Source: Candidatus Manganitrophus morganii
GTDB taxonomy: Bacteria > Nitrospirota > Nitrospiria > SBBL01 > Manganitrophaceae
Direction: 5' to 3'
NCBI GenBank assembly: GCA_021651055.1
Contig: JAJHOH010000001.1
Coordinates: 2,480,001-2,544,000 of the forward strand
Length of the DNA: 64,000 bases
A program made the translations under genes and the position numbers. The notes under the pieces are model-generated. The model worked only from the letters and a program-made list of their open reading frames with translations, searched no databases and had not been told where the DNA came from. Below are positions 1-64,000 of this stretch, in pieces; positions within the stretch are counted from its first letter, which is position 1, and each line of letters opens with the position of its first letter.

Positions 1-452
1 TGCGTGGCCGCCGAGGTCATCAGCTCGACCGAGCCTTCTTCCTGGAAGGCGCGAAAGGCGGCGAGAAGATTCCGCCGGTATCGATCGTTGAAGACGGTCC
101 GCGCTTCCCGGAACCGATCGAGATACATCCGGGCGGTCGAATGAAACTCCGGCTGGCTCCGCGTCCGATGCACTTCCTTCTCCGCAAGCTCGATCAGCCG
201 CTCGATGTGTTCCAAATAACGCCGCTGCAGAAGCGGATCGCTGAGCATGGCGGCCAGGGTCGGCGTGATCGAGAGGGTGATCCGAAAGGGGACCCGATCG
301 TTCAATAGTTTTTCAAAGATCGTGATGAACGGAATATACGTTTCGGTAATGGCCTCAAAGAGCCAATCCTCTTCGAGGAACTCCGGATATTCGGGGTGGC
401 GCACAAAGGGAAGGTGTGAATGGAGAATGAGTGAGAGAGATCCTTTTTCCAT
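1..452 (-). CDS. GH57 family 1,4-alpha-glucan branching enzyme-like protein, 3' part missing
   Basis: The N-terminal 150 residues are visible; the gene runs off the left edge of the window. The start reads MEKGSLSLILHSHLPFVRHP and continues with EYPEFLEEDWLFEAITETY, which is the characteristic opening of GH57/DUF1957 alpha-glucan branching enzymes (glycogen synthesis, cytoplasm). The HSH element is part of the conserved first motif of the family; the catalytic nucleophile region lies outside the window. The ATG at 452 is preceded by AGGAGG at a good distance. It lies 82 bp downstream of the DUF4912 gene on the same strand, so the two are probably co-transcribed. glgA is about 19 kb away. Family assignment is secure; the exact activity is inferred. 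Confidence 0.85.
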   Translation of the reverse strand, partial: MEKGSLSLILHSHLPFVRHPEYPEFLEEDWLFEAITETYIPFITIFEKLLNDRVPFRITLSITPTLAAMLSDPLLQRRYLEHIERLIELAEKEVHRTRSQPEFHSTARMYLDRFREARTVFNDRYRRNLLAAFRAFQEEGSVELMTSAAT

Positions 453-500
453 GGGAACCTCCTAAAGGCCGTTCAGAGCTGTGAGGCGACAAAGAAGAGA

Positions 501-540
501 ACGTGAGGCGTGAGGGGTAAAAGCGCCTGACGCCTCACGT
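501..540. repeat. Intergenic hairpin between DUF4912 and GH57 genes
   Basis: The 10-base arm ACGTGAGGCG (501-510) pairs perfectly with CGCCTCACGT (531-540), and pairing continues inward with one mismatch. A further GTGAGGCG copy sits at 481-488. The structure overlaps the last codons of the DUF4912 gene. On the minus strand it is followed by a pyrimidine-rich stretch rather than a clean T-run, so it could be a processing or attenuation hairpin rather than a strong terminator. Confidence 0.55.
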
Positions 541-1287
541 GTTTTCGCTTTTTCGGAGCAGTCCCGGAGAGAAGAGGCTTGAGATCGCCTCTCTTTCTTG
601 CTCGAACGGCTCCAGCGGCAACCTTCTTCCTTCGTCGGAGGCAAGCGTTCCTTCCGGCGACCACCACTCTTCATCGAACCGGTCGGAAGGGCCGGCCGGT
701 GGGGTGTGGGCGCTGTTTGATCGGGCGATCGTCGCGAATGCGCCGGAACGGGACTTCATGCCGATATCGATCAAAAAATTCCGGTCGGGTTTGCCGACAT
801 CGACATACCAGTTTCCGATCCGGTGGTCGACGTCAATGTCCCAAAAATGGGTCAAATCGCTCCGCTCCGAAAGATCGTAAACCCGCAGGGCGAGGCGGCT
901 TTCCGGATCGGCCAGTTTCCGATGGGTCTCTCCGATTCCTTCGTGGGTCACCTCCCAATAGCTGTAGATCCACCAGGGGTCGCGGACCAGGGCGACGACC
1001 TGGTTGACGCCATATTCCATTGGAATCTCCGGATAGGTTGCAGTGCCGACGCCAGCCCTTTCCTCTTCGGCTTCTCCCTCTCCGGCATGTTCGGTCATCC
1101 TGCTTGCCGTGACCGCTTCTTTCTCCGTCAAGGGGGCGGGCTCCCTTTTTTCCGCCGGAGAAAGCGATTCCAGCAAAACGGAAACGATCTCGCTCTTACG
1201 CATGGAAGGGCGAAGACGAATCGCATGGGTCTTGGCGAGAGAGCGAAGGGCGGCGATATTCTTTTTTTCAAGCTCTTGTCGATTCAT
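535..1287 (-). CDS. DUF4912 domain protein
   Basis: 250 residues. Residues about 1-45 form a small helical SAP/Rho-N-like segment (LRSLAKTHAIRLRPSMRKSE), followed by an acidic linker. The DUF4912 domain is recognised from YGVNQVVALVRDPWWIYSYW and the following WEVTHEGIGETHRKL. The biochemical role of DUF4912 is not established; it is often found next to GH57 glycan enzymes, as here. The start at 1287 has a GAGGAG Shine-Dalgarno sequence. The C-terminus is rich in Pro/Ser and probably disordered. The link to glycogen metabolism rests on the neighbour only. Confidence 0.8.
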   Translation of the reverse strand: MNRQELEKKNIAALRSLAKTHAIRLRPSMRKSEIVSVLLESLSPAEKREPAPLTEKEAVTASRMTEHAGEGEAEEERAGVGTATYPEIPMEYGVNQVVALVRDPWWIYSYWEVTHEGIGETHRKLADPESRLALRVYDLSERSDLTHFWDIDVDHRIGNWYVDVGKPDRNFLIDIGMKSRSGAFATIARSNSAHTPPAGPSDRFDEEWWSPEGTLASDEGRRLPLEPFEQEREAISSLFSPGLLRKSENT

Positions 1288-1336
1288 GAAGACTCCTCAC
1301 TTTTCACTGCATCGTACAATCATCCATTACGAAGGG

Positions 1337-3262
1337 TCATTCCTTATCCAGGTGATGTGGGGTGGTCTGGGGTGATCCGGGGCGGCTCGGCGCGCCCTGG
1401 GTGGCGTGTCGGCAATACGGACAAGCGGTCCACTCGGGCTGAAGGAACTTCCCGCAGGAAGCGCAGACATAGGGAGAGGCGCAGCCGCAGTGGGGGCAGA
1501 TCAGATAATCGAGGTGAAGCGTTCGGTGACACTGAGGACAAAGATTCCTAAAGGTCTCTTCCATTTCAACCACACGGATGACCTCCTCCGTCGTGGTGAT
1601 CCCCTGTGCGACCTTCTGAAGGCCGTCTTCCTGCAAGGTGCTCATTCCGAAGGCGGCCGTCATGGCGCGGATCTCTTGCTCGGTTACGCCGCTCGCGATC
1701 AGCTCCCTTAATTTGGTGGAGAGGGTGAAGAGCTCAAAAATGCCGCGCCGACCCGAGAAACCGGTGTAGTGGCAGGCGGCGCATCCTTTTTCTTGAAAGA
1801 AAGCGCCACCCGCCGGCGCTTCCACCCGGCATTGGAGGCAGAGCTTTCGGACCAGGCGTTGTGCAACGATGCCGACCACCGCGGAGGAGACGAGGTATCG
1901 CGGGATTCCGATATCAATCAGCCGGGTGATCGTCGAGACGGCGTCATTCGTATGGAGCGTGGAGAGAACCAGGTGGCCGGTCATCGCTGCGCGAAAGGCG
2001 ATCTCCGCCGTCTCCAGATCGCGAATTTCGCCGATCAGAATAATGTTGGGGTCTTGACGGAGGATCGATCGAAGGGCGGCGGCGAAGGTCAGGCCGATCT
2101 CCGAGTTGATCTGCACCTGGTTGACCCCTTCGATCGTGTATTCGACCGGATCTTCGACCGTGGTCAGGTTTTTCGTTTCCGACTTCAATTCGTTGATGAT
2201 GGCGTAGAGGGTGGTGGTCTTTCCGCTTCCGGTCGGGCCGGTCACCAGGATCATCCCCTTCTTTTTTTTGCTCATCTGGCGGATCAGCTGAAGCGACTTC
2301 TCATCGAGTCCGATCTGATCGAGCTGAATCAAGATCCGTGTCTGGTCGAGGATGCGCAAGACGACCTTCTCGCCGTAGAGGGTCGGGAGGATTGAAACGC
2401 GGAGGTCGACTTCATGGCCCTCCACGACGACCCGGACCGCGCCGTCTTGGGGGAGGCGCCGTTCGGCGATGTCGAGCTTGGCCAAGATTTTGATCCGGGA
2501 GATCAATGGATTCTGAACCCACTTGGGAAGATGCATCTCATCTTTCAACAGACCGTCGATCCGATAACGCACCCCGCAATCTTTCGGCCCCGGCTCAAGA
2601 TGAATGTCGCTCGCCTGGAGCTTGATCGCTTTGCTCAGGATCAGATTCGCCAGTTGAATCACCGGGGCAAGACGGCTCTTCGCTTCAAGGGAGCGGGCCT
2701 CTGCATGGAGGAGGTTCCCCTCTTCCAACGGTGAAACGACCTGAATCGATCCCTCTCCGAAATCTTTCGCGGAGGCCTCGACGATTTTCTCCACCGAAGT
2801 GGCGAGGCGGTAGTTCTGCTCGATTGTTTCCAAGATGGCTCTTCGCGTGGCGATGGCCGGATGGATCGCCATCCCCGCTTGGAATTGGAGGTCGTTGATC
2901 GATTCATAATCGAGCGGATCGACCATGGCGACCCTCAACTTTTTGCTTTGAATTTCCAACGGCACGGCGAGGTGACGTTTGGCGAGCGATTCGGGGATCA
3001 AAAGAAGAAGGGCCGGATCGATGGGGATCCCCGTCGGCTCGATATAACTGAGATCGAGTTGGGCGGCGAGGGATTGGGCCATCTGTTTTTCTGAAATCAT
3101 CTGCAGCGCAATGAGGATCTCGCCCAGCCGTTTTCCGATCTTCCGCTGTTCGTCCAAGGCCTGCCGGATGTGGTCTTGAGAGAGAAGGCCGGTTTCAACC
3201 AAAAGATCTCCCAATCTCTTTTTTGCGGCCTTCCGCTCATTTCCCTTAACTGCATTCTCCAT
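1337..3262 (-). CDS. GspE/PilB-type secretion ATPase with C-terminal zinc ribbons
   Basis: 641 residues from the chosen start MENAVKGNERKAAKKRLGD. The N-terminal MshEN domain (RLGDLLVETGLLSQDHIRQA) is followed by the AAA+ traffic ATPase: Walker A GPTGSGKTT, Asp box, Walker B region ILIGEIRDLETAE and His box STLHTNDA. A CxxC pair (CLQC, CAAC) lies in the usual GspE zinc insert. Unusually the protein ends in about 60 extra residues with further CxxC pairs (CPQC, CPHC, CASC, CPYC), a double zinc ribbon. The frame stays open for 84 codons upstream, but GGTGG just before the ATG at 3262 decides the start. It is not next to secretion genes; a second, canonical PilB lies at 60661. It likely powers a type II/IV-like machine, or regulates one. 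Confidence 0.85.
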   Translation of the reverse strand: MENAVKGNERKAAKKRLGDLLVETGLLSQDHIRQALDEQRKIGKRLGEILIALQMISEKQMAQSLAAQLDLSYIEPTGIPIDPALLLLIPESLAKRHLAVPLEIQSKKLRVAMVDPLDYESINDLQFQAGMAIHPAIATRRAILETIEQNYRLATSVEKIVEASAKDFGEGSIQVVSPLEEGNLLHAEARSLEAKSRLAPVIQLANLILSKAIKLQASDIHLEPGPKDCGVRYRIDGLLKDEMHLPKWVQNPLISRIKILAKLDIAERRLPQDGAVRVVVEGHEVDLRVSILPTLYGEKVVLRILDQTRILIQLDQIGLDEKSLQLIRQMSKKKKGMILVTGPTGSGKTTTLYAIINELKSETKNLTTVEDPVEYTIEGVNQVQINSEIGLTFAAALRSILRQDPNIILIGEIRDLETAEIAFRAAMTGHLVLSTLHTNDAVSTITRLIDIGIPRYLVSSAVVGIVAQRLVRKLCLQCRVEAPAGGAFFQEKGCAACHYTGFSGRRGIFELFTLSTKLRELIASGVTEQEIRAMTAAFGMSTLQEDGLQKVAQGITTTEEVIRVVEMEETFRNLCPQCHRTLHLDYLICPHCGCASPYVCASCGKFLQPEWTACPYCRHATQGAPSRPGSPQTTPHHLDKE

Positions 3263-3699
3263 CGGTCCACCTTTTGCTGAATATTGAGGTGCGCCGGGAA
3301 CCGATAAAAGCTCCCGTCCGTCGAATGCCGAAATGAAAATAGTGCCGCCGACCTCGTCTGAAAATGAGGAGAGCCTCTTCCTCTCGGCCGATCGGGCCGA
3401 ACGGTTCTGAAGAGCGGAATAAAAAGTTGAGGGAAGCGTCGATCGGGTTGTTACGCTCCATCCGGCCGGTTCGGGATGCGCCGTCGTTGAGGATGGAGAG
3501 GGCGGTGTTTCCAAGGGCTTGGAGGTGAATTGGTTCTTATTTTATCCGTTTGAAAATTCAAAAGTCAATCAATCGTGATTTTTCTCACTTCTTCCTCAGA
3601 GGACATCAGGATCGGCCATTCGATCTTCTGTACGGGTTCGACATATAGAACCCCTGCAATCTCTTGACAAGGGAAGGGGGTTCCAGTAGTCTCTCCGCC
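3263..3699. other. 437-bp divergent intergenic region
   Basis: This separates the minus-strand ATPase gene from the plus-strand PilZ gene. No convincing ORF is seen: the upstream extension of the ATPase frame has an atypical composition and no start signal. The stretch around 3540-3600 is AT-rich. The only clear element is the promoter-like pair at 3664-3692. Confidence 0.5.
3664..3692 (+). promoter_or_regulatory. Sigma-70-like promoter of the PilZ gene
   Basis: Perfect -35 TTGACA (3664-3669), a 17-base spacer and a weak -10 TAGTCT (3687-3692). Transcription would start at about 3699, at or next to the ATG at 3700, so the message would be leaderless or nearly so. Confidence 0.45.
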
Positions 3700-4038
3700 A
3701 TGCAAGAGAGAAGAAAGTCCCAACGAATCGGTTTTAATCTGAAGATCGCTCTGATACAGGAAGGGGGAGGTGTGATCGAGATCCTTCGTCCCAATATCGG
3801 TTGGGGAGGGATCGGAGGCTACACCCGAGATCCGGTTGAAGCAGGCAAGGGGATCGAGATTGAGGTTTTCTTCGAACAACGTACGGGTGAGATGACTTCG
3901 GAGAAACTTTCAGGAAAAATCGTCTGGGCGCGCCGCGATGGAAATTTCAATGCGCTTGGGATTTCTTTTTCGGAGGTGAATCGAACGTCCCACCCCCGGC
4001 TTCTTTCATATCTTCAATACATCGATCAGGCTGATTAA
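3700..4038 (+). CDS. PilZ domain protein (c-di-GMP receptor candidate)
   Basis: 112 residues from ATG 3700 (MQERRKSQRIGFNLKIALIQ). The RRKSQR opening matches the PilZ RxxxR c-di-GMP motif, and NIGWGGIGGY is a degenerate form of the second PilZ motif (D/NxSxxG). It is a single-domain protein of typical length. A TTG at 3664 would add 12 residues, but it coincides with the -35 box, so the ATG is preferred. No Shine-Dalgarno precedes the ATG. It converges with and slightly overlaps the TPR gene. With pilus ATPases in the window, a role in pilus or surface control is plausible but inferred. Confidence 0.75.
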   Translation: MQERRKSQRIGFNLKIALIQEGGGVIEILRPNIGWGGIGGYTRDPVEAGKGIEIEVFFEQRTGEMTSEKLSGKIVWARRDGNFNALGISFSEVNRTSHPRLLSYLQYIDQAD

Positions 4039-4739
4039 GTCTGGTTACTGGCTTGTTCGACCCAGATGTCCGTCTGGCGTTGGCCCGCGTGTTCTATATA
4101 TTCCGAGAACTCCTCTTCGTTTTTATCCGCCGCGAGGAATTGCTTATAGTGATGGCGAGCCTCCGCTTTCCTCCCGAGTTTATCAAAGGTCAGTCCCAAG
4201 TAGTAGTGAACGATGAACAGCTCGGAATTGAGTTGAAGCGCCTTCTCCCAGGCTTGGATCGACGCGAAGGCGCGGCCGGCCATGTAGTAGGCCGATCCAA
4301 GATTAAGATGTGTCTCGCTCCAGTCGGGATTTTGCCGAAGGACCTCCTCATATTCCCGAATCGAGTCGGACCAATTTCCTAAATGGAAGTGGGCGGAGGC
4401 GAGATTGTTTCTCGCTTCGCCGAACTGCGGCCGGATTTGGAGCGCGGTTCGATACTCCTCGACGGCCATGGGGTAGTTCTCCTCCTGGGCCCAAAACCAT
4501 CCCTTCGAGAAATGACCATAGGCGGAGTCGGGGGCCAGATCGATAATTTTCCCAAGGTTTGTCTTGTTCCGTTCGTAGTCATCGCTCTTCAGTGATTCTT
4601 GAAAGAGCGCCTCGATCTCCCTGTGCGTCCCCTCCGCCGGATTCTCCGTTCCCCATGCCGGCCTGTGCGTCCCCTCCGCTGAGACGGAGAGGAGGAGCAC
4701 CCAGCCGAGCAGAAATCCATTATAAAAAAGATGTTTCAT
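4035..4739 (-). CDS. Exported TPR-repeat protein
   Basis: 234 residues from MKHLFYNGFLLGWVLLLSVS, a signal peptide with likely cleavage near SAEG. About three to four tetratricopeptide repeats follow (for example AVEEYRTALQIRPQFGEARN, EYEEVLRQNPDWSETHLNLG, and a unit ending in LGLTFDKLGRKAEAR). Such proteins act as periplasmic scaffolds; no specific partner can be named. The frame is open to 4802, but the signal peptide and AGGAACGG upstream support 4739. Its stop overlaps the end of the convergent PilZ gene by 4 bp. Confidence 0.75.
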   Translation of the reverse strand: MKHLFYNGFLLGWVLLLSVSAEGTHRPAWGTENPAEGTHREIEALFQESLKSDDYERNKTNLGKIIDLAPDSAYGHFSKGWFWAQEENYPMAVEEYRTALQIRPQFGEARNNLASAHFHLGNWSDSIREYEEVLRQNPDWSETHLNLGSAYYMAGRAFASIQAWEKALQLNSELFIVHYYLGLTFDKLGRKAEARHHYKQFLAADKNEEEFSEYIEHAGQRQTDIWVEQASNQT

Positions 4740-4952
4740 CGCCGTTCCTTTTCTCGACCGGTTTTGCGGAAGAATCCAGGCGGTGGCCGATCGATTTGCC
4801 ATCTTGATTTCTTATAAGCAACCATAACAAAATTCGGTGGTCTGTCAAGTGGAGGGATCTTGCGGAAGAATAAACACGTTAAGAATCAATGATTTATGGT
4901 GCAGAACCTTTTAGGGAATTGGGGGGAGGGAAGTACCGAAAAGGGATCTTGT

Positions 4953-5753
4953 CTAACGGTCGTGACAGACGAGGCAAAGCGAGGCGGAGGGAACACGTAA
5001 AAAGGGACGGATCTTTTCGCTGTGGGGATTGTGGCAGCTGTCACACTCCATCCGGCCGGAGGTGGTTCGGACCAGGGTGGAGAGGATTTCCGGCGAAGAG
5101 ACTTTTTCTTTCGGAAGATCGAGGTAGGAGGAGGTTCCGTGTTGGGGCAGGACATACCCTTCCGGACGGAGATCGGGGATCGTCCAATAGCGGGCGTAGG
5201 TCACCGACGGATTCTCGGGGACGAACATGCCGTTCGGTTTTCTTGGATAGGGGATCGAAATCGGATGATCGACGCGGCTCAATGGCGGCGCTTCCCTGGA
5301 GGAGAAACCTCCTTCCCAGGAGGTGTTGGCTTCGGCCCCGAGACGGGCGGTATCGACATTGACGCCGTGCATGTCCTTGGCAAGGGCGCCGTCATGGCAG
5401 GCCAAGCAGGTGAGCGAGGAGCCGGTCGGCTGATTGTACGGGTGGCTCTTCGCCGAAAGGGTGGCGGTCAGGCGGTATTCGGCTCCCTCCCGGCTTCCCC
5501 AAAGAGGCGGACTCGGCGCCTTTTGCGGCGGAGCGGCGGTCTCCGTTTCGGCAGGGACCGCTTTGGGCGCCGCCGCGGCTCCCGGGATCGGATCGATATG
5601 GCAGATCGTACAGGAGGTGGAAGGAGGGAGCGAGGGAAGGGCCAGATTGTGCCGCGAGCGGACGACCTCATCGAGCGGAGAGGCATCCAGCGTGGCGAGC
5701 CCCGCAAAGAGGGCCAAGGAAAGAAGCCCAAGCATTGTTCCCGGTCGCTTCAT
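4953..5753 (-). CDS. Periplasmic tetraheme cytochrome c
   Basis: 266 residues with an N-terminal signal peptide (MKRPGTMLGLLSLALFAGLA) and four CxxCH heme sites: CTICH (48-52), CLACH (116-120), CDSCH (237-241) and CLVCH (260-264). The first two sites are separated by a Pro/Ala-rich linker, and the last two form a doublecytochrome-like end (CDSCHNPH). The spacing does not match a well-known named cytochrome, so it is probably an electron carrier or a partner of a periplasmic oxidoreductase. It lies 12 bp downstream of the glmM stop, hence likely in the same transcript although functionally unrelated. The ccm operon at 49 kb could mature it. Confidence 0.85.
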   Translation of the reverse strand: MKRPGTMLGLLSLALFAGLATLDASPLDEVVRSRHNLALPSLPPSTSCTICHIDPIPGAAAAPKAVPAETETAAPPQKAPSPPLWGSREGAEYRLTATLSAKSHPYNQPTGSSLTCLACHDGALAKDMHGVNVDTARLGAEANTSWEGGFSSREAPPLSRVDHPISIPYPRKPNGMFVPENPSVTYARYWTIPDLRPEGYVLPQHGTSSYLDLPKEKVSSPEILSTLVRTTSGRMECDSCHNPHSEKIRPFLRVPSASLCLVCHDR

Positions 5754-5765
5754 CTCAAGCGTTCC

Positions 5766-7124
5766 TTATTTTGATAAACCGATTTTCTTTTGAACGATCT
5801 CCGCCAATTGGTCCGCCATCGCGACGATCGCGGTTTGCTCTTCGCCTTCGATCATGATCCGAAGAAGGGGTTCGGTTCCGGAATACCGGATGAGGATTCG
5901 GCCGTTGTTCCTCAGCTTCTCCTCGCAGTCGGCGATTGCTTTTTGAAGCCCCGGAATCTCCGAGATCTCCAGCTTTTTTTGAACCCGAACATTCTTGAGC
6001 ACCTGGGGAAGCGCGGTCATGCAGGCGGCCAGCTCGGAGACCTTTTTCCCCGTTCGTTTCATGAGAGAAAGGAGCTGCAGTGCGCTAATCAAGCCATCGC
6101 CGGTGGTGTTATAGTCGAGAAAAATGACATGGCCCGACTGCTCGCCGCCGAGGTTATAACCGTCTTTTATCATCCGTTCGAGTACATATCGATCGCCCAC
6201 CGGGGTTCGAACGACCTGAATCCCCCGCGACCGGAGGGCCAAGTCCATCCCCATATTGCTCATGAGGGTGGAGACCAGCGTCTCTCCTTTTAATGCCTTC
6301 TCCTGGTGGAGGGCCAGGGCGAAGGCGACCAGAAGCGCATCGCCGTCGACGACATGACCCCTTTCGTCCACAAAGACGGCCCGATCGGCATCCCCATCGT
6401 GGGCAATGCCGACGTCGGCTTGGGTCTCGATCACCTTCTTTTGAAGCTCCTCGGGATAAAGGGCGCCGCAGTTGAGATTGATGTTGGTCCCGCTGGGACT
6501 GTCGCTGAGGACGATGACCTCGGCCCCCAACTCTCGGAGGACCATCGGCGCGACTTTATAAGCCGCTCCGTTCGCGCAGTCGACGACGATCTTCATCCGC
6601 TGAAAATCGAGCCCTTTCGGAAGGGAGTTCTTGACAAACTCGATGTATCGCCCTTCGACATCGTCGATCCGAAAGACCTTTCCGATTTCCGCCGCCGTCG
6701 GCCGGATGTTGTCGATTTCGCCCGAGAAGATCAACGATTCGATCTGATGTTCCATTTCGTCGGGGAGCTTTAACCCGTCCCTGGAGAAAAACTTGATGCC
6801 GTTGTCTTCGAAGGGATTGTGCGAGGCGGAGATCATCACCCCGGCATCGACCCGGAGGCTTCGCGCGAGGAAGGCGACGGCGGGGGTCGGAAGGGGACCG
6901 ACCAAGAGGACATCGACCCCCATGGAGCAGATGCCCGAGGTGAGGGCCGACTCCAACATGTAACAGGAGAGGCGAGTGTCTTTGCCGATGACGATCCGGT
7001 GGCGGCCCGCCTTGTTTTTAAAGATATGAGCGGCGGCCCGGCCCAGCTTCATCGCCATCTCGCTCGTCATCGGCTCGATGTTGGCGATGCCGCGGACGCC
7101 GTCCGTTCCGAACAGCTTGCGCAT
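5766..7124 (-). CDS. glmM: Phosphoglucosamine mutase
   Basis: 452 residues starting [20 protein letters not shown]. GlmM converts glucosamine-6-phosphate to glucosamine-1-phosphate for UDP-GlcNAc, feeding peptidoglycan and lipid A. The active-site serine loop [12 protein letters not shown], the metal loop DGDADR, the sugar-specificity motif GEQSGH and the phosphate-binding RYSGTEP are all present. Length is typical. An in-frame GTG at 7136 (GSTM extension) is possible, but MRKLFGTDG is the conserved family start. It follows the parvulin gene by 16 bp and precedes the tetraheme cytochrome gene. Confidence 0.95.
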
Positions 7125-7140
7125 GGTCGAACCCACTCGG

Positions 7141-8034
7141 CTACTTCTCTGAGGGAGGAGCGCTCATCGAATGCTCGCCGGGACCGTCCATGGAGTGATC
7201 CGGCGGGACCGATGAGATTTGCATGAGGCGATTTTTATTGATCTTGATCTTTGCTTTTTCTTTCAGCTGATCGATTTCGTCGTTGATCATCGTGCCCCGG
7301 ATGTTTTGAAGTTGGGCCGGAGCGAGCTCTTCGAAGTTTTTCGCATCTTTGGTCTCGACCACTTTGATAATATGGAATCCGAAGGGGCTTTGGACCGGTT
7401 TGCTGATTTCATTGACCTTCAGAGAAAAGGCGGCGTCGCTGAAGGCTTTTACCATCCGGTCCTTGGTGAAGAAGCCGAGGTCTCCGCCGCGGGGGGCGCT
7501 TCCGGGATCGGTCGATTTCTCTTTGGCCAGGGCGGCGAAATCTCCCCCTTGATCGAGCTTTTTCTTGATCTCTTTCGCTTCTTCTTCGCTCTTGACCAGG
7601 ATGTGGCTGGCGCGGACCTCTTTAAATTCCGCTTTGTTTTTATTATAGTATTTTTTCATCTCGGCGTCGGTCAGCTTTTCCGCCGCGATCTGGTTGACCA
7701 CTTCGCTGATCATCACCTCTTTGGTCAGCTCTTCGATCCGTTCTTTCACCTCTTTTTTCTTATCGAGTCCCAACCGTTTTCCCTCTTGGTTGAGGACCTC
7801 GCGTGAAATCAGGATATCGAGGAGCTCTTCCTTCCCCTCGGCCGTGTCGAAATTTCCCTGCCCCTCCCGGGTCAGCCGCTCCATCCGCTTTTCAAATTCA
7901 TCCGAGCTGATCGAGGCCCCGTTGATGTTGGCGACCTCGTCTTCCGCTGCGTTTACGATCGAAAAGAGCGTCCCCTGCGCGACGATGCTCAAAGTAAGAA
8001 AGGAAACAAGGGCGATCATTTGTTTTAAACTCAT
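7141..8034 (-). CDS. Parvulin-type peptidyl-prolyl isomerase, exported (PrsA/SurA-like)
   Basis: 297 residues from [20 protein letters not shown], a signal peptide. A SurA-N-like helical region ([20 protein letters not shown]) is followed by a rotamase domain starting near [20 protein letters not shown], with the GGDLGFF and PFGFHIIKV motifs of parvulins. It probably assists folding of exported or outer-membrane proteins in the periplasm. The frame is open for 11 codons upstream, but GGAGG before the ATG at 8034 and the signal peptide fix the start. The C-terminus is Met/Ser/Pro-rich and probably disordered. It is upstream of glmM on the same strand and divergent from priA. Confidence 0.88.
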
Positions 8035-8260
8035 TGAAACCTCCGAGTCATAAATATGTGGCGACATTGTACCCGTTTATCCGAAAAAGATCAACGGGAA
8101 TTCCTGCACGGGCCTTATTCCGACGAACGCTTCGTCCGGTTTATTCTTGTTTTGACGGGGTGAGGTTGTTAAAATAGCCCCTCTTTAGGATACGGTCGAT
8201 TCTCGGTGACGGAGATCACTTTGCCGGGATCGGTTTTTGCCAACCCTCACGGCCGAAACG

Positions 8261-10717
8261 ATGAGTGCCCCCCAATTTGTCGAAGTCGCGCTTGCCGAAG
8301 CGGATGGAACTTTTCATTACCATCTCCCATCAACCTGGGCCGCGGCGCCGTTGGCGCCGGGGACCCGGCTGTTGGTGCCGTTCGGGCGCGGCTGGCGCCT
8401 GGCTTATTATGTTCGGCGCGTCGATCGGCCGGAGGTCCCAGAAACCAAAGAAGTTCTCGCCTTATTGGACGGCGATGTCTCGATTCCATCTTCTCTCTTT
8501 CAACTCCTTCATTGGATTTCCGATTATTACTTTGCCCCCTTGGGGAGGGTGATCAAAGGGGCCTTCCCCCAGGGAAGCCAGGCGGTGGTCCGCAGACGCT
8601 TCCATCTCACGGAAACGGCGGAGAAAGCCGGGGGAGAAAAGAAAACGGCGCTCCAGGAGCGGATCATTGCGGCGCTCAAGGAGGGAGGAGGGCTGACGGA
8701 GCCCCAGCTTCGCAAACGGACGGGGGGAGAGAAATTGGCCGGGTCCCTCTCCACATTAAAGAAAAAAGGATGGATCTCGGAAGCGTGGGAGGTCGATCGC
8801 CCCGCCGTCCGGAAAAAATTCCGCCGTCTTGTTTTCTTGAAATCCGATCCGGCTGAAGCGGCTTCCCTCATCGCCTCGTTACAAAAACGCGCCCCGCAGC
8901 AGGCCAGTGTCCTTCAGGTTCTTCTGACCGCCGGGGGGGCGATGCCGGTCGGCGCGTTTGAAGCACCGCTTCGCGCCTCACTGAAACGCCTGCTCGACAA
9001 AGGGCTGATCGATCAGGCGGAGGAAGAGGCCCCGCGAACGCCGATGCGTCCTTCGGGGTTCCCGCTGCAGCCATCGATTCTCTTGAATTCTGCCCAGCAA
9101 GCCGCGGTAGATCAGATTGTCTCCGCCGTCGAGGGGAAAACCTTCACCCCGTTTTTGCTGCATGGGGTGACCGGGAGCGGGAAGACGGAGGTCTACCTTC
9201 GCGTTATCGAAAAGGCCCTTGCGCAAAAGAGGGGGGCGATTGTCCTTGTGCCGGAGATCGCTTTAACCGCCCAATTGGTCGCGCGGTTTCAGAGCCGGTT
9301 CGGGGAGGCGGTGGCCCTCTTCCACAGCGGCCTCTCGCCGGGGGAGCGTTATGATGAGTGGCGCCGTATCCGGGAGGGAAAAGCACAGATCGCGATCGGC
9401 GTCCGGTCGGCGATCTTCGCTCCCTTCGAATCGGTCGGGGTGATCATCGTCGACGAGGAGCACGATTCGTCGTACAAGCAGGATGACGGCGTCCGCTATC
9501 ATGCGCGCGATACCGCGTTGGTTCGGGGAAAGCAGTCCGACGCCGTCGTGGTGTTGGGATCGGCGACCCCTTCCTTCGAGTCGTTCTACAATAGCGAGAC
9601 CGGAAAATATCGCCTGCTTCCGCTTCCGGGCCGGATCGATGCCCGTCCCTTGCCGGCGGTGGCGGTGGTCGATCTTCGGAAGAAAGAGGATTGGGTCCGG
9701 CCGTTTTTGACCCGATCGCTTCTTTCGGCGATGGAGAAACGCTTGGAGAATCGAGAGCAGACGCTCCTCTTTCTGAATCGGCGCGGCTTCTCCCCCTCGC
9801 TTCTCTGCCCCGACTGCGGCTATCTCCCCCATTGCATCCGTTGCAGCGTCTCCTTGACCTTCCACAAGAAATTGCAAAAGTTGGTCTGTCATTATTGCGG
9901 GTTTCAGCTTGCCCCGCCGACCGCCTGCTCCCAATGCCAGGGGGTCCGGCTGGTCCATCTTGGGATTGGAACCGAGCAGGTGGAAGAGGAGATCCGACAA
10001 CGTTTTCCGGCGGCGCGGGTGGCCCGGATGGACCGGGACACCACGCAGAAAAAAGAGTCCCACCACAAGATCCTCACGGCGATGGCGCAGCGGGAGATCG
10101 ACATCCTCATCGGCACCCAGATGATCACCAAAGGGCACGATTTTCCCGATGTCACGCTGGTCGGCGTTCTTTGCGCCGATCTCTCGCTTCACTTCCCCGA
10201 TTTCCGCTCGTCCGAGCGGACCTTTCAGCTGTTGGCCCAAGTGGCAGGCCGGGCGGGCCGGGGGGATCGGCCCGGCGAGGTCCTCATTCAAACCTTTCAG
10301 CCGAATCATGAGTCGGTCGCGGCGGCGACCACGCACGATTATCTCGGGTTCTATGCGCAGGAGATCGCCTTCCGAAAGGAGATGGGTTATCCCCCCTTCT
10401 GCCGGTTTACCCTTCTCTTGTTCAGCCATTCGGAAGAAAAGCGGGTGGTCGATCGGGCGGCGGCCCTTCTAAAAGAAATCGAGAAGGCGCTTCCCCCTCT
10501 GAAGAAAGGGGAGACCGAACGGGGGGTGACCCTCCTCGGTCCGGCGCCGGCGCCGCTGATGCGCCTGCGGGGGGAATACCGCTATCAGATTCTCCTCAAA
10601 GGAAAAGATCAGAAGAAAATCGCCGCCGTTCTCAAAGAAGGGCTGAATTCCTGGAAGCGGATGGAGCGGAAGGGGGTCCGGCTGGAGGTGAATGTCGATC
10701 CTCAGAATTTCGTCTGA
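8261..10717 (+). CDS. priA: Primosomal protein N', replication restart helicase
   Basis: 818 residues. PriA recognises stalled forks and loads the replicative helicase. The order of domains is the N-terminal 3'-DNA-binding domain, a winged-helix region, helicase with Walker A GVTGSGKTEVY and Walker B DEEHDSSYK, the eight-cysteine zinc region (CPDC, CIRC, CHYC, CSQC), then the second RecA lobe with QVAGRAGRGDRPGEV and the C-terminal domain. ATG 8261 is used; an in-frame TTG at 8237 would add eight residues. The Shine-Dalgarno is weak. It is divergent from the parvulin gene, and its stop marks the left border of the AT-rich island. Confidence 0.95.
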   Translation: MSAPQFVEVALAEADGTFHYHLPSTWAAAPLAPGTRLLVPFGRGWRLAYYVRRVDRPEVPETKEVLALLDGDVSIPSSLFQLLHWISDYYFAPLGRVIKGAFPQGSQAVVRRRFHLTETAEKAGGEKKTALQERIIAALKEGGGLTEPQLRKRTGGEKLAGSLSTLKKKGWISEAWEVDRPAVRKKFRRLVFLKSDPAEAASLIASLQKRAPQQASVLQVLLTAGGAMPVGAFEAPLRASLKRLLDKGLIDQAEEEAPRTPMRPSGFPLQPSILLNSAQQAAVDQIVSAVEGKTFTPFLLHGVTGSGKTEVYLRVIEKALAQKRGAIVLVPEIALTAQLVARFQSRFGEAVALFHSGLSPGERYDEWRRIREGKAQIAIGVRSAIFAPFESVGVIIVDEEHDSSYKQDDGVRYHARDTALVRGKQSDAVVVLGSATPSFESFYNSETGKYRLLPLPGRIDARPLPAVAVVDLRKKEDWVRPFLTRSLLSAMEKRLENREQTLLFLNRRGFSPSLLCPDCGYLPHCIRCSVSLTFHKKLQKLVCHYCGFQLAPPTACSQCQGVRLVHLGIGTEQVEEEIRQRFPAARVARMDRDTTQKKESHHKILTAMAQREIDILIGTQMITKGHDFPDVTLVGVLCADLSLHFPDFRSSERTFQLLAQVAGRAGRGDRPGEVLIQTFQPNHESVAAATTHDYLGFYAQEIAFRKEMGYPPFCRFTLLLFSHSEEKRVVDRAAALLKEIEKALPPLKKGETERGVTLLGPAPAPLMRLRGEYRYQILLKGKDQKKIAAVLKEGLNSWKRMERKGVRLEVNVDPQNFV

Positions 10718-11077
10718 CCATTTCACCTTGGGGTAAGGCGCAGCTGTAGAAATCATAATAATGTTGTTTTCACATATTGTAAGGTCAGCTCTTTCTTCCT
10801 GTAATCCTCGCATAAAATCAGCGATCCGAAATAAAGGTTTCCAATTCTAATCTTGTATTTAGCACCCCAATATGGTATGAAATGGCGCCATCATGGACGC
10901 AATCTTTTAGATCATGGACTGTCCGTCCCAGGAAAACTTTGTCTCTGGAAATGACCTTCGAAGAGTGATGAAACCGTCTGGCCAGCGTTCCAGCGGCAAT
11001 TAGCCTTCGCAGTTACAGCATGGCTTCGCTCATGCGCACAGTTCAGTCGTTATGTAACGAAATAGTAAGAAGGATAT
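10718..11077. other. 360-bp intergenic region opening an AT-rich island
   Basis: Base composition falls sharply compared with priA. No ORF with coding character is seen. The segment 10990-11060 contains short inverted repeats (GCATG...CATGC; CGTTA-TG-TAACG at 11047-11058) just before the next gene's Shine-Dalgarno, which gives it a recombination-site appearance. No IS element is recognisable. Confidence 0.45.
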
Positions 11078-11797
11078 ATGCTGCAGGTAGGTCTGCTTTT
11101 ATTCTTTCTAATAATGTTTCAGAATAACTTATTCGCTTCTGAAAAAGGGGGCGTAATTGAAAGCAATGCGGAAGTAGAACTTCTATATAGCATTGGTGAT
11201 CTCAGCAATGATATTCAACTCAATGCCGGATTCAATTTACCTATTAGGGAATATATTGGCGCATCGATAAATACAAACATTCAACATGACAGGGGGAAAG
11301 GAAATATCGTTGATGCAGAACGTTTTTCCCTGGATGGTTCATTATTTTTGCGGGACTTTAGCATTGGGAAAATTACCGCATTCTATGGTTTTGAACGTAC
11401 TAACTTTGATATACCTCAAAGATCACCTTCACCCGATACCATAGATAGACAACGCTATGGTGTATCAGCCGATTATTATCTCAGTAATTTCACGCTAGGA
11501 TTGATACAAGCTTTTAATCGTTTCGATCCTGCAAGTATTGGAACTTTTAAGATCTTTGGTGTGTCGGGTTGGTGGTACCCGAATGATAATATACGCGTTT
11601 TTTTATCTGTTGGTTTTATTGATGCTGAAGGTTCTTATAGTTTTGGATTCGTTGATCAGCCAAACTTTTTAAAAGATCTTTTTAGTGTGTCCTACTATTA
11701 CAGTAGGACCGAAAACAACGAAAGTCACAATTATGTTTTAACCTATTATTTTGATAAGAAAATAGCCTTGAAGGAGCGAGACAGAAAATATCGTTAA
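11078..11797 (+). CDS. Exported beta-barrel-like protein, unknown function
   Basis: 239 residues. Residues 1-20 (MLQVGLLLFFLIMFQNNLFA) are a signal peptide. The rest shows alternating hydrophobic/polar strands typical of a small outer-membrane barrel (for example SADYYLSNFTLGLIQAFNRF and LFSVSYYYSRTENNESHNYV), but the protein ends in a charged KKIALKERDRKYR tail instead of a C-terminal aromatic strand, so insertion by the BAM complex is uncertain. The Shine-Dalgarno AGAAGGA is well placed. The gene is AT-rich and lies in the accessory island. I do not recognise the family. Confidence 0.6.
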   Translation: MLQVGLLLFFLIMFQNNLFASEKGGVIESNAEVELLYSIGDLSNDIQLNAGFNLPIREYIGASINTNIQHDRGKGNIVDAERFSLDGSLFLRDFSIGKITAFYGFERTNFDIPQRSPSPDTIDRQRYGVSADYYLSNFTLGLIQAFNRFDPASIGTFKIFGVSGWWYPNDNIRVFLSVGFIDAEGSYSFGFVDQPNFLKDLFSVSYYYSRTENNESHNYVLTYYFDKKIALKERDRKYR

Positions 11798-11942
11798 TAA
11801 ACTTTATATTATGAAAAATAGATGCTGAAATTATTGAATTGTTAGGGCAAGCTTCAGCTGCCGATTTTCATCAAATAAGAACTAATTTTGGTAAATCGGC
11901 AACACCTCTCCAACCTCCTTCCTGTAATAAATGACCTAAAAG

Positions 11943-11958
11943 TCTATCCCAGGATAGA
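11943..11958. repeat. Short perfect inverted repeat
   Basis: TCTATCC-CA-GGATAGA, two perfect 7-base arms in the 267-bp gap between the two island genes. It could be an operator or a vestigial element end; no T-run follows on either strand. The remaining gap sequence (11798-12064) shows no gene. Confidence 0.4.
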
Positions 11959-12064
11959 ACATTTCTACCGAAATTAGTGAAAACAAGGTCTCCCACGTGG
12001 AGAAGGAAAGAGGGATGATCAGTGAACCTCTGCGATGCGCAAATCGGTCACCCAATAGCGATGA

Positions 12065-12901
12065 CTAAGTGGAGGGCTTGAGATCTGATGATAGTGGATT
12101 TTCTAAAATATAATCTACTAAAGACTCTAAATGATCCGAGAGTTGTATCTTCTTATAAAGCCAGCCTGAAAGAAAAGTCTGAGATATTTCCTCAATGATT
12201 TTCAATCTCTCTATAACCGATTCAACGTCGTGAATATTTACCCGTGTAATGCCATGAGCAATATCCTTTCTAGTCTTATAATTCTTATCAATCCAGTCAG
12301 TTTCTCCACGAATCAGATCTGGCCAGGAGTTGCAGTTCCCCCATAGACTTTCAAAGCACGCCCAAATTTGATTTATGGAACCACTAGAAGTTTTTTCTGT
12401 TTTGGGGTGATACTTTGTCGCAGTAACTTCAATTGAGTTCCAAAATGCTAGAAACCTATCAAATGGATCTTCTGAATATAAGCCCTTTCTATACCAGCCC
12501 AAAGCTCTTAGAAATGTCGGTTCTTGCTCAGATAACTGGTTTGCAGTATAAAAAGACGTCTTCCATTCCCTTTTTTCTACAACTCGGCGTACCGCATAAG
12601 TCGCCCTCCTTCCTACCTCAAGCTCAGAAAAACTTAAAAATAGGGGCTGTTTAATTTCGAGGGCAAGGGCGTCAAGCATTTGTCCAAAGAAAATCAATGC
12701 AGCCTTATGTGCAAGGTCACTTGTGGAAGCAAACGCTGTTAGAAAGGCTTCTATTCCTGATGCTGCGTTTTTTAAAATAATCTTACTATAAAATGGACGA
12801 TCGCCCTGGAAACCTTTCAATACCTCTAGGTTAATAGTGCTATCGACTTTGATTGAACCTTCTACTAAGAGTCTTACTTCCCAGGTCGGTAAGTCAGTCA
12901 T
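12065..12901 (-). CDS. MauJ-like / HEPN-type protein
   Basis: 278 residues, AT-rich and atypical for the genome. The central region FLRALGWYRKGLYSEDPFDR followed by FLAFWNSIEVTATKYHP resembles proteins annotated as MauJ or Apea-type HEPN. R211-K-D-I-A-H216 (RKDIAHG) fits the Rx4-6H motif of HEPN ribonucleases. The N-terminal 130 residues are of mixed alpha/beta character without a recognised fold. No antitoxin or nucleotidyltransferase partner is adjacent. Known HEPN proteins include toxins and phage-defence effectors; that role here is inferred from the motif and the island setting. It could also be a non-catalytic HEPN protein. Confidence 0.55.
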   Translation of the reverse strand: MTDLPTWEVRLLVEGSIKVDSTINLEVLKGFQGDRPFYSKIILKNAASGIEAFLTAFASTSDLAHKAALIFFGQMLDALALEIKQPLFLSFSELEVGRRATYAVRRVVEKREWKTSFYTANQLSEQEPTFLRALGWYRKGLYSEDPFDRFLAFWNSIEVTATKYHPKTEKTSSGSINQIWACFESLWGNCNSWPDLIRGETDWIDKNYKTRKDIAHGITRVNIHDVESVIERLKIIEEISQTFLSGWLYKKIQLSDHLESLVDYILENPLSSDLKPST

Positions 12902-13369
12902 AGATAAAACCTGATGATATTTTAATTGAAATTCCGAGTGTAGCAGGGACCATATTCCCCCAAGACAAAAACACCTTTTCCGATCCCCGAAGATTACGCC
13001 AAGACCTTTCAGAAATCAACAAAGGTTTCTTTCCGAAATAATCAATAATCAGAGCAATGAGATGTGAGGATTGGTAGCTGAAAGCGTGACATTCGTTGGT
13101 ATTGCCTGCCGGTCACGTTCTGATTTTCACAAAAAAGATTTCACAATCGATACTCCGTCCTTCATCATCACATGCAATTCCAAAAGCAACCCGCGCATCC
13201 TCCCTCTTCGGCGATCTTCTCTCAATGCAGAGGTCGCCCGAAAGGGATCACTACTCCCTTCAAGCTAATTGACGCCCCCTTCCTTAGCGTTCTACCCTTC
13301 CATCAAGGATACTTCGTGTTGCAGTCACGATCTCATTGAACAAAAAATTAGAACAAGGAGGTCCTTGAG
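12902..13369. other. 468-bp intergenic region, right end of the island
   Basis: No gene is supported. An open frame at 13071-13268 lacks a Shine-Dalgarno and coding character. GC content rises towards the SRPBCC gene. Confidence 0.4.
13354..13367 (+). promoter_or_regulatory. Shine-Dalgarno inside a palindrome, SRPBCC gene
   Basis: CAAGGAGGTCCTTG is a perfect palindrome holding the AAGGAGG ribosome-binding site 2 bp upstream of ATG 13370. Folding into a hairpin would mask the site, although the loop would be tight. Confidence 0.35.
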
Positions 13370-13840
13370 ATGGAAATAAAAAAAGCAGTCACCGTTTTAA
13401 AGTCGCCGGAGGAGCTCTACCGTTACTGGCGAAAGTTCGACATGCTTCCGAATTTCATGAAAAATCTCGAGGCGGTCACGCCGCTGGGGGACCGGCGCTC
13501 TCATTGGCGGGCGAAGGGGCCGGCGGCTCAGGTGTTCGAATGGGACGCGGAGATCACCGAGGATCAGATCAACGAGCGGATCGCGTGGCGATCGCTGGAG
13601 GGTGCCGACGTCGAGCAGGCCGGCGCCGTGACCTTTAAGAAGGCGCCGGGCGACCGAGGGACGGAAGTTCGGGTGAGGATGGAATACAACGCGCCGGGCG
13701 GGAAACTCGGCGCGGTGGCGGCAAAGCTGATCGGAGAGGATCCCGGGACGCGGGTCTATGAAGATCTGCGCCGCTTCAAAGCGCTGATGGAAACGGGAGA
13801 GATCCCGGTCAACAACGGCGAGCCGGCCCGTCCCAAATAG
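13370..13840 (+). CDS. SRPBCC family (START-like) protein
   Basis: 156 residues. The sequence MEIKKAVTVLKSPEELYRYW, then FDMLPNFMKNLEAVTPLGDR and AEITEDQINERIAWRSLEGA, matches the cyclase/dehydrase-type SRPBCC fold, which has a deep hydrophobic ligand cavity. Members of this subfamily are often small cytosolic proteins found beside stress-related dehydrogenases; the ligand is unknown. The start has a strong Shine-Dalgarno (AAGGAGG). It is followed 63 bp later by a zinc alcohol dehydrogenase and then an SDR, probably one operon. Confidence 0.82.
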   Translation: MEIKKAVTVLKSPEELYRYWRKFDMLPNFMKNLEAVTPLGDRRSHWRAKGPAAQVFEWDAEITEDQINERIAWRSLEGADVEQAGAVTFKKAPGDRGTEVRVRMEYNAPGGKLGAVAAKLIGEDPGTRVYEDLRRFKALMETGEIPVNNGEPARPK

Positions 13841-13903
13841 CCGAACGAGAACGATCGGTTTATTTCGTGGAAATTATTCTGAAGTGATTTAAGGAGAAAG
13901 AGA

Positions 13904-15073
13904 ATGAAGGCTGTTTCTTGGTATGGATCACAAGAGGTTCGGGTCGAGAATGTTCCCGATCCGAAAATTCTCAATCCGCGCGATGCCATCGTCAAAGTGA
14001 CGACGGCGGCGATCTGCGGTTCCGATCTCCACCTCTATCACGGCAATGTTCCGACGATGAAGCGCGGGGATATTCTCGGTCACGAATTTATGGGAGAGGT
14101 GGTCGAGGTGGGAAAGGGAAATCGGAAGCTCCGCGTGGGGGACCGGGTGGTCGTTCCCTTTTCCATCTCCTGCGGCAACTGCTTCTATTGCCGAATGGAG
14201 GCGTTCACCCTCTGTGACAACTCCAATCCGAATTTCCTCATGCAGGAGAAAGTGACCGACTTTCCGACCGCCGGTCTCTTCGGCTACACCCACCTTTATG
14301 GCGGCTACCCGGGAGGACAGGCGGAGTATGTCCGTGTCCCGTTTGCCGACGTGGGGCCGGTCCGTGTCCCGGATGATATGACCGATGAGCAGGTTCTCTT
14401 CCTGGGGGATATCTTCCCCACCGCGTATCATGCGGCGATCAACGGCCGTATTCAGCCGGGGGATGTGGTGGCGGTGTGGGGATGCGGTCCCGTCGGACTG
14501 CTCACGATCAAGTGCGCGTATCTTCTCGGGGCGGAGCGGGTCATCGCAATCGATCACGTTCCGGAGCGGCTCGACAAGGCGAGGGGCCAGAACCACACGG
14601 AGGTCCTCAACTTCGAGGAGGTCGATGTCGTGGACGCACTCAAGGACATTACCGCCGGCCGGGGTCCCGACGTCTGCATCGATGCGGTCGGGATGGATGC
14701 CGATGAAAAAGGGCCGGTGGCCGCGTATGAAAAATTAAAACAGAAGTTTCACCTGGAGACCGATCGTCCCTTTGCGCTGAGAGAAGTCATCCGCGCCTGC
14801 CGAAACGGGGGAACGGTTTCCCTGCCGGGAGTCTATGCCGGCTATGTCGACAAGATGCCGATGGGGATCGCCTTCGGGAAGGGGATCACGTTTCGGATGG
14901 GGCAGACGCCGGTCCAAAAATATACGGGGCTCCTGCTCGATCGGATCATCAAAGAGAAGATCGATCTGACCTACATTATCACCCATCGGATGTCGCTCGA
15001 TGAAGCGCCGGAGGGTTATCGGATCTTTAACGAAAAAGAGGAGGGGTGCATCAAGGTCATTCTCAAGCCTTGA
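13904..15073 (+). CDS. Zinc-dependent alcohol dehydrogenase (formaldehyde dehydrogenase-like MDR)
   Basis: 389 residues. The medium-chain dehydrogenase features are the catalytic zinc ligands in TTAAICGSDLHLYHG and GHEFMGEV, a structural zinc Cys cluster (CGNCFYCRMEAFTLCDN), and the Rossmann motif VWGCGPVGLL. The extended loop around DAVGMDADEKGP is typical of the glutathione-independent formaldehyde dehydrogenase-like branch. Likely reaction: NAD(P)-dependent oxidation or reduction of an alcohol or aldehyde; the substrate cannot be read from sequence. The Shine-Dalgarno AAGGAG is well placed. It sits between the SRPBCC and SDR genes. Confidence 0.88.
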   Translation: MKAVSWYGSQEVRVENVPDPKILNPRDAIVKVTTAAICGSDLHLYHGNVPTMKRGDILGHEFMGEVVEVGKGNRKLRVGDRVVVPFSISCGNCFYCRMEAFTLCDNSNPNFLMQEKVTDFPTAGLFGYTHLYGGYPGGQAEYVRVPFADVGPVRVPDDMTDEQVLFLGDIFPTAYHAAINGRIQPGDVVAVWGCGPVGLLTIKCAYLLGAERVIAIDHVPERLDKARGQNHTEVLNFEEVDVVDALKDITAGRGPDVCIDAVGMDADEKGPVAAYEKLKQKFHLETDRPFALREVIRACRNGGTVSLPGVYAGYVDKMPMGIAFGKGITFRMGQTPVQKYTGLLLDRIIKEKIDLTYIITHRMSLDEAPEGYRIFNEKEEGCIKVILKP

Positions 15074-15099
15074 AGCAGGTTGACTCTGCGGAGGGGGTG

Positions 15100-15816
15100 A
15101 TGGCGCGTACCGTCGTCATTGCGGGGGTGGGGCCGGGAACGGGGGCCGCCCTGGTCCGGAGATTCGCAAGGGAGCAGTGCCGGGTGGGGATGTTTGCCCG
15201 GTCGGCCGGGTATCTTCGCCAGCTTGAAAAGGAAATTCGAGGCCGGAATGAAGCGGCGTTGGCGGTGCCGACCGACATCACCGATCCGAAGCAGGTGGCG
15301 GAGGGTTTCGGCCGGGTCCGGGAGGCGTTCGGCCCGGTCGATATCCTCATCAACCATGCGAGCCGCGCGGTATGGAAGGGGGTTCTGGAACTGACGCCGC
15401 AGGAGTTTGAGCAGGCATGGCGGGTCTCGGCCTATGGAGCGCTCCTCTGCACGCGCGAGGCGGTTCCCGACATGCTCCGGAATGGAGGGGGGGCGATCCT
15501 TTTTACCGGCGCGACCTCCTCGATCCGGGGCCGGGGCGGCGCGCTCGAATTCAGCAGCGCCAAATTCGCCGTTCGCGGAATGGCCGACTCGCTGGCGCGC
15601 GAGCTCTGGCCGAAGGGAATTCATGTGACCCATATCATCGTCGACGGGGTGATCGATACCCCCGCCGTTCGCGAAAGGTATCGGCCCGCCCCCGATGAGC
15701 CGCTTCTGGATCCCGATGCAATCGCCGAATCGTACTGGAACCTCGCCAACCAACCGAAAAGCGCCTGGACCCTGGAACTCGACCTGCGACCCTTCAACGA
15801 AGAATTCTTCGTCTAA
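15100..15816 (+). CDS. Short-chain dehydrogenase/reductase family protein lacking the catalytic Tyr
   Basis: 238 residues starting MARTVVIAGVGPGTGAALVR, with the GxGxGxG-type nucleotide-binding turn and INHAS in place of NNAG. The serine of the catalytic set is present (GATSS, about residue 140) and Lys155 is present, but the YxxxK tyrosine is Phe151 (EFSSAKFAVRG), and the helix-4 Asn position reads RVSAYG. A branch of SDRs shares this Phe, so it may not be a classical reductase. GGAGGGGG just upstream of ATG 15100 decides the start over a longer reading from 15046. It follows the ADH gene by 26 bp. Confidence 0.82.
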   Translation: MARTVVIAGVGPGTGAALVRRFAREQCRVGMFARSAGYLRQLEKEIRGRNEAALAVPTDITDPKQVAEGFGRVREAFGPVDILINHASRAVWKGVLELTPQEFEQAWRVSAYGALLCTREAVPDMLRNGGGAILFTGATSSIRGRGGALEFSSAKFAVRGMADSLARELWPKGIHVTHIIVDGVIDTPAVRERYRPAPDEPLLDPDAIAESYWNLANQPKSAWTLELDLRPFNEEFFV

Positions 15817-15967
15817 TCCTCTTCGGAACATCCGATTTCCGGACCATGGGCGTCTCACGATCTCCATGGATCGCTATGATCGGCGAAGCGTCAATCGGTC
15901 TATCTCTATATCAAATATAAGCCGATCAATTTACTTATCCGTGACAAGATTCACTTAAGAAAAGTCT

Positions 15968-15996
15968 TGCCTTTTTTATCCTTATTCAGTATTATC
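15968..15996 (+). promoter_or_regulatory. Sigma-70-like promoter with long leader to the Fn3 lipoprotein gene
   Basis: -35 TTGCCT (15968-15973), 17-base spacer, -10 TATTAT (15991-15996). The predicted start near 16003 leaves a leader of about 190 nt before ATG 16195. The 378-bp gap 15817-16194 has no other supported gene. I looked for a c-di-GMP riboswitch core in the leader and did not find one. Confidence 0.45.
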
Positions 15997-16194
15997 CCGC
16001 CGAAAGTCTCTTCCTCCTCGGTTTATTTCAGGAAGAGGGCTTGCAATACCGCGAACGTCTGGTTTCATCCCATTCCAGCGACGAATTCGTAAAGCTTTAA
16101 AGGGCAGATGTGTCCGTCTCGAACTTCCGGTCATCGAGGTGGCAGACAGCCTGTGTCGATGAACAATAACCGTCCATATTCCAAAGAGGGAAAA

Positions 16195-17385
16195 ATGAAA
16201 AAATATTATGGTCTGTTGGTAGCGTTACTCTTCTGTTCCTCCTGCGCGCATGGCATCAATGAGAAGGTCAGAACGGTGCCGAATCAAGCGCCGGCTTTCG
16301 GGCCTCCCACCAATGTCGGACTGCTGTTGAGCGCTACGGATGCCGGCGCCGAAGCCGTACAAACGTTGACATTTGATGTCCAACCAGGAGATTTCGAGAC
16401 GTATCAAGCCGTCATTACCTATCCCGCCGGGTTTACTTTTAACGGCTTTGGTACTCCCGGGACTCAGGTCGGGAGTTTTTCGGGAGATTTCTTTATTGAT
16501 CAGACAAATGACTTCACCATTCCCGTATTTTCAATCGATGATACTACCGCTTCCACCTCTTTTGGTCCGCCTGACGCCCTTGACCCCGCAGTGGATATCA
16601 TATTGGGTTATTCCACGACGAACGGAAAGCACATTTTTACCATCACGATCCCACTTGGAGGCGATGGTAATGCAACCACTGTTGCAGCCCCTTTCGCACA
16701 GCGGCTTTCTGCCGTCATCAACGCCGGTATTTTGACCAACCCGGCCACCTCCGGAACGTATACCGCCAGAGCTCTGATCACGTCGGTCGATCCGGACAAC
16801 GACGGTCCCAACGATCAAGCTGGAGAGGCTCCGGCGAGCTTGAATTTCAGCCAGGATATCGCAATCGGCGCCGGCGCGCCGTCGAACACCGCCCCGGCTG
16901 CTCCGGACCTTGTCTTCCCCGCCGACGGCGAAACGGGGGTCGGTACGGCCGTGACATTTAAGTGGAACGGGACAACCGATCCGGAAGGGGAGACGGTGAC
17001 CTATCAAATTCGCTATTGTCCCGATGCCGATTTCAACGGCTGTGATGAGGTGAACGTGGCGTCATCGAAGCCGCAATTGGCGCAGCAGACCGGCACGATG
17101 GCCGCTGCGGCGTCGCTCCTCGTGTTGGGGGTCGTCCTGATCGGCGGGGGAACGCGTCGGGGAAAGGGCGCTTTTCTCATCGCCTTTTTAATTGTCGCGG
17201 GGATGGTTCTCGGCTCGTGCGGCGGCAGGGGCGGGGGAAGCAGTAATGGGACCCTCCCGGTGAATGAGGTTACACACAACGCATCCAATCTGAGTCCGCA
17301 GACGACTTACTTCTGGAAAGTCATCGCGGAGGACAGCCAGGGAAAAACAACCGAGAGCGCAACGCGAAGCTTTACGACCCAGTAG
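16195..17385 (+). CDS. Lipoprotein with Fn3-like domain interrupted by two membrane segments
   Basis: 396 residues from MKKYYGLLVALLFCSSCAHG, with a lipobox-like CSSC (Cys17). Residues about 35-225 form an exported beta-rich domain. Residues 235-290 begin a fibronectin type III-like domain (APDLVFPADGETGVGTAVTF), whose closing strands appear at 370-396 (TTYFWKVIAEDSQGKTTESA). Between them lie two hydrophobic helices (about 302-319 and 325-341) separated by TRRGKG and ending in LGSCGGRGGG, itself lipobox-like. The frame is continuous. The insert looks like a sorting or anchoring module. AGAGGG lies upstream of the start. Function unknown. Confidence 0.7.
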   Translation: MKKYYGLLVALLFCSSCAHGINEKVRTVPNQAPAFGPPTNVGLLLSATDAGAEAVQTLTFDVQPGDFETYQAVITYPAGFTFNGFGTPGTQVGSFSGDFFIDQTNDFTIPVFSIDDTTASTSFGPPDALDPAVDIILGYSTTNGKHIFTITIPLGGDGNATTVAAPFAQRLSAVINAGILTNPATSGTYTARALITSVDPDNDGPNDQAGEAPASLNFSQDIAIGAGAPSNTAPAAPDLVFPADGETGVGTAVTFKWNGTTDPEGETVTYQIRYCPDADFNGCDEVNVASSKPQLAQQTGTMAAAASLLVLGVVLIGGGTRRGKGAFLIAFLIVAGMVLGSCGGRGGGSSNGTLPVNEVTHNASNLSPQTTYFWKVIAEDSQGKTTESATRSFTTQ

Positions 17386-17407
17386 TTCCGGCTTATTCCG
17401 GATGTAC

Positions 17408-18163
17408 TTAGCGGGCAAAAGGAGATAAGGCCTGGTTGCAGAGGGCTTCGGCGTTAAACCGGCAGATCCGGCATTTGTTGACCGAGCCGCTCGGTTCGGG
17501 CTCCCTTTTCCCCCGCCAGTAATCGACCGCCCAGCGCAGATCGCGCTCGGCGATCTGCGGACGGAACGGGAAGAGGTGAAGCGTGAACGATTTTTCTTGG
17601 CGGAGAATGGGGACCGCAGAGCGGAACGTTTTCGCCCGAAGTTGCTCCGTGACCTTCAGGAGCGTTCCGGTCAGATCGGTGGGGAGAAGCTTGACGTGAG
17701 GAATCGTCGCGGGGAAGATCGCGACCGCGCAAAGGAGAGAATCGACATCAAATCGATTCTGCTGGAGAAGCCAGCCGTAGAGGTTGGCCTGCGTTTGTTG
17801 CGAGGGGAAGAGAGTCGAGCGGCGCGAGAATTTAAATTCGACCAGCAGTGTGGCCGATTTCCCCTCCAATTGAACCAGGTCGGGCCGTCCCCAAATCGGG
17901 ATCTCCTCCCAGACCCCTTCCATCGGAAATTCGAAAAGCGTCAGGCTCTCCCCACGATGGAGCGAAGCCTCGATCTCCTCCCGGGTGACGGGGGTCGCCC
18001 CTTCTTCCAGCCGCGCATGGCCTTCGGCCCCGTGCTCCATCGCCGGAGAGGTCGGCTCCACCTCGGGGAACTGCATCGCAAGATCGACCTTCTTCTCGCA
18101 ATATCGCTGTTGCGAGAGGGTGGAGACCATCAGGATTTCTTGTTGATGTCGCAATCCGCTCAT
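17408..18163 (-). CDS. Cas4/RecB-like PD-(D/E)XK nuclease with probable Fe-S cluster
   Basis: 251 residues. The complete RecB/Cas4 motif series is visible: Cys22 (QRYCEKK), His49 (GAEGHA), Asp95 (GRPDLV), Glu109-x-Lys111 (LVEFKFS), Q...Y (QTQANLYGW, Tyr129), then Cys231, Cys234 and Cys242 (CRICRFNAEALC). One Cys upstream and three downstream is the arrangement that holds a 4Fe-4S cluster in Cas4 and AddB. It probably cuts or resects DNA. The start ATG at 18163 overlaps the pfkA stop (ATGA); the much longer open frame to 18682 is a shadow of pfkA. No CRISPR array or cas gene is in the window. Confidence 0.8.
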   Translation of the reverse strand: MSGLRHQQEILMVSTLSQQRYCEKKVDLAMQFPEVEPTSPAMEHGAEGHARLEEGATPVTREEIEASLHRGESLTLFEFPMEGVWEEIPIWGRPDLVQLEGKSATLLVEFKFSRRSTLFPSQQTQANLYGWLLQQNRFDVDSLLCAVAIFPATIPHVKLLPTDLTGTLLKVTEQLRAKTFRSAVPILRQEKSFTLHLFPFRPQIAERDLRWAVDYWRGKREPEPSGSVNKCRICRFNAEALCNQALSPFAR

Positions 18164-19239
18164 CGACCGAAGGAGATCCCGAGCGCTTCGGCGGCGCGGA
18201 CCATCTCCCCATCGGCCGGGACGAATTTCAGCCCCCGCGTCGCTTCTGAGAGGGGAACCGAGCAAATCTCGTCTCCTTTCAAGCAGACCATCTCGCCGAA
18301 ACGACCCTGCGCAAAAAGGTCCATCGCGGCGACACCGAAGCGGGTCGCCAGGATGCGATCGTAGGGGGTCGGCGATCCGCCCCGCTGAATGTGGCCGAGC
18401 ACCGTGACCCGGACATCCATCTTGGTGCAGCTGCCGATCTCCTCTCCGACCTTGTTGCCGATTCCGCCGAGGCGCAGCGCGTAGCCGGTCTCGGAGCGTT
18501 TGATGACCGACATTTCCCCGCCGAGCGGTTTGGCCCCTTCGGCGACGACCACAATCGAAAAGCGGCTCCCCTGCTCGTAGCGCGCCACGATCTTCTTGCA
18601 AACCTGATCGATCTGGAACGGGATCTCCGGGATCAAAATCACATCGGCCCCCCCCGCGATGCCGGCCTCCAGGGCGATCCATCCGACGTAGCGGCCCATC
18701 AACTCGACCACGATCACCCGATGATGGCTTTCGGCCGTCGTATGCAGCTTGTCGAGCGCCTCGGTCGCCGTGTTCACCGCGGTTTGAAATCCAAAGGTGA
18801 CGTCGGTCGCCGGGATATCGTTGTCGATCGTTTTCGGAATGCCGATCGTCGGGACCCCCATTCTGTAAAGGTTATCGGCGATTTTTAAGGTCCCATCCCC
18901 GCCGATCACGATCAAGCCGGAGAGCCCGAGTTCCTCGACATTTTTTTTGAGTTCTCCTGAAAGATCGACCTGCTGCTCTTTCCCGTCGATCTTTTTCGTC
19001 ATCTCCATCGGGTTGATCGTGCTGGTGGTCCCCAGGACGGTGCCCCCCGTCGGGAGAATGCCGCGGATGGTCCAGGGGGTCATCGTCCTGACTTTGACCG
19101 GAGAGAGAAGCCCGTCGAAGCCCTCTTCGATCCCGAGCACTTCGCAATTGTATTTGACTTTGGATGATTTGACGATGGCGCGAATGACGGCATTGAGTCC
19201 CGGGGCGTCGCCGCCTCCGGTTAACACACCGATTTTCAT
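18160..19239 (-). CDS. pfkA: 6-phosphofructokinase, mixed-substrate type
   Basis: 359 residues from MKIGVLTGGGDAPGLNAVIR. The enzyme phosphorylates fructose-6-phosphate in glycolysis. The donor-specificity positions read GGDGT (Gly as in ATP enzymes) and PKTIDND (Lys as in PPi enzymes), the Gly/Lys combination of the long group III or mixed-substrate PFKs, so the donor cannot be fixed by sequence. MGRYVGWIAL and the catalytic TIDND loop are intact. It overlaps glgA upstream and the nuclease downstream by ATGA, implying translational coupling. Confidence 0.93.
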   Translation of the reverse strand: MKIGVLTGGGDAPGLNAVIRAIVKSSKVKYNCEVLGIEEGFDGLLSPVKVRTMTPWTIRGILPTGGTVLGTTSTINPMEMTKKIDGKEQQVDLSGELKKNVEELGLSGLIVIGGDGTLKIADNLYRMGVPTIGIPKTIDNDIPATDVTFGFQTAVNTATEALDKLHTTAESHHRVIVVELMGRYVGWIALEAGIAGGADVILIPEIPFQIDQVCKKIVARYEQGSRFSIVVVAEGAKPLGGEMSVIKRSETGYALRLGGIGNKVGEEIGSCTKMDVRVTVLGHIQRGGSPTPYDRILATRFGVAAMDLFAQGRFGEMVCLKGDEICSVPLSEATRGLKFVPADGEMVRAAEALGISFGR

Positions 19240-20717
19240 CGTTCCCCCCGTTTCTTATTGTGGATCCGCCGGTAAAGATTCAGGTATTTTTCGGCGGAGG
19301 CGTCCCACGCGTAATTGCCTTCCATCCCGTTCCGGATCAGGGCCCGCCACTTCTTTTTCTCTCTGAAAAGCGAGAGGGCGTTTTGGACTTGCCGAAAGAA
19401 GGCGGTTGCGGTGTACGCCTTGAATTTGAATCCGTTTCCCTTCAATGTATCCGGATCGAATTGGGTAATGGTGTCGTCGAGTCCTCCCGTCGCGCGGACG
19501 ACCGGCACCGTTCCGTAACGGAGACTCATCATCTGGCTCAACCCGCACGGCTCATACTTGGACGGCATCAGAAAAATATCGGCGCCAGCTTCGATGCGGT
19601 GCGCGAGAGGATGATCATAGGCGATCTTCACGACCGCCTGCTGCGGATATTCCTTTGCCAACGCTTCCAGCCGCATTTCATATTCCTTGTCGCCGTTTCC
19701 TAAAATGATCAATTGCGCCCCGGTCGCCATCATTCGATCAAAGGCCGAGACGATCAGATCAATCCCCTTCTGCTCGCTCAGCCGGCTGATCATCGTCAGC
19801 AGCGGAACGTCTTTCTGAACGGGGAGGCCGAGCTCCTTCTGGAGGGCGGCTTTGCATTTTTCTTTTCCTTGAATGGCCTTTGCGTCGTAGGCCGAGACAA
19901 TACAAGGATCGCGGGACGGATCCCACTCTTCAGTATCGATTGCATTTAGAATTCCAAAAAGATCTTTTCTTCGTTTTCGAAGAACCCCTTCTAAACGGTG
20001 TCCATATGCGGCCGTCTGGATCTCCTTGGCATAACGGGGGCTAACCGTCGAGAGGGCATCGGCAAAGACCAATCCACCCTTCAGAAAATTGATCTTTCCA
20101 TAAAATTCCAAAGCCTCATGGCTGAAATAGTCCCAGGGAAGATTGAGAAGATGCCAGTCGTAATGCCAGAAGATCCCCTGATAGCCGAGATTATGAATCG
20201 TGAATAACGTTGCGGTTTCCTGGAAAGAGGGCTCACTCGCATAAGCCGTTTTTAAGTAAACGGGGATGAGCCCCGTATGCCAATCGTGGCTGTGAACGAT
20301 CTGGGGGCGCAGATCGAGCGTTTTGGCCGATTCCAGAACGGCGCGTGAGAAGAAGACGAAACGCGCCGCGTTGTCGGTGTAGTCCCCTTCATTGGTTCCA
20401 TACAATCCGGGTCGATTAAAATAGGGATCGTTTTTGATGAAATAATATTGAACGCCGGCGAGTTCGTGAGAAAAAATCTCGCCCGTCTCAAGCCGGCCGG
20501 AGACCGGGACGGCGATCGTCTGTCCCGTCGATTTCAGGGGGAAACGGCTTTGATCAATCTGCGAATAAAAGGGGAGGAAGACGGAAACCGATGCGCCGCG
20601 GGCTGCCAACGCCTTCGAGAGGGCGCCGACGACATCGGCCAACCCCCCTGTTTTTGCATAAGGAGCCGCCTCAGAGGCCGCCATCATGATGTTTAATTTT
20701 CCTTCCACGGGGATCAT
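19236..20717 (-). CDS. glgA: Glycogen synthase (GT5)
   Basis: 493 residues. It transfers glucose from ADP- or UDP-glucose to glycogen. The N-terminal KTGGLADVV loop (KxGG nucleotide-sugar motif), IVHSHDWHTGLIPVYL and the C-terminal PSKYEPCGLSQMMSLRYGT motif are diagnostic of GT5. Length is typical. The start at 20717 has a poor Shine-Dalgarno; ATGs ten and eleven codons in, or a GTG at 20708, are alternatives, but the beginning LNIMMAASEAAPYAKTGG suits the family either way. It heads the glgA-pfkA-nuclease group. Confidence 0.93.
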   Translation of the reverse strand: MIPVEGKLNIMMAASEAAPYAKTGGLADVVGALSKALAARGASVSVFLPFYSQIDQSRFPLKSTGQTIAVPVSGRLETGEIFSHELAGVQYYFIKNDPYFNRPGLYGTNEGDYTDNAARFVFFSRAVLESAKTLDLRPQIVHSHDWHTGLIPVYLKTAYASEPSFQETATLFTIHNLGYQGIFWHYDWHLLNLPWDYFSHEALEFYGKINFLKGGLVFADALSTVSPRYAKEIQTAAYGHRLEGVLRKRRKDLFGILNAIDTEEWDPSRDPCIVSAYDAKAIQGKEKCKAALQKELGLPVQKDVPLLTMISRLSEQKGIDLIVSAFDRMMATGAQLIILGNGDKEYEMRLEALAKEYPQQAVVKIAYDHPLAHRIEAGADIFLMPSKYEPCGLSQMMSLRYGTVPVVRATGGLDDTITQFDPDTLKGNGFKFKAYTATAFFRQVQNALSLFREKKKWRALIRNGMEGNYAWDASAEKYLNLYRRIHNKKRGER

Positions 20718-21062
20718 GAATATTCTATCCGATGAGTTGATGCTATCTTAACCGTTTTGGTCGTCAAAGTCGATATGAGGAGTTACCCGTTCGATCCGGT
20801 TTATTCCGTAATGATGGGAAAGGGATAAAATAAAAGCGTTGCTTAAAGACAACAGATTTCGCCCGGCTCGTCTTTTTTTTACAACAACTCGCACTCGTGA
20901 TCTAAATTGCGGCACCGATCTTTTTTCTAACCGATTGTTTATGCAAATAAAATAAAATTCTCCGTGGGAAGGGGTTGGCATAGATGTTGCTTTTCCTCTC
21001 CGGGCAATGGTCATTATATCCCATATTGGAGATCAGGAAGGTTCGAGCGAGGTTTCTTACGA
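20718..21062. other. 345-bp divergent region between glgA and lpxC
   Basis: AT-rich in its middle part. The only strong element is the sigma-54-like site at 20975-20991. An 88-codon minus-strand open frame here (20748-21014) has no Shine-Dalgarno and no similarity I recognise. Confidence 0.45.
20975..20991 (+). promoter_or_regulatory. Sigma-54-like (-24/-12) promoter upstream of lpxC
   Basis: TTGGCATAGATGTTGCT: GG (-24) and GC (-12) are spaced exactly as in the sigma-54 consensus TGGCAC-N5-TTGCW, with mismatches only at the two bases after TGGCA. Transcription would start near 21002, about 60 nt before ATG 21063. Confidence 0.5.
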
Positions 21063-21986
21063 ATGATGAATGAAAAAACAATCCAAAACGAGGTATCCTG
21101 CTCTGGAATCGGCCTTCATTCCGGAGAAAAGATTCATCTAAGACTGATTCCCGCCGCCGAGGGGAGCGGGATCCTTTTCTGCAGAACAGATCTCGGCGGA
21201 GTTTTGATCCCTGCGAATGCTTCCCAAGTGGTTTCTACTCATTTGTCTACCACAATCGGGATGGAAGGAGCAACCGTCCAGACGATTGAGCACCTTCTGG
21301 CGGCGATCTCTGCTTTCGGCGTCGATAATCTCATCATCGAATTAGATGGTCCGGAGGTTCCTATTTTAGACGGAAGTGCGGCCCCTTTTGCCGAGCTTTT
21401 ATCAGCGGCTGGGGTTGTTCATCAAAAAAAGGCAAAAAGAATCGTCCAAGTGATCGAACCGGTGACCGTCTCGGAAAAGGGGAAACATGTCACCATTTCT
21501 CCGGCGTCCACCTTCGAAATCTCCTATCAGATCCAATTTGATCATCCGCTGATCTCGAGCCAGACATACCGTTATCAGCATAGCCCGGAAACCTTCATGA
21601 CCGAGATCGCTCCGGCCAGGACATTCGGGTTCCTGAAAGATGTCCAAATGCTTCAATCAATGGGGCTGGCCCGGGGGGGCTCGCTCGAGAATGCGATTGT
21701 CATTGGGGAGGAGCAGGTGTTAAATGAGGGGGGCCTTCGCTTCCCGGACGAATTCGTTCGCCACAAAATTCTCGATTTAATTGGAGATCTCTCGCTGCTC
21801 GGAATGCCGATCCTCGGTAAGATCGAGGCGGTTTGCTCGGGGCACCTGCTTCATTCAAGGCTGATTAAAGCGCTTTTACAAAACAATAAAGCCTGTAAAA
21901 TCTTGGGCGCCGGTCCCGCGGTTGAACCACACAGGGTTCCTTCCCGACCGGTACCGATCTACTCGCCGCTCTCTTCAGCAATATAA
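21063..21986 (+). CDS. lpxC: UDP-3-O-acyl-N-acetylglucosamine deacetylase
   Basis: 307 residues from MMNEKTIQNEVSCSGIGLHS. This is the committed, zinc-dependent step of lipid A synthesis. The zinc-binding IEHLLAAI motif, DGSAAPFAELL, TFGFLKD and the C-terminal RHKILDLIGDLSLLG are present. Length is typical for a single-domain LpxC without a FabZ fusion. ATG 21063 and ATG 21066 are adjacent; the open frame upstream overlaps the promoter and is not used. Its presence supports an LPS-bearing diderm. Confidence 0.95.
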   Translation: MMNEKTIQNEVSCSGIGLHSGEKIHLRLIPAAEGSGILFCRTDLGGVLIPANASQVVSTHLSTTIGMEGATVQTIEHLLAAISAFGVDNLIIELDGPEVPILDGSAAPFAELLSAAGVVHQKKAKRIVQVIEPVTVSEKGKHVTISPASTFEISYQIQFDHPLISSQTYRYQHSPETFMTEIAPARTFGFLKDVQMLQSMGLARGGSLENAIVIGEEQVLNEGGLRFPDEFVRHKILDLIGDLSLLGMPILGKIEAVCSGHLLHSRLIKALLQNNKACKILGAGPAVEPHRVPSRPVPIYSPLSSAI

Positions 21987-21990
21987 TTCC

Positions 21991-22026
21991 AAAAAATAAA
22001 AAAACAGAGGGGCCCCGAAGGGCCCC
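21991..22026 (-). terminator. Rho-independent terminator of the HARE-HTH/microprotein transcript
   Basis: On the minus strand a 7-bp GC stem (GGGGCCC/GGGCCCC, 22009-22026) with a CGAA/TTCG-type loop is followed at once by a T-rich run (complement of the A-tract 21991-22004). It also lies after lpxC, but the T-run fits only minus-strand transcription. Confidence 0.8.
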
Positions 22027-22046
22027 CCATTCATTTCGATCTAACA

Positions 22047-22121
22047 CTATTTCTTTTTTGTCGCTTTTTTCTTTGTGGCGGTCTTCTTTTTTGTCGCCAA
22101 TTCTCTCTCACCCCCTTTCAT
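22047..22121 (-). CDS. 24-residue lysine-rich microprotein coupled to the HARE-HTH gene
   Basis: The ATG at 22121 overlaps the stop of the upstream gene (ATGA). The sequence is MKGGERELATKKKTATKKKA followed by TKKK and a TAG stop. Three near-perfect K(K)KAT repeats give an extremely basic peptide resembling eukaryotic H1-type or bacterial histone-like tails (AlgP, Hc1). A terminator follows 20 bp later, so it is the last reading frame of the transcript. Alternatively it is the product of a frameshift extending the HARE-HTH protein with a basic tail, since it lies in a different frame from it. Too short for most gene finders. Confidence 0.5.
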   Translation of the reverse strand: MKGGERELATKKKTATKKKATKKK

Positions 22122-22654
22122 GACCCAGCAGGGTTTTTTCCAAACAGGGTTTCCGGCCCTGTCTCCTCAACAAGCGTGAATGTATTCGGCGCAATTTTCT
22201 TGAAGCGCTTATCCCTTGAAAGGGAGATGGCGACCGAGGTCACAGGGGTCTTCCCCCTGATTCGAACACCCCCCTCCGTAAGTTTTTGATATATTTCTTT
22301 GGCATGGAGCGGCTTACCGGCCTCTTTTAAGAGCAAAAAGGTCCCCTGTGGGACGGAGAGTCCGGCATATTTGGTTTTTTCTAGAAGGATTTCTTTTGAA
22401 TGGTCATGGCCTTCGGCGGTTGGTTTGCCACCCTTCTCTTTTTCCGTTTCTGAAGTAAGTTGATTAGAAGGCTGGGCCCACTTGGCCTTTTCAATTTCGA
22501 CGCGGTAGAGTGTTTCGGCGAGCTCTAGGTATTTTTTGACAGTCTTAATTTCATCCTCAATTTTTTCACGTTTCTTTTGAAGCTCTTGTAGTTTCGACTT
22601 GTAAACGTGAATTCGCTGTTCAAGACCTGTAATAATATCTTTGAAGTCTTCCAC
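22118..22654 (-). CDS. Coiled-coil HARE-HTH domain protein
   Basis: 178 residues if started at GTG 22654. Residues about 5-65 form a coiled coil (VYKSKLQELQKKREKIEDEI), then a charged linker and a C-terminal HARE-HTH winged helix (GTFLLLKEAGKPLHAKEIYQ through SVAISLSRDKRFKKIAPNTF), the fold found in RNA polymerase delta and restriction-associated proteins. It is likely DNA- or RNAP-associated. An upstream ATG (22684) falls within the predicted -10 region and ATG 22675 overlaps it, while AGAGGT stands 6 bp before the GTG, so the GTG is preferred. A predicted strong promoter gives a leader of about 14 nt. Confidence 0.75.
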   Translation of the reverse strand: MEDFKDIITGLEQRIHVYKSKLQELQKKREKIEDEIKTVKKYLELAETLYRVEIEKAKWAQPSNQLTSETEKEKGGKPTAEGHDHSKEILLEKTKYAGLSVPQGTFLLLKEAGKPLHAKEIYQKLTEGGVRIRGKTPVTSVAISLSRDKRFKKIAPNTFTLVEETGPETLFGKNPAGS

Positions 22655-22674
22655 TGTAACACCTCTATAGAACA

Positions 22675-22703
22675 TGTATAGCACATAGAATAATTACAGT
22701 CAA
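22675..22703 (-). promoter_or_regulatory. Sigma-70 promoter of the HARE-HTH gene
   Basis: Minus strand: -35 TTGACT (22703-22698), exact 17-base spacer, -10 TATACA (22680-22675). The start near 22668 precedes the ribosome-binding site AGAGGT (22666-22661). The 22704-22811 flank is AT-rich and otherwise empty. Confidence 0.65.
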
Positions 22704-22811
22704 GACAAATTTATAGCCATGCTACTACTATTAATTTTATGAATGCTATATCTAAGGCTACTGTTTGTATACTATATATGGATGGGATGTTGACTTACTC
22801 TACCAATGAGC

Positions 22812-24434
22812 CTAATGAGGAGTTTGGGAGCGTTTTTTAAAGCGACTCTTGATAAGATTGAGGATAAAGTACATTTCTTCACTTTTTAGCGAGGCTTGTA
22901 TCAAGAAATAGGATGCTGCACTTACAGCGATTGCTATAGCAAGTAGCGCTGCTTTAAGGAGCAAGCTCCCGCTGGAGAGCCACATCTCTTGGGCATTTAG
23001 CCATAAGGAGATCGGTAAAAGGGTGCTGGAGGCGAGGAGGACCTTTAGATGTGAGTTGAGAATTCGTTTTCCGTCGATCCGTCCGATCCGTTTCCTCAAA
23101 ATGAGGAGCAAGAGGGAGAAGTTGAGGATTGCTGAAAGGGAGGTCGCCAGGGCCAAGCCGCCATGCTGAAGCGGGCCCATCAGGATGAGATTCAGAATCA
23201 CATTGGCGACCACGGCAACCAGACCGATCTTTACAGGGGTCTTCGTATCCTGAAGAGAGTAGAAGACCGGTACCACGATTCGGATTCCGGCAAACGCCCA
23301 AAGTCCGATGGAATAGAACAGAACGGCGTTTGCCGTCCCAAGTGTCGCCACGCGGCCGAATTCCCCATGTTCGAAGAGAAGATGAACGATCGGAATCCGA
23401 AAGAGGATGAGCCCCATCATGGCGGGAAAGGTGATAAAAAAGACCAACCGAAGGCCGAATGAAAAGGTTTGCCGCAACCCTTCTGTTTCTCCTTTCGCCG
23501 CTTGTGCCGAGAGGGTCGGAAGAATCGCAGTGGAGAGGGCGACGGCAAAGATGCCGAGCGGGAAGTGGATGAGCCGCATCCCGAAATAAAGATAAGTGAC
23601 GCTTCCGGCAACCAAGTATGAGGCGAGAAGGGTGTTTACCAGGACGTTGATTTGCGTGACGGAAAGGCCGAGCGTCGTCGGAAGGAGGAGCCGTCCCATT
23701 TGAACAACACCGGGATGGAGCGGCCGGATCGGTCTTCGAAAGGAAAGAGGGAATCCCTCCTGATAGAGGGCGGGAACCTGGATTAGGAATTGCGCGAGTC
23801 CTCCCAATGCAACACCGACCGCGGCCCCGTAAACCGGCTCGGGAAGGAGCGGGGTAAAACCGAAGACAAAAAGGATGCTGACCACATTAAAAACACCGGA
23901 GGCGAGCGCCGGGGGGGCGAAACGCCGGGTGCTGTTGAGGATTCCCATCGCGAGGGCCGCCAGAGAGATAAAGAGGAGGAAGGGAAACATGATGCGGGTC
24001 ATGGAAACGGTCAGCGAGAATTTATGGGGATCATCGACAAAGCCGGGCGCAATCAAGCGGATCAGTTGGGGAGAAAAGAAAATCCCGAAGGCGACGACAA
24101 TACAAAGAAGCAGAAGGAGGGTGGTAAACGCCGCCGAGGCAAGCTCTTTGGCCTCCGATCGTGACTTTTTCGAGAGGTACTCCGTAAAAACCGGAATAAA
24201 GGCGGCCGACATCGAGCCCTCGGCAAACAACTCCCGAAGGATATTCGGAATCCGGAAGGCGACATAGAATGCATCCGCCGCGATCGTTGCCCCGAAGAGG
24301 TTGGCCAGGATCATATCCCGAATGAATCCGAGAATGCGGCTGATCAGCGTCCCGAACGCGACAATACCGGCCGCGCCGGCGATTCCTTTCTCGACGTGAC
24401 CTTGAGCAGCGAGGCTTTTTCCTTGACTTTCCAT
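22812..24434 (-). CDS. murJ: Lipid II flippase
   Basis: 540 residues with about 14 transmembrane helices; it flips lipid II across the inner membrane for peptidoglycan synthesis. The MviN/MurJ signature is seen at the N-terminus (GTLISRILGFIRDMILANLF; FRIPNILRELFAEGSMSAAF) and the essential Arg residues of the cavity are kept. Length is typical. It is divergent from rpsT, with starts 48 bp apart. The start ATG at 24434 has no strong Shine-Dalgarno. Confidence 0.94.
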   Translation of the reverse strand: MESQGKSLAAQGHVEKGIAGAAGIVAFGTLISRILGFIRDMILANLFGATIAADAFYVAFRIPNILRELFAEGSMSAAFIPVFTEYLSKKSRSEAKELASAAFTTLLLLLCIVVAFGIFFSPQLIRLIAPGFVDDPHKFSLTVSMTRIMFPFLLFISLAALAMGILNSTRRFAPPALASGVFNVVSILFVFGFTPLLPEPVYGAAVGVALGGLAQFLIQVPALYQEGFPLSFRRPIRPLHPGVVQMGRLLLPTTLGLSVTQINVLVNTLLASYLVAGSVTYLYFGMRLIHFPLGIFAVALSTAILPTLSAQAAKGETEGLRQTFSFGLRLVFFITFPAMMGLILFRIPIVHLLFEHGEFGRVATLGTANAVLFYSIGLWAFAGIRIVVPVFYSLQDTKTPVKIGLVAVVANVILNLILMGPLQHGGLALATSLSAILNFSLLLLILRKRIGRIDGKRILNSHLKVLLASSTLLPISLWLNAQEMWLSSGSLLLKAALLAIAIAVSAASYFLIQASLKSEEMYFILNLIKSRFKKRSQTPH

Positions 24435-24481
24435 AGCGTGCTATGTTAAAAAACGACTTTTAAATTAAGGAGATCTCAATC

Positions 24482-24769
24482 GTGGCAAATCATCCATCTG
24501 CATTGAAGCGAGACCGGCAGGCGAAAAAAAGGAGACAGCGAAACCGGGGTGTCCTTTCCGCCGTTCGAACCGCCGTCAAGCGGGTTCAGACGGCCCTTTC
24601 CGAAAAGAATCAGGATCAGGCGAAATCGGCTCTCAAAGACGCAACCTCGTCGCTCGACGGCGCCGCATCCAAAGGGGTGATTCCCAAAGGGCGCGCCTCC
24701 CGCAAAATCTCCCGCCTCGCGGCGAGGGTCAATAAATTTCTGTCGTCGAAGACATCCCCCTCGGCCTAA
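24482..24769 (+). CDS. rpsT: 30S ribosomal protein S20
   Basis: 95 residues from a GTG start (MANHPSALKRDRQAKKRRQR) preceded by AAGGAG. S20 binds 16S rRNA early in 30S assembly. The basic helical composition and the PKGRASRKISRLAARVNKFL end are typical. GTG or TTG starts are common for rpsT and are linked to autoregulation of translation in E. coli. The 128 bp after it hold no gene. Confidence 0.95.
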   Translation: MANHPSALKRDRQAKKRRQRNRGVLSAVRTAVKRVQTALSEKNQDQAKSALKDATSSLDGAASKGVIPKGRASRKISRLAARVNKFLSSKTSPSA

Positions 24770-24897
24770 CATCAAACCACGGCATATCGAGCGGATTCTC
24801 TCAAGGCGCCTTGCTTGGCCCGCTCCTTTCGCCGGATCGCCGGCGAGGTGGAAAGCGGTCCGATCGGTTCTCTTCAAAAGGGAAAATCGGGCGAGCC

Positions 24898-25941
24898 TCA
24901 TGACCTTGATTCCAGAAAAGGGAGGGTGTAGCCGGTCCGTTGGGATGTCGGATGCGGCCGACAGAGGTCGAGCAACAGCATCTCGAGAACTTGCGGCGCC
25001 GATTGTCTTCCCCCCTTCAATTGAGAATCTGCGGCCAAGGAGAGGTCAAACGCCCTCCGAATCTCGCTTTCCTTCCAATTCCGCAGCTGCTTGAAGAAAG
25101 CCGGAAGGAGGCTGGGGGGCATCGGAACCTTCTTGCCGACTGCCGTTTCCGATTTCCCGGCGTCGATTCCCTCTCGGGCCGTCGCCATGAGCCGCCACTG
25201 CCGCGTCAGCATCGTCAGAATGAAAAGGGGATGCTCCCCCTCTTCGAGCAGAGAGGAGAGAAGGGTCAGAGATCGCTTCAGATTTTTCTCGCCGACGGCT
25301 CGGACCAATTCAAAAATTGAATGACTTCGCCCCCCTGCGATCAACTGCTGAACCATCTCGAGAGAAACTTCCTTTTTATCCGAAGAATGAAGTGAAAATT
25401 TATCGATCTCTTGCTGAATAAGAAAGAGATCATTCCCAAGGCGTTCTTTCAGGTACCATGTCGCCTCCTCCGAAAGGGAGACTCCCCGCCGCTTTCCTTC
25501 CTGAGCAATCCACCCCGGCAAGGCCTGTTCCGAGAGAGGGGCGCAGTGGATCGCGGTTCCTTTCTTTTTCAGCGCGGTAAAAAGTTTTTTACGCATGTCG
25601 GGTTTCGCGGCAACAAACACCAAAACGGTCGTATCGCAAGGCGATTCGAGGTAACTCAAGAGCGTCTCGCGCTCATCTTTGATGAGATCCGCGTTTTGGA
25701 TAATGACCAACCGCCGCGCGCTGAATAAAGGAAAGGTCTTCGCCGTCATCAACACCTGATGCGGATCGAGACTCTCCCCTTGAAAGTGATCATAATTAAA
25801 ATCGCGGGACGCCTCTTCGAGGACCTTCTCCCGAAAGCCACTCAGGATCTGTTGGATGAAAAAGGGCTCTTCCCCGGTGAGCAGATAAATGGGAGAAAAG
25901 CGCGCTTGCTCAAGGTGCTTTACGGCTTCTGTGTAGGTCAT
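24898..25941 (-). CDS. holA: DNA polymerase III subunit delta
   Basis: 347 residues. It is the clamp-loader subunit that opens the sliding clamp. The family opening IYLLTGEEPFFIQQILSGFR is followed by FNYDHFQGES, the clamp-loader fold with degenerate ATP site, and the C-terminal collar domain (AADSQLKGG). The start overlaps the lptE stop by ATGA, an arrangement (leuS-lptE-holA) seen in many Gram-negative genomes. Confidence 0.92.
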   Translation of the reverse strand: MTYTEAVKHLEQARFSPIYLLTGEEPFFIQQILSGFREKVLEEASRDFNYDHFQGESLDPHQVLMTAKTFPLFSARRLVIIQNADLIKDERETLLSYLESPCDTTVLVFVAAKPDMRKKLFTALKKKGTAIHCAPLSEQALPGWIAQEGKRRGVSLSEEATWYLKERLGNDLFLIQQEIDKFSLHSSDKKEVSLEMVQQLIAGGRSHSIFELVRAVGEKNLKRSLTLLSSLLEEGEHPLFILTMLTRQWRLMATAREGIDAGKSETAVGKKVPMPPSLLPAFFKQLRNWKESEIRRAFDLSLAADSQLKGGRQSAPQVLEMLLLDLCRPHPTSQRTGYTLPFLESRS

Positions 25942-26471
25942 CGGTCCGCCGGCGTTGCGAGGGGAGGTGATGAAAGTGGGGCGATGCTGATCAAACCGGC
26001 CACCCGCTCGGCCAGCTGTTTCCCCGCTTCACGAATGGCCCGGTCTTGCGCGACCCGATCTGCAAGCGGGTCGGGATGCACGATGTACTCTGCGGACGCC
26101 TCCGCGTGATTTCTCTCTTTCGGTGGATCGCCTTCGCCGGAAAGAAGCGTATAGTCGAGGCCGATGGTAATCCGGTATTCCTGGGCTTGGCCGATCCGAT
26201 TCAACGAGATGGGGGTTTTGTCGAAACGGGTCACGCGGCCGGAAAGGGTCCGGGGGGCTTGGTGGGGATGGGCGACGACCTGCCAACCTTGTCTGAGAAA
26301 AGTCTCTTTGAAGCTCTCGCTGACCCGCTTCTCCAAAAGCGGCTCAAACGTCGCGTTCTCAAAAAGAGGAATGGCGATCGTCTGATCGGGAGGGGTCATT
26401 TCCGATCGGAGTCCGCTGTGGTATCCACAGCCGGCCAGGCTCAGCAGAAGGAGAAGAATCGCTCTTCTCAT
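25938..26471 (-). CDS. lptE: LPS-assembly lipoprotein LptE
   Basis: 177 residues from [20 protein letters not shown], a signal peptide with lipobox LAGC. LptE plugs the LptD barrel that delivers LPS to the outer leaflet. [20 protein letters not shown] and the [14 protein letters not shown] strand fit the LptE (former RlpB) family. The frame continues upstream inside leuS, but ATG 26471 overlaps the leuS stop (ATGA) and begins a clean signal sequence. It lies between leuS and holA, its usual position. Confidence 0.92.
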
Positions 26472-28963
26472 ACGACGATGTTGACCAATTTTCCCTTCAC
26501 CACGATGACCTTCTTGATCGAATGGCCTTCGATCCAGGGCTGTGTTTTCGGATCGGAAACGGCACGCTCTTTGAGTGTTTCCTCGCCGGCGTTCGCCGGG
26601 GCCGCGAATTTGCTCCGGACCTTGCCGTTGACCTGCACGACAACCTCCACGATCTCTTCTTCGGTCCAAGCCGGATCATAAGAAGGCCATGAAACGTCCA
26701 GAATCGAAGGGGAATGGCCTAGGACCTCCCAAAGCGATTCGGACAGATGCGGCGCGAAAGGCGAGAGGAGAAGGACCAAATGATCGAGCGCTTCCGTGTA
26801 GGCTGCCCGATGTTTTTGTTCTTCTTCCTGAGAGGGGGGGGCCGTCGACTGGTCGCGCGAGAGGGCGTTGTAGAATTCCATCAACGCCGCGATCGCCGTA
26901 TTGAATTGGAAGCCCTTTTCGATATCTTCGGTGACCCGTTTGATCGTCCGTTGGGTCATTCTCCGGATTTGTTTCACGCGGGGGGAGGTTTCGGAGAGAT
27001 CGATCTGCTCGCGTAAGGCCCGGCCGGATGCGGCAAACTCGTGGACCATGCGCCAGACCCGCTGCAGAAAACGAAAGGCTCCCTGCACCCCTTCATCGCT
27101 CCACTCCAGATCTTTTTCGGGAGGAGCGGCAAAAAGAGAGAAAAGCCGGGAGGTGTCGGCGCCGAAGGTCTCGATCAGCTGATCGGGATCGACGATGTTT
27201 CCCTTCGATTTGGACATCTTGGCGCCGTCTTTAATAACCATTCCCTGTGTGAGGAGATTGGCGAACGGCTCTCCGACTTTGATCAGGCCGAGATCGCGAA
27301 TGACCTTGGTGAAAAAGCGGGCATACAGAAGGTGCAACACGGCATGCTCGATCCCGCCGATGTATTGATCGACCGGCATCCAATGAGCGGCCCCTTCCGG
27401 ATGGATCGGTCCGGAGGTCTCGTGCGGAGAAGTGTAGCGCAGAAAGTACCACGAGGAGTCGACAAAAGTATCCATCGTATCGGTCTCCCGCCGCGCGGGC
27501 CCGCCGCATTTCGGACAGATTGTATTGAGAAAGGAGGGGCTTTCCGACAAGGGAGAGCCTCCCTTTCCGGTAAAAGGGACATCTTCCGGAAGCGCGACGG
27601 GGAGATCCGACTCCGGAACCGGCACCACGCCGCAGCGGTCGCAATAGAGCATGGGGATCGGCGTTCCCCAATAGCGCTGCCGCGAGACCCCCCAATCCCT
27701 CAGGCGGTAATGAATCTTTTCCTTGCCCAGCCCCTTTTCTTCGACGAATCGGGCGATTGCATTTTGGGCCTTGAGGGGAGGGAGGCCGCTGAACGGTCCG
27801 GAATGGACGAGTGCGCCGGCCTCTTCGGTGTAGGCGGCCGCCAGCGGTTCCGCCAAGGTCCCGGACGGATTCTGAATGACAATCCGAATCGGCAGGTGAT
27901 ATTTCCGGGCAAATTCGAAATCGCGTTGATCGTGCGCCGGCACGGCCATCACGATCCCGGTTCCATAATCCATCAAGACAAAATTGGCGACCCAGATCGG
28001 AATCCTCTCCCCCGTGATCGGGTGAACGGCATGGGCGCCGGTGAAAACCCCTTCTTTCTCCTGGTTTAGGGCGGTCCGGACCGTTTTATCCTGACCTTTG
28101 ACCTTTTCGATAAAGGCGCGAACGGCGGCCTCCTCCGGACGGCCGGCGATGAGGGCCGGGAGGAGCGGATGCTCGGCCGCGATGCTCATGAAGGTCACGC
28201 CGTATAAGGTATCGGGACGGGTTGTAAAAATGGAGAGCTTTTCGGATCGATCCGCGACGGGGAAGGCAATCTCCACCCCCCGACTCTTCCCGATCCAGTT
28301 TTTCTGCATCACCAGGACACGCTGGGGCCAACCGGTCAACCGGTCGGACTCCGAGAGGAGCTCTTCGGCATAGGCCGTGATTCGAAAAAACCACTGCTCT
28401 AAATTTTTCTGGATCACGACGCTGTCGCAGCGCCAGCAGTGTCCCTCGATCACCTGCTCATTCGCCAGGACCGTGGCGCAGGAGGGGCACCAGTTGACCG
28501 AAGCCATCTTCCGATAGGCAAGGCCGCGCTCGTACATCTTGATGAAGAACCATTGATTCCAGCGATAATATTCCGGCTGGCAGGTCGTCACCTCCCGATC
28601 CCAATCGTAAGAGAGCCCCATCTTTTGGAGCTGAGACCGCATATAGCCGATGTTTTGGGCGGTCCAAATGGCCGGATGAACCTTCTTTTGGATGGCGGCG
28701 TTTTCCGCCGGCAGACCGAAAGCATCCCATCCCATCGGATGGAGGAGTTGATAACCGCGCATTCTCTTGAAGCGGGCGATCACATCCCCGATGGCATAGA
28801 CGCGAACATGGCCCATGTGAATTCTCCCTGAAGGGTAGGGGAACATCTCCAAGCAGTAGAACTTGGGGCGAATCGGATCTTCGACTACCTTGAAGGTCTG
28901 ACGATCGCGCCAATAGGCTTGCCAATGCGCCTCGATCTCTTTGGGTTGATAGGTTTTTTCCAT
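26468..28963 (-). CDS. leuS: Leucyl-tRNA synthetase
   Basis: 831 residues from [20 protein letters not shown]. Class Ia synthetase: HIGH-type motif [13 protein letters not shown], the CP1 editing domain, zinc-like Cys sets (CPSCATV, CPKCGGP), KMSKSKGN, anticodon-binding domain and a C-terminal end [20 protein letters not shown]. An ATG 16 codons upstream (29011) starts inside a palindrome and lacks a Shine-Dalgarno. First gene of the coupled leuS-lptE-holA string. Confidence 0.96.
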
Positions 28964-29013
28964 CTCTTCAGGGATACAATGTATGGTGTGAGTGTTGGAT
29001 AAAATTAACATAG

Positions 29014-29032
29014 GCTTGCTAATTTAGCAAGC
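29014..29032. repeat. Perfect inverted repeat in the leuS / RMD1 divergent region
   Basis: GCTTGCTAA-T-TTAGCAAGC, 9-base perfect arms around one base. It is placed between divergently transcribed genes, as expected for a dimeric repressor operator or a T-box-free leader hairpin. No T-box specifier or antiterminator for leuS was found. Confidence 0.5.
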
Positions 29033-29071
29033 TTGGTTGACGGGAGAGTAGACGAGGTATATGCTTTTTTT

Positions 29072-30115
29072 ATGGAAATGAACATGGAAAAAGGAGTCGC
29101 GTTGCCGGGAAGGCTGGTTACTTTTTTAGTCGGCCAGACCGACCTCAACTTGGAGAGTACGGCTGTCTTTGAGAGCAAGACTTTAAAGCGCTCTCCCGCC
29201 TATCCCGACGTCATCCCCAAGCAAAAGGTCATCAGAGTAGAGAAAAACAGCCTGCTCGGCCAAGAGGTGACCTTTCTGGTCAAAGCCTATCTGCCCGATA
29301 TTGTGATTGTCGAGGCGACCGTGGAGTTGGAGAACCTTCTTTCCGAGCAATTGGAAAATACCAAGAAAGTGCTTTTGGAAGAGTGCAGGGCGTTCCTGGT
29401 GAAATACCAATGTCTCCCTCATTTTGAAGAAGATTACAGCATCTACTGCGTCTCCAATTATCAAGGAGACCCGGAACTCTATCTCACCCTTTACGGAGAG
29501 CGGATTGCCCAGATCCTCAAAAATGAGCGGATCCAACTCGATGAAGAAGAAATTCAAAACACACTTCAATCGGGATTGAAATATGCCAAAGACGATCTGA
29601 CGCTGGTCGACTGGGACGGCGCTTTTATGTTCGATCCGCACGGCGATTTCGAAAGCAACATCGAATTATTTGAAATCGCCAATGTTCAGCTTCTGAAGTC
29701 GCGGATCTTGGATAAGCAGCTGGATGATCGGCTTCAGCAGACGATTATTTTGCTGAAGCAAACACAACGAATGCTTTTCCGTTCCAAAGAGATTCGGGCC
29801 AATCTCAAAGAGATCATCCAAATTCGGACTCAGTCGCTTTTGGAATCCGACGCCATCGACCACAATATCAAACTGATCGGCGATTGGTATTCGGCCCGTC
29901 TTTTCAATCAGATTTCAAAGAAGTTTCATCTGGATGCCTGGAGCAGAAGCATTTCTCAAAAGCTCGACGTCCTGGAGGATGTCTATACCATGGCGGCCGA
30001 GCAGTTTTCAGTCTCCTTTTCCACCACGCTCGAGTTTATCCTAATCGCCGGTTGGTTTGTCCTTCTGGTCGGTTGGTTTGGGATCTTTATCCTTGATTTA
30101 CTCCTTCGCACTTAG
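29072..30115 (+). CDS. RMD1/YagE family (DUF155) protein with C-terminal membrane helix
   Basis: 347 residues from ATG 29072. The block DWDGAFMFDPHGDFESNIEL followed by FEIANVQLLKSRILDKQLDD is the hallmark of RMD1/DUF155, and KLIGDWYSARLFNQISKKFH with SISQKLDVLEDVY continues it. A single hydrophobic helix near the C-terminus (FILIAGWFVLLVGWFGIFIL) anchors it in a membrane. In yeast and mitochondria relatives affect meiosis, translation and septin-like functions; bacterial roles are unknown. The frame is open from TTG 29033; several ATGs (29072, 29078, 29084) compete and none has an ideal Shine-Dalgarno. Followed by the Fur-controlled iron operon. Confidence 0.75.
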   Translation: MEMNMEKGVALPGRLVTFLVGQTDLNLESTAVFESKTLKRSPAYPDVIPKQKVIRVEKNSLLGQEVTFLVKAYLPDIVIVEATVELENLLSEQLENTKKVLLEECRAFLVKYQCLPHFEEDYSIYCVSNYQGDPELYLTLYGERIAQILKNERIQLDEEEIQNTLQSGLKYAKDDLTLVDWDGAFMFDPHGDFESNIELFEIANVQLLKSRILDKQLDDRLQQTIILLKQTQRMLFRSKEIRANLKEIIQIRTQSLLESDAIDHNIKLIGDWYSARLFNQISKKFHLDAWSRSISQKLDVLEDVYTMAAEQFSVSFSTTLEFILIAGWFVLLVGWFGIFILDLLLRT

Positions 30116-30149
30116 ATTTCTTCCTGTGCTCCTCTTGCCCAAATATAGC

Positions 30150-30178
30150 TTGACAAGGAAAACGCCCGGTTCTAGAAT
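30150..30178 (+). promoter_or_regulatory. Promoter of the fbpABC operon
   Basis: Perfect -35 TTGACA (30150-30155), 17-base spacer, -10 TAGAAT (30173-30178). Start predicted near 30185, exactly at the left edge of the Fur box. Confidence 0.7.
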
Positions 30179-30184
30179 GGGAAT

Positions 30185-30203
30185 GAATTTGATAATCATT
30201 CTC
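30185..30203 (+). promoter_or_regulatory. Fur box, fbpABC operon
   Basis: GAATTTGATAATCATTCTC matches 15 of 19 positions of the Fur consensus (GATAATGATAATCATTATC), with a perfect GATAATCATT core. The identical 19-mer recurs at 34233-34251 before fur. Iron-loaded Fur bound here would cover the start point. Confidence 0.8.
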
Positions 30204-30310
30204 ACTTGTTAAGGATCGGAAAATTGCGGATGCAAGGCCCCCGTTCCGCCGAATTCCTCCCCGCCCGGGAAGAAATCCTGACCAAAAAAATGAAGGAGAA
30301 TAAGAAACCG

Positions 30311-31375
30311 ATGTCCCCTCTCAGCCGTCTTCGTCCGACTGATCGTTTTGTTTCCACAGAGTCAATATTTCAATTCATTTCGAGGTTATCGTTCGTCGGG
30401 TTGCTTGTCTCGCTGTTCCTCACGTCTCCTCTTCATGCAGAAGAGGAGGTGGTTGTTTATTCGGCCCGGAATGAGCAGCTCATCAAGCCGCTCTTCGATG
30501 CTTACACCAAAGAGACCGGGGCGCGCGTCAAGTTTATTACCGATAAAGAGGGCCCGCTTCTGGAGCGGTTAAAAGCGGAAGGGGAGCATACACCCGCCGA
30601 TCTCCTCATTACCGTCGATGCCGGCAATCTCTGGCGGGCGGCGCAGGAGGGATTGCTGAAGCCGACCCAATCAACAGTCCTCCAGGAGAATATCCCGGCG
30701 CACCTGCGCGATCCTGAGAACCGCTGGTTCGGCTTGTCGGTGCGCGCGCGGACGATCGTTTACAACACCCAAAAAGTCAAACCGTCGGACCTCTCGACCT
30801 ATGAAGACCTCGCCGATCCCAAATGGAAGGGACGGCTCTGCCTTCGAACCTCGAAAAAGGTTTATAACCAATCGTTGGTGGCGATGATGATCTCGGAACA
30901 TGGAGAGCCCAAGACGGAGCAGATCATCAAATCTTGGGTCGGCAATCTTGCCACCGATGTATTTTCCGACGATACCCAAGTGATGAAGGCGATCGCGGCC
31001 GGACAATGCGACGTCGGAATCGTGAACACCTACTACTACGGACGCCTTCTCGTGAAAGAGCCGACCCTTCCTCTGGCCCTCTTTTGGCCCAATCAAAACG
31101 GCAGCGGTGTCCATGTGAACATCTCAGGGGCGGGGATCATAAAACATGCGAAACATGAACAAGCGGCATTGAAGCTCCTCGAGTGGCTCTCCTCGCAGAA
31201 GGCGCAGAATCTTTTCTCAGACACCGATATGGAATACCCGGCCAACCCGAAAATCGCGCCGGACAAACGGGTGGCGTCGTGGGGATCGTTTAAGCAAAAC
31301 CTAATCAATGTTTCCAAAGCGGGCGAGCTGCAGGATGAGGCGGTGAAGTTGATGGATCGCGCCGGATATAAATAA
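30311..31375 (+). CDS. fbpA: Ferric iron ABC transporter substrate-binding protein
   Basis: 354 residues from ATG 30311. A signal peptide ([20 protein letters not shown]) ends near HAEEE, then [20 protein letters not shown] starts a type 2 periplasmic binding fold. The iron-binding tyrosine cluster (NTYYYGRL) of FbpA/FutA proteins is present. It binds Fe3+ in the periplasm for FbpBC. AAGGAG lies 12 nt before ATG 30311; ATG 30290 (MKENKK) is an alternative. Preceded by promoter and Fur box; permease and ATPase genes follow. Iron repression is strongly indicated. Confidence 0.9.
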
Positions 31376-31401
31376 ATACGGCGTGAAGGGGCCCGATCCG
31401 A

Positions 31402-33072
31402 ATGATGAAACCGGATGTATTGAAAGTCCCTTTCGAGCGGGGGGTAAGCTTCTTTCAGCGCGCCTTTCTCGATCGCTGGCAGGCCGCGACATTGTCTATT
31501 GCCGGTCTGGTCTTAATCCCGCTCGCGGTCGTCCTCTTCTCGGTTTTTTCAGAGACCAATGAAGTCTGGCTTCACTTCGTTCAGACAAGCCTAGTCACCC
31601 TCCTCACCAATACCTTTTGGCTCCTTCTGGGCGTGGGGGTAGGAACCACCTTCCTCGGCGTGAGTCTGGCCTGGCTGACGGCGGCGTGTGATTTTCCAGG
31701 AAGGAGATGGCTCGATTGGGCCTTGATGCTCCCCCTCTCGCTTCCCCCTTATGTGGTCGCTTTTGTCAGCATCGGTCTGCTCGATTTCACCGGTCCGGTT
31801 CAAACGCAGTTGCGATTGTGGCTCGGCGTGGAGCGGCTTTGGTTCCCAAGAATCCGATCGACCGGAGGGGTTATTGCCGTCATGACCCTGACCCTCTACC
31901 CCTATGTTTACATGTTGGCCCGCAATGCTTTTCTGACACAGGGAAGGCGCGCCATCGAGGCGGCGCAATCGCTTGGTCAGGGACGGTTCCGGGGGTTTCT
32001 CGGTGTGGCGCTGCCGATGGCGCGGCCTTGGATCGTAGGGGGATTGGCGTTGGTTCTCATGGAGACCTTGGCCGATTTCGGCACGGTTTCCATTTTCAAC
32101 TACGATACCTTTACAACGGCGATTTATAAGGCGTGGTTCGGACTCTTCTCTCTCTCCGCCGCCGCGCAACTTGCCTCGCTGCTGGTCTTCATCGTCTTTG
32201 TCGTCTTGCTCATCGAGCAGCGCTCTCGTTCCCGTCGGCGGTTTTCTCACGCGGGACGGAGCAGCGTGGCCGATCGGATTTCGCTCCGGGGCGGGCGGGG
32301 CTGGTTGGCGTTTGCTTATGCAATATCGGTCCTGGGGATCGCTTTTATCATTCCGGTCGGTCAGCTCTCCGTCTGGGCTTTCGGTGTATTTCGGCAAGAT
32401 TTCGATCTCCGGTATCTTTCCTTTTTAGGCCATTCCGTCTTTTTGGGGGGAGCGGCGGCGCTGCTCACCTGCGCCGGCGCGCTGATTCTCGTTTCCGCAA
32501 ATCGGCTGCGAAATGATTTGATGACGCGGACCGCTGTCCGGGTGGCGACCCTCGGTTATGCCCTCCCCGGATCGGTGCTTGCGGTCGGCATTTTTATTCC
32601 CCTTATCTGGATCGATAAGCAAATGATCGAATGGATCCAAACCCTTTTCGGAATAGAAATCGGATTTATCCTGAGCGGCACACTGGCCGCGATGCTCCTG
32701 GCTTACTTGATCCGATTTTTGGCCGTTGCGCACGGCGCCGTCGACAGCGCGATGAACCGCATTACCCCGAGCTTGGATGAGACCGCGCGCTGCCTGGGTG
32801 TCAGCGGCATTCCCCTGCTTCGGAAAGTCTATCTGCCGCTGCTTCGCGGGGGGCTCCTCACGGCCGCCCTTTTGGTGTTTGTCGATGTGATGAAAGAGAT
32901 GCCGATCACATTGATGACCCGGCCTTTCGGCTGGGATACGCTGTCGGTCCGGATTTTTGAGATGACCTCCGAGGGAGAGTGGGAGCGGGCGGCCCTCCCC
33001 GCCGTCGCACTTGTCTTAACCGGGTTCATCCCGATTTTGTTGTTAAGCCGATATTCCAGCAGGGAACCGTAA
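31402..33072 (+). CDS. fbpB: Ferric iron ABC transporter permease
   Basis: 556 residues with about 12 transmembrane helices in two homologous halves. Each half carries an EAA-type loop contacting the ATPase (EAAQSLGQGRFRGFLGVALP and ETARCLGVSGIPLLRKVYLP), as in FbpB/SfuB fused permeases. It forms the inner-membrane channel for Fe3+. It begins 26 bp after fbpA and ends 4 bp before fbpC, so it belongs to one operon. ATG 31402 is followed directly by a second ATG. Confidence 0.92.
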   Translation: MMKPDVLKVPFERGVSFFQRAFLDRWQAATLSIAGLVLIPLAVVLFSVFSETNEVWLHFVQTSLVTLLTNTFWLLLGVGVGTTFLGVSLAWLTAACDFPGRRWLDWALMLPLSLPPYVVAFVSIGLLDFTGPVQTQLRLWLGVERLWFPRIRSTGGVIAVMTLTLYPYVYMLARNAFLTQGRRAIEAAQSLGQGRFRGFLGVALPMARPWIVGGLALVLMETLADFGTVSIFNYDTFTTAIYKAWFGLFSLSAAAQLASLLVFIVFVVLLIEQRSRSRRRFSHAGRSSVADRISLRGGRGWLAFAYAISVLGIAFIIPVGQLSVWAFGVFRQDFDLRYLSFLGHSVFLGGAAALLTCAGALILVSANRLRNDLMTRTAVRVATLGYALPGSVLAVGIFIPLIWIDKQMIEWIQTLFGIEIGFILSGTLAAMLLAYLIRFLAVAHGAVDSAMNRITPSLDETARCLGVSGIPLLRKVYLPLLRGGLLTAALLVFVDVMKEMPITLMTRPFGWDTLSVRIFEMTSEGEWERAALPAVALVLTGFIPILLLSRYSSREP

Positions 33073-33076
33073 CGGG

Positions 33077-34168
33077 ATGACTGTCATCGAACTGGTTCAG
33101 ATCACGAAGACATACCCGGGCGGGAAAATGCCGGCGGTCTACGACGTTTCCTTCAAGGTTGAGAAAGGAGAGGTGTTGGCGCTCTTGGGGCCGAGCGGCA
33201 GCGGCAAAACAACCCTTCTTCGCTTGATCGCGGGGTTTGAGAAGCCCGATCAGGGAAATATTCTCCTAAACGGCCAAGAAGTAAGCCGGCCGCATCATTG
33301 CCTTTCTCCTGAAAAGCGCGGGGTCGGGATGGTCTTCCAGGACTATGCGCTCTTCCCGCATCTGACAGTGGAAGAGAATGTCGCCTTCGGCCTCGGCGGT
33401 TTGAGCCGGGAGCTTCGAAAGAAGCGGGTCCAAGAGGTCATCGATCAGGTCGGCCTGACCCCTTTGGTTCAACGCTACCCGCATGAGCTCTCCGGGGGGC
33501 AGCAGCAGCGGGTCGCCCTCGCGCGGGCGCTGGCGCCCAATCCGATCGTTTTGATGCTGGATGAGCCGTTCAGCAACCTCGATCCCGATATGCGAACACA
33601 GATGCGGATGGAGGTGGCGGCGATTCTGCGTCGGACCGGAAGCACCGCCATCCTGGTGACACACGATCATGAAGAGGCGTTCGCCATGGCGGACAAGGTC
33701 GCCGTTCTCAATGCGGGCCGTCTGGAGCAGTGCGATACCCCGGAAATGGTCTACCATATTCCATCCACCCCCTTCATCGCCGATTTCGTCGGGCAGGCCG
33801 ACTTTATCCCCGGGGCCATTCAAAACGGAAAGGTTCTCACCGAGATCGGGATCTTTCCGAACGTGTCGATCTTTCCCGACGGGACGGAGGTGATGGTGAT
33901 GATCCGTCCCGACGATGTTGATTTGCTCCCCCGGGGGGAGGGAGCGGCCACGGTCTTGGGCCGCCAATTCAAAGGCTCGGAGAACCGCTACATCGTTGCG
34001 CTTCCCTCCGGACAGATTCTTCACAGCAGCCAGCATTCCCTTGCGGTTTATACCGGCCAAACGAGAGTGGACCTTAAATTAAAAGTGACGCACACGGTTT
34101 TGTTTAAAAAGGACGATGAATTCTTTAAACAGGGGTTCCATCATCCATATGGAGTGAAAAATGCGTGA
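33077..34168 (+). CDS. fbpC: Ferric iron ABC transporter ATP-binding protein
   Basis: 363 residues. ABC ATPase with Walker A GPSGSGKTT, Q-loop FQDYALFPHL, signature LSGGQQQR, Walker B VLMLDEPFSNLDPD and H-loop VTHDH. The C-terminal third is a TOBE-type regulatory domain (MVMIRPDDVDLLPRG), common in FbpC, where it can sense internal iron. It energises FbpB. Starts 4 bp after fbpB. The fur promoter begins 28 bp after the fbpC stop. Confidence 0.93.
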   Translation: MTVIELVQITKTYPGGKMPAVYDVSFKVEKGEVLALLGPSGSGKTTLLRLIAGFEKPDQGNILLNGQEVSRPHHCLSPEKRGVGMVFQDYALFPHLTVEENVAFGLGGLSRELRKKRVQEVIDQVGLTPLVQRYPHELSGGQQQRVALARALAPNPIVLMLDEPFSNLDPDMRTQMRMEVAAILRRTGSTAILVTHDHEEAFAMADKVAVLNAGRLEQCDTPEMVYHIPSTPFIADFVGQADFIPGAIQNGKVLTEIGIFPNVSIFPDGTEVMVMIRPDDVDLLPRGEGAATVLGRQFKGSENRYIVALPSGQILHSSQHSLAVYTGQTRVDLKLKVTHTVLFKKDDEFFKQGFHHPYGVKNA

Positions 34169-34196
34169 AAAAGGAAATCGCCCTCTGAAAAAAAGC

Positions 34197-34225
34197 TTGA
34201 CAACCACAAGGCGCTCTTCTAATAT
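34197..34225 (+). promoter_or_regulatory. Promoter of fur
   Basis: Perfect -35 TTGACA (34197-34202), exact 17-base spacer, near-perfect -10 TAATAT (34220-34225). The predicted start (about 34232) abuts the Fur box, the same geometry as at fbpABC. Confidence 0.75.
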
Positions 34226-34232
34226 GGAGAAC

Positions 34233-34251
34233 GAATTTGATAATCATTCTC
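34233..34251 (+). promoter_or_regulatory. Fur box, autoregulation of fur
   Basis: Identical 19-mer to 30185-30203 (core GATAATCATT), placed at +1 of the fur promoter and 14 bp before ATG 34266. Confidence 0.8.
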
Positions 34252-34265
34252 AATTAGGGCTCCAG

Positions 34266-34751
34266 ATGAAGGAAGAAACACTGCTACAAGAACATATCGC
34301 GAAGCATCATTTGAAGGTCACCAAAGAGCGAAGCGCCATCCTCCGCGCCTTCATTGAGGCGGAGCGCCACGTCACGGCTGAGGAATTATACCGGATGATG
34401 AGGGAGAAGCACGCCTCGATCGGCCTGGCGACGATCTACCGGACCCTTAATCTCTTCTGCGAATGCGGTTTGGCGGAGCAGCGGCAGTTCGGCGACGGCC
34501 ATGCCCGGTATGAACTGACCTACAATGTCAACCATCACGACCACTTGGTCTGCACCCAATGCAAGAAGATCATCGAATTTGAAAATATGGATATCGAGAA
34601 GCTCCAAGAGAAGGTGGCAAAGGCGCATCGCTTTACCATCTACAGCCATAAATTGGAGCTCTATGGACTCTGCTCCGATTGCTCCAAGTCGAACAGTTCC
34701 CTTGAGAAGGGAAAAGATGAACTTCACGCCTTGCGCCATTCCCGAACCTAA
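34266..34751 (+). CDS. fur: Ferric uptake regulator family protein
   Basis: 161 residues from MKEETLLQEHIAKHHLKVTK. The winged-helix DNA-binding domain (SIGLATIYRTLNLFCECGLA) and dimerisation domain with the metal motif NHHDHLVCTQCKK are clear; a second CxxC (CSDC) completes the structural zinc site. The Fur rather than Zur or PerR identity is supported by the Fur boxes before it and before fbpABC. An earlier frame opening at 34161 overlaps fbpC and contains the promoter, so it is not used. Confidence 0.92.
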   Translation: MKEETLLQEHIAKHHLKVTKERSAILRAFIEAERHVTAEELYRMMREKHASIGLATIYRTLNLFCECGLAEQRQFGDGHARYELTYNVNHHDHLVCTQCKKIIEFENMDIEKLQEKVAKAHRFTIYSHKLELYGLCSDCSKSNSSLEKGKDELHALRHSRT

Positions 34752-34833
34752 AGATCAGGCCAAGGTAGGTTCGATCGAGAACGGCTTTTGGTAAATAGAC
34801 GCGTCGGTGATTCAATAAAGAAGAGAGTCGTGT

Positions 34834-35052
34834 ATGCCGAAGGATCAGGAAACGGGAATCGAAGATTTACGTTGTCTTTGTGGCAGTCTCGTCGCGAAGG
34901 TCAGAAAAGACGGGATTGAGCTCAAGTGCCGCCGCTGTAAACGGGTCGCTCTGATCCCGTTCTCGGCGGAGGAGCAGTCGCTTTTGGAAGAAAACCATTC
35001 CGATCTGTTCCGATATCAGATTACGTTCGACCATTCACACGTCGATCCATAA
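34834..35052 (+). CDS. Small Com-like zinc-ribbon protein
   Basis: 72 residues. The CxC...CxxC pattern RCLCGSLVAKVRKDGIELKC followed by RRC resembles the Mu Com translational activator zinc knuckle (a C-x2-C / C-x2-C treble), here with CLC in place of the first CxxC. The C-terminal half is acidic and His-containing (FDHSHVDP). It follows fur by 82 bp and precedes a porin gene. The function could be RNA binding or metal sensing; this is inference from the motif. The Shine-Dalgarno is weak (GAAGAGAG). Confidence 0.6.
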   Translation: MPKDQETGIEDLRCLCGSLVAKVRKDGIELKCRRCKRVALIPFSAEEQSLLEENHSDLFRYQITFDHSHVDP

Positions 35053-35159
35053 TTATTTGCAGGCCGGTATGTGATTGCGCCCGGCATTTTCCCGAAGGCC
35101 AGAGGTCATCATTCAGAACCCCGCGCCGTTATCCACATTACCCACATCAGGAGGAATCA

Positions 35160-36338
35160 ATGTACAGGGGGTTCATTGTTCTGTTTTATGCTCTTTTTCT
35201 GGCGATCGGGATTTATTCGGGGGCGCGGGAGGCATCCGCCGCGTCTGGCGGAAGAAGCCTTCCGCCCGAGCCGGGGGTTGGGGAGGGCCAGGGGGAAGAG
35301 ACGACGCCGCGGCTTACTTTTCATGGATATGGAGAGATACACTACAATAATCCCGAAACCGGATCCACCGTTCCCGACGGGGATGCGCCAGCCCAAATGG
35401 ATTCCCACCGGCTGGTCCTCGGCTGGTCGTATGCTTTCAGCGATTGGATTCAGCTTCATGCCGAGGTCGATTTTGAGCATGCCGCCCAGGCGATGGAGCT
35501 GGAGTTTGCCTATCTGGATTTCTTGATCCATCCGGCCTTCAACGTCCGTGGCGGGGTTGTTCTGATGCCGGTCGGCCCATTGAATGAATTCCACGAGCCG
35601 ACCCTCTTCTACAGCGTCGAGCGTCCCTATGTTCAAGCGTACATCATCCCGACCACCTGGCAGGAAGGGGGAGCGGGAATTTTTGGAGAGCCGCTCCCCG
35701 GGCTCAATTACCGCGTCTACCTTGTTTCCTCTCTGAATGCGGAAGGGTTTACCGCTCGGACCGGGCTTCGGAGCGGTCGCGGAAAGGCCGCCGAGGCCCC
35801 TTCCGATGATCTCGCCGTCGTCGGACGTTTGGAGTATGTCGGCATTCCCGGCCTCGATGTGGGCCTCTCCGCCTATCAGGGTGGGGCCAATGCGACGAAC
35901 AATCCCGACCTTGGCGATGCGTCCGTCGGGATCTGGGAGGGGGATGTGCGGGTCCGCATGGCGGGGGCCGATTTTCGTGCCGTCTATGTGCAGGTCAACG
36001 TGGATGACGCCGACAGCGTCAGCACAGTGACCAGCCAGACGATCGGGGAAGAGATGGTCGGATGGTATGTAGAGGGGGCCTATCATTTCCTTCGACTCAT
36101 TGCCCCGCGCTCCCCGTATGATGCCGTCGTTTTTGTCCGATGGGAAGCGTTCAACACCCAGGAGCAGGTCCCGAGCGGTTTCACCGCCGATCCGACCAAC
36201 GATCGGCAGGTGCTCACCTATGGACTGGCCTATTATCCCGATCCGCAGGTGGCCGTTAAAGTCGACCGGGAGGTCTGGGAAGATGAAGCCGACAATGATG
36301 GAAGCCGGTTCAATGTCGGCCTCGCCTTTATGTTCTGA
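35160..36338 (+). CDS. Outer-membrane porin-like beta-barrel protein
   Basis: 392 residues. A signal peptide (MYRGFIVLFYALFLAIGIYS) ends near ASAASG, then a Pro-rich stretch and amphipathic strands starting RLTFHGYGEIHYNN, typical of phosphate-selective porin O/P-like and metal-respiration-associated barrels. The protein ends in Phe (VGLAFMF), the BAM recognition signature. AGGAGG precedes the ATG ideally. It stands between the Fur/Com genes and the ApbE-FMN fusion. Substrate unknown; the context hints at iron or electron-transfer surface functions. Confidence 0.78.
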   Translation: MYRGFIVLFYALFLAIGIYSGAREASAASGGRSLPPEPGVGEGQGEETTPRLTFHGYGEIHYNNPETGSTVPDGDAPAQMDSHRLVLGWSYAFSDWIQLHAEVDFEHAAQAMELEFAYLDFLIHPAFNVRGGVVLMPVGPLNEFHEPTLFYSVERPYVQAYIIPTTWQEGGAGIFGEPLPGLNYRVYLVSSLNAEGFTARTGLRSGRGKAAEAPSDDLAVVGRLEYVGIPGLDVGLSAYQGGANATNNPDLGDASVGIWEGDVRVRMAGADFRAVYVQVNVDDADSVSTVTSQTIGEEMVGWYVEGAYHFLRLIAPRSPYDAVVFVRWEAFNTQEQVPSGFTADPTNDRQVLTYGLAYYPDPQVAVKVDREVWEDEADNDGSRFNVGLAFMF

Positions 36339-36368
36339 TCGCAATTTCTATTTCATGGGTACTGCAAT

Positions 36369-36397
36369 GGAAGGGCGACCTGTCGGGTCGCCCTTCC
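36369..36397 (+). terminator. Hairpin after the porin gene
   Basis: A 12-bp perfect stem, GGAAGGGCGACC with its complement GGTCGCCCTTCC, around TGTCG, 30 bp after the porin stop. No T-run follows, so termination may be partial or the hairpin may stabilise the porin mRNA. Confidence 0.55.
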
Positions 36398-36421
36398 CGT
36401 ATTATCAAGGCCGGTATTACG

Positions 36422-37930
36422 ATGAATAATTGTTACCGAAGAATTCGCTACCTCATGGGATCGTTCGTGGAGATCACGACCTACGGGGAGCGGGAGGCCT
36501 GTTCGCGGGGGGTTCTTTCCGCCTTTACGGAGATCGCCCGTATTGAGCGTCTGTTGAGCGTTTATCGCACTCAGAGCGATCTGTCTCGTCTGAACGCTTT
36601 TGGAAAGAAAGGGGTCCTCTCGCTTGATCCGGAACTCTTTTGGGTGCTTGCCAAGGCGATCGAATACGCGGAGCGAAGCGGTGGGGCCTTCGATCCGACC
36701 GCCGCGCCGCTGGTTCGCCTTTGGGGATTTGGTCCGGGAGGAGAGCGGTCGATTCCTCCTTCTGCGAGCGAAATTTCAAATGCCTTGGATCGAATCGGCT
36801 TCCAATATCTCCAACTGGCTTCCGGCCGGATCGCGCTCTTGAAGGATGGGATCGAGATGAATTTGGGCGGGGTCGGAAAAGGTTATGCAATCGATCGCGC
36901 AATGCAGAAGCTCCGCGAGACCGGAATCCGTTCCGCTCTGATCAGTTGTGGAAGCACGATCTATGCTCTTGGCGCTCCGCCGGGGGAGGCGGCATGGCGG
37001 ATCGATATCCGGCATCCGAGGCGGGAGGAGGAATCGATCGAGACCCTTTTCCTTCGCGACCAGGCGATTTCCACGTCGGGGGATTATGAGAAGTTTTTTG
37101 TTTTTGGCGGGCGGCGCTTCAGCCATCTGATCGATCCCCGCACGGGAATTCCATCGCAAGGAATCGCCAGCGTCAGTGTCATCGCGCCGACCGCCCTGGA
37201 GGCCGATGCTCTCTCCACCGCCGCTTTCATTCTCGGGGAAGAGGGGAAGCGGTTCCTCGAATCCTTCCCTGAGGTGGAGGGGCTGATCGTTCAGGGGGGA
37301 GAGGAGGGAGTAGCGTTGCGGCGCCGTGAGACAAGGGGATGGGAGTACTTCTACGCCGCAGACCGGGTAAGCCGCCGGCGCTTTCTGGCCATGGCTTCGG
37401 TTGCATTGATCGGCCTGCTTGTTCCGGTCGACGCCGGCGCGACGATCGTCTATTTAACCGAAGAGGAGGCGCTTCGGAAGATGATGCCGGAGGCCGACCG
37501 CTTCAATTCGGAAGGGATCGTCCTCTCCGACGATCAGCTTTCCCGGGCGCAGCAATTGGCCGGACGGAGTTTTCGGGAGAGTCGGTATCGTTTCTGGATC
37601 GGTCGCCGGGGTGAGGAGCGGATCGGCTATGCGACGGTGCTGGAGGTGATCGGAAAGGAACGGCCGATTACCTTCCTGGTCGGGATTGAACCGAACGGCG
37701 AGGTGATGGGGGTGGAGGTCTTAATCTATCGGGAATCGAGAGGGTCCGAGATCCGAAATGCCCGGTTCATGGGACAATTCTTGAAAAAGGGGCTCGACAA
37801 TCCGCTCCGTCTCGGGCATGATGTCGCATCGATCAGCGGCGCGACCCTCTCCGCCCGGGCGGCGGTCTATGTCGTCCGAAAGGCGCTCGCCCTTGTAGAG
37901 GTCGCCTATCGTCAACCGGCGCCCGGTTGA
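36422..37930 (+). CDS. Fusion of FAD:protein FMN transferase (ApbE) with an FMN-binding domain
   Basis: 502 residues. Residues 1-305 are an ApbE flavinyl transferase (MGSFVEITTYGEREACSRGV; GGVGKGYAIDRAM; STSGDYEKFF; HLIDPRTG). Residues 318-336 hold a twin-arginine/membrane segment (SRRRFLAMASVALIGLLVPV). Residues 340-502 are an FMN_bind domain with the flavinylation motif SGAT (472-475, acceptor Thr475). Enzyme and substrate are thus in one chain, suggesting self-flavinylation. The ApbE part lacks its usual N-terminal export signal, so topology is puzzling. ATG 36422 has no good Shine-Dalgarno; M12 is an alternative. Confidence 0.88.
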   Translation: MNNCYRRIRYLMGSFVEITTYGEREACSRGVLSAFTEIARIERLLSVYRTQSDLSRLNAFGKKGVLSLDPELFWVLAKAIEYAERSGGAFDPTAAPLVRLWGFGPGGERSIPPSASEISNALDRIGFQYLQLASGRIALLKDGIEMNLGGVGKGYAIDRAMQKLRETGIRSALISCGSTIYALGAPPGEAAWRIDIRHPRREEESIETLFLRDQAISTSGDYEKFFVFGGRRFSHLIDPRTGIPSQGIASVSVIAPTALEADALSTAAFILGEEGKRFLESFPEVEGLIVQGGEEGVALRRRETRGWEYFYAADRVSRRRFLAMASVALIGLLVPVDAGATIVYLTEEEALRKMMPEADRFNSEGIVLSDDQLSRAQQLAGRSFRESRYRFWIGRRGEERIGYATVLEVIGKERPITFLVGIEPNGEVMGVEVLIYRESRGSEIRNARFMGQFLKKGLDNPLRLGHDVASISGATLSARAAVYVVRKALALVEVAYRQPAPG

Positions 37931-37960
37931 TCGCAACTTCCTCTCGATTACGGAATACGT

Positions 37961-38506
37961 TTGAAGAATTTTACGAGACAAGAAAGCTGGTTATCAAAGT
38001 CGTCGTTGGAAATCCGGCTGATTTATACCCTTTTCATTGCGTTTGCTTTGGCCGGACATCTGAGCTTTATCTTAATCTCGCTCTCCCGGATCGGTCCGAC
38101 TTACGGCAAGATCGTCGCGCATTACCGCGGGGGGGGAGAAGCGGGTGAGGAGATGTCCTTTCCAAAGGAATTCCCGGAGCTTCTGGAAGTCACCCATTTC
38201 CATGCGTACATCGAAGGGATTGTTCTTCTTGTCTTAGCTCACCTCTTTGCCGGTGTTCCGCTTCCACGAGGAATCAAACTGGGGGTTATCGGTCTTTCTT
38301 TCGGGAGCACGTTTCTTGATCTGGCCTCCCCTTGGCTGATCAGGTATCTTTCTCCTCAGGCGGCTTATGCGCAGATGGCCGCCTGGATCGGCATGGGGGT
38401 GAGTTATCTTCCCCTAACTCTTCTTCCGATTTATTTTCTTTGGAAAACCCATCCAGAGGGGCGTAGGAAGAAGGGGCATGGCGCTTCGGCTTCGTCAGTC
38501 CATTGA
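37961..38506 (+). CDS. His-rich four-helix membrane protein, possible b-type cytochrome
   Basis: 181 residues from a TTG start. Four hydrophobic helices (about 20-42, 78-98, 105-127, 138-162). His33 lies in helix 1; His79, His81 and His94 lie in helix 2 (EVTHFHAYIEGIVLLVLAHL), with the 81-94 spacing similar to bis-heme helices of membrane cytochromes b. It follows the ApbE-FMN fusion by 30 bp, so it may pass electrons from the quinone pool to the flavin domain. Family not recognised; heme binding is inference. The TTG start is forced by the lack of an upstream ATG; the Shine-Dalgarno is weak. Confidence 0.6.
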   Translation: MKNFTRQESWLSKSSLEIRLIYTLFIAFALAGHLSFILISLSRIGPTYGKIVAHYRGGGEAGEEMSFPKEFPELLEVTHFHAYIEGIVLLVLAHLFAGVPLPRGIKLGVIGLSFGSTFLDLASPWLIRYLSPQAAYAQMAAWIGMGVSYLPLTLLPIYFLWKTHPEGRRKKGHGASASSVH

Positions 38507-38530
38507 GAAGCATGATCCCTGATTCAGCGG

Positions 38531-38558
38531 TTGACAGCGGGGGGCTAATTTGTTAAAT
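38531..38558 (+). promoter_or_regulatory. Promoter of tRNA-Val
   Basis: Perfect -35 TTGACA (38531-38536); -10 TTAAAT (38553-38558) at a 16-base spacing. The tRNA 5' end follows about 20 bp later. Confidence 0.5.
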
Positions 38559-38579
38559 ATGAGCATCCCGTTCGGTATC

Positions 38580-38654
38580 GGGCGATTAGCTCAGTGGTAG
38601 AGCGCTTCCTTCACACGGAAGAGGCCGCTGGTTCAATCCCAGCATCGCCTACCA
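38580..38654 (+). tRNA. tRNA-Val (anticodon CAC)
   Basis: 75 nt with a complete cloverleaf: acceptor stem closing with one G-U pair, D arm (GCTCAGTGGTAGAGC), anticodon stem CTTCC/GGAAG around the loop TTCACAC (anticodon CAC, reading GTG), T arm GCTGG-TTCAATC-CCAGC, discriminator A and an encoded CCA. Confidence 0.93.
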
Positions 38655-38676
38655 ATCCCTAAAATCTCATTCCCTC

Positions 38677-39192
38677 TCACCGAAGCCATCCCGGCGGCGC
38701 GCCGGCTTTTCTGGCCGCTTCCGGTAGCGCGGTTTGAAGCGCCTCTTCGGCCTTCCGGACCTCCTGTTTCATCGCTTCGATCTCCCGCAGAAGCCGGTCG
38801 GTTTCAGCCTCCCTGAAGAAGATGGTTTTATTCTCGAATCGAAGCCGGCCAAGGGCTTTTTCCGCTTCCGTCAGATGGATGATTATTTCACTCTTTCGTG
38901 ATTGCCATTCTTGGATTCGCTTCTTCCACCAACGCTCATCATGTCCGTTCAGATCGACATTCGCTGAACGTGGGACGGATGCCAAGGGGGCGATCGATTT
39001 TACCACCGGCAGGTCGGGAAGCGGCTGGACCTCCGCATGTTCCCGATAGGCCGGCGGGATTCTCGAAGGAACATTGGTAAAGTGAGGCGTGCCGTCTTCA
39101 TCCAACCATCGAAAGATCTCCCCCGCCATGGCCGAAGGTTTGGATGGAGTCAATAACAGCAACAGAATCAACATGGTTTTAGAGAATATCAT
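38677..39192 (-). CDS. Exported DUF4124 domain protein
   Basis: 171 residues with a signal peptide (MIFSKTMLILLLLLTPSKPS). DUF4124 is recognised from AGEIFRWLDEDGTPHFTNVP, a short beta unit found at the N-terminus of many envelope proteins. The second half is helical with a coiled-coil tendency (REAETDRLLREIEAMKQEVR). GAGGAG precedes the ATG. Function unknown. It is convergent with the tRNA and divergent from the M48 protease gene. Confidence 0.78.
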   Translation of the reverse strand: MIFSKTMLILLLLLTPSKPSAMAGEIFRWLDEDGTPHFTNVPSRIPPAYREHAEVQPLPDLPVVKSIAPLASVPRSANVDLNGHDERWWKKRIQEWQSRKSEIIIHLTEAEKALGRLRFENKTIFFREAETDRLLREIEAMKQEVRKAEEALQTALPEAARKAGAPPGWLR

Positions 39193-39233
39193 TTTTCTCC
39201 TCGGCAGAATTCATATAGACAATACGACGCTCT

Positions 39234-39263
39234 TTGATTCGTCTCTTTTGCTTATGCTACTAT
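39234..39263 (+). promoter_or_regulatory. Promoter of the M48 protease gene
   Basis: -35 TTGATT (39234-39239), 18-base spacer, -10 TACTAT (39258-39263); start near 39270, leader about 42 nt. Confidence 0.45.
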
Positions 39264-39311
39264 AAAAGTACTGTTTATCCTTGGCAAAAATCAACTAGCA
39301 GGGTGGTCTCT

Positions 39312-40121
39312 ATGAAATTTGCGAATGTAATTAAAAAACAGATGATCCTTCTGGCGTTCCTCTCGATCCTGGTCGCTTGCCGGAGCACTCCCGTGACCGA
39401 TCGGGAACAGTTGATCCTGGTCCCGGAATCTCAAGAAATCCAAATGGGACTCACCGCGTATCAGCAAATCTTATCCGAGTCAAAACTTTCAGACGATCCT
39501 GAAAAAGTGGCGATGGTCCGGCGGATCGGCGAGCGGATCGCCGCTGCTGCGGATAAGCCCGATTATCAGTGGGAATTTAATCTGATCGAAGATGACAGCC
39601 AGGTCAATGCATTCGCCTTGCCGGGAGGGAAGGTCGCCATCTACACCGGAATTCTCCCGATCACGCAGAACGAGGCCGGGCTGGCGACGGTGATGGCGCA
39701 CGAGGTGGCCCATGCGACGGCGCGGCACGGCGGCGAGCGGATGTCGACGGGGCTTCTGGCGCAACTGGGAATGATGGCGCTCGATGTCGGTTTAGCCATG
39801 AAGAATCAAGATCCGCAGATGAAGCAGGCGCTCCTGGCCGCCTACGGCGCCGCCGCCCAGGTGGGGGTGATCCTGCCCTTTAGCCGAAAACAAGAGTCGG
39901 AGGCCGACCGGATCGGTTTGACCTATATGGCAAAGGCCGGCTACGATCCCAAAGAGGCGCTTCAATTCTGGGAGAGGATGTCGAAGGTCGAGAAGGAAAA
40001 AGCGCCCGAGTTTCTCTCCACCCATCCGAGCGACGAGACCCGTGTCGAGCAGATTGCAAAATGGATCCCGGAGGTGGAAGAGGAGTATCGGGAGGGTCAA
40101 AGGGGGATGGGGGCGGGGTAA
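39312..40121 (+). CDS. M48 family metalloprotease lipoprotein (LoiP/BepA-like)
   Basis: 269 residues from MKFANVIKKQMILLAFLSIL with lipobox LVAC (Cys23). The HExxH zinc site is HEVAH (130-134), and the third ligand is in ESEADRIGL. NAFALPGGKVAIYTGIL is the substrate-cleft motif of M48C proteases. Short, without TPRs, like LoiP/YcaL envelope proteases that degrade or help assemble outer-membrane proteins. GGTGG lies upstream of ATG 39312; the frame from 39234 overlaps the promoter. Confidence 0.9.
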   Translation: MKFANVIKKQMILLAFLSILVACRSTPVTDREQLILVPESQEIQMGLTAYQQILSESKLSDDPEKVAMVRRIGERIAAAADKPDYQWEFNLIEDDSQVNAFALPGGKVAIYTGILPITQNEAGLATVMAHEVAHATARHGGERMSTGLLAQLGMMALDVGLAMKNQDPQMKQALLAAYGAAAQVGVILPFSRKQESEADRIGLTYMAKAGYDPKEALQFWERMSKVEKEKAPEFLSTHPSDETRVEQIAKWIPEVEEEYREGQRGMGAG

Positions 40122-40134
40122 TCCGGGAACGCTG

Positions 40135-41328
40135 CTAGGAAGCGGCCGGCGTTTGCGTGCAGCGCTTTTTTTCCCGCTCGGCATCGGCCGTTGATTCGAG
40201 ATGGGTGAACGCCTTTGCGAGAAGACAATGGGGTTCGTTTAACTGAGGGTTGAGCTTGAGCGTTTGCTCCAGCTCAAGAACCGCCTGTTCATAGAGATCG
40301 ACCGCAAGATAGGCTTTGCCTAATCCCAGATGGCCATCTGCCGAGTCGGCCTTCCTGCGGAGAAGCCTATGAAATGTATTAATCGACTCCTGAGTCCGGC
40401 CCTGCTTCAAGTAGGCTTCCCCCAGCTTCACATAGAGTCCGATGTTCTCAGGAGAAAGCACCAACGCCCGTTTGATGGCGGAGATTCCTTCATTGGTCGA
40501 CCCCTTTTTGAAGTAAACGTCGGCCAGCCCCTCATAGGCCCGCGCACTCTGAGAGGTCAATCGGATCGCCGCTTGAAACGATTCCAGAGCGAGATCGGCT
40601 TCTTCATTCTTTAAATAACTCTCTCCGAGAAGGACATGCAGATTCGGATCTCGGGGCTTTTTGGAGAGGGCCTCCCGATACGATTTAATCGCATCTCTCC
40701 ATAATTCTTTCACCCTGTACAAATCTCCCACACCGCGATAGGCCTGTGCATACTGCTCGTTGGATGGTGTTTGTCCTGGGAGAGGGGTCACGCCGTCGAG
40801 GACATCATCGATCATTTGCTGTTGGTTTTCGTAAAAAGGGGCCGGAAGCTCAAAGTGAAGCTGAACCAAATTCAGTCCGATCGAAACCGTGTACGAATGA
40901 AAAATTTTGGGGAGACCCTCTCTTTGACCCATCCAGACCAATTCTCTCCACGTTTCTCCCTTTCTCTCGATCTCGCGGGAGGAGATTTCCTGAAAGTGGG
41001 AAAGCTCGTTCCGGATAAATTTTTGAAGCCGCTGAGGGAGCGGGAGCGCCGCCTCGATTTTTCGGTAATCTTCCAGTGAAGGAATGTCCGGCAAGAAAAT
41101 CCCGGTCAAGCGGGCGATCTCCGTCCCGTTCGGTTTTAATTTTCCGACGAACAGCGTATTTTCCGGGGCGGAGAGATGCCATTGCGGGGGGAAGGTGATT
41201 AAAATGCCGGCTTCGTTCGATGTAAAAAGATGGTTCTCATGATCGATCGGTGTCGGCTTGGAAAAACATCCGGCGAGAAAAAGGAGGAAGACCCAGGTAA
41301 ACACCGTATTGTAATGCTCTTTTATCAC
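40135..41328 (-). CDS. TPR-repeat lipoprotein
   Basis: 397 residues from GTG 41328. Lipobox LAGC within FTWVFLLFLAGCFSKP. Residues about 30-195 form an N-terminal domain resembling PsbP/DUF1795-type folds (GILITFPPQWHLSAPENTLF), followed by about six TPRs (YREALSKKPRDPNLHVLLGE; LALESFQAAIRLTSQSARAY; QAVLELEQTLKLNPQLNEPH). Probably an outer-membrane scaffold. The predicted promoter puts the mRNA start at the GTG itself; GTG 41304 is an alternative start just before the signal peptide core. Convergent with the M48 gene (13-bp gap). Confidence 0.8.
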   Translation of the reverse strand: MIKEHYNTVFTWVFLLFLAGCFSKPTPIDHENHLFTSNEAGILITFPPQWHLSAPENTLFVGKLKPNGTEIARLTGIFLPDIPSLEDYRKIEAALPLPQRLQKFIRNELSHFQEISSREIERKGETWRELVWMGQREGLPKIFHSYTVSIGLNLVQLHFELPAPFYENQQQMIDDVLDGVTPLPGQTPSNEQYAQAYRGVGDLYRVKELWRDAIKSYREALSKKPRDPNLHVLLGESYLKNEEADLALESFQAAIRLTSQSARAYEGLADVYFKKGSTNEGISAIKRALVLSPENIGLYVKLGEAYLKQGRTQESINTFHRLLRRKADSADGHLGLGKAYLAVDLYEQAVLELEQTLKLNPQLNEPHCLLAKAFTHLESTADAEREKKRCTQTPAAS

Positions 41329-41335
41329 AAATTTC

Positions 41336-41363
41336 AGTGTATCTCATCATTCGACGGTGTCAA
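41336..41363 (-). promoter_or_regulatory. Promoter of the TPR lipoprotein gene
   Basis: Minus strand: -35 TTGACA (41363-41358), 16-base spacer, -10 TACACT (41341-41336). Start predicted at about 41329, next to the GTG at 41328, suggesting a leaderless mRNA. Confidence 0.5.
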
Positions 41364-41410
41364 GTATCCGATGAGCGAGTAAGGTCCCTCCGAGCCGATT
41401 TTTTCATCGG

Positions 41411-41659
41411 TCATGGAAGGTGTTGAATGGCGACCTCGAGAAAATCCCATAATACTTGACGCGTGGTGGCGTGTGCGTGGGGGTAGCTTTTCCCGGTCAA
41501 CTGCTCGTAAAGAATTTTCGCTTTTTCTTTTTTCGCCTGAAAGTCGGCCAGCGGGAGATCGGGGGAGAGCGAGACCAGGTCCGGATAGCCGTTGGGATCT
41601 TTCTTGATGAGAAGAGATTCCCCCTGGTCTGTTTGAATCCAAAGTCCGATCTCAGTCAT
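41411..41659 (-). CDS. Small hypothetical protein
   Basis: 82 residues, soluble, no recognised domain. It begins MTEIGLWIQTDQGESLLIKK and contains LYEQLTGKSYPHAHATTRQV. The start overlaps the stop of the upstream membrane-protein gene by ATGA, which supports both as real, translationally coupled genes. No cysteines and no signal peptide. Function unknown. Confidence 0.6.
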   Translation of the reverse strand: MTEIGLWIQTDQGESLLIKKDPNGYPDLVSLSPDLPLADFQAKKEKAKILYEQLTGKSYPHAHATTRQVLWDFLEVAIQHLP

Positions 41660-41883
41660 GGTCCTTCTTCATCTGTGTTGTTTTGATGGTCGGTCTTCTC
41701 TTCTCGGACATTTTTCTTTTTCTCATCCCTGACCGGTCCGAGCGCAAAAGAGATAAGGAGGAGAGAGCCGATAAAAAAGAGAAAGGCGAGGGGGAGCAGA
41801 TAAAAGGTGAAGGCAAGAGTGATAGAAAAAAATAGTCCGAAAAGTCCGAGGAAAACAAGAAAGCAACCTCCCATTCCCTTCAT
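41656..41883 (-). CDS. Small membrane protein with two hydrophobic helices
   Basis: 75 residues. MKGMGGCFLVFLGLFGLFFS and the following segment (FTFYLLPLAFLFFIGSLLLI) make two helices; the C-terminus is highly charged (KKKNVREEKTDHQ). ATGA overlap with the next gene. ATG 41883 is chosen; ATG 41874 with the GAAGGGA before it is also possible. No recognised family. Confidence 0.6.
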   Translation of the reverse strand: MKGMGGCFLVFLGLFGLFFSITLAFTFYLLPLAFLFFIGSLLLISFALGPVRDEKKKNVREEKTDHQNNTDEEGP

Positions 41884-41958
41884 AATCGGGTATTCCGGAA
41901 CGGTTGCGCGGCAGGAGATGGAATCGGCCCGCTCGATATTTCCAAGGGGAGGACTTTT

Positions 41959-42342
41959 CTACTGCCTGATTTTTTCTTCCGCCTCTTGTTTGGTTTTACA
42001 ATCGATGCAAAGCGTTGTGACGGGGCGTGCCTTCAGTCGTTTCACAGAGATCTGCCCGCCGCACGATTCGCAGACGCCGAACGTTCCTTCGTTGATCCGA
42101 TCGATCGCCTCGTCAATTTTTTTCAGGAGCTTCTGCTCGCGCTCACGAAGCCGGAGAATAAAGTTTTGATCCGCTTCCGCGGAGGCTTGATCGCCCAGAT
42201 CGGTCAACGTTTCATTCCCCTGATTCAGACCGCTTCCAAGAATCACGCCGGCATCGGCCAGCAGCGCTTCTTTTTGCTTCTCAAGATCTTTCTTGATCTC
42301 CTCGTAGGGATTTGTCACCCGTTCTTTCTTCTTCGTTTTCAT
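41959..42342 (-). CDS. DksA/TraR-type C4 zinc-finger regulator
   Basis: 127 residues from MKTKKKERVTNPYEEIKKDL. An N-terminal coiled coil is followed by a C-terminal zinc finger with CESC and CIDC (GTFGVCESCGGQISVKRLKA). DksA-family proteins enter the RNA polymerase secondary channel and work with ppGpp. The tip residues of E. coli DksA (DxxDxA) appear only loosely (DLGDQASAEADQ). AAAGGA precedes ATG 42342; ATG 42366 (MATERNN) is an alternative. The 120-bp gap downstream holds no gene. Confidence 0.85.
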   Translation of the reverse strand: MKTKKKERVTNPYEEIKKDLEKQKEALLADAGVILGSGLNQGNETLTDLGDQASAEADQNFILRLREREQKLLKKIDEAIDRINEGTFGVCESCGGQISVKRLKARPVTTLCIDCKTKQEAEEKIRQ

Positions 42343-42531
42343 CCGATTGTTCCTTTCCGTCGCCATTGCCCCAGTCCCTTTGTGAAAGCAATTAGCGAAA
42401 CAGTATAACAAAGAAAAAAAAGTGCGTCAAATAAAATTCCCGCCGCTTTCTCTTTATTTATTGAGTGACGGGAGCATCTTAAAGAGGAGTTTGGTCCGAT
42501 AGGAGCGATTTAAACGGGAGGAGGCGAGGAG

Positions 42532-43677
42532 TTACTTCTCCTCTTCCTGAAGGCGCTTGATCTCTTTTTTAATCTCGACTTCTGCAAGGGAAGGAAGGAC
42601 TTCCCAGGTAACCTTCTCGATAATTTCTTTTAATTCCGCCTTCGGCAGGGCGGCCTGGAGCATGCCCGGAAGCACATCCCAGACGACCTTCTCGACGATC
42701 TCCAGGACATTCTTCCGAATCAGTTCGTTCACCTCTGCAGGATCGATCGGAGCGGCGGAAGACGCGGCGGCCGTCTGAGGGATTTTTCCCGAAAAGGGGG
42801 AGGGATCGGCCATTGGCGGAACCGACGGTTCATTCATCTCCACCTCCTCATTGTTCGTTTGAAGGGATTCTTCCAGGGAGGGGACATCAATCTGCGGAAG
42901 GGAGCTCTCCAAGATAGACGGTTCTTCTATGGAGGGTTCTTCTGTCGGTGCGGGGGAAGGGGGTTCTTGAAAATAGCGGGTTTCTTCCAAAGACGGCTCA
43001 TGAAACGCCTCGGCCGATTCCGTCGGCGCCGCAGCCGGCGGAGGGACGACCGGATCGGTGAAAAACTGTGTTTCTTCTCCCATCTCTCCGGAGGAGGCCT
43101 TCGGTTCGTCTGCCGCGGGAGGAGCGGACTCTAGAAGGGTCTGTCCCGCCGCAACGATCGCTTCCGGCTCCTCCGGCAGGCTTCCCGGGCTCGACCAGCC
43201 GAGCAGCTCTTCGATCTTAACGGCGTCACCTCCCGGGTTTGAGAAATGTTCCGAAAGGCTCGATCCCTCTTTTTTCCCGGAAGCGTTGAGATCGACCATA
43301 ACCGCCTCGGCGGTTCCGGTCTGCCGTTTGGCTTCCTGGATGAGCTCCCTTGAATCGATCGGTTTTTTCAAGAAGGCCTGAATTCCCGCGGATTGAAGCT
43401 GCGCGGGATCGTAACTTTCAGTGGAGTTGATCAAAAGGATGATCGGGGTTTCGACGAGGCTTCCGCGCTGCCGTATCTTTTGAACGAAATTAAATATGTT
43501 CATCCCCTCGAGATTATAGTCGGCGAGGATCAAATCGGGCTGATTTTTAAATGCAAGATCGAGGGCGGAGAGGCCGTTGTCGATGGAGGTGACATCGTAC
43601 CCCTCTTTTCGGAGGGTCAGCTCGACCAGTTTTTGGACGGCCAGATTATCATCGATGAGGAGCACTCTTCGGGGCAT
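42532..43677 (-). CDS. Response regulator with receiver domain and helical repeat tail
   Basis: 381 residues. Receiver domain 1-120: acidic pair (LLIDDN), phospho-acceptor Asp53 (LILADYN), and Lys in FLKKPID. A long Glu/Pro/Ser-rich disordered linker (about 130-310) contains repeated acidic FFTDP/RYFQEPP-like motifs. The C-terminus has two copies of a helical motif (IVEKVVWDVLPGML and IIEKVTWEVLPSLA). No DNA-binding output is seen, so it probably acts by protein contact, as FrzS-like regulators do in motility. Partner kinase not in the window. Confidence 0.82.
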   Translation of the reverse strand: MPRRVLLIDDNLAVQKLVELTLRKEGYDVTSIDNGLSALDLAFKNQPDLILADYNLEGMNIFNFVQKIRQRGSLVETPIILLINSTESYDPAQLQSAGIQAFLKKPIDSRELIQEAKRQTGTAEAVMVDLNASGKKEGSSLSEHFSNPGGDAVKIEELLGWSSPGSLPEEPEAIVAAGQTLLESAPPAADEPKASSGEMGEETQFFTDPVVPPPAAAPTESAEAFHEPSLEETRYFQEPPSPAPTEEPSIEEPSILESSLPQIDVPSLEESLQTNNEEVEMNEPSVPPMADPSPFSGKIPQTAAASSAAPIDPAEVNELIRKNVLEIVEKVVWDVLPGMLQAALPKAELKEIIEKVTWEVLPSLAEVEIKKEIKRLQEEEK

Positions 43678-43736
43678 TTCGCCTCCGGTTCTTGGGGGTA
43701 CGAAGTCCAGATTTCAAGGACGGAAAAAGCGACCAA

Positions 43737-43765
43737 AACCTACCATAGGATCTTTTTCCTGTCAA
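43737..43765 (-). promoter_or_regulatory. Promoter of the response regulator gene
   Basis: Minus strand: TTGACA (43765-43760), 17-base spacer, TAGGTT (43742-43737). A small hairpin AGGAGA-TTAC-TCTCCT (43807-43822) stands upstream, after the MBL gene, and could act as its weak terminator. Confidence 0.5.
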
Positions 43766-43875
43766 GGAATCGGCCTGGTTTATCGAGTGAAAAATCATTC
43801 TTTCCCAGGAGATTACTCTCCTTGATGCAGGAATGGAAGGCAGGGTTTGGCCGAAACAGTTCGAACGCGGAGGGC

Positions 43876-44676
43876 TTACGTCAGGGTGGCCACCGGGCTG
43901 ATGAAGTCCTGCCAGCCGAGGTGAAGTTGAACCGCGTCGCCGGTTTCTTTCAACACCGCTTCCGCAGCTTGGTAGGCGAGATGAGGAAGATTGTTCTTCT
44001 GGCTCAAATGGGCCAGAAAGAGGGTTCTTAATTTGGGGTGAAGAAGCGATCGGAGCAGCGTGCTGGAATCCTCGTTCGAGAGATGACCCCGGTCGCCGGC
44101 GACCCGCTTCTTGATGTGAAGCGGGTAGGGACCGTTGAGCAACAAGTGGGGATCATAATTCGATTCAAGGATGAGGAGATCACATTCTTTCATCGCATCT
44201 AAAGAGGGGGTCAGACAACCGAGGTCGGTCACCATGCCGACTTTATGCCGGTCGGTCTGGACCGTATAACCGACCGGATCGGCGGCATCGTGAGAAATCG
44301 GAAAGGGATGGATCTGGAAAGGACCGACCCAGAAGGAAGAGCCGGTTTCAAACAGGTGAATCGACATCGGGAGCTTTCTGAGGCTCTTGGCGGACCGGCG
44401 GGTTTCTTCATTGGCGTAGATCGGGATATTGTACTTCAGGGCGAGAGGACCGGCCCCGTGGAGATGATCGTGATGTTCATGGGTAATGAGGACCGCCTTG
44501 ATCTGGCGGATATCGACCTGAATGGCGCGAAGGCGGGAGACGATCTGCCCTGCGGGAAGACCGGCATCGATCAAGACGCCTTCTCCCTCTTTCTTCCCGT
44601 TGCCGGGGTGGCCGATGTAGGCTGTGTTTCCCCCGCTTCCGCTCCCCAGCAGACAGACCCGTAGCTCGATGATCAT
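43876..44676 (-). CDS. Metallo-beta-lactamase fold hydrolase (YycJ/WalJ-like)
   Basis: 266 residues from MIIELRVCLLGSGSGGNTAY. The HxHxDH site is THEHHDH, with downstream metal ligands in HDAADPVGY and ESNYDPHLL. The opening GSGSGGN and the size match the YycJ/WalJ branch, linked to DNA repair or cell-wall control in Firmicutes. Likely a nuclease or phosphodiesterase; substrate uncertain. An in-frame GTG at 44685 would add three residues. Confidence 0.82.
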   Translation of the reverse strand: MIIELRVCLLGSGSGGNTAYIGHPGNGKKEGEGVLIDAGLPAGQIVSRLRAIQVDIRQIKAVLITHEHHDHLHGAGPLALKYNIPIYANEETRRSAKSLRKLPMSIHLFETGSSFWVGPFQIHPFPISHDAADPVGYTVQTDRHKVGMVTDLGCLTPSLDAMKECDLLILESNYDPHLLLNGPYPLHIKKRVAGDRGHLSNEDSSTLLRSLLHPKLRTLFLAHLSQKNNLPHLAYQAAEAVLKETGDAVQLHLGWQDFISPVATLT

Positions 44677-44750
44677 TTCCCTCACACTGGAGGGAAAAGA
44701 TAAAGAATCGAACCCGGCTTGTCAAGGCGGCTTTTGATTTGACTGGTTAT

Positions 44751-44880
44751 CAGTGCAAAGCGAGCGACTGGCTTTGCCAGCGGGAGCGCCAGGGGCGTGG
44801 GCATCGGAGGATTCCTGCGCAGCAGGAACCGCAGGGGCCCCCACATACAAACGGGTCAGCAGTAGTCGCTTTGTGCACAG
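44751..44880. repeat. Inverted-repeat element at the 3' end of nrdJ
   Basis: About 130 bp bounded by imperfect terminal inverted repeats (CAGTGCAAAGCGA at 44751-44763; TCGCTTTGTGCACAG at 44866-44880). Inside are further palindromes: TTCCTGC-GCA-GCAGGAA and a GGGGCCCCC block. It has the size and symmetry of a MITE- or REP-like element. It covers the last codons of nrdJ. No ORF inside. A second copy was not seen in this window. Confidence 0.5.
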
Positions 44881-46586
44881 GCGAGAACCTGCTCGTCTCG
44901 GCTCATGTCCCGGTAGATCGTGACCCCTTTGCACCCTTCGCGATAGGCGAGAAGAAAAACCTTCTCGACATCTTGAGGGGTGGCCTCTCTGGGGAAATTG
45001 ACCGTCTTGGAGACCGCATTATCCGTATGTTTCTGAAAGGCCGCCTGCATTCGAATGTGGAATTCAGGAGCGAGATCATGGGAGGTCACGAAAATGCGTT
45101 GAATCTCTTCTGGGACCTCGGCCATCCCCCGTACCGATCCGGTCGCGGCGACCCGGGCGATGAGCGCCTCGGAATAGAAGCCTCCCCGGCGGGCCGCTCC
45201 CACGAAGCGGGCGTTTAATTCAGGAAGGCGAACGCCTCCCAGAACCCGGCGATGGTAGGAGAGGGCATACAGCGGCTCGATTCCGCTGGAGCAGTCTGCG
45301 ATGACACTCAAGGTCCCGGTCGGAGCGATCGTTGTTGTGGTCGCGTTGCGTAACCGGAGTCCTTGGCCGGCGTAAATGCTCTGATCGTATGCCGGGAAGA
45401 CGCCCCGTTCTTTCGCAATCGCCGCGGAGGCTTCCCGCGCTTCCCTCCGAACGAAAGACATGATCTCCTCTGCAAGCCCGAGCGCTTCGTTGCTGTCGTA
45501 AGGGATGTTCAACTCGGTCAGGAGATCGGCGAACCCCATCACCCCCAATCCGATTTTTCGGGTCCGATAGGTCGCTTCGGCGATCTGGGGGAGGGGGTAT
45601 TGGTTTTGATCGATCACATTGTCGAGGAGGTGAACCCCTTTCCAGACGGTCTCCTTTAACTTCGGGTAGTCGATCTCTCTTTTGTGGGAGAGCATCTTGA
45701 CGAGGTTCACCGAGCCAAGATTACACGACTCGTTCGGGAGAAGCGGTTGCTCTCCGCAGGGGTTGGTCGACTCAAAGCTCCCGAGCGCCGGCGTCGGATT
45801 GTCTCGGTTGATCCGGTCGATAAAAATAATCCCGGGATCTCCGCTCTTCCAGGCGGCCTGAACGATCTGATTGAAGACCATTCGGGCCGGGAGCCGGCGC
45901 ACTTCATTCCCCGTCCGTGGGCTGACGAGCGGGTAGGCTTCGTCTTTCTGGAGCGCTTCCATGAACAGATCGGTCACGGCGACCGAGAGATTGAAGTTCA
46001 CCATCTCCCGGGGGTCCTCCTTGATCGTGATGAAATCGAGAATGTCGGGATGGTCGACGCGGAGGATCCCCATATTGGCCCCCCGCCGGGCGCCCCCCTG
46101 CTTGATCACTTCCGTCGCCATGTTGAAGACCTTCATAAAGGAGACCGGTCCGGAGGCGATCCCCGAGGTCGAGAGGACCCGATCGTTCTGCGGCCGAAGC
46201 CGCGTGAAGGAAAAGCCGGTCCCCCCCCCGCTCTGATGAATCAAGGCGGTATCCTTGATCGCTTCAAAGATCGATTCGAGCGAGTCTTCGACCGGGATGA
46301 CGAAACAGGCGGAAAGCTGCTGCAATTCTCTTCCGGCATTCATCAGGGTGGGGGAGTTCGGAAGAAACGCGAGAGACGAGAGAAGATCGTAGAAGGTCTC
46401 GGCGGTCTCCGCGGCCTGGGAATCCGATCGATACCGCCGGTCGGCCTCCGCAATATTGTTCGCCACCCGGCGGAACATCTCCTCCGGGGTTTCGATCAGG
46501 CGGCCTTCCGGGTCCCTTTTAAGATATCGCTTCTCCAGAACGGTGATCGCATTCTGAGAGAGGGAAGAGCGATCTTTTAACTGCAT
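44856..46586 (-). CDS. nrdJ: Adenosylcobalamin-dependent ribonucleotide reductase, short C-terminus
   Basis: 576 residues. Class II RNR makes deoxyribonucleotides from ribonucleotides using B12. The fold and active site are clear: FLPNSPTLMNAG, LSACFVIPVEDSLESIFEAI, GGGTGFSFTRLRP, ESTNPCGEQPLLPNESCNLG and the catalytic-loop APTGTLSVIADCSSG. The protein ends just after KGVTIYRDMSRDEQVLACAQ with SDYC, where homologues continue with a long tail bearing the redox Cys pair. Here the last residues give a C-x5-C pair encoded inside an inverted-repeat element. No B12 riboswitch was found upstream. Confidence 0.9.
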   Translation of the reverse strand: MQLKDRSSLSQNAITVLEKRYLKRDPEGRLIETPEEMFRRVANNIAEADRRYRSDSQAAETAETFYDLLSSLAFLPNSPTLMNAGRELQQLSACFVIPVEDSLESIFEAIKDTALIHQSGGGTGFSFTRLRPQNDRVLSTSGIASGPVSFMKVFNMATEVIKQGGARRGANMGILRVDHPDILDFITIKEDPREMVNFNLSVAVTDLFMEALQKDEAYPLVSPRTGNEVRRLPARMVFNQIVQAAWKSGDPGIIFIDRINRDNPTPALGSFESTNPCGEQPLLPNESCNLGSVNLVKMLSHKREIDYPKLKETVWKGVHLLDNVIDQNQYPLPQIAEATYRTRKIGLGVMGFADLLTELNIPYDSNEALGLAEEIMSFVRREAREASAAIAKERGVFPAYDQSIYAGQGLRLRNATTTTIAPTGTLSVIADCSSGIEPLYALSYHRRVLGGVRLPELNARFVGAARRGGFYSEALIARVAATGSVRGMAEVPEEIQRIFVTSHDLAPEFHIRMQAAFQKHTDNAVSKTVNFPREATPQDVEKVFLLAYREGCKGVTIYRDMSRDEQVLACAQSDYC

Positions 46587-46700
46587 GTTCCGAATCCCTT
46601 TCGATCTAAATGATTACGATCATATCGGTGCGGCGCGGGGGAGTCAAGTCTGAGACGGTTTATTCCAAACGCGACCTGATCATTACGAATGGACCGCTGT

Positions 46701-46729
46701 TTGACAGCGCCGCGGCGGGTCGATATGAT
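46701..46729 (+). promoter_or_regulatory. Promoter of the cytochrome c gene
   Basis: Perfect -35 TTGACA (46701-46706), exact 17-base spacer, -10 TATGAT (46724-46729). Start near 46736, leader about 25 nt. Confidence 0.65.
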
Positions 46730-46760
46730 AGCGCCGACCGTCCCTTATTTGGAGAAGAGA

Positions 46761-47141
46761 ATGAATCGGAGAATCATCTTTATATCGCTGCTGGCGGCTT
46801 TCCTCTGGGTCGGCTGCAGCGAGTCGAAATCGTCCCCATCGGGTCCGGCTCCGAAAGCGCCGGCCGAGCTCGCCCAGGGAGAGGCGCTCTTCAACACCCA
46901 CTGCGCGCGATGCCATGGAGAAGGAGCCAAGGGGACGAACCAGGGGCCGACCTTTCTTTCAAAGATCTATGAGCCGAGCCATCATGGCGATGCGGCGTTT
47001 CAAATGGCCCCTCAACGGGGAGTCCGCGCTCATCATTGGAATTTCGGCGATATGCCGAAAATCGAAGCGGTTCAGCCGGAAGAGGTCAATGAGATCATCC
47101 GTTATGTCCGATGGCTTCAGAAGGAAGCGGGGATTTTCTGA
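46761..47141 (+). CDS. Monoheme cytochrome c lipoprotein
   Basis: 126 residues from MNRRIIFISLLAAFLWVGCS with lipobox VGC. One heme site CARCH (FNTHCARCHGEGAKGTNQGP) and a Met ligand in NFGDMPKI make it a small class I cytochrome. It is probably tethered to the periplasmic face as an electron carrier. The start has GGAGAAGAG just upstream and its own strong promoter; the frame extends upstream but is excluded by these signals. Divergent from nrdJ. Confidence 0.9.
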   Translation: MNRRIIFISLLAAFLWVGCSESKSSPSGPAPKAPAELAQGEALFNTHCARCHGEGAKGTNQGPTFLSKIYEPSHHGDAAFQMAPQRGVRAHHWNFGDMPKIEAVQPEEVNEIIRYVRWLQKEAGIF

Positions 47142-47182
47142 TCTTCATTGACAACCGGTCCGGCGGAGGGTAGCTTCAATTG

Positions 47183-48154
47183 ATGACGTCCAAGCAAAAA
47201 GAACGACTGGCGCCCTTGATTGAATCGTTTTTTCAAAGTCATCCTCATGCCGAGCGGATCAAAGCCGATCCGGTGGAGTTTCCGCATCGCTACACCGACC
47301 CGAGGGAGATCGAGCTGGTCGGATGGCTTGCCGCGGCCCTTGCGTATGGCCGGGTCGATCTCTTTAAGGCGGCGGTGGAGAAGATGTTGGCCTTGATGGA
47401 GGGAGGGCCGTATGCTTATCTGGCCCGGTTCGATCCGGTTCGCGAGCGTCCCCGTTTCAAGGGAATTTATTACCGGCTCAACTCAACCGATGATCTCTTC
47501 TGCTTCATTTACATGATGAGCCGGGTCGTCCAGCGGTTTGGGTCGGTCGGGGCGCTTTTCCGGTCGCTCTATCGGGAAGAGGAAGAAGACCTCGGTCCCA
47601 CCCTCTCTCGGTTTATGGGGGTTGTCTCTTCGATCGATTCCCGACCGGTCTACGGCAAAAAGGGGATTCCCGACGGCCTCCGCCAGCTGCTCTCTTCCCC
47701 TGCTCAGGGGAGCGCTTGCAAGCGGATGAATCTTTATCTGCGTTGGATGGTCCGTCCGAGAGACGGAATCGATTTTGGCCTCTGGAAGGAAATTCCGCCG
47801 GGTAAGCTGATCATCCCGCTCGATACTCATATCGTCCGCATTTCCCGCTACCTGGGTCTGACGCGGCGAAAGAGCCCCGATTGGAAGATGGCCAAAGAGA
47901 TCACAGAGAGCTTAAAGGCGTTCGATCCCATCGATCCGCTTAAATATGATTTTGGTCTCTGTCACCTTGGAATTTCGGGAGCCTGTCCGATCGAGCGGGA
48001 TCGAGAGAAATGCCGCGGATGTTCCCTTTTAGACGGATGTCAAAGGGGACGAAGAGCGGTCCGAAGCCGAAGCGCTTTTCCAACACCATCCCCTCGTCAT
48101 GGGGGAGGGGATGAAGCGCCTCGGAAAGAGTTTGCATCGATTACAATCTCATAG
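47183..48154 (+). CDS. TIGR02757 family protein (DUF2400)
   Basis: 323 residues from MTSKQKERLAPLIESFFQSH. The block VEFPHRYTDPREIELVGWLA and then AAALAYGRVDLF is diagnostic of TIGR02757/DUF2400, a helical HhH-GPD-like family with unknown function. The C-terminus CPIERDREKCRGCSLLDGC, after GLCHLGISGA, resembles the 4Fe-4S loop of endonuclease III-type glycosylases, so a DNA-repair role is plausible. GGAGGG precedes ATG 47183. Its 3' end overlaps the convergent gene by 58 bp. Confidence 0.82.
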   Translation: MTSKQKERLAPLIESFFQSHPHAERIKADPVEFPHRYTDPREIELVGWLAAALAYGRVDLFKAAVEKMLALMEGGPYAYLARFDPVRERPRFKGIYYRLNSTDDLFCFIYMMSRVVQRFGSVGALFRSLYREEEEDLGPTLSRFMGVVSSIDSRPVYGKKGIPDGLRQLLSSPAQGSACKRMNLYLRWMVRPRDGIDFGLWKEIPPGKLIIPLDTHIVRISRYLGLTRRKSPDWKMAKEITESLKAFDPIDPLKYDFGLCHLGISGACPIERDREKCRGCSLLDGCQRGRRAVRSRSAFPTPSPRHGGGDEAPRKEFASITIS

Positions 48155-48804
48155 TTGGGGCGGGAGGGGGGGAGGTCGAACTCGAGGACGGCATGATCCC
48201 GTCCGCCGATGATTCCGCTTTTCTCGCTTCCTTTCTGAAGGGTGTCGGAGAATTCGATCTCAACCCGCATCCGTCCCCTCCTCGGAACCTTTCCTTTATA
48301 ACAATATCGATGCTTCCGGTCTTCTTGGGTCGCTTCGCTTCGTTCGTAGAGGAGTCCATCCCAAGGAACTTCTTTAAATGAGTTCGCACTCCCCGCGGGA
48401 CCGAGTGAGATGACGAAGGGCATCGGCTTCGGGCAACTCTTTTTAGGAGCATGAAGACCGCGACAGGTGGGGAGGTCGCAGGGGAGGAATTCGAAGAAGG
48501 GCTTCCAACCCCTATTTCCTTCCCGGTGATAAAGATAGATCTGGACCCGTTCGTCGACTTGGCGAAACCCTTGAAGGTAAATCGGCTTTTTCAGCAGATT
48601 GATGATCCGAAGCGAGACCGGTGTCGGCTCTTCCGAGAAGGTTTCAGGCGGGGAGGGCTGGGGAACGATTGTCCCGGCCGGTATGGCCCCGTTTTCTTGA
48701 AAGGTGTGAGGAACGGCCTCTAGAAGGGCCGTCTGGACCGGAGGGATGGTCCACGTAAACAGGAAGATTGAAGCCAGAAAGAGTCGGTGTATGAGGGTCC
48801 GCAT
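48097..48804 (-). CDS. Exported hypothetical protein
   Basis: 235 residues with a signal peptide (MRTLIHRLFLASIFLFTWTI). The mature part is beta-rich (PVSLRIINLLKKPIYLQGFR; QIYLYHREGNRGWKPFFEFL) with four cysteines (CDLPTCRGLHAPKKSC and RYCYKGK) that could form disulfides. The end contains AVLEFDLPPSRPNYEI. No family recognised. The 3' end overlaps TIGR02757 in convergent orientation. Confidence 0.65.
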   Translation of the reverse strand: MRTLIHRLFLASIFLFTWTIPPVQTALLEAVPHTFQENGAIPAGTIVPQPSPPETFSEEPTPVSLRIINLLKKPIYLQGFRQVDERVQIYLYHREGNRGWKPFFEFLPCDLPTCRGLHAPKKSCPKPMPFVISLGPAGSANSFKEVPWDGLLYERSEATQEDRKHRYCYKGKVPRRGRMRVEIEFSDTLQKGSEKSGIIGGRDHAVLEFDLPPSRPNYEIVIDANSFRGASSPPP

Positions 48805-48894
48805 GACTTATTCCGAAGAGGGGCTTCGATTTCCTTGAAAACGATCGACGCAGTGTGTTATCAATATCGGTCAGAACGATCTCTGGAGGAAACC

Positions 48895-49110
48895 GTGCCG
48901 ATTTACGAATATGCCTGCTTAGAATGTAAAGAACAGTTTACCCTATTACAGTCTCTTTCAGCCAAAGCGGAAGAGACCCCTTGCCCCCATTGCGGAGAGC
49001 GGAAGAGCCGGCGGCTCTTTTCGACCTTCGCCTCCAAACCGAACGGCGAAACTTCCTCCTCGCCTCCCTCCACCGGTCATTCCCATAGCGGGGGCTGCGG
49101 ATGCGGATAG
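48895..49110 (+). CDS. FmdB-type zinc ribbon protein
   Basis: 71 residues from GTG 48895 (MPIYEYACLECKEQFTLLQS). The CxxC pairs CLEC and CPHC form the FmdB zinc ribbon, and the C-terminus is Ser/Pro-rich ending SGGCGCG, a common tail in this family. Regulatory role proposed for FmdB in formamidase operons; generally unknown. GGAGGAAACC precedes the GTG; the longer frame from 48787 overlaps the divergent gene. Confidence 0.85.
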   Translation: MPIYEYACLECKEQFTLLQSLSAKAEETPCPHCGERKSRRLFSTFASKPNGETSSSPPSTGHSHSGGCGCG

Positions 49111-49417
49111 GTTATGCCGTTTGTGAAGACCGTAGCCCTCTTGCTTCTTCGAACGACTGGAAGATTACTCCCTGCCGACGTAAGACGTCAACAAATTAGT
49201 ATTTCACTCTAGCGTAACTGAAACCGTCTCTACGGAGAAAGAGGGAACAGAATTCTTCCTCTTGACGTAAGGACGGATCTTGCTTTTCCGCATGCTTCCC
49301 GCTGCTTGACCCCTCTCTTCAAGCATGCTAAGATTCAGCACTTTACAGGCGCGTGGATCGGTTTCTTCGCCTGTTTTAACCTCTGGAATCAACGGGGAGA
49401 GACGGACTTACTGTAGA
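49111..49417. other. 307-bp region before the ccm operon
   Basis: No gene is supported. It contains two related GACGTAAG words (49178-49185, 49264-49271) and the promoter at 49306-49334. The leader after the predicted start is about 75 nt. Confidence 0.4.
49306..49334 (+). promoter_or_regulatory. Promoter of the ccm operon
   Basis: -35 TTGACC (49306-49311), 17-base spacer, -10 TAAGAT (49329-49334); start near 49341. Confidence 0.55.
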
Positions 49418-50095
49418 ATGGCAGCCATCCAAGGAATAGAGCTGAGTAAGTCTTTCCAGTATTTCCAAGTTCTGAATCGGGTCTCATTTGAGGTGAAGGA
49501 GGGTGAATGTTATGCCCTGTTTGGACCGAACGGCGCAGGCAAGACGACCCTCCTGAGAATTCTGGCGACACTCCATCGTCCGACGAGCGGGCGATTCGAG
49601 ATCTGCGGACACGACGGGCTCCGGGAGAAAATGAAGGTCCGGGAGGCCCTTTTTTTGATCAGCCACGGATCCTACCTTTACGATGATCTCAGCGTCTTAG
49701 AGAATATCCGGTTTGCGATCGGCCTTCGTGGAGCGGAGCCGACCGGTCCTGAGATCAAACGGGCCCTTGACCGCGTCGGGATCGGCGCATTCGGCTCCCT
49801 CAAGAGCCGGCATCTTTCCGCGGGAATGAAAAAACGCCTCTCCATCGCCAAGGCGATGCTCGCCCGGCCCAGCGTTCTCCTCTTAGATGAAGCGTATGCC
49901 TCGCTCGACGAGCGGGGGGTCGATATGATGAATGCTTATATTCGAGAGGTCACCCGGGAGGGGACGACCGTCCTCATCACGGCGCATGATCGGGCCAAAA
50001 CAGCGGAAGTGGCTCATCGCGCCGGCGTCTTGAACCGGGGGGAGCTGCGCGAACTGGCAGTAAATGAATTGTTGACGGCCCATGCACTTTTTTAA
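49418..50095 (+). CDS. ccmA: Heme exporter ATP-binding protein CcmA
   Basis: 225 residues from MAAIQGIELSKSFQYFQVLN. ABC ATPase with Walker A GPNGAGKTT, signature LSAGMKKR and Walker B VLLLDEAYASLD (DEA instead of the usual DEP). With CcmB and CcmC it releases holo-CcmE from the heme-loading complex. The frame opens at 49325, but the family start is at 49418; no strong Shine-Dalgarno. First gene of the ccm operon; it overlaps ccmB by 14 bp. Confidence 0.9.
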   Translation: MAAIQGIELSKSFQYFQVLNRVSFEVKEGECYALFGPNGAGKTTLLRILATLHRPTSGRFEICGHDGLREKMKVREALFLISHGSYLYDDLSVLENIRFAIGLRGAEPTGPEIKRALDRVGIGAFGSLKSRHLSAGMKKRLSIAKAMLARPSVLLLDEAYASLDERGVDMMNAYIREVTREGTTVLITAHDRAKTAEVAHRAGVLNRGELRELAVNELLTAHALF

Positions 50096-50759
50096 TGTCA
50101 TAAAGTGGATCGCCTGGAAAGATCTCTTAAGCGAGCTGCGCAATCGCGAGAACATCTCTTCGATGTTCTTCTTCGCCCTGATCGTCATCCTGATCTTCAG
50201 TTTCAGCTTTTCGCTCGATCCGAAGACCACCCATGAGCTGATGCCGGGGATCATCTGGATCGCCTTCGGCTTCACCGGAATCATCGGCCTCGGAAAGTCC
50301 TTCCTGGCGGAGGTCCACAATGATTGCATGGAATATTTCCAAATCGTTCCGGCGCCGAAGGGGGCGATTTATCTAGGTAAGTTTTCAGGGAACGTCCTCT
50401 TTATGTTGATTGTGGAAATTATCCTCTTCCCATTGTTTATTCTTTTCTTCAATCTGGACGTACTTGAAAAAATTCCGATAATTCTGCTAATATTCGTGGC
50501 GGCCACGATCGGTCTTTCCGCCTTAGGCACCCTCTTCTCCGCTTTGACCGTTCAGATCCGCGCGCGGGAGGTGATGTTTCCGATCCTCCTCCTGCCGATG
50601 GCGGTCCCGATCTTTATCGGCGCGGTCGAAGCGACCCGCGGCGTGTTCAGCGGCGATCCTCTCCCGATGTATGTCGATTGGATCAAGTTATTGGTCGTTT
50701 TCGACGGTATTTTTATGGTCGTTTCTTTTTGGGTTTTTGAATTCATCTTGGATTATTAG
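50082..50759 (+). CDS. ccmB: Heme exporter membrane protein CcmB
   Basis: 225 residues, six predicted helices. MHFFNVIKWIAWKDLLSELR and NISSMFFFALIVILIFSFSF match CcmB, and LSALGTLFSALTVQIRAREV followed by MFPILLLPM is its most conserved block. Works with CcmA and CcmC in System I cytochrome c maturation. ATG 50082 lies inside ccmA, implying translational coupling. Confidence 0.92.
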   Translation: MHFFNVIKWIAWKDLLSELRNRENISSMFFFALIVILIFSFSFSLDPKTTHELMPGIIWIAFGFTGIIGLGKSFLAEVHNDCMEYFQIVPAPKGAIYLGKFSGNVLFMLIVEIILFPLFILFFNLDVLEKIPIILLIFVAATIGLSALGTLFSALTVQIRAREVMFPILLLPMAVPIFIGAVEATRGVFSGDPLPMYVDWIKLLVVFDGIFMVVSFWVFEFILDY

Positions 50760-50761
50760 GG

Positions 50762-51475
50762 ATGGTGATCAGTCGTCTTATTGCCAGGCTTCAACGGTAT
50801 GAAGGGTGGTTCGGCGTTGCCGCCGGACTTCTCATCATGGTCGGCCTTTATATGGGGCTGGTGACCTCCTCCCCCGATTATTATCAGGGCGAGGTGGTCC
50901 GCATTATGTATATCCATGTCCCGGCCGCCCAGAGCGCCATGTTTGCTTATACGGTCCTCTTCGGCGGCAGCATTTGGTATCTCTGGAAGCGCGATCCGAT
51001 TGTCGATAACATGTCTCATGCGGCCGCCGGCATCGGCGTTTTCTTTACCCTGATCGCCCTCATTACCGGCTCGATCTGGGCAAAGCCGACCTGGAATACC
51101 TGGTGGACCTGGGATCCCCGGCTGATCTCCTTCACGATCATGCTCTTAATCCTCGTCGGGTACCTGATGCTTCGAACCTTCTTGGAGGATAAAGAAAAAG
51201 AGGCAACTTACGGCGCCATCCTCGCCATTGTCGGCTTCGTCGACCTTCCGATCATCCATTTTTCCGTCGAATGGTGGCGGACATTACACCAACCCCTCTC
51301 GATTTCGACGAGAGGGGTCAGCATCGCCTCCGATATGCTCATCCCGCTGCTTCTGATGTCGATCGGTTTTTATCTCCTCTTCACCTACATGCTGATGGTC
51401 CGGACGCAAATGCTCTATCTTGAGCGCCTGCTCGAAGCCAAACGAGGGCGGATGCTCAGTAAGGTTCATGTATGA
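50762..51475 (+). CDS. ccmC: Heme-handling protein CcmC
   Basis: 237 residues with six helices. The Trp-rich heme motif is NTWWTWDPRLIS, flanked by the conserved His residues (YIHVPAAQSAM before it and HFSVEWWRTLHQP after). CcmC attaches heme to CcmE. Starts 3 bp after ccmB. Its stop overlaps the ATG of a 23-codon ORF (ATGA). Confidence 0.93.
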   Translation: MVISRLIARLQRYEGWFGVAAGLLIMVGLYMGLVTSSPDYYQGEVVRIMYIHVPAAQSAMFAYTVLFGGSIWYLWKRDPIVDNMSHAAAGIGVFFTLIALITGSIWAKPTWNTWWTWDPRLISFTIMLLILVGYLMLRTFLEDKEKEATYGAILAIVGFVDLPIIHFSVEWWRTLHQPLSISTRGVSIASDMLIPLLLMSIGFYLLFTYMLMVRTQMLYLERLLEAKRGRMLSKVHV

Positions 51476-51543
51476 GAACCGATCATTTAGAAGAAGGAGC
51501 GGCCACCAGTAGCCTAGAGGAAGGAGCGGCCACCAGACAATGA
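51472..51543 (+). CDS. 23-residue ORF in the ccmD position, built of a tandem repeat
   Basis: ATG 51472 overlaps the ccmC stop and its own TGA (51541-51543) overlaps the ATG of the next gene at 51540, both as ATGA. The product is MRTDHLEEGAATSSLEEGAA followed by TRQ; a 27-bp (9-codon) unit is repeated (17 identical bases at 51493-51509 and 51520-51536). ccmD, a small membrane protein, normally stands here, but this peptide has no membrane helix. It may be a coupling device, a degenerate ccmD or a genuine microprotein. Confidence 0.45.
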   Translation: MRTDHLEEGAATSSLEEGAATRQ

Positions 51544-52043
51544 AGCGGTTTTACATCCGGTGGGGAGGGGTCCTGATCATCACGGCGATCATCGGGGTTC
51601 TTGGAATTCAGCGATATAATCGAGAGGTCACCGCCATCTCCCCGCATCACCTTCTCCACGATCAGCCGACCGAAACCGTTCGCATCTTGGGCATGATCGA
51701 GGCTGGGAGCATTCTTAAGGAAGGGGAAGGGGGCCCGGCGGCCTTTCAACTCTCCGCGGAAGGGGTAAAGCTGTCGGTCCAATATCTCGGAGAAGAATCT
51801 GAAAATATAAGGGATTTGAAAACGGTCGTCGTCGGAGGAAAGTGGAATCCGACCACGCGGACCTTGGAAGCAGAAAAGATCTCCGTGGTCCCAAATTATG
51901 GGTTCATCACGGCGGCCTATTTGGCCTCTTTGATCCCGATGGGCCTCTTTCTTTTTAATATGGAACGAAAGGTCGCAATGTTATATATTCAGATTAAAGA
52001 GGAAAAGGTCTATCAACCGGAGGAGCCGCTTGAAGTCAGGTAG
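51540..52043 (+). CDS. CcmE-like OB-fold membrane protein without the heme His
   Basis: 167 residues. An N-terminal helix (MKRFYIRWGGVLIITAIIGV), an OB-type beta domain (TVRILGMIEAGSILKEGEGG; VGGKWNPTTRTLEAEKI) and, unlike CcmE, a C-terminal helix (FITAAYLASLIPMGLFLFN). It lacks the LAKHxxxYMP heme-attachment motif. The position between ccmC and true ccmE suggests a partner in heme delivery, perhaps replacing CcmD as CcmE adaptor. Overlaps ccmE by 14 bp. Confidence 0.65.
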   Translation: MKRFYIRWGGVLIITAIIGVLGIQRYNREVTAISPHHLLHDQPTETVRILGMIEAGSILKEGEGGPAAFQLSAEGVKLSVQYLGEESENIRDLKTVVVGGKWNPTTRTLEAEKISVVPNYGFITAAYLASLIPMGLFLFNMERKVAMLYIQIKEEKVYQPEEPLEVR

Positions 52044-52485
52044 AAAAACAGCCATTATTATCAGCACCCTGATCGTTCTGGCCGGGGTCGGCTACTTGGT
52101 CTTTGGAAATTTCGGAAAGAACCTGATCTATTTTGTCACCCCGTCGGAAGTGGTCGCCTTTTCATCCGAACATTACGGGAAGAAAGTTCGGGTCGCCGGA
52201 ATGGTGGTGAAGGATAGCCTCAAAGTGGTCCCGAATACCTTACGGCTTACCTTCGACCTAAGCGATGGGGCCCAGACGATTCCGGTGGCGTTTGAAGGGG
52301 TGCCGCCCGATCTTTTTAAGGAAGGCCAGGGGGCGGTGGTGGAAGGTTTTTGGGATGCCGATCGGACGTTTCATTCCCATATGATCATGGCGAAGCACTC
52401 TGAAGATTATATGCCGGTCGAAATGAAGAATGCGGGGGCGGAGCTCCCGAAGAAGGATTTCTTTAAAACCCTCAAGGTCGAGTAG
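52030..52485 (+). CDS. ccmE: Heme chaperone CcmE
   Basis: 151 residues from TTG 52030. An N-terminal anchor (AIIISTLIVLAGVGYLVFGN) is followed by the OB fold with VRVAGMVVKDSL and GVPPDLFKEGQGAVVEG. The covalent heme His is His123 in MAKHSEDYMP, with Tyr127. CcmE carries heme from CcmC to CcmF in the periplasm. GGAGGAGC precedes the TTG. Confidence 0.92.
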   Translation: MKSGRKTAIIISTLIVLAGVGYLVFGNFGKNLIYFVTPSEVVAFSSEHYGKKVRVAGMVVKDSLKVVPNTLRLTFDLSDGAQTIPVAFEGVPPDLFKEGQGAVVEGFWDADRTFHSHMIMAKHSEDYMPVEMKNAGAELPKKDFFKTLKVE

Positions 52486-52545
52486 GGCGGCGCATGCGTC
52501 GCCCCGAAAGGGGCCGGGGGCCAGCAAAATCGGAGGTCCAAATCA

Positions 52546-54633
52546 ATGATCATTGAGCTCGGCCATTTCGCCGTCATTACCGCCCTGGTTCTCGCGGTCC
52601 TCGGAATTGTTTCCCCGATTGTCGGGTTGAAGCGGCGAGATGCTGTTTGGGTGGGAGTTGGCCGCCAAGCGGTCACGCTGAACTTCGTTCTCATCTCGGT
52701 CGGCATGCTGGCGATGTTCTACTCCTACCTGACCCACGACTATTCGGTCAAATACGTCTATGCCACCTCCAACACCAAGCTGCCGATCTTTTACAAAATC
52801 GCCGGACTCTGGGGCGGTCACGAAGGTTCTCTGCTCCTCTGGGCCTGGGTTCTCGCGCTCTTCTGCATGATGGCGGTTCACATTCACTGGAAAACACAGC
52901 CGGCGGTGATGCCTTACCTCATCTCTATGCAGTCGACCGTGTTGACCGGGTTTCTCCTTTTGATCCTGTTTCTATCCAATCCATTCGAGCGAATTTTCCC
53001 GGTCCCCGCCGATGGACGAGATCTAAACCCCCTCCTGCAAGACCCGGCGATGGTGCTCCATCCGCCGTTTCTCTACCTCGGTTACGTCGGCCTCTCGATT
53101 CCCTTCTCATTCGCAATGGCGGCCCTTTTCTCCGGGCGTTTGGGGGAGGAGTGGATCAAGGCGACGCAGCGATGGACCTTGGCGGCGTGGCTCTTTTTGA
53201 CGATCGGGATTTTGATGGGAGGCTACTGGGCCTATTACGAGCTCGGCTGGGGAGGTTATTGGGGATGGGACCCGGTTGAGAACGCCGCGTTTATGCCGTG
53301 GCTCGTCGCGACGGCCTTTCTTCATTCGGTGATGGTTCAGGAAGCGAGAAAAATGTTCAAGGTCTGGAATCTTTTCCTGATCATCCTCGCCTTCTCCCTT
53401 TCGCTGATCGGGACCTTCCTGGTTCGAAGCGGCATTCTCTCCTCTGTTCATTCGTTTGCCGCTGATCCGGGACGGGGGGTTTTTATTCTTGCTTTCCTCT
53501 CATTTATGCTGCTCCTTTCCTTTGGAACCTTGATGCTTCGATCGGGCAAGTTAAAGAGCCAGATCGAGATGGATTCGGTCATTTCGCGGGAAGCGATTTT
53601 TCTCTTCAACAACCTCTTCTTCTTGGTGGCATTGATCACCGTTTTCACTGGGACTCTCTATCCTCTTTTAACCGAGGCGCTGCAGTTTAAAAAGGTCTCC
53701 GTCGGTCCCCCTTACTACAATACGGTTTTCATGCCGGTGGCGCTTGGTTTGGTCTTCCTGATGGGAATCGGGCCTTATATCCCATGGCGGAAGGCGTCGG
53801 CACAGAACCTGAAAGAGCTGCTCCTGATGCCGGGACTGATTGCCTTGGGGGGGCTGGTTCTCTTTGCGCTCGCCGGGATCCGGAACAGTTATGCGTTGGC
53901 CGGTTTGACCGTGGTTTGTTTTGTCGCCGCAGCGATTTTCCGTGATTTCGCGAAGATCTCTTCCTTCTGGGCGAAGCGGGAACAGGTGAGCACGCTCCAG
54001 GGATTCCTGACCGCCTACAAAAAGAATCCACGGCGCCTTTCCGGAATCCTGACCCATATCGGTGTCCTCGTTATGATCATCGGGATTATCTTCTCGACCA
54101 TTTACCAGACCGAGAAGGTGTTGATCATGAAACCAGGAGAGGAGACGGGACTCGGCGCTTATCGAATCAAATTGATCCGGCTGTATGGTGCCGAGGGGAT
54201 CAATTGGGGGGGGCAAGAGGCACTCTTTAATGTCTATAAAGGAGAGACGCTGATCACGCAGCTTCGTCCCCAAAAGCGGTTTTATACCGTCTCCCAAACG
54301 CCGACCACCGAGACGGCGATCCATCAAATTTATATGGGGCATGTTTTCCTGACGATCCCGGAAGTCTCTCCCGATGGAACCTGGGCGCGGGTGCGGGCGC
54401 TCCACAATCCGTTAGTTCTCTGGGTCTGGTACGGCGGGGGGATCATGGGGATCGGGGTGATCTTAAACATGCTGAGAAAGTCGCGAATAAAAGTGTCGGC
54501 GGCGCGTCCCGAGGCCGCAGGAGCGGAAGTGGCGGTTTCCCTGTCGCGGCCGGCGCGGGAAGAGGTGCTGCATCGCTCGAATCGATGGCAGACGTTACTA
54601 AACGCCGTTTGGCCGGGGAGAAAAGAGGTATGA
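52546..54633 (+). CDS. ccmF: Cytochrome c heme lyase subunit CcmF
   Basis: 695 residues, about 15 helices. The Trp-rich motif [30 protein letters not shown] and [15 protein letters not shown] are the CcmF/NrfE hallmarks. It ligates heme to CxxCH apocytochromes with CcmH and CcmI. Length slightly above the E. coli enzyme because of a C-terminal cytoplasmic tail ([17 protein letters not shown]). Its stop overlaps the next ATG (ATGA). Confidence 0.94.
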
Positions 54634-55220
54634 AAGAGATGGCTGAAACCAAATCCCCCTCCGTCGGCATCCGCGGCTGGCAGATTGCGCTCCTCGTCGG
54701 CATTTTGGGTTTGATTATTCTTTTTTACAAGGGGCTTTGGGGAAACCCGAACTTCATCCCCCCTGTCCTCGTCGGAACCCAAGCGCCCGAGATCACCGGG
54801 CCCGATCTCTATCAGCCGAAGGAGGTGTCGCTCTCTCAATTTCGCGGGAAGGTCGTGGTGCTCAATTTTTGGGCCTCCTGGTGCCTGGAGTGTAAGCTGG
54901 AACACCAGAACCTCCTTGCCATCCAGAAGCGTTTTGCTCAGAATCCGAACTTCGTCCTGCTGGGGGTGAATTATCAGGACAAAGAAGATCTCGCCCGGCA
55001 GTATTTGCAGGAGCATGGGAATAGTTTCGAGCATGTTCGGGATGTGAAGGGGAGGATCTCCATCGACTACGGTGTCTACGGGGTTCCGGAAACCTTCGTC
55101 ATCGACCAGAACGGAGTCATCCGTCATAAACAGATCGGGCCGATTGTCGGGGAGACCTATACCTTCCTGGTCGAGCGGATGATCGAACCTTTATTGAATG
55201 GAACGGCAACCACGTCATGA
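54630..55220 (+). CDS. ccmG: Membrane-anchored thioredoxin CcmG/ResA
   Basis: 196 residues from [20 protein letters not shown]. One N-terminal helix then a thioredoxin fold with active site WCLECK (Cys85, Cys88) and the cis-Pro loop [10 protein letters not shown] typical of CcmG/DsbE. It keeps apocytochrome Cys reduced, supplied by CcdA. ATGA overlap with ccmF upstream and ccmH downstream. The usual Glu of CcmG is present in the fold-specific EL segment. Confidence 0.9.
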
Positions 55221-55693
55221 AGCGTCTTCTTTTTATCCCACTGTTCCTCATTCTTTTTACCTCCCTTTCGACGGCACAGACCCTCAATGAAGACCAGCTT
55301 CAACAGCGCGTGAGAGAGGTATCAAAGACCCTCCGTTGCGCCGTCTGCCAATCGGAATCGGTCTGGGAGTCGAATGCGGAGCTGGCGATACAGATGAGAG
55401 ATATCGTCCGGGAGCGCTTGATCCAGGGAGAATCGCCCGATCAGATTCGGGCCTATTTCGTCAGCCGCTATGGCGATTATATTTTACTGAAGCCAAGGGC
55501 ATTCGGCCTAAATCTGCTCCTCTGGGGAGGGCCCTTTCTTCTTCTGATCATCGGCGGGACCTTCTTGTTCCGCACCCTGCGGAAGTGGGTGGCCGAGACG
55601 GCGCCCGCCTCGCCTGAAGAGCTCTCCCCGATCGATGAAAAAAGCCGGCGGCGGATCGAGCAAGAGATCCGCGGGCTGGAGCCGGATAAATAG
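55217..55693 (+). CDS. ccmH: Cytochrome c maturation protein CcmH (CcmL)
   Basis: 158 residues with a signal peptide ([20 protein letters not shown]). The redox motif LRCAVCQSESV (Cys41, Cys44) and SRYGDYILLKP are conserved; one C-terminal membrane helix (LLLWGGPFLLLIIGGTFLF). It receives or reduces the apocytochrome thiols. ATGA overlap with ccmG. Confidence 0.93.
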   Translation: MKRLLFIPLFLILFTSLSTAQTLNEDQLQQRVREVSKTLRCAVCQSESVWESNAELAIQMRDIVRERLIQGESPDQIRAYFVSRYGDYILLKPRAFGLNLLLWGGPFLLLIIGGTFLFRTLRKWVAETAPASPEELSPIDEKSRRRIEQEIRGLEPDK

Positions 55694-55720
55694 TAACGCA
55701 ATTACCGAAGGAGTAAGTAT

Positions 55721-56647
55721 ATGCTTCCTATCGCCGCCGGTCTCATGTTATTGGCGGTCATCATGGTTCTTCTCTCCCCGATGTGGCAACGCTCTAAAAC
55801 GGCGTTGATCGTCGGCGATGAGGCTGCGCTGGATGAAGAACGGATCAATCTTCAGATCGAGAAAGAGAGCCTTCTGCGCACCCTTTCCGATCTGGAACTC
55901 GATTATGCTCAGTCCAAAGTCGCTGAAGCCGACTACCATCGGCAGAAGCTCGGGCATGAACATCGGCTGATCCAGATACTCGATCGGCTCGATGCGCTGG
56001 TTGGGATCGGTCTCGTCCCGCCGAAAAACAAGAAATCTCGTCCGTCGCCGAGCGGCGCGGGCCCCGTTTTCATCGGCTTTCTGGGGACGGTGATCATCGC
56101 CGGCGCGGTCGGCATGCATCAGCTCGTCCAGTGGAAATTGGAGCGGCAACAGTTCGCCGAGGCCGGGGCGGAGGGGGCGGCGACGATGCCCCCGATCAAT
56201 CCGGCGGAGATGGTGGCGCGCCTGGAAGAGCGGCTGAAGAACAACCCGAATGACCTTCAAGGGCAATTGATGGCGGGCCGATCGTATGTGGCGCTGGAGC
56301 GGTGGGAAGATGCCGAGAAGGCGTGGCGGAAGGCGATCGAGCTCGACCGGCGCAGCCACGCCGCCCATTATGGACTCGCCGAGGTCCTGATCCGCACCGC
56401 CGAGCCGGGAAATCGGACCGCCTATCAGGAGGCCTTGGATCACCTCGACACAGCGCTGATCAATGTCCCTCAAGACGCGTCGGTTCTCTGGGCGAAGGGG
56501 GTGGTGCTGATTCACCTGGAACGATACACAGAGGCAGACGAGGCCTGGACCGAGGCGTATAAATATATCCCCCCCCAGACCGAAAGCGCCGAATTCGTCA
56601 AAAAGGCCTTGCAGGATCTCCGATCGGGCCGCGCGCCGCTCTTCTAA
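55721..56647 (+). CDS. ccmI: Cytochrome c maturation protein CcmI (TPR)
   Basis: 308 residues. Two membrane helices (MLPIAAGLMLLAVIMVLLSP and VFIGFLGTVIIAGAVGMHQL) flank a cytoplasmic coiled coil (KESLLRTLSDLELDYAQSKV, typical of CcmI), followed by periplasmic TPRs (EDAEKAWRKAIELDRRSHAA). It presents apocytochromes to CcmF/CcmH. AAGGAG precedes the ATG. Last clear ccm gene of the operon. Confidence 0.88.
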   Translation: MLPIAAGLMLLAVIMVLLSPMWQRSKTALIVGDEAALDEERINLQIEKESLLRTLSDLELDYAQSKVAEADYHRQKLGHEHRLIQILDRLDALVGIGLVPPKNKKSRPSPSGAGPVFIGFLGTVIIAGAVGMHQLVQWKLERQQFAEAGAEGAATMPPINPAEMVARLEERLKNNPNDLQGQLMAGRSYVALERWEDAEKAWRKAIELDRRSHAAHYGLAEVLIRTAEPGNRTAYQEALDHLDTALINVPQDASVLWAKGVVLIHLERYTEADEAWTEAYKYIPPQTESAEFVKKALQDLRSGRAPLF

Positions 56648-56679
56648 GGGATCTTCGCTGGACGACCGGTCAGAGAGAG

Positions 56680-56685
56680 TATAAT
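56680..56685 (+). promoter_or_regulatory. -10 element before the TlpA-CcdA genes
   Basis: Perfect TATAAT in the 101-bp gap after ccmI; no good -35 at 16-18 bp. It may give separate expression of the redox genes downstream. Confidence 0.35.
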
Positions 56686-56748
56686 AAACAGAGAGGTCGG
56701 AAGAGGGACAGGGCCTCTTCGGAACCTGATCACGGATGTCACACACAG

Positions 56749-57285
56749 ATGATCAAAAGAACGCTGGCGATCTTTTTCCTTCTTCCACTGTTGATGGCCT
56801 GTTCGCAAAAGGAGGGGGGAGAGGCGAAGGGGCCGTTGGCGGTCGGCGTCGAAGCCGGATTCTTGGCCCCCGATTTCATGGTCAAAAATCTGCGGGGCGG
56901 AATGACATCGCTCTCGCAGTATCGGGGAAAGGTCGTCCTGATCAATTTTTGGGCGACCTGGTGCGGCCCGTGCAAGATGGAGATGCCGTCGATGGAGGCG
57001 CTCTATCGGAGTTATTCCCGGGATGATTTCGAGATGTTGGCCGTTTCCATCGATACGATGGGAGAGCCGCCGGTTCGGCTCTTTGTCGAAGATTTCGGAT
57101 TCACCTTTCCGGTGTTGATGGACGATCAGTTCGAGGTGAACGACCGGTTTCAGGTCCGCGTCGTCCCGACGAGCATCCTGATCGACCGGAAAGGGGTGGT
57201 CGTGCAGCGGTTTCTCGGCGCAAAAGATTGGAACAACAAGGAGAGCCGAAGCGTCATCGAAAAGCTGGTGCAGGTGAAGGGTTGA
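56749..57285 (+). CDS. TlpA-family thioredoxin lipoprotein
   Basis: 178 residues. MIKRTLAIFFLLPLLMACSQ with lipobox LMAC (Cys18). The thioredoxin fold carries WATWCGPCKMEMP (Cys72, Cys75) and the cis-Pro loop VVPTSILID. A general disulfide reductase of the periplasm, most likely a client of the CcdA encoded next. A second such protein besides CcmG suggests division of labour between cytochrome maturation and other thiols. Confidence 0.88.
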   Translation: MIKRTLAIFFLLPLLMACSQKEGGEAKGPLAVGVEAGFLAPDFMVKNLRGGMTSLSQYRGKVVLINFWATWCGPCKMEMPSMEALYRSYSRDDFEMLAVSIDTMGEPPVRLFVEDFGFTFPVLMDDQFEVNDRFQVRVVPTSILIDRKGVVVQRFLGAKDWNNKESRSVIEKLVQVKG

Positions 57286-57327
57286 TTGGAAATTCGATGA
57301 AGGGCATTTTAACCAGAGTGAATTGAA

Positions 57328-58071
57328 ATGCAGGCGACGGAGAATATTTCACTTTTTATTGCGTTTTCGGCCGGGTTTCTTTCTTTTGTCTCCCCCTGTG
57401 TTTTGCCGGTGGTCCCTTCCTACATCTCCTATATCACCGGGCTCTCTCTGGAAGAATTGACCTCGCCCGAGGGAAGGGCGCGGGCGCGAGAAGTGGCAAT
57501 TAAAAACTCGCTGATGTTCATCGGCGGGTTCTCAACGATTTTTATCCTCTTGGGAGCCTCGGCGACGCTGATCGGCCGGTTTTTCCTGATGTACCAATCG
57601 GCCATTCGGCAGATCGGCGGGCTTCTGATCGTCTTCTTCGGCCTTTATATCATGGGTCTCATCAAACCCTCTCTGCTGATGCGGGATGCCCGGTTTCATT
57701 TCCAAAACAAGCCGGCCGGTTATCTTGGGTCGTACCTGGTCGGGATCGCTTTCGGCGCCGGATGGACGCCGTGCGTCGGCCCGATCCTGGGGTCGATTCT
57801 CCTCTATGCGAGCGCCTCCGGATCGGTGGCGACCGGGATCATGCTTCTGACCGTCTACTCTTTAGGGCTCGGTCTTCCCCTCTTTCTTTCTTCCATCGGG
57901 GTTCAGTCGTTTTTGGCCTATTCCAGGAAAACGGCCCGATATATGCGCTGGATCTCCGCGACCAGCGGCGTTTTCCTCGTGGTGGTCGGCCTCCTCATCT
58001 TTACGAACTCATTGACCCGGCTCACTTCATTTTTCACCCAGGTCGGCATCGGCTGGTCGATCGGGCAGTAG
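57328..58071 (+). CDS. ccdA: Cytochrome c biogenesis transmembrane protein CcdA
   Basis: 247 residues, six helices. It moves electrons from cytoplasmic thioredoxin to periplasmic thioredoxins. The two redox Cys lie in FVSPCVLPVVPSY (Cys24) and GWTPCVGPILGS, the pseudo-symmetric pair of DsbD/CcdA. Follows the TlpA lipoprotein gene by 42 bp; supports CcmG and TlpA. Confidence 0.93.
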   Translation: MQATENISLFIAFSAGFLSFVSPCVLPVVPSYISYITGLSLEELTSPEGRARAREVAIKNSLMFIGGFSTIFILLGASATLIGRFFLMYQSAIRQIGGLLIVFFGLYIMGLIKPSLLMRDARFHFQNKPAGYLGSYLVGIAFGAGWTPCVGPILGSILLYASASGSVATGIMLLTVYSLGLGLPLFLSSIGVQSFLAYSRKTARYMRWISATSGVFLVVVGLLIFTNSLTRLTSFFTQVGIGWSIGQ

Positions 58072-58120
58072 GGCGACCGGCCCGGTCTCCCCTCCATTTT
58101 CTCTCTTATGACGGTGGCGC

Positions 58121-59170
58121 ATGCGGCGATTTTTCCCTCTTTTATTTTTTATCCTTTTCGTGATCTCTCCTCTGCATGCGGCGGAATCCTCCCGAAACTA
58201 TACCTTTGCGGAACTGGTCCACAAAGAGCGGGCGGCGATCGTCAGCATCCGGTCCGCGAAGCTGGCCCGGGAGGGGGGGGGACCGCTCAAAGATTTTTTC
58301 TCCCTCCCCGGCGACCGGCTCAAGCCGGAGATCCGAGAGGGGAGTTTGGGGACCGGCTTCTTTATCGATTCATCCGGCTTGATTCTCACCAACTATCACA
58401 TCATCGCGCCGGGCAATCGTCCGGCCGAAGAGCTTATCGTCCGAACCTCCGACCGGAGGGAATTCTCGGCGCGGGTCATCGGCAAGGATGCAAAAACCGA
58501 TGTCGCGATCCTTCGAATCGAGGGGGTGGGTCCTTTCACCTCCGTGGTTTTGGGCGATTCCGACCGACTCGACATCGGCGAGTGGGTTATGGCGCTTGGA
58601 AACGCCTTCGGTCTCGAGGAGACGGTCACGGTGGGGGTGGTCAGCGGAATCGGCCGCGCCCTCGGGACCGGCCCGTATGACAGCTACATCCAAACCGACG
58701 CGGCGATCAATGCCGGCAATTCCGGTGGTCCGCTCTTCAACATCCGGGGGGAGGTGATCGGCGTCAACGCGGCGGTCGGCGCCTCCGCGCAAGGGATCGG
58801 CTTCGCCATTCCGATCAATATGGTCCGAAAAATCCTTCCGGCCTTGGAGAAAGAAGGAAAGGTGACCCGCGGATGGCTGGGGGTGATGATTCAGCAACTG
58901 ACCACCGATCTGGCCAAAGCGTTTAAGTTGAGCGATGACCAGGGGGCATTGGTCTCCGAGGTGATGAAGGAGAGCCCGGCCGAGCAGGGGGGGATTGTCC
59001 GGGGGGATGTCATTGTGGAGTTCGACGGGAAAAAGGTCACCCAGATGCATGATCTCCCCGCGATTGTGGCGGAAACCCCCATTGGAAAGACGGTCCTTGT
59101 CCGCGTTGTCCGGGATGGCGCGCCGCTTCAAATGAAGGTCAAAATTCTCCAGTTAAAAGACGAAGAATAG
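58121..59170 (+). CDS. HtrA/DegP-like periplasmic serine protease (S1C) with PDZ domain
   Basis: 349 residues. Signal peptide MRRFFPLLFFILFVISPLHA. Catalytic triad His93 (LTNYHII), Asp127 (KTDVAIL), Ser201 (NAGNSGGPLF). A single C-terminal PDZ domain starts near RGWLGVMIQQLT, giving DegS-like architecture but without a membrane anchor beyond the signal. Likely quality control of envelope proteins. Starts 49 bp after ccdA. Confidence 0.9.
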   Translation: MRRFFPLLFFILFVISPLHAAESSRNYTFAELVHKERAAIVSIRSAKLAREGGGPLKDFFSLPGDRLKPEIREGSLGTGFFIDSSGLILTNYHIIAPGNRPAEELIVRTSDRREFSARVIGKDAKTDVAILRIEGVGPFTSVVLGDSDRLDIGEWVMALGNAFGLEETVTVGVVSGIGRALGTGPYDSYIQTDAAINAGNSGGPLFNIRGEVIGVNAAVGASAQGIGFAIPINMVRKILPALEKEGKVTRGWLGVMIQQLTTDLAKAFKLSDDQGALVSEVMKESPAEQGGIVRGDVIVEFDGKKVTQMHDLPAIVAETPIGKTVLVRVVRDGAPLQMKVKILQLKDEE

Positions 59171-59206
59171 AGGGAAGCTGCAAGGGCGACCTTCTTGTCG
59201 TCTGGA

Positions 59207-60343
59207 ATGAACATGCACTACGACGTCATCATCATCGGCGCCGGCCCCGCGGGATCTGCGGCGGCAACGGCCCTCGCGCGGCAGGGGCGTTCGGTCCTTC
59301 TCCTGGAGAAGGCCGCTCACCCAAGACATAAATCGTGCGGGGGAGGGCTCTCCGCTCGCCTCCTTCCCTACCTGGACGCCGACCTGAAAGAGATCGTCGA
59401 GCGGGAAATCCGAAAAGTCGTTTTTCTTCTCCGAAAAAAAGAGGTGTCGGGTTCTTCCGCCGAGCCGGTCGCCTATCTGGTGCGTCGTGATCGATTCGAC
59501 GCCTACCTTGCCGAGAAAGCGCGAAAGGCGGGGGCGGAGATCGTCGAGAATTGCCCGGTGCGCGATTGGCGCCAAACGCCGGAAGGGGTGGAGGTGCAAA
59601 GCCGCCGGGGCCCCGATACCGCTTCGTTTTTGATCGGCGCCGACGGCGCAGCCGGCCGTGTGGCCCGGAAGTTCCATCCCGATTGGAAGAAACACCTTGC
59701 CTTCGCCCTGGAAACGGAGGTTCCCCTCCGGAACAAAGAGGAAGCGGTCTGGATCGATCTGGCGGTTCCGCGGGGATACGGTTGGATTTTTCCAAAGGAG
59801 AACGGGGCGGCGATCGGGGTGGCCGATTTTAAAGGAAAGGTTTCAAAGCCACAGGCGCTTTATTCCGATTTTCTTGGACGGCACCCGCTCTCTTCCGAAG
59901 CGGGTTCGGTCCCGCCGAACGGCTGCACGATTCCGATCTATCGGAGGTCTTCCCCCCCCCTGGCGAAGGGAAGGGTGCTCCTCATCGGGGATGCGGGCGG
60001 GTTGGTCGATCCGCTCTTCGGAGAAGGAATTTTTTATGCGGTCCGCAGCGGACAGATGGCGGCCGAAGCGATCGGCGCCGCCTTTGCCGGCCGCGGGGAG
60101 GCGACCTCTTACGACCGGGCCGTTCGGGAGACTTTTTATCCCGACTTCGAGCGGGCGGCGCGGATGGCGAAGTGGGTCTATGCTTTCCCCGGCCTCTATC
60201 TGGAGGCGATCCGTCTTCATCCGGGGGCCGTCGATCTCTATTTGGGGATTCTTCGGGGGGAGCGGACTTACTGTCAATTTTGGAAGGAAGTGCAGTGGGC
60301 CTTTGTTCGAAAGTTCATTCCGTTCAAGAATACTGCTGGATGA
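59207..60343 (+). CDS. Geranylgeranyl reductase family FAD-dependent oxidoreductase
   Basis: 378 residues from MNMHYDVIIIGAGPAGSAAA. Rossmann FAD-binding GAGPAG, then KSCGGGLSARLLPYL, VRRDRFDAYLAEKARKAGAE and the second FAD motif LIGDAGGLVDPLFGEGIFYA define the geranylgeranyl reductase/GGR-like branch, which saturates prenyl chains of lipids or quinones. Substrate not determinable. Start uncertain among ATG 59207, ATG 59213 and TTG 59195; no Shine-Dalgarno. Its 3' end overlaps a small convergent gene. Confidence 0.85.
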   Translation: MNMHYDVIIIGAGPAGSAAATALARQGRSVLLLEKAAHPRHKSCGGGLSARLLPYLDADLKEIVEREIRKVVFLLRKKEVSGSSAEPVAYLVRRDRFDAYLAEKARKAGAEIVENCPVRDWRQTPEGVEVQSRRGPDTASFLIGADGAAGRVARKFHPDWKKHLAFALETEVPLRNKEEAVWIDLAVPRGYGWIFPKENGAAIGVADFKGKVSKPQALYSDFLGRHPLSSEAGSVPPNGCTIPIYRRSSPPLAKGRVLLIGDAGGLVDPLFGEGIFYAVRSGQMAAEAIGAAFAGRGEATSYDRAVRETFYPDFERAARMAKWVYAFPGLYLEAIRLHPGAVDLYLGILRGERTYCQFWKEVQWAFVRKFIPFKNTAG

Positions 60344-60500
60344 ACCACCCCACCATAAAGATTCCCATTCCCAGCACCGTGAACTTAAATAGAAATCCCA
60401 TGCTGCCGTTCTGAAGCCCGGAGACGATCAAGACATTTAAGATCAAAAGCAATCCCGTTGCCTGAACGACTCTGCCGAGGTAATAAAAAAACTTTCCCAT
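60324..60500 (-). CDS. 58-residue membrane protein
   Basis: Read on the minus strand from ATG 60500: MGKFFYYLGRVVQATGLLLI, then LNVLIVSGLQNGSMGFLFKF and TVLGMGIFMVGWFIQQYS. Two hydrophobic helices (about 12-27 and 40-54) with a short loop. AGGATG lies upstream. It overlaps the flavoprotein gene end by 20 bp in convergent orientation. Similar short two-helix proteins occur in many genomes without known function. It is too short for common length cut-offs. Confidence 0.7.
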   Translation of the reverse strand: MGKFFYYLGRVVQATGLLLILNVLIVSGLQNGSMGFLFKFTVLGMGIFMVGWFIQQYS

Positions 60501-60583
60501 CGATCTTCATCCTGATTAAGCAAGACCGGAATTTACCACAGCCCTGCCTAAAAATCAATTTAGCCGTGTTTCACGCGCCATTC

Positions 60584-60611
60584 TTGACAAATGTCCGACG
60601 GCTGTTATAGT
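60584..60611 (+). promoter_or_regulatory. Promoter of pilB
   Basis: Perfect -35 TTGACA (60584-60589), 16-base spacer, -10 TATAGT (60606-60611); start near 60618, leader about 43 nt. Confidence 0.6.
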
Positions 60612-60660
60612 TAGGAGCGTATTGCAATATGCCCCTACCCATCTGAAAAAAGAGCCAACC

Positions 60661-62385
60661 ATGCCGCAACCGCAGCAGAAAAGAAAGATGCTCGGCGAAA
60701 TGTTGATCGCCGAGGGACTCCTTTCGAACGAACAGCTGAAGCGCGCGCTTGCCGAGCAGAAGACACACGGCGGGCGGATCGGGGTGGTCCTCAAGAGCCT
60801 GGGCCTTGTCACCGAGGACGATATCATCAAAGTTCTCGGGAAGCAGATGGGGATTCAGTATGTCGATCTTTCCGGCATCATCGTCGAGCCGGAGACCATC
60901 CTGATCGTCCCGGAGATGCTGGCCCGCCGTCATCAGATCATCCCTCTTTACAAAAAAGGGTCCATTCTGACCCTGGCGATGGCCGATCCCTTGAACGTTT
61001 TTGCGATCGACGATGTGAAGCGGACCGCCGGCTGCGAGATCGAGCCGGTGATGAGCAAAGAATCGGATGTAATGAGGGCGATCGACCGCTACTACTCCGG
61101 CGCGGGCTCCTTGGAGGAGGCGGCGCGGGAAGCCGACCGTCAGGGATTCGGGGTGGCCGAAGAAGGGGACGCTGTCATCGAGCTCTCCAAGTTGGCTGAA
61201 GACACGCCGGTCGTCAAGTTCGTCAATACGATGATCACGCAGGCGATCAAAGAAGGTTCAAGCGACATTCACATCGAGCCCGACGGCGAGGTCCTCCGTA
61301 TCCGGTTCCGGCGCGACGGACTGCTCCGGGAAGTGATGACCGCCCCGCGCAATCTTCAGTCGGGGGTCGCTTCCCGGATCAAGATCATGGCCGATCTCGA
61401 CATTGCCGAGAAGCGGGTTCCTCAGGATGGGCGCATCCAGATGAAGGTGGGAGATCGCGACATCGATATCCGTCTCTCAACCCTCCCGACCCTCTTCGGC
61501 GAGAAGATCGTGATGCGGCTGCTCGACAAATCGAAGCTGCTCCTCTCTCTCTCCGATTTGGGTTTTTCAACCGAGGGGCTTCAGATTTTCGAGAAAATGA
61601 TCCGCCGCCCCTATGGTCTCGTTTTGGTGACGGGACCGACCGGAAGCGGCAAAACGACGACGATCTACTCGGCCCTCAAACAGCTCAGCTCGGTTGAAAG
61701 AAACATCGTGACAATTGAAGATCCGGTGGAGTATCAGATCAAGCTGATCAATCAGGTGCCGGTGAATACGAAAGTCGGCGTGACCTTCGCCAACGGGCTT
61801 CGCTCGATCTTGCGGCAAGACCCCGACATTGTGATGGTCGGGGAGATTCGGGACCGGGAAACCGCCACCATCGCCATTCAGGCGGCCCTCACCGGCCATC
61901 TCGTCTTATCGACCCTTCATACCAACGATGCGGCCGGCGCCATCGCCCGGCTGGTCGACATGGGGGTCGAGCCGTTCCTCATCGCCTCTTCGTTGATCGG
62001 CATTGCGGCGCAGCGGCTGGTTCGAAAAGTCTGCAATGCCTGCAAGAAGTCCTACGCCGCCACCCCCCAGCTTTTAAGCGATCTCGGCCTCTCGCATCTC
62101 GTGAACGGGAAGCGGGAGATCACCTTTGCCCGGGGCGAGGGATGTCCCGACTGCCGGGGGAGCGGGTATTCCGGGCGGATCGCCATTTATGAGCTGCTGA
62201 TGGCCGACGATCCAATCCGCCAGCTCGTCGTGACGCGCGCCGCCTCCAACGAGGTCCGCAAGTATGCGGCGAACATGAAATTTAAATCGCTTCGCGTCGA
62301 AGGCCTTTTCAAGGCAGTCCAGGGAATGACGAGCGTGGAAGAGGTTTTCCGCGTCACCCAGGAATTCGACGGCGACCTCACCTAA
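60661..62385 (+). CDS. pilB: Type IV pilus assembly / type II secretion ATPase PilB
   Basis: 574 residues from MPQPQQKRKMLGEMLIAEGL. MshEN domain at the N-terminus (possible c-di-GMP binding), then the ATPase: GPTGSGKTTTIYSALK, VTIEDPVEYQI, IVMVGEIRDRETA, STLHTNDAAGAIARLVDMG, and a zinc motif (CNACKKSY, CPDCRG). Drives pilus extension from the cytoplasm. The longer reading from TTG 60622 overlaps the leader. pilC follows. Related to, but more canonical than, the zinc-ribbon ATPase at 1337. Confidence 0.93.
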   Translation: MPQPQQKRKMLGEMLIAEGLLSNEQLKRALAEQKTHGGRIGVVLKSLGLVTEDDIIKVLGKQMGIQYVDLSGIIVEPETILIVPEMLARRHQIIPLYKKGSILTLAMADPLNVFAIDDVKRTAGCEIEPVMSKESDVMRAIDRYYSGAGSLEEAAREADRQGFGVAEEGDAVIELSKLAEDTPVVKFVNTMITQAIKEGSSDIHIEPDGEVLRIRFRRDGLLREVMTAPRNLQSGVASRIKIMADLDIAEKRVPQDGRIQMKVGDRDIDIRLSTLPTLFGEKIVMRLLDKSKLLLSLSDLGFSTEGLQIFEKMIRRPYGLVLVTGPTGSGKTTTIYSALKQLSSVERNIVTIEDPVEYQIKLINQVPVNTKVGVTFANGLRSILRQDPDIVMVGEIRDRETATIAIQAALTGHLVLSTLHTNDAAGAIARLVDMGVEPFLIASSLIGIAAQRLVRKVCNACKKSYAATPQLLSDLGLSHLVNGKREITFARGEGCPDCRGSGYSGRIAIYELLMADDPIRQLVVTRAASNEVRKYAANMKFKSLRVEGLFKAVQGMTSVEEVFRVTQEFDGDLT

Positions 62386-62558
62386 AGACTTCCCCTCTTT
62401 GAATCACAATCCATGCGGATTTTTCCTGACAAAAAACGGCCCGGTTGGGTCACAGCCTACATAAGTTTAAATTTCTAACGTCCTTCCTTTCTTCGAATCA
62501 AGCCGTTAACCGCATGACTTTTATAGTATTTTAGCGACTTCTTTCCAGAATACCCCAA

Positions 62559-62574
62559 AGGCATATGACTTGCA
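62559..62574 (+). promoter_or_regulatory. Sigma-54-like (-24/-12) promoter upstream of pilC
   Basis: AGGCATATGACTTGCA: GGCA at -24 and TTGCA at -12 with the exact 12-bp GG-GC spacing. Start near 62585, leader about 29 nt. It lies in the 228-bp pilB-pilC gap (62386-62613). Confidence 0.4.
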
Positions 62575-62613
62575 AAACTGTGCGATGGGATCACCGCAGG
62601 TATAGGGAAGGAC

Positions 62614-63825
62614 ATGCCCACTTTTCGGTACAAAGCGAGAGACAAATACGGCGCCCTCTTTATGGGAACGTTTGAGACCCACGGCAAAGAGGCGGTGGCC
62701 GGGCATCTTGATAGTCTCGGTTATATCCCCGTTGCGATCGACGAGGAAAAGCCCGGCCTTTCGCTGGCCGAGCTTCTTCCGCAATTCGAGAGGATCTCTT
62801 CCGAGGATTTGATCATCTTCTCTCGGCAATTGGCGACGCTGATCGGCGCCGGGATTCCCTTCATGGCGAGTTTCACCGCGCTGGAGGAGCAGACGGAGAA
62901 CCCGAAGCTGAAAAAAGTGATCAACCAGGTGCGGCGGGATGTGGAGGGGGGAAGCACCTTTGCCGATGCCCTTGCGAAGCATCCGAAGGTATTCAGTTCT
63001 CTCTATGTCAGCATGATCAAGGCGGGAGAGACGGGGGGTGTGCTTGATGAAATGCTTAATCGTCTGGCACTGCTGGCGGAGCATGAGGCTGAAACGCGCG
63101 CCCGGATCAAAGCGGCGACGCGTTATCCGAAGATTGTTGTGACAGCTTTGGTCGTCGCCTTTGGGATTTTGATTACCTTCGTTATTCCGAAATTTGCTGC
63201 GCTCTTTGCCAACTTTAAAGTCGAGCTGCCGCTGCCGACCCGGATTATGATCGGGATCAACCAGGTGGCCCACCAGTATGGTCTGCTGATCTTGGTTGTC
63301 GTTGCAGCCGCAATCATCGGGTTTCGGAAGCACGTCAACACGGTGTCCGGAAGGCTTTGGTGGGACGGCGTCAAGCTGAAGATCCCGATCTTCGGACCGA
63401 TCTTCATGAAGGTCGCTCTCTCGCGGTTTGCCCGTGTTTTTGGAACCCTCCACCGAGCGGGTCTTCCGATCCTTCAGACGTTGGAGATCGTTTCGGAGAC
63501 GGTCGGCAACGTGATGATTGCGCGGATTGTCGACAATGTTCGGGACTCTGCCCGGCAAGGGCGTGGGATCGTCCAGCCGATGCGGGTCAGCAAAGTCTTC
63601 CCGCCGATCGTTCTGCAGATGGTGGCGGTTGGAGAGGAGAGCGGCAAAACCGAAGAGATGATGATGAAGGTGTCCGAATATTATGACCGGGATGTCGATT
63701 ATGCAATCAAGAACCTCTCGAGCAGCCTAGAACCGGTACTTCTCGTCGTCATTGGCGGCGCGGTGCTCCTTCTTGCCCTCGCGATCTTTTTACCCTGGTG
63801 GAACCTGATCAATGTGGTCAAATGA
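62614..63825 (+). CDS. pilC: Type IV pilus inner-membrane platform protein PilC
   Basis: 403 residues. MPTFRYKARDKYGALFMGTF starts the family; two GspF repeats (FSRQLATLIGAGIPFMASFT and FARVFGTLHRAGLPILQTLE) and three helices are present. It couples PilB to pilin assembly. GGGAAGGAC precedes the ATG. Its end overlaps the next ORF by 14 bp. Confidence 0.95.
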   Translation: MPTFRYKARDKYGALFMGTFETHGKEAVAGHLDSLGYIPVAIDEEKPGLSLAELLPQFERISSEDLIIFSRQLATLIGAGIPFMASFTALEEQTENPKLKKVINQVRRDVEGGSTFADALAKHPKVFSSLYVSMIKAGETGGVLDEMLNRLALLAEHEAETRARIKAATRYPKIVVTALVVAFGILITFVIPKFAALFANFKVELPLPTRIMIGINQVAHQYGLLILVVVAAAIIGFRKHVNTVSGRLWWDGVKLKIPIFGPIFMKVALSRFARVFGTLHRAGLPILQTLEIVSETVGNVMIARIVDNVRDSARQGRGIVQPMRVSKVFPPIVLQMVAVGEESGKTEEMMMKVSEYYDRDVDYAIKNLSSSLEPVLLVVIGGAVLLLALAIFLPWWNLINVVK

Positions 63826-64000
63826 GGATAAATCGACGCGGGCCGCCAAACTATTTCAAAACGAAGAGGGGAAAGGGGCTCTAGACACACTACTGGTATG
63901 TATTCTGATCGGTATTATGATAACCGTTATCTTTTCTTATTACTCTATGACAGTGCAAGTGGCGAAGGAAGTGACATTGCAGGCAGGGTTGGTCAATCTC
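63812..64000 (+). CDS. Prepilin-like protein, 3' part missing
   Basis: 63 codons to the window edge, beginning MWSNEDKSTRAAKLFQNEEG. A hydrophilic leader ends in KGKG-type Gly/Ala (EEGKGALDTLLVCILIGIMI), followed by a hydrophobic helix, as in class III prepilin signals, but the Glu at +5 of the mature pilin is not present. It overlaps pilC by 14 bp, implying coupling. It may be a minor pilin or a pilus-anchored protein. Confidence 0.6.
   Translation, partial: MWSNEDKSTRAAKLFQNEEGKGALDTLLVCILIGIMITVIFSYYSMTVQVAKEVTLQAGLVNL

Follow-up and report, generated by a model that had tools for sequence, protein, structure and literature searches.

Based on codon-position bias, interchangeable start codons and an island of sequence identity, we conclude that a micro-ORF on the reverse strand of the window (the whole 64,000-nucleotide stretch of the Candidatus Manganitrophus morganii genome analyzed here) is a genuine, previously unmodelled micro-gene that evolves as a protein. 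We further propose, with a probability of about 0.6, that it specifies a strongly translated, free and disordered polycationic peptide, which would function as a stand-alone counterpart of a histone H1-type tail by acting in trans on a polyanion.

An initial sequence-only reading had delimited this ORF as positions 22047-22121 (-), with a 24-residue translation (MKGGERELATKKKTATKKKATKKK) and an ATG at 22121 that overlaps the stop codon of the upstream HARE-HTH gene as ATGA, and had interpreted this overlap as translational coupling. The longer frame and its overlap are indeed present, but the true start is most likely the TTG at 22100, located 21 nt past the ATG and 7 nt after GGGGGTGA, giving a micro-ORF of 17 codons at 22047-22100 (-), which is recognizable by its Shine-Dalgarno (SD) sequence, NTG start and ATKK frame. 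Its predicted product, (M)ATKKKTATKKKATKKK, has 17 residues and a net charge of +9, and ends at a TAG stop. We prefer the TTG because it has a strong SD and because relatives conserve an SD, a TTG, ATG or GTG start and the A-T-K-K motif, and not the ATGA. The extended SD GAAAGGGGGTGA (22108-22119 (-)), 7 nt 5' of the TTG, has a computed duplex energy of -20.6 kcal/mol with the 3' end of 16S rRNA, close to that of a perfect anti-SD complement (-22.2 kcal/mol), as against -14.9 kcal/mol for the best SD among 55 other window genes with long ORFs. The pairing available to the ATG at 22121 amounts to -3.3 kcal/mol; with no useful SD at that codon, an overlap that is mostly absent from relatives, and micro-ORFs that in most relatives lie tens of nucleotides beyond the HARE-HTH stop with an SD of their own, the coupling proposal had to be abandoned. 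The sequence GAAAGGRGGTGA occurs eight times in the 4.29-Mb genome and is followed by a lysine-rich ORF at this site only; the micro-ORF itself is present in a single copy in this genome.

We then examined 45 loci anchored on the HARE-HTH gene and drawn from diverse genera of the class Nitrospiria, using a search that did not require an SD. A lysine-rich ORF with an SD and an intact frame lies directly 3' of the HARE-HTH gene in all 45, at a median distance of 49 nt from its stop (range 5-219). The same stretches yielded the ORF in 44 of 45 cases against 0 of 1800 dinucleotide shuffles (40 per locus), the single miss (L086) probably being an ORF cut by a contig end. Thus, the absence of a conserved ORF or a broken frame in related genomes, either of which the sequence-only reading had named in advance as counting against it, was not observed. 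The strict pattern of SD, TTG and ATKK is found in 189 of the 270 genomes of the class, normally once in each, and the reversed pattern gave no matches across the same 270. Matches to the corresponding ATG/GTG pattern in the class mostly represent a second, unlinked locus in Nitrospira. Such a second, lpxC-independent micro-ORF locus was seen in Nitrospira relatives at L138, L124 and L139 (and L063-L071), and in two of these cases, L124 and L139, a gene for a metallo-beta-lactamase-fold-like protein lies downstream of it.

The pattern of variation within these ORFs is that of a protein-coding gene. Across 37 distinct 12-residue ORFs, minor alleles are distributed over codon positions 1, 2 and 3 as 22, 15 and 107, and the family uses all four alanine codons and both lysine codons. 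Among 160 distinct sequences the start codon is TTG in 110, ATG in 36 and GTG in 14; as these were the only codons admitted by the start finder, their exchange is informative, whereas no weight attaches to the lack of a fourth. Together with the third-position bias, this exchange within the permitted set marks the micro-ORF as coding. Furthermore, the 12-residue members share 84% pairwise identity within the ORF, whereas the 30-nt flanks are nearly random, at 26% for the one preceding the SD and 33% for the one following the stop. SD energies computed over 159 relatives refer to ORFs preselected by an SD motif, but the 45 HARE-anchored loci all show an SD anyway. The peptides contain hardly any residues other than Lys, Ala, Thr and Pro, are 12 residues long in most Nitrospira and 17 in the window, and mostly span 11-25 codons in the family as a whole, with growth by KKA-type repeats up to a maximum of 113. 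Prodigal has a default minimum gene length of 90 nt, and standard gene callers would be expected to overlook a gene of 12 codons.

The upstream cistron (22118-22684 (-)), which the sequence-only reading had assigned to the HARE-HTH family, is confirmed as a member, scoring 31.9 bits with PF05066 against a gathering cut-off of 25.9. A 23-sequence alignment and an AlphaFold2 model of the protein were considered together: the model displays an N-terminal helix at about residues 2-70, joined by a disordered linker to a winged helix at the C-terminus (95-171), with the HARE domain at 115-171, and the start conserved in the family is probably a GTG near 22663. The protein is found in 220 of the 270 genomes of the class. 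Its nearest solved folds in Foldseek searches are the RNA polymerase delta subunit (top match 8x6g chain E, RpoE of Firmicutes) and several winged helices, including the Rok DNA-binding domain, all with E-values above 0.003 (about 0.004 or worse). The next gene 5', murJ (22812-24434 (-); PF03023), belongs to a cluster present in 15 of the 45 loci and is not a class-wide conserved neighbor. On the other side, lpxC (20964-21986 (+); PF03331) faces the micro-ORF in convergent orientation at 34 of the 45 loci and in most Nitrospirota loci examined.

These observations bear on the rival explanation that survives best, namely that the micro-ORF supplies a basic tail in trans to the HARE-HTH protein, with the two acting jointly on DNA or RNA polymerase. 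The position of the micro-ORF immediately 3' of the HARE-HTH gene despite changed flanking genes is in its favor, no HARE locus among the 45 being seen without it, as is the resemblance of the neighbor to delta and Rok, weak as those E-values are. Likewise, in 14 HARE-less genomes the micro-ORF is also absent at lpxC, both being missing there from some genomes of families f5, f10 and f6, which suggests either some link between the two or a simple joint deletion of neighbors, and indicates that the micro-ORF is dispensable and may depend on HARE-HTH. Against a dedicated partnership, at least eight genomes carry intact micro-ORFs with no HARE match (G071, G179, G106, G111, G108, G072, G031 and G024), G108 and G072 still having recognizable HARE fragments upstream; several genomes thus keep the micro-ORF beside lpxC after loss or breakage of HARE-HTH. 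Diverged partial HARE sequences were detected by tblastn in G070, which had no match in the initial HARE search, and in G079. No fusion of HARE-HTH to a basic tail, an arrangement that the sequence-only reading had suggested looking for in relatives, occurs among the HARE proteins read from the 45 loci. Moreover, the frame of the micro-ORF relative to HARE-HTH is 1, 2 or 0 in 21, 17 and 7 of the 45 loci; as all three relative frames occur and the micro-ORF is kept without an intact HARE-HTH gene, we conclude from this comparison that it does not provide HARE-HTH with a tail in cis.

The range of the micro-ORF outside HARE loci cuts both ways for such a partnership. In other classes of Nitrospirota and in Methylomirabilota, one to three copies follow a different winged-helix operon, whose winged-helix protein has a nucleotidyltransferase-like second half and is not HARE-HTH; the recurrence of a winged-helix protein argues for an association, whereas tandem copies and others that stand alone argue against it. 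A winged-helix plus nucleotidyltransferase-like gene was observed 5' of the micro-ORF at L131-L137 and L145, several of these loci having a second ORF in between that appears HEPN-like by eye and returned no Pfam match, so that an MNT-HEPN-like pair seems to replace HARE-HTH there. At L131, L132, L133, L134, L145 and L185 we observed two or three tandem cassettes of SD and micro-ORF, apparently amplified and in most cases then followed by a hairpin. Taken together, we regard a tail dedicated to HARE-HTH, as the sequence-only reading had it, as not supported by these arrangements, and the joint-action explanation as rather doubtful; a looser functional partnership with the neighboring winged-helix protein is possible.

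A scan of named genomes, which gives a lower bound on the taxonomic range, recovered among the matches listed at least Nitrospira moscoviensis, Candidatus Troglogloeales, Methylomirabilota and Rokubacteria, as well as single cases in Moranbacteria, Goldiibacteriota and Pedosphaera. The Candidatus Troglogloeales match (L172) has the same micro-ORF as G007:C77, and the order of G007 and the window includes Candidatus Manganitrophaceae (PMC9040806). About 11 of the 80 named matches listed were discarded as chance occurrences or ordinary longer genes (L148, L164, L168, L176, L190, L195, L201, L202, L207, L214 and L223). In the bacteria of L188, L199 and L215, the micro-ORF is accompanied by a similar 3' flank (about GACTCGCTGCTTAGGGCTGAACCTGC) with no Rfam match. 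We take the look-alikes from Methylomirabilota, from Nitrospirota classes other than Nitrospiria and from some further bacteria to be probable homologs, but Lys/Ala peptides of such small size might have arisen by convergence in different phyla.

The micro-ORF is followed after 18 nt by an intrinsic terminator, a hairpin GGGGGGCCCTTCGGGGCCCCTC with a T tract at 22028-22007 (-) (z = -3.2), which bears out the earlier view that this last cistron serves a purpose and has a dedicated terminator. Hairpins (z < -2 versus mononucleotide shuffles) lie 3' of 91% of the 160 homologous ORFs. At L104, L111, L153 and other Nitrospiraceae loci, this hairpin has a recurrent AGGCCACT center and a stem with apparently compensating changes; it may be a terminator type of this lineage. 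A further explanation is that the conserved entity is a cis-acting mRNA element, in which the near-perfect SD traps the 30S subunit and stabilizes or regulates the transcript, with the peptide as a by-product. Such an element could be read from the approach of the SD to full anti-SD complementarity, from the frequency of the following hairpin and from the precedent of Staphylococcus aureus, where an extended SD can control initiation (PMC13009471). However, selection at codon positions 1 and 2, the interchange of start codons and in-frame variation in length indicate that the peptide matters, and the micro-ORF is kept where the upstream gene is lost. A known structured RNA was rejected, as eight loci including that of the window gave no Rfam match at the gathering score. 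Hence, we consider an mRNA element unlikely.

The remaining explanations fare worse. That the selected feature is a pyrimidine-rich tract on the opposite strand, complementary to the lysine codons and used in Rho-dependent or bidirectional termination of lpxC, would fit the convergent lpxC in the class and in other classes, but is very improbable given copies away from lpxC and an SD, start codon and codon-position signature that would be meaningless on that strand. A programmed -1 frameshift yielding a HARE-HTH-KKKAT fusion, which the sequence-only reading had entertained in pointing to a slippery sequence before 22118, has in its favor an A AAA AAC heptamer at 22133-22139 (-), 12 nt before the HARE-HTH stop and in the right frame for a slip into the micro-ORF, placed identically in two near-identical members of the genus; the heptamer is nevertheless judged incidental and the fusion can be set aside, as its frame relation differs in other members of the genus, all three frames occur across the class and stops lie between the two genes in most relatives. 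Equally negligible is an attenuator leader peptide, suggested by lysine codons followed by a hairpin, as the SD and ORF are the last elements of an operon and, with lpxC convergent, no same-strand gene lies directly after them.

Returning to the preferred reading of a free polycationic peptide, we posit that the micro-ORF probably shares its transcript with a winged-helix gene, that for HARE-HTH in the case of the window, and that its exceptional SD would drive a high level of translation. The resulting disordered polycation might then neutralize or bridge DNA, RNA or another polyanion in trans, as its composition suggests, with nucleoid DNA or rRNA being our first guess for the target; neither its translation nor its survival would hinge on the winged-helix partner. 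More tentatively, the sequences could be seen as a phylum-wide, near-minimal protein family of 12-17 residues, at least half of them lysine, that would be among the most strongly initiated ORFs of its genome and would serve as a stand-alone H1-like tail or counter-ion of the ribosome or nucleoid, combining with varied winged-helix proteins as a split module of DNA-binder and basic tail. The micro-ORF keeps its protein sequence while adjacent bases randomize and the partner gene decays, and thus bears on the minimum size of a selected protein and on basic tails as separate bacterial gene products. Should translation follow the prediction from the SD, a highly charged peptide absent from the family libraries searched would be made by Nitrospira and its manganese-oxidizing relatives.

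Comparisons with known systems place the micro-ORF and its neighbor near, and outside, several of them. The RNA polymerase delta subunit has a winged helix of the same type as the HARE-HTH neighbor, and a short run of lysines follows the HARE domain of delta. The N-terminal domain of delta is folded, and its C-terminal region is disordered and acidic (PMC7749165). In contrast, the HARE-HTH protein has a long helix before the HARE domain and a short C-terminus without an acidic tract, the lysine peptide being encoded separately; given the different domain order and missing acidic tail, we rejected its identification as a delta subunit. Rok-type nucleoid proteins combine a coiled coil with a winged helix, and the modeled HARE-HTH protein similarly has an N-terminal helix, a flexible linker and a C-terminal winged helix, but the HARE family is distinct from Rok (E = 0.012 for the match to the Rok DNA-binding domain) and we know of no lysine peptide beside Rok. 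Small leader peptides share with the micro-ORF a length of 10-20 codons, a strong SD and a following hairpin; the micro-ORF differs in lacking a regulated gene 3' and in having conserved residues and multiple stand-alone copies. No relevant publication on lysine-rich microproteins of these taxa emerged from literature searches, and the window peptide had no match in Pfam or NCBIfam. Even the longest member of the family, with 113 residues, resembles HC2 (PF07382) weakly, reaching 23.4 bits against a cut-off of 40; the short forms do not match HC2, and the family scores at most 19.8 against a cut-off of 80 for NF038053. The closest resemblance in composition is nonetheless to the histone H1-like proteins Hc2/HctB of Chlamydia (PF07382), BpH1 of Bordetella and AlgP of Pseudomonas, which are likewise of low complexity and composed nearly exclusively of Lys, Ala, Thr and Pro. 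As in the micro-ORF family, the length of Hc2 varies in frame by repeats (PMC2848022). Hc2 has 165-237 residues, so that the micro-ORF peptides, at mostly 11-25, are ten-fold shorter, and they differ from the H1-like proteins in being encoded by a single short cistron preceded by an extreme SD and in scoring below the family cut-offs.
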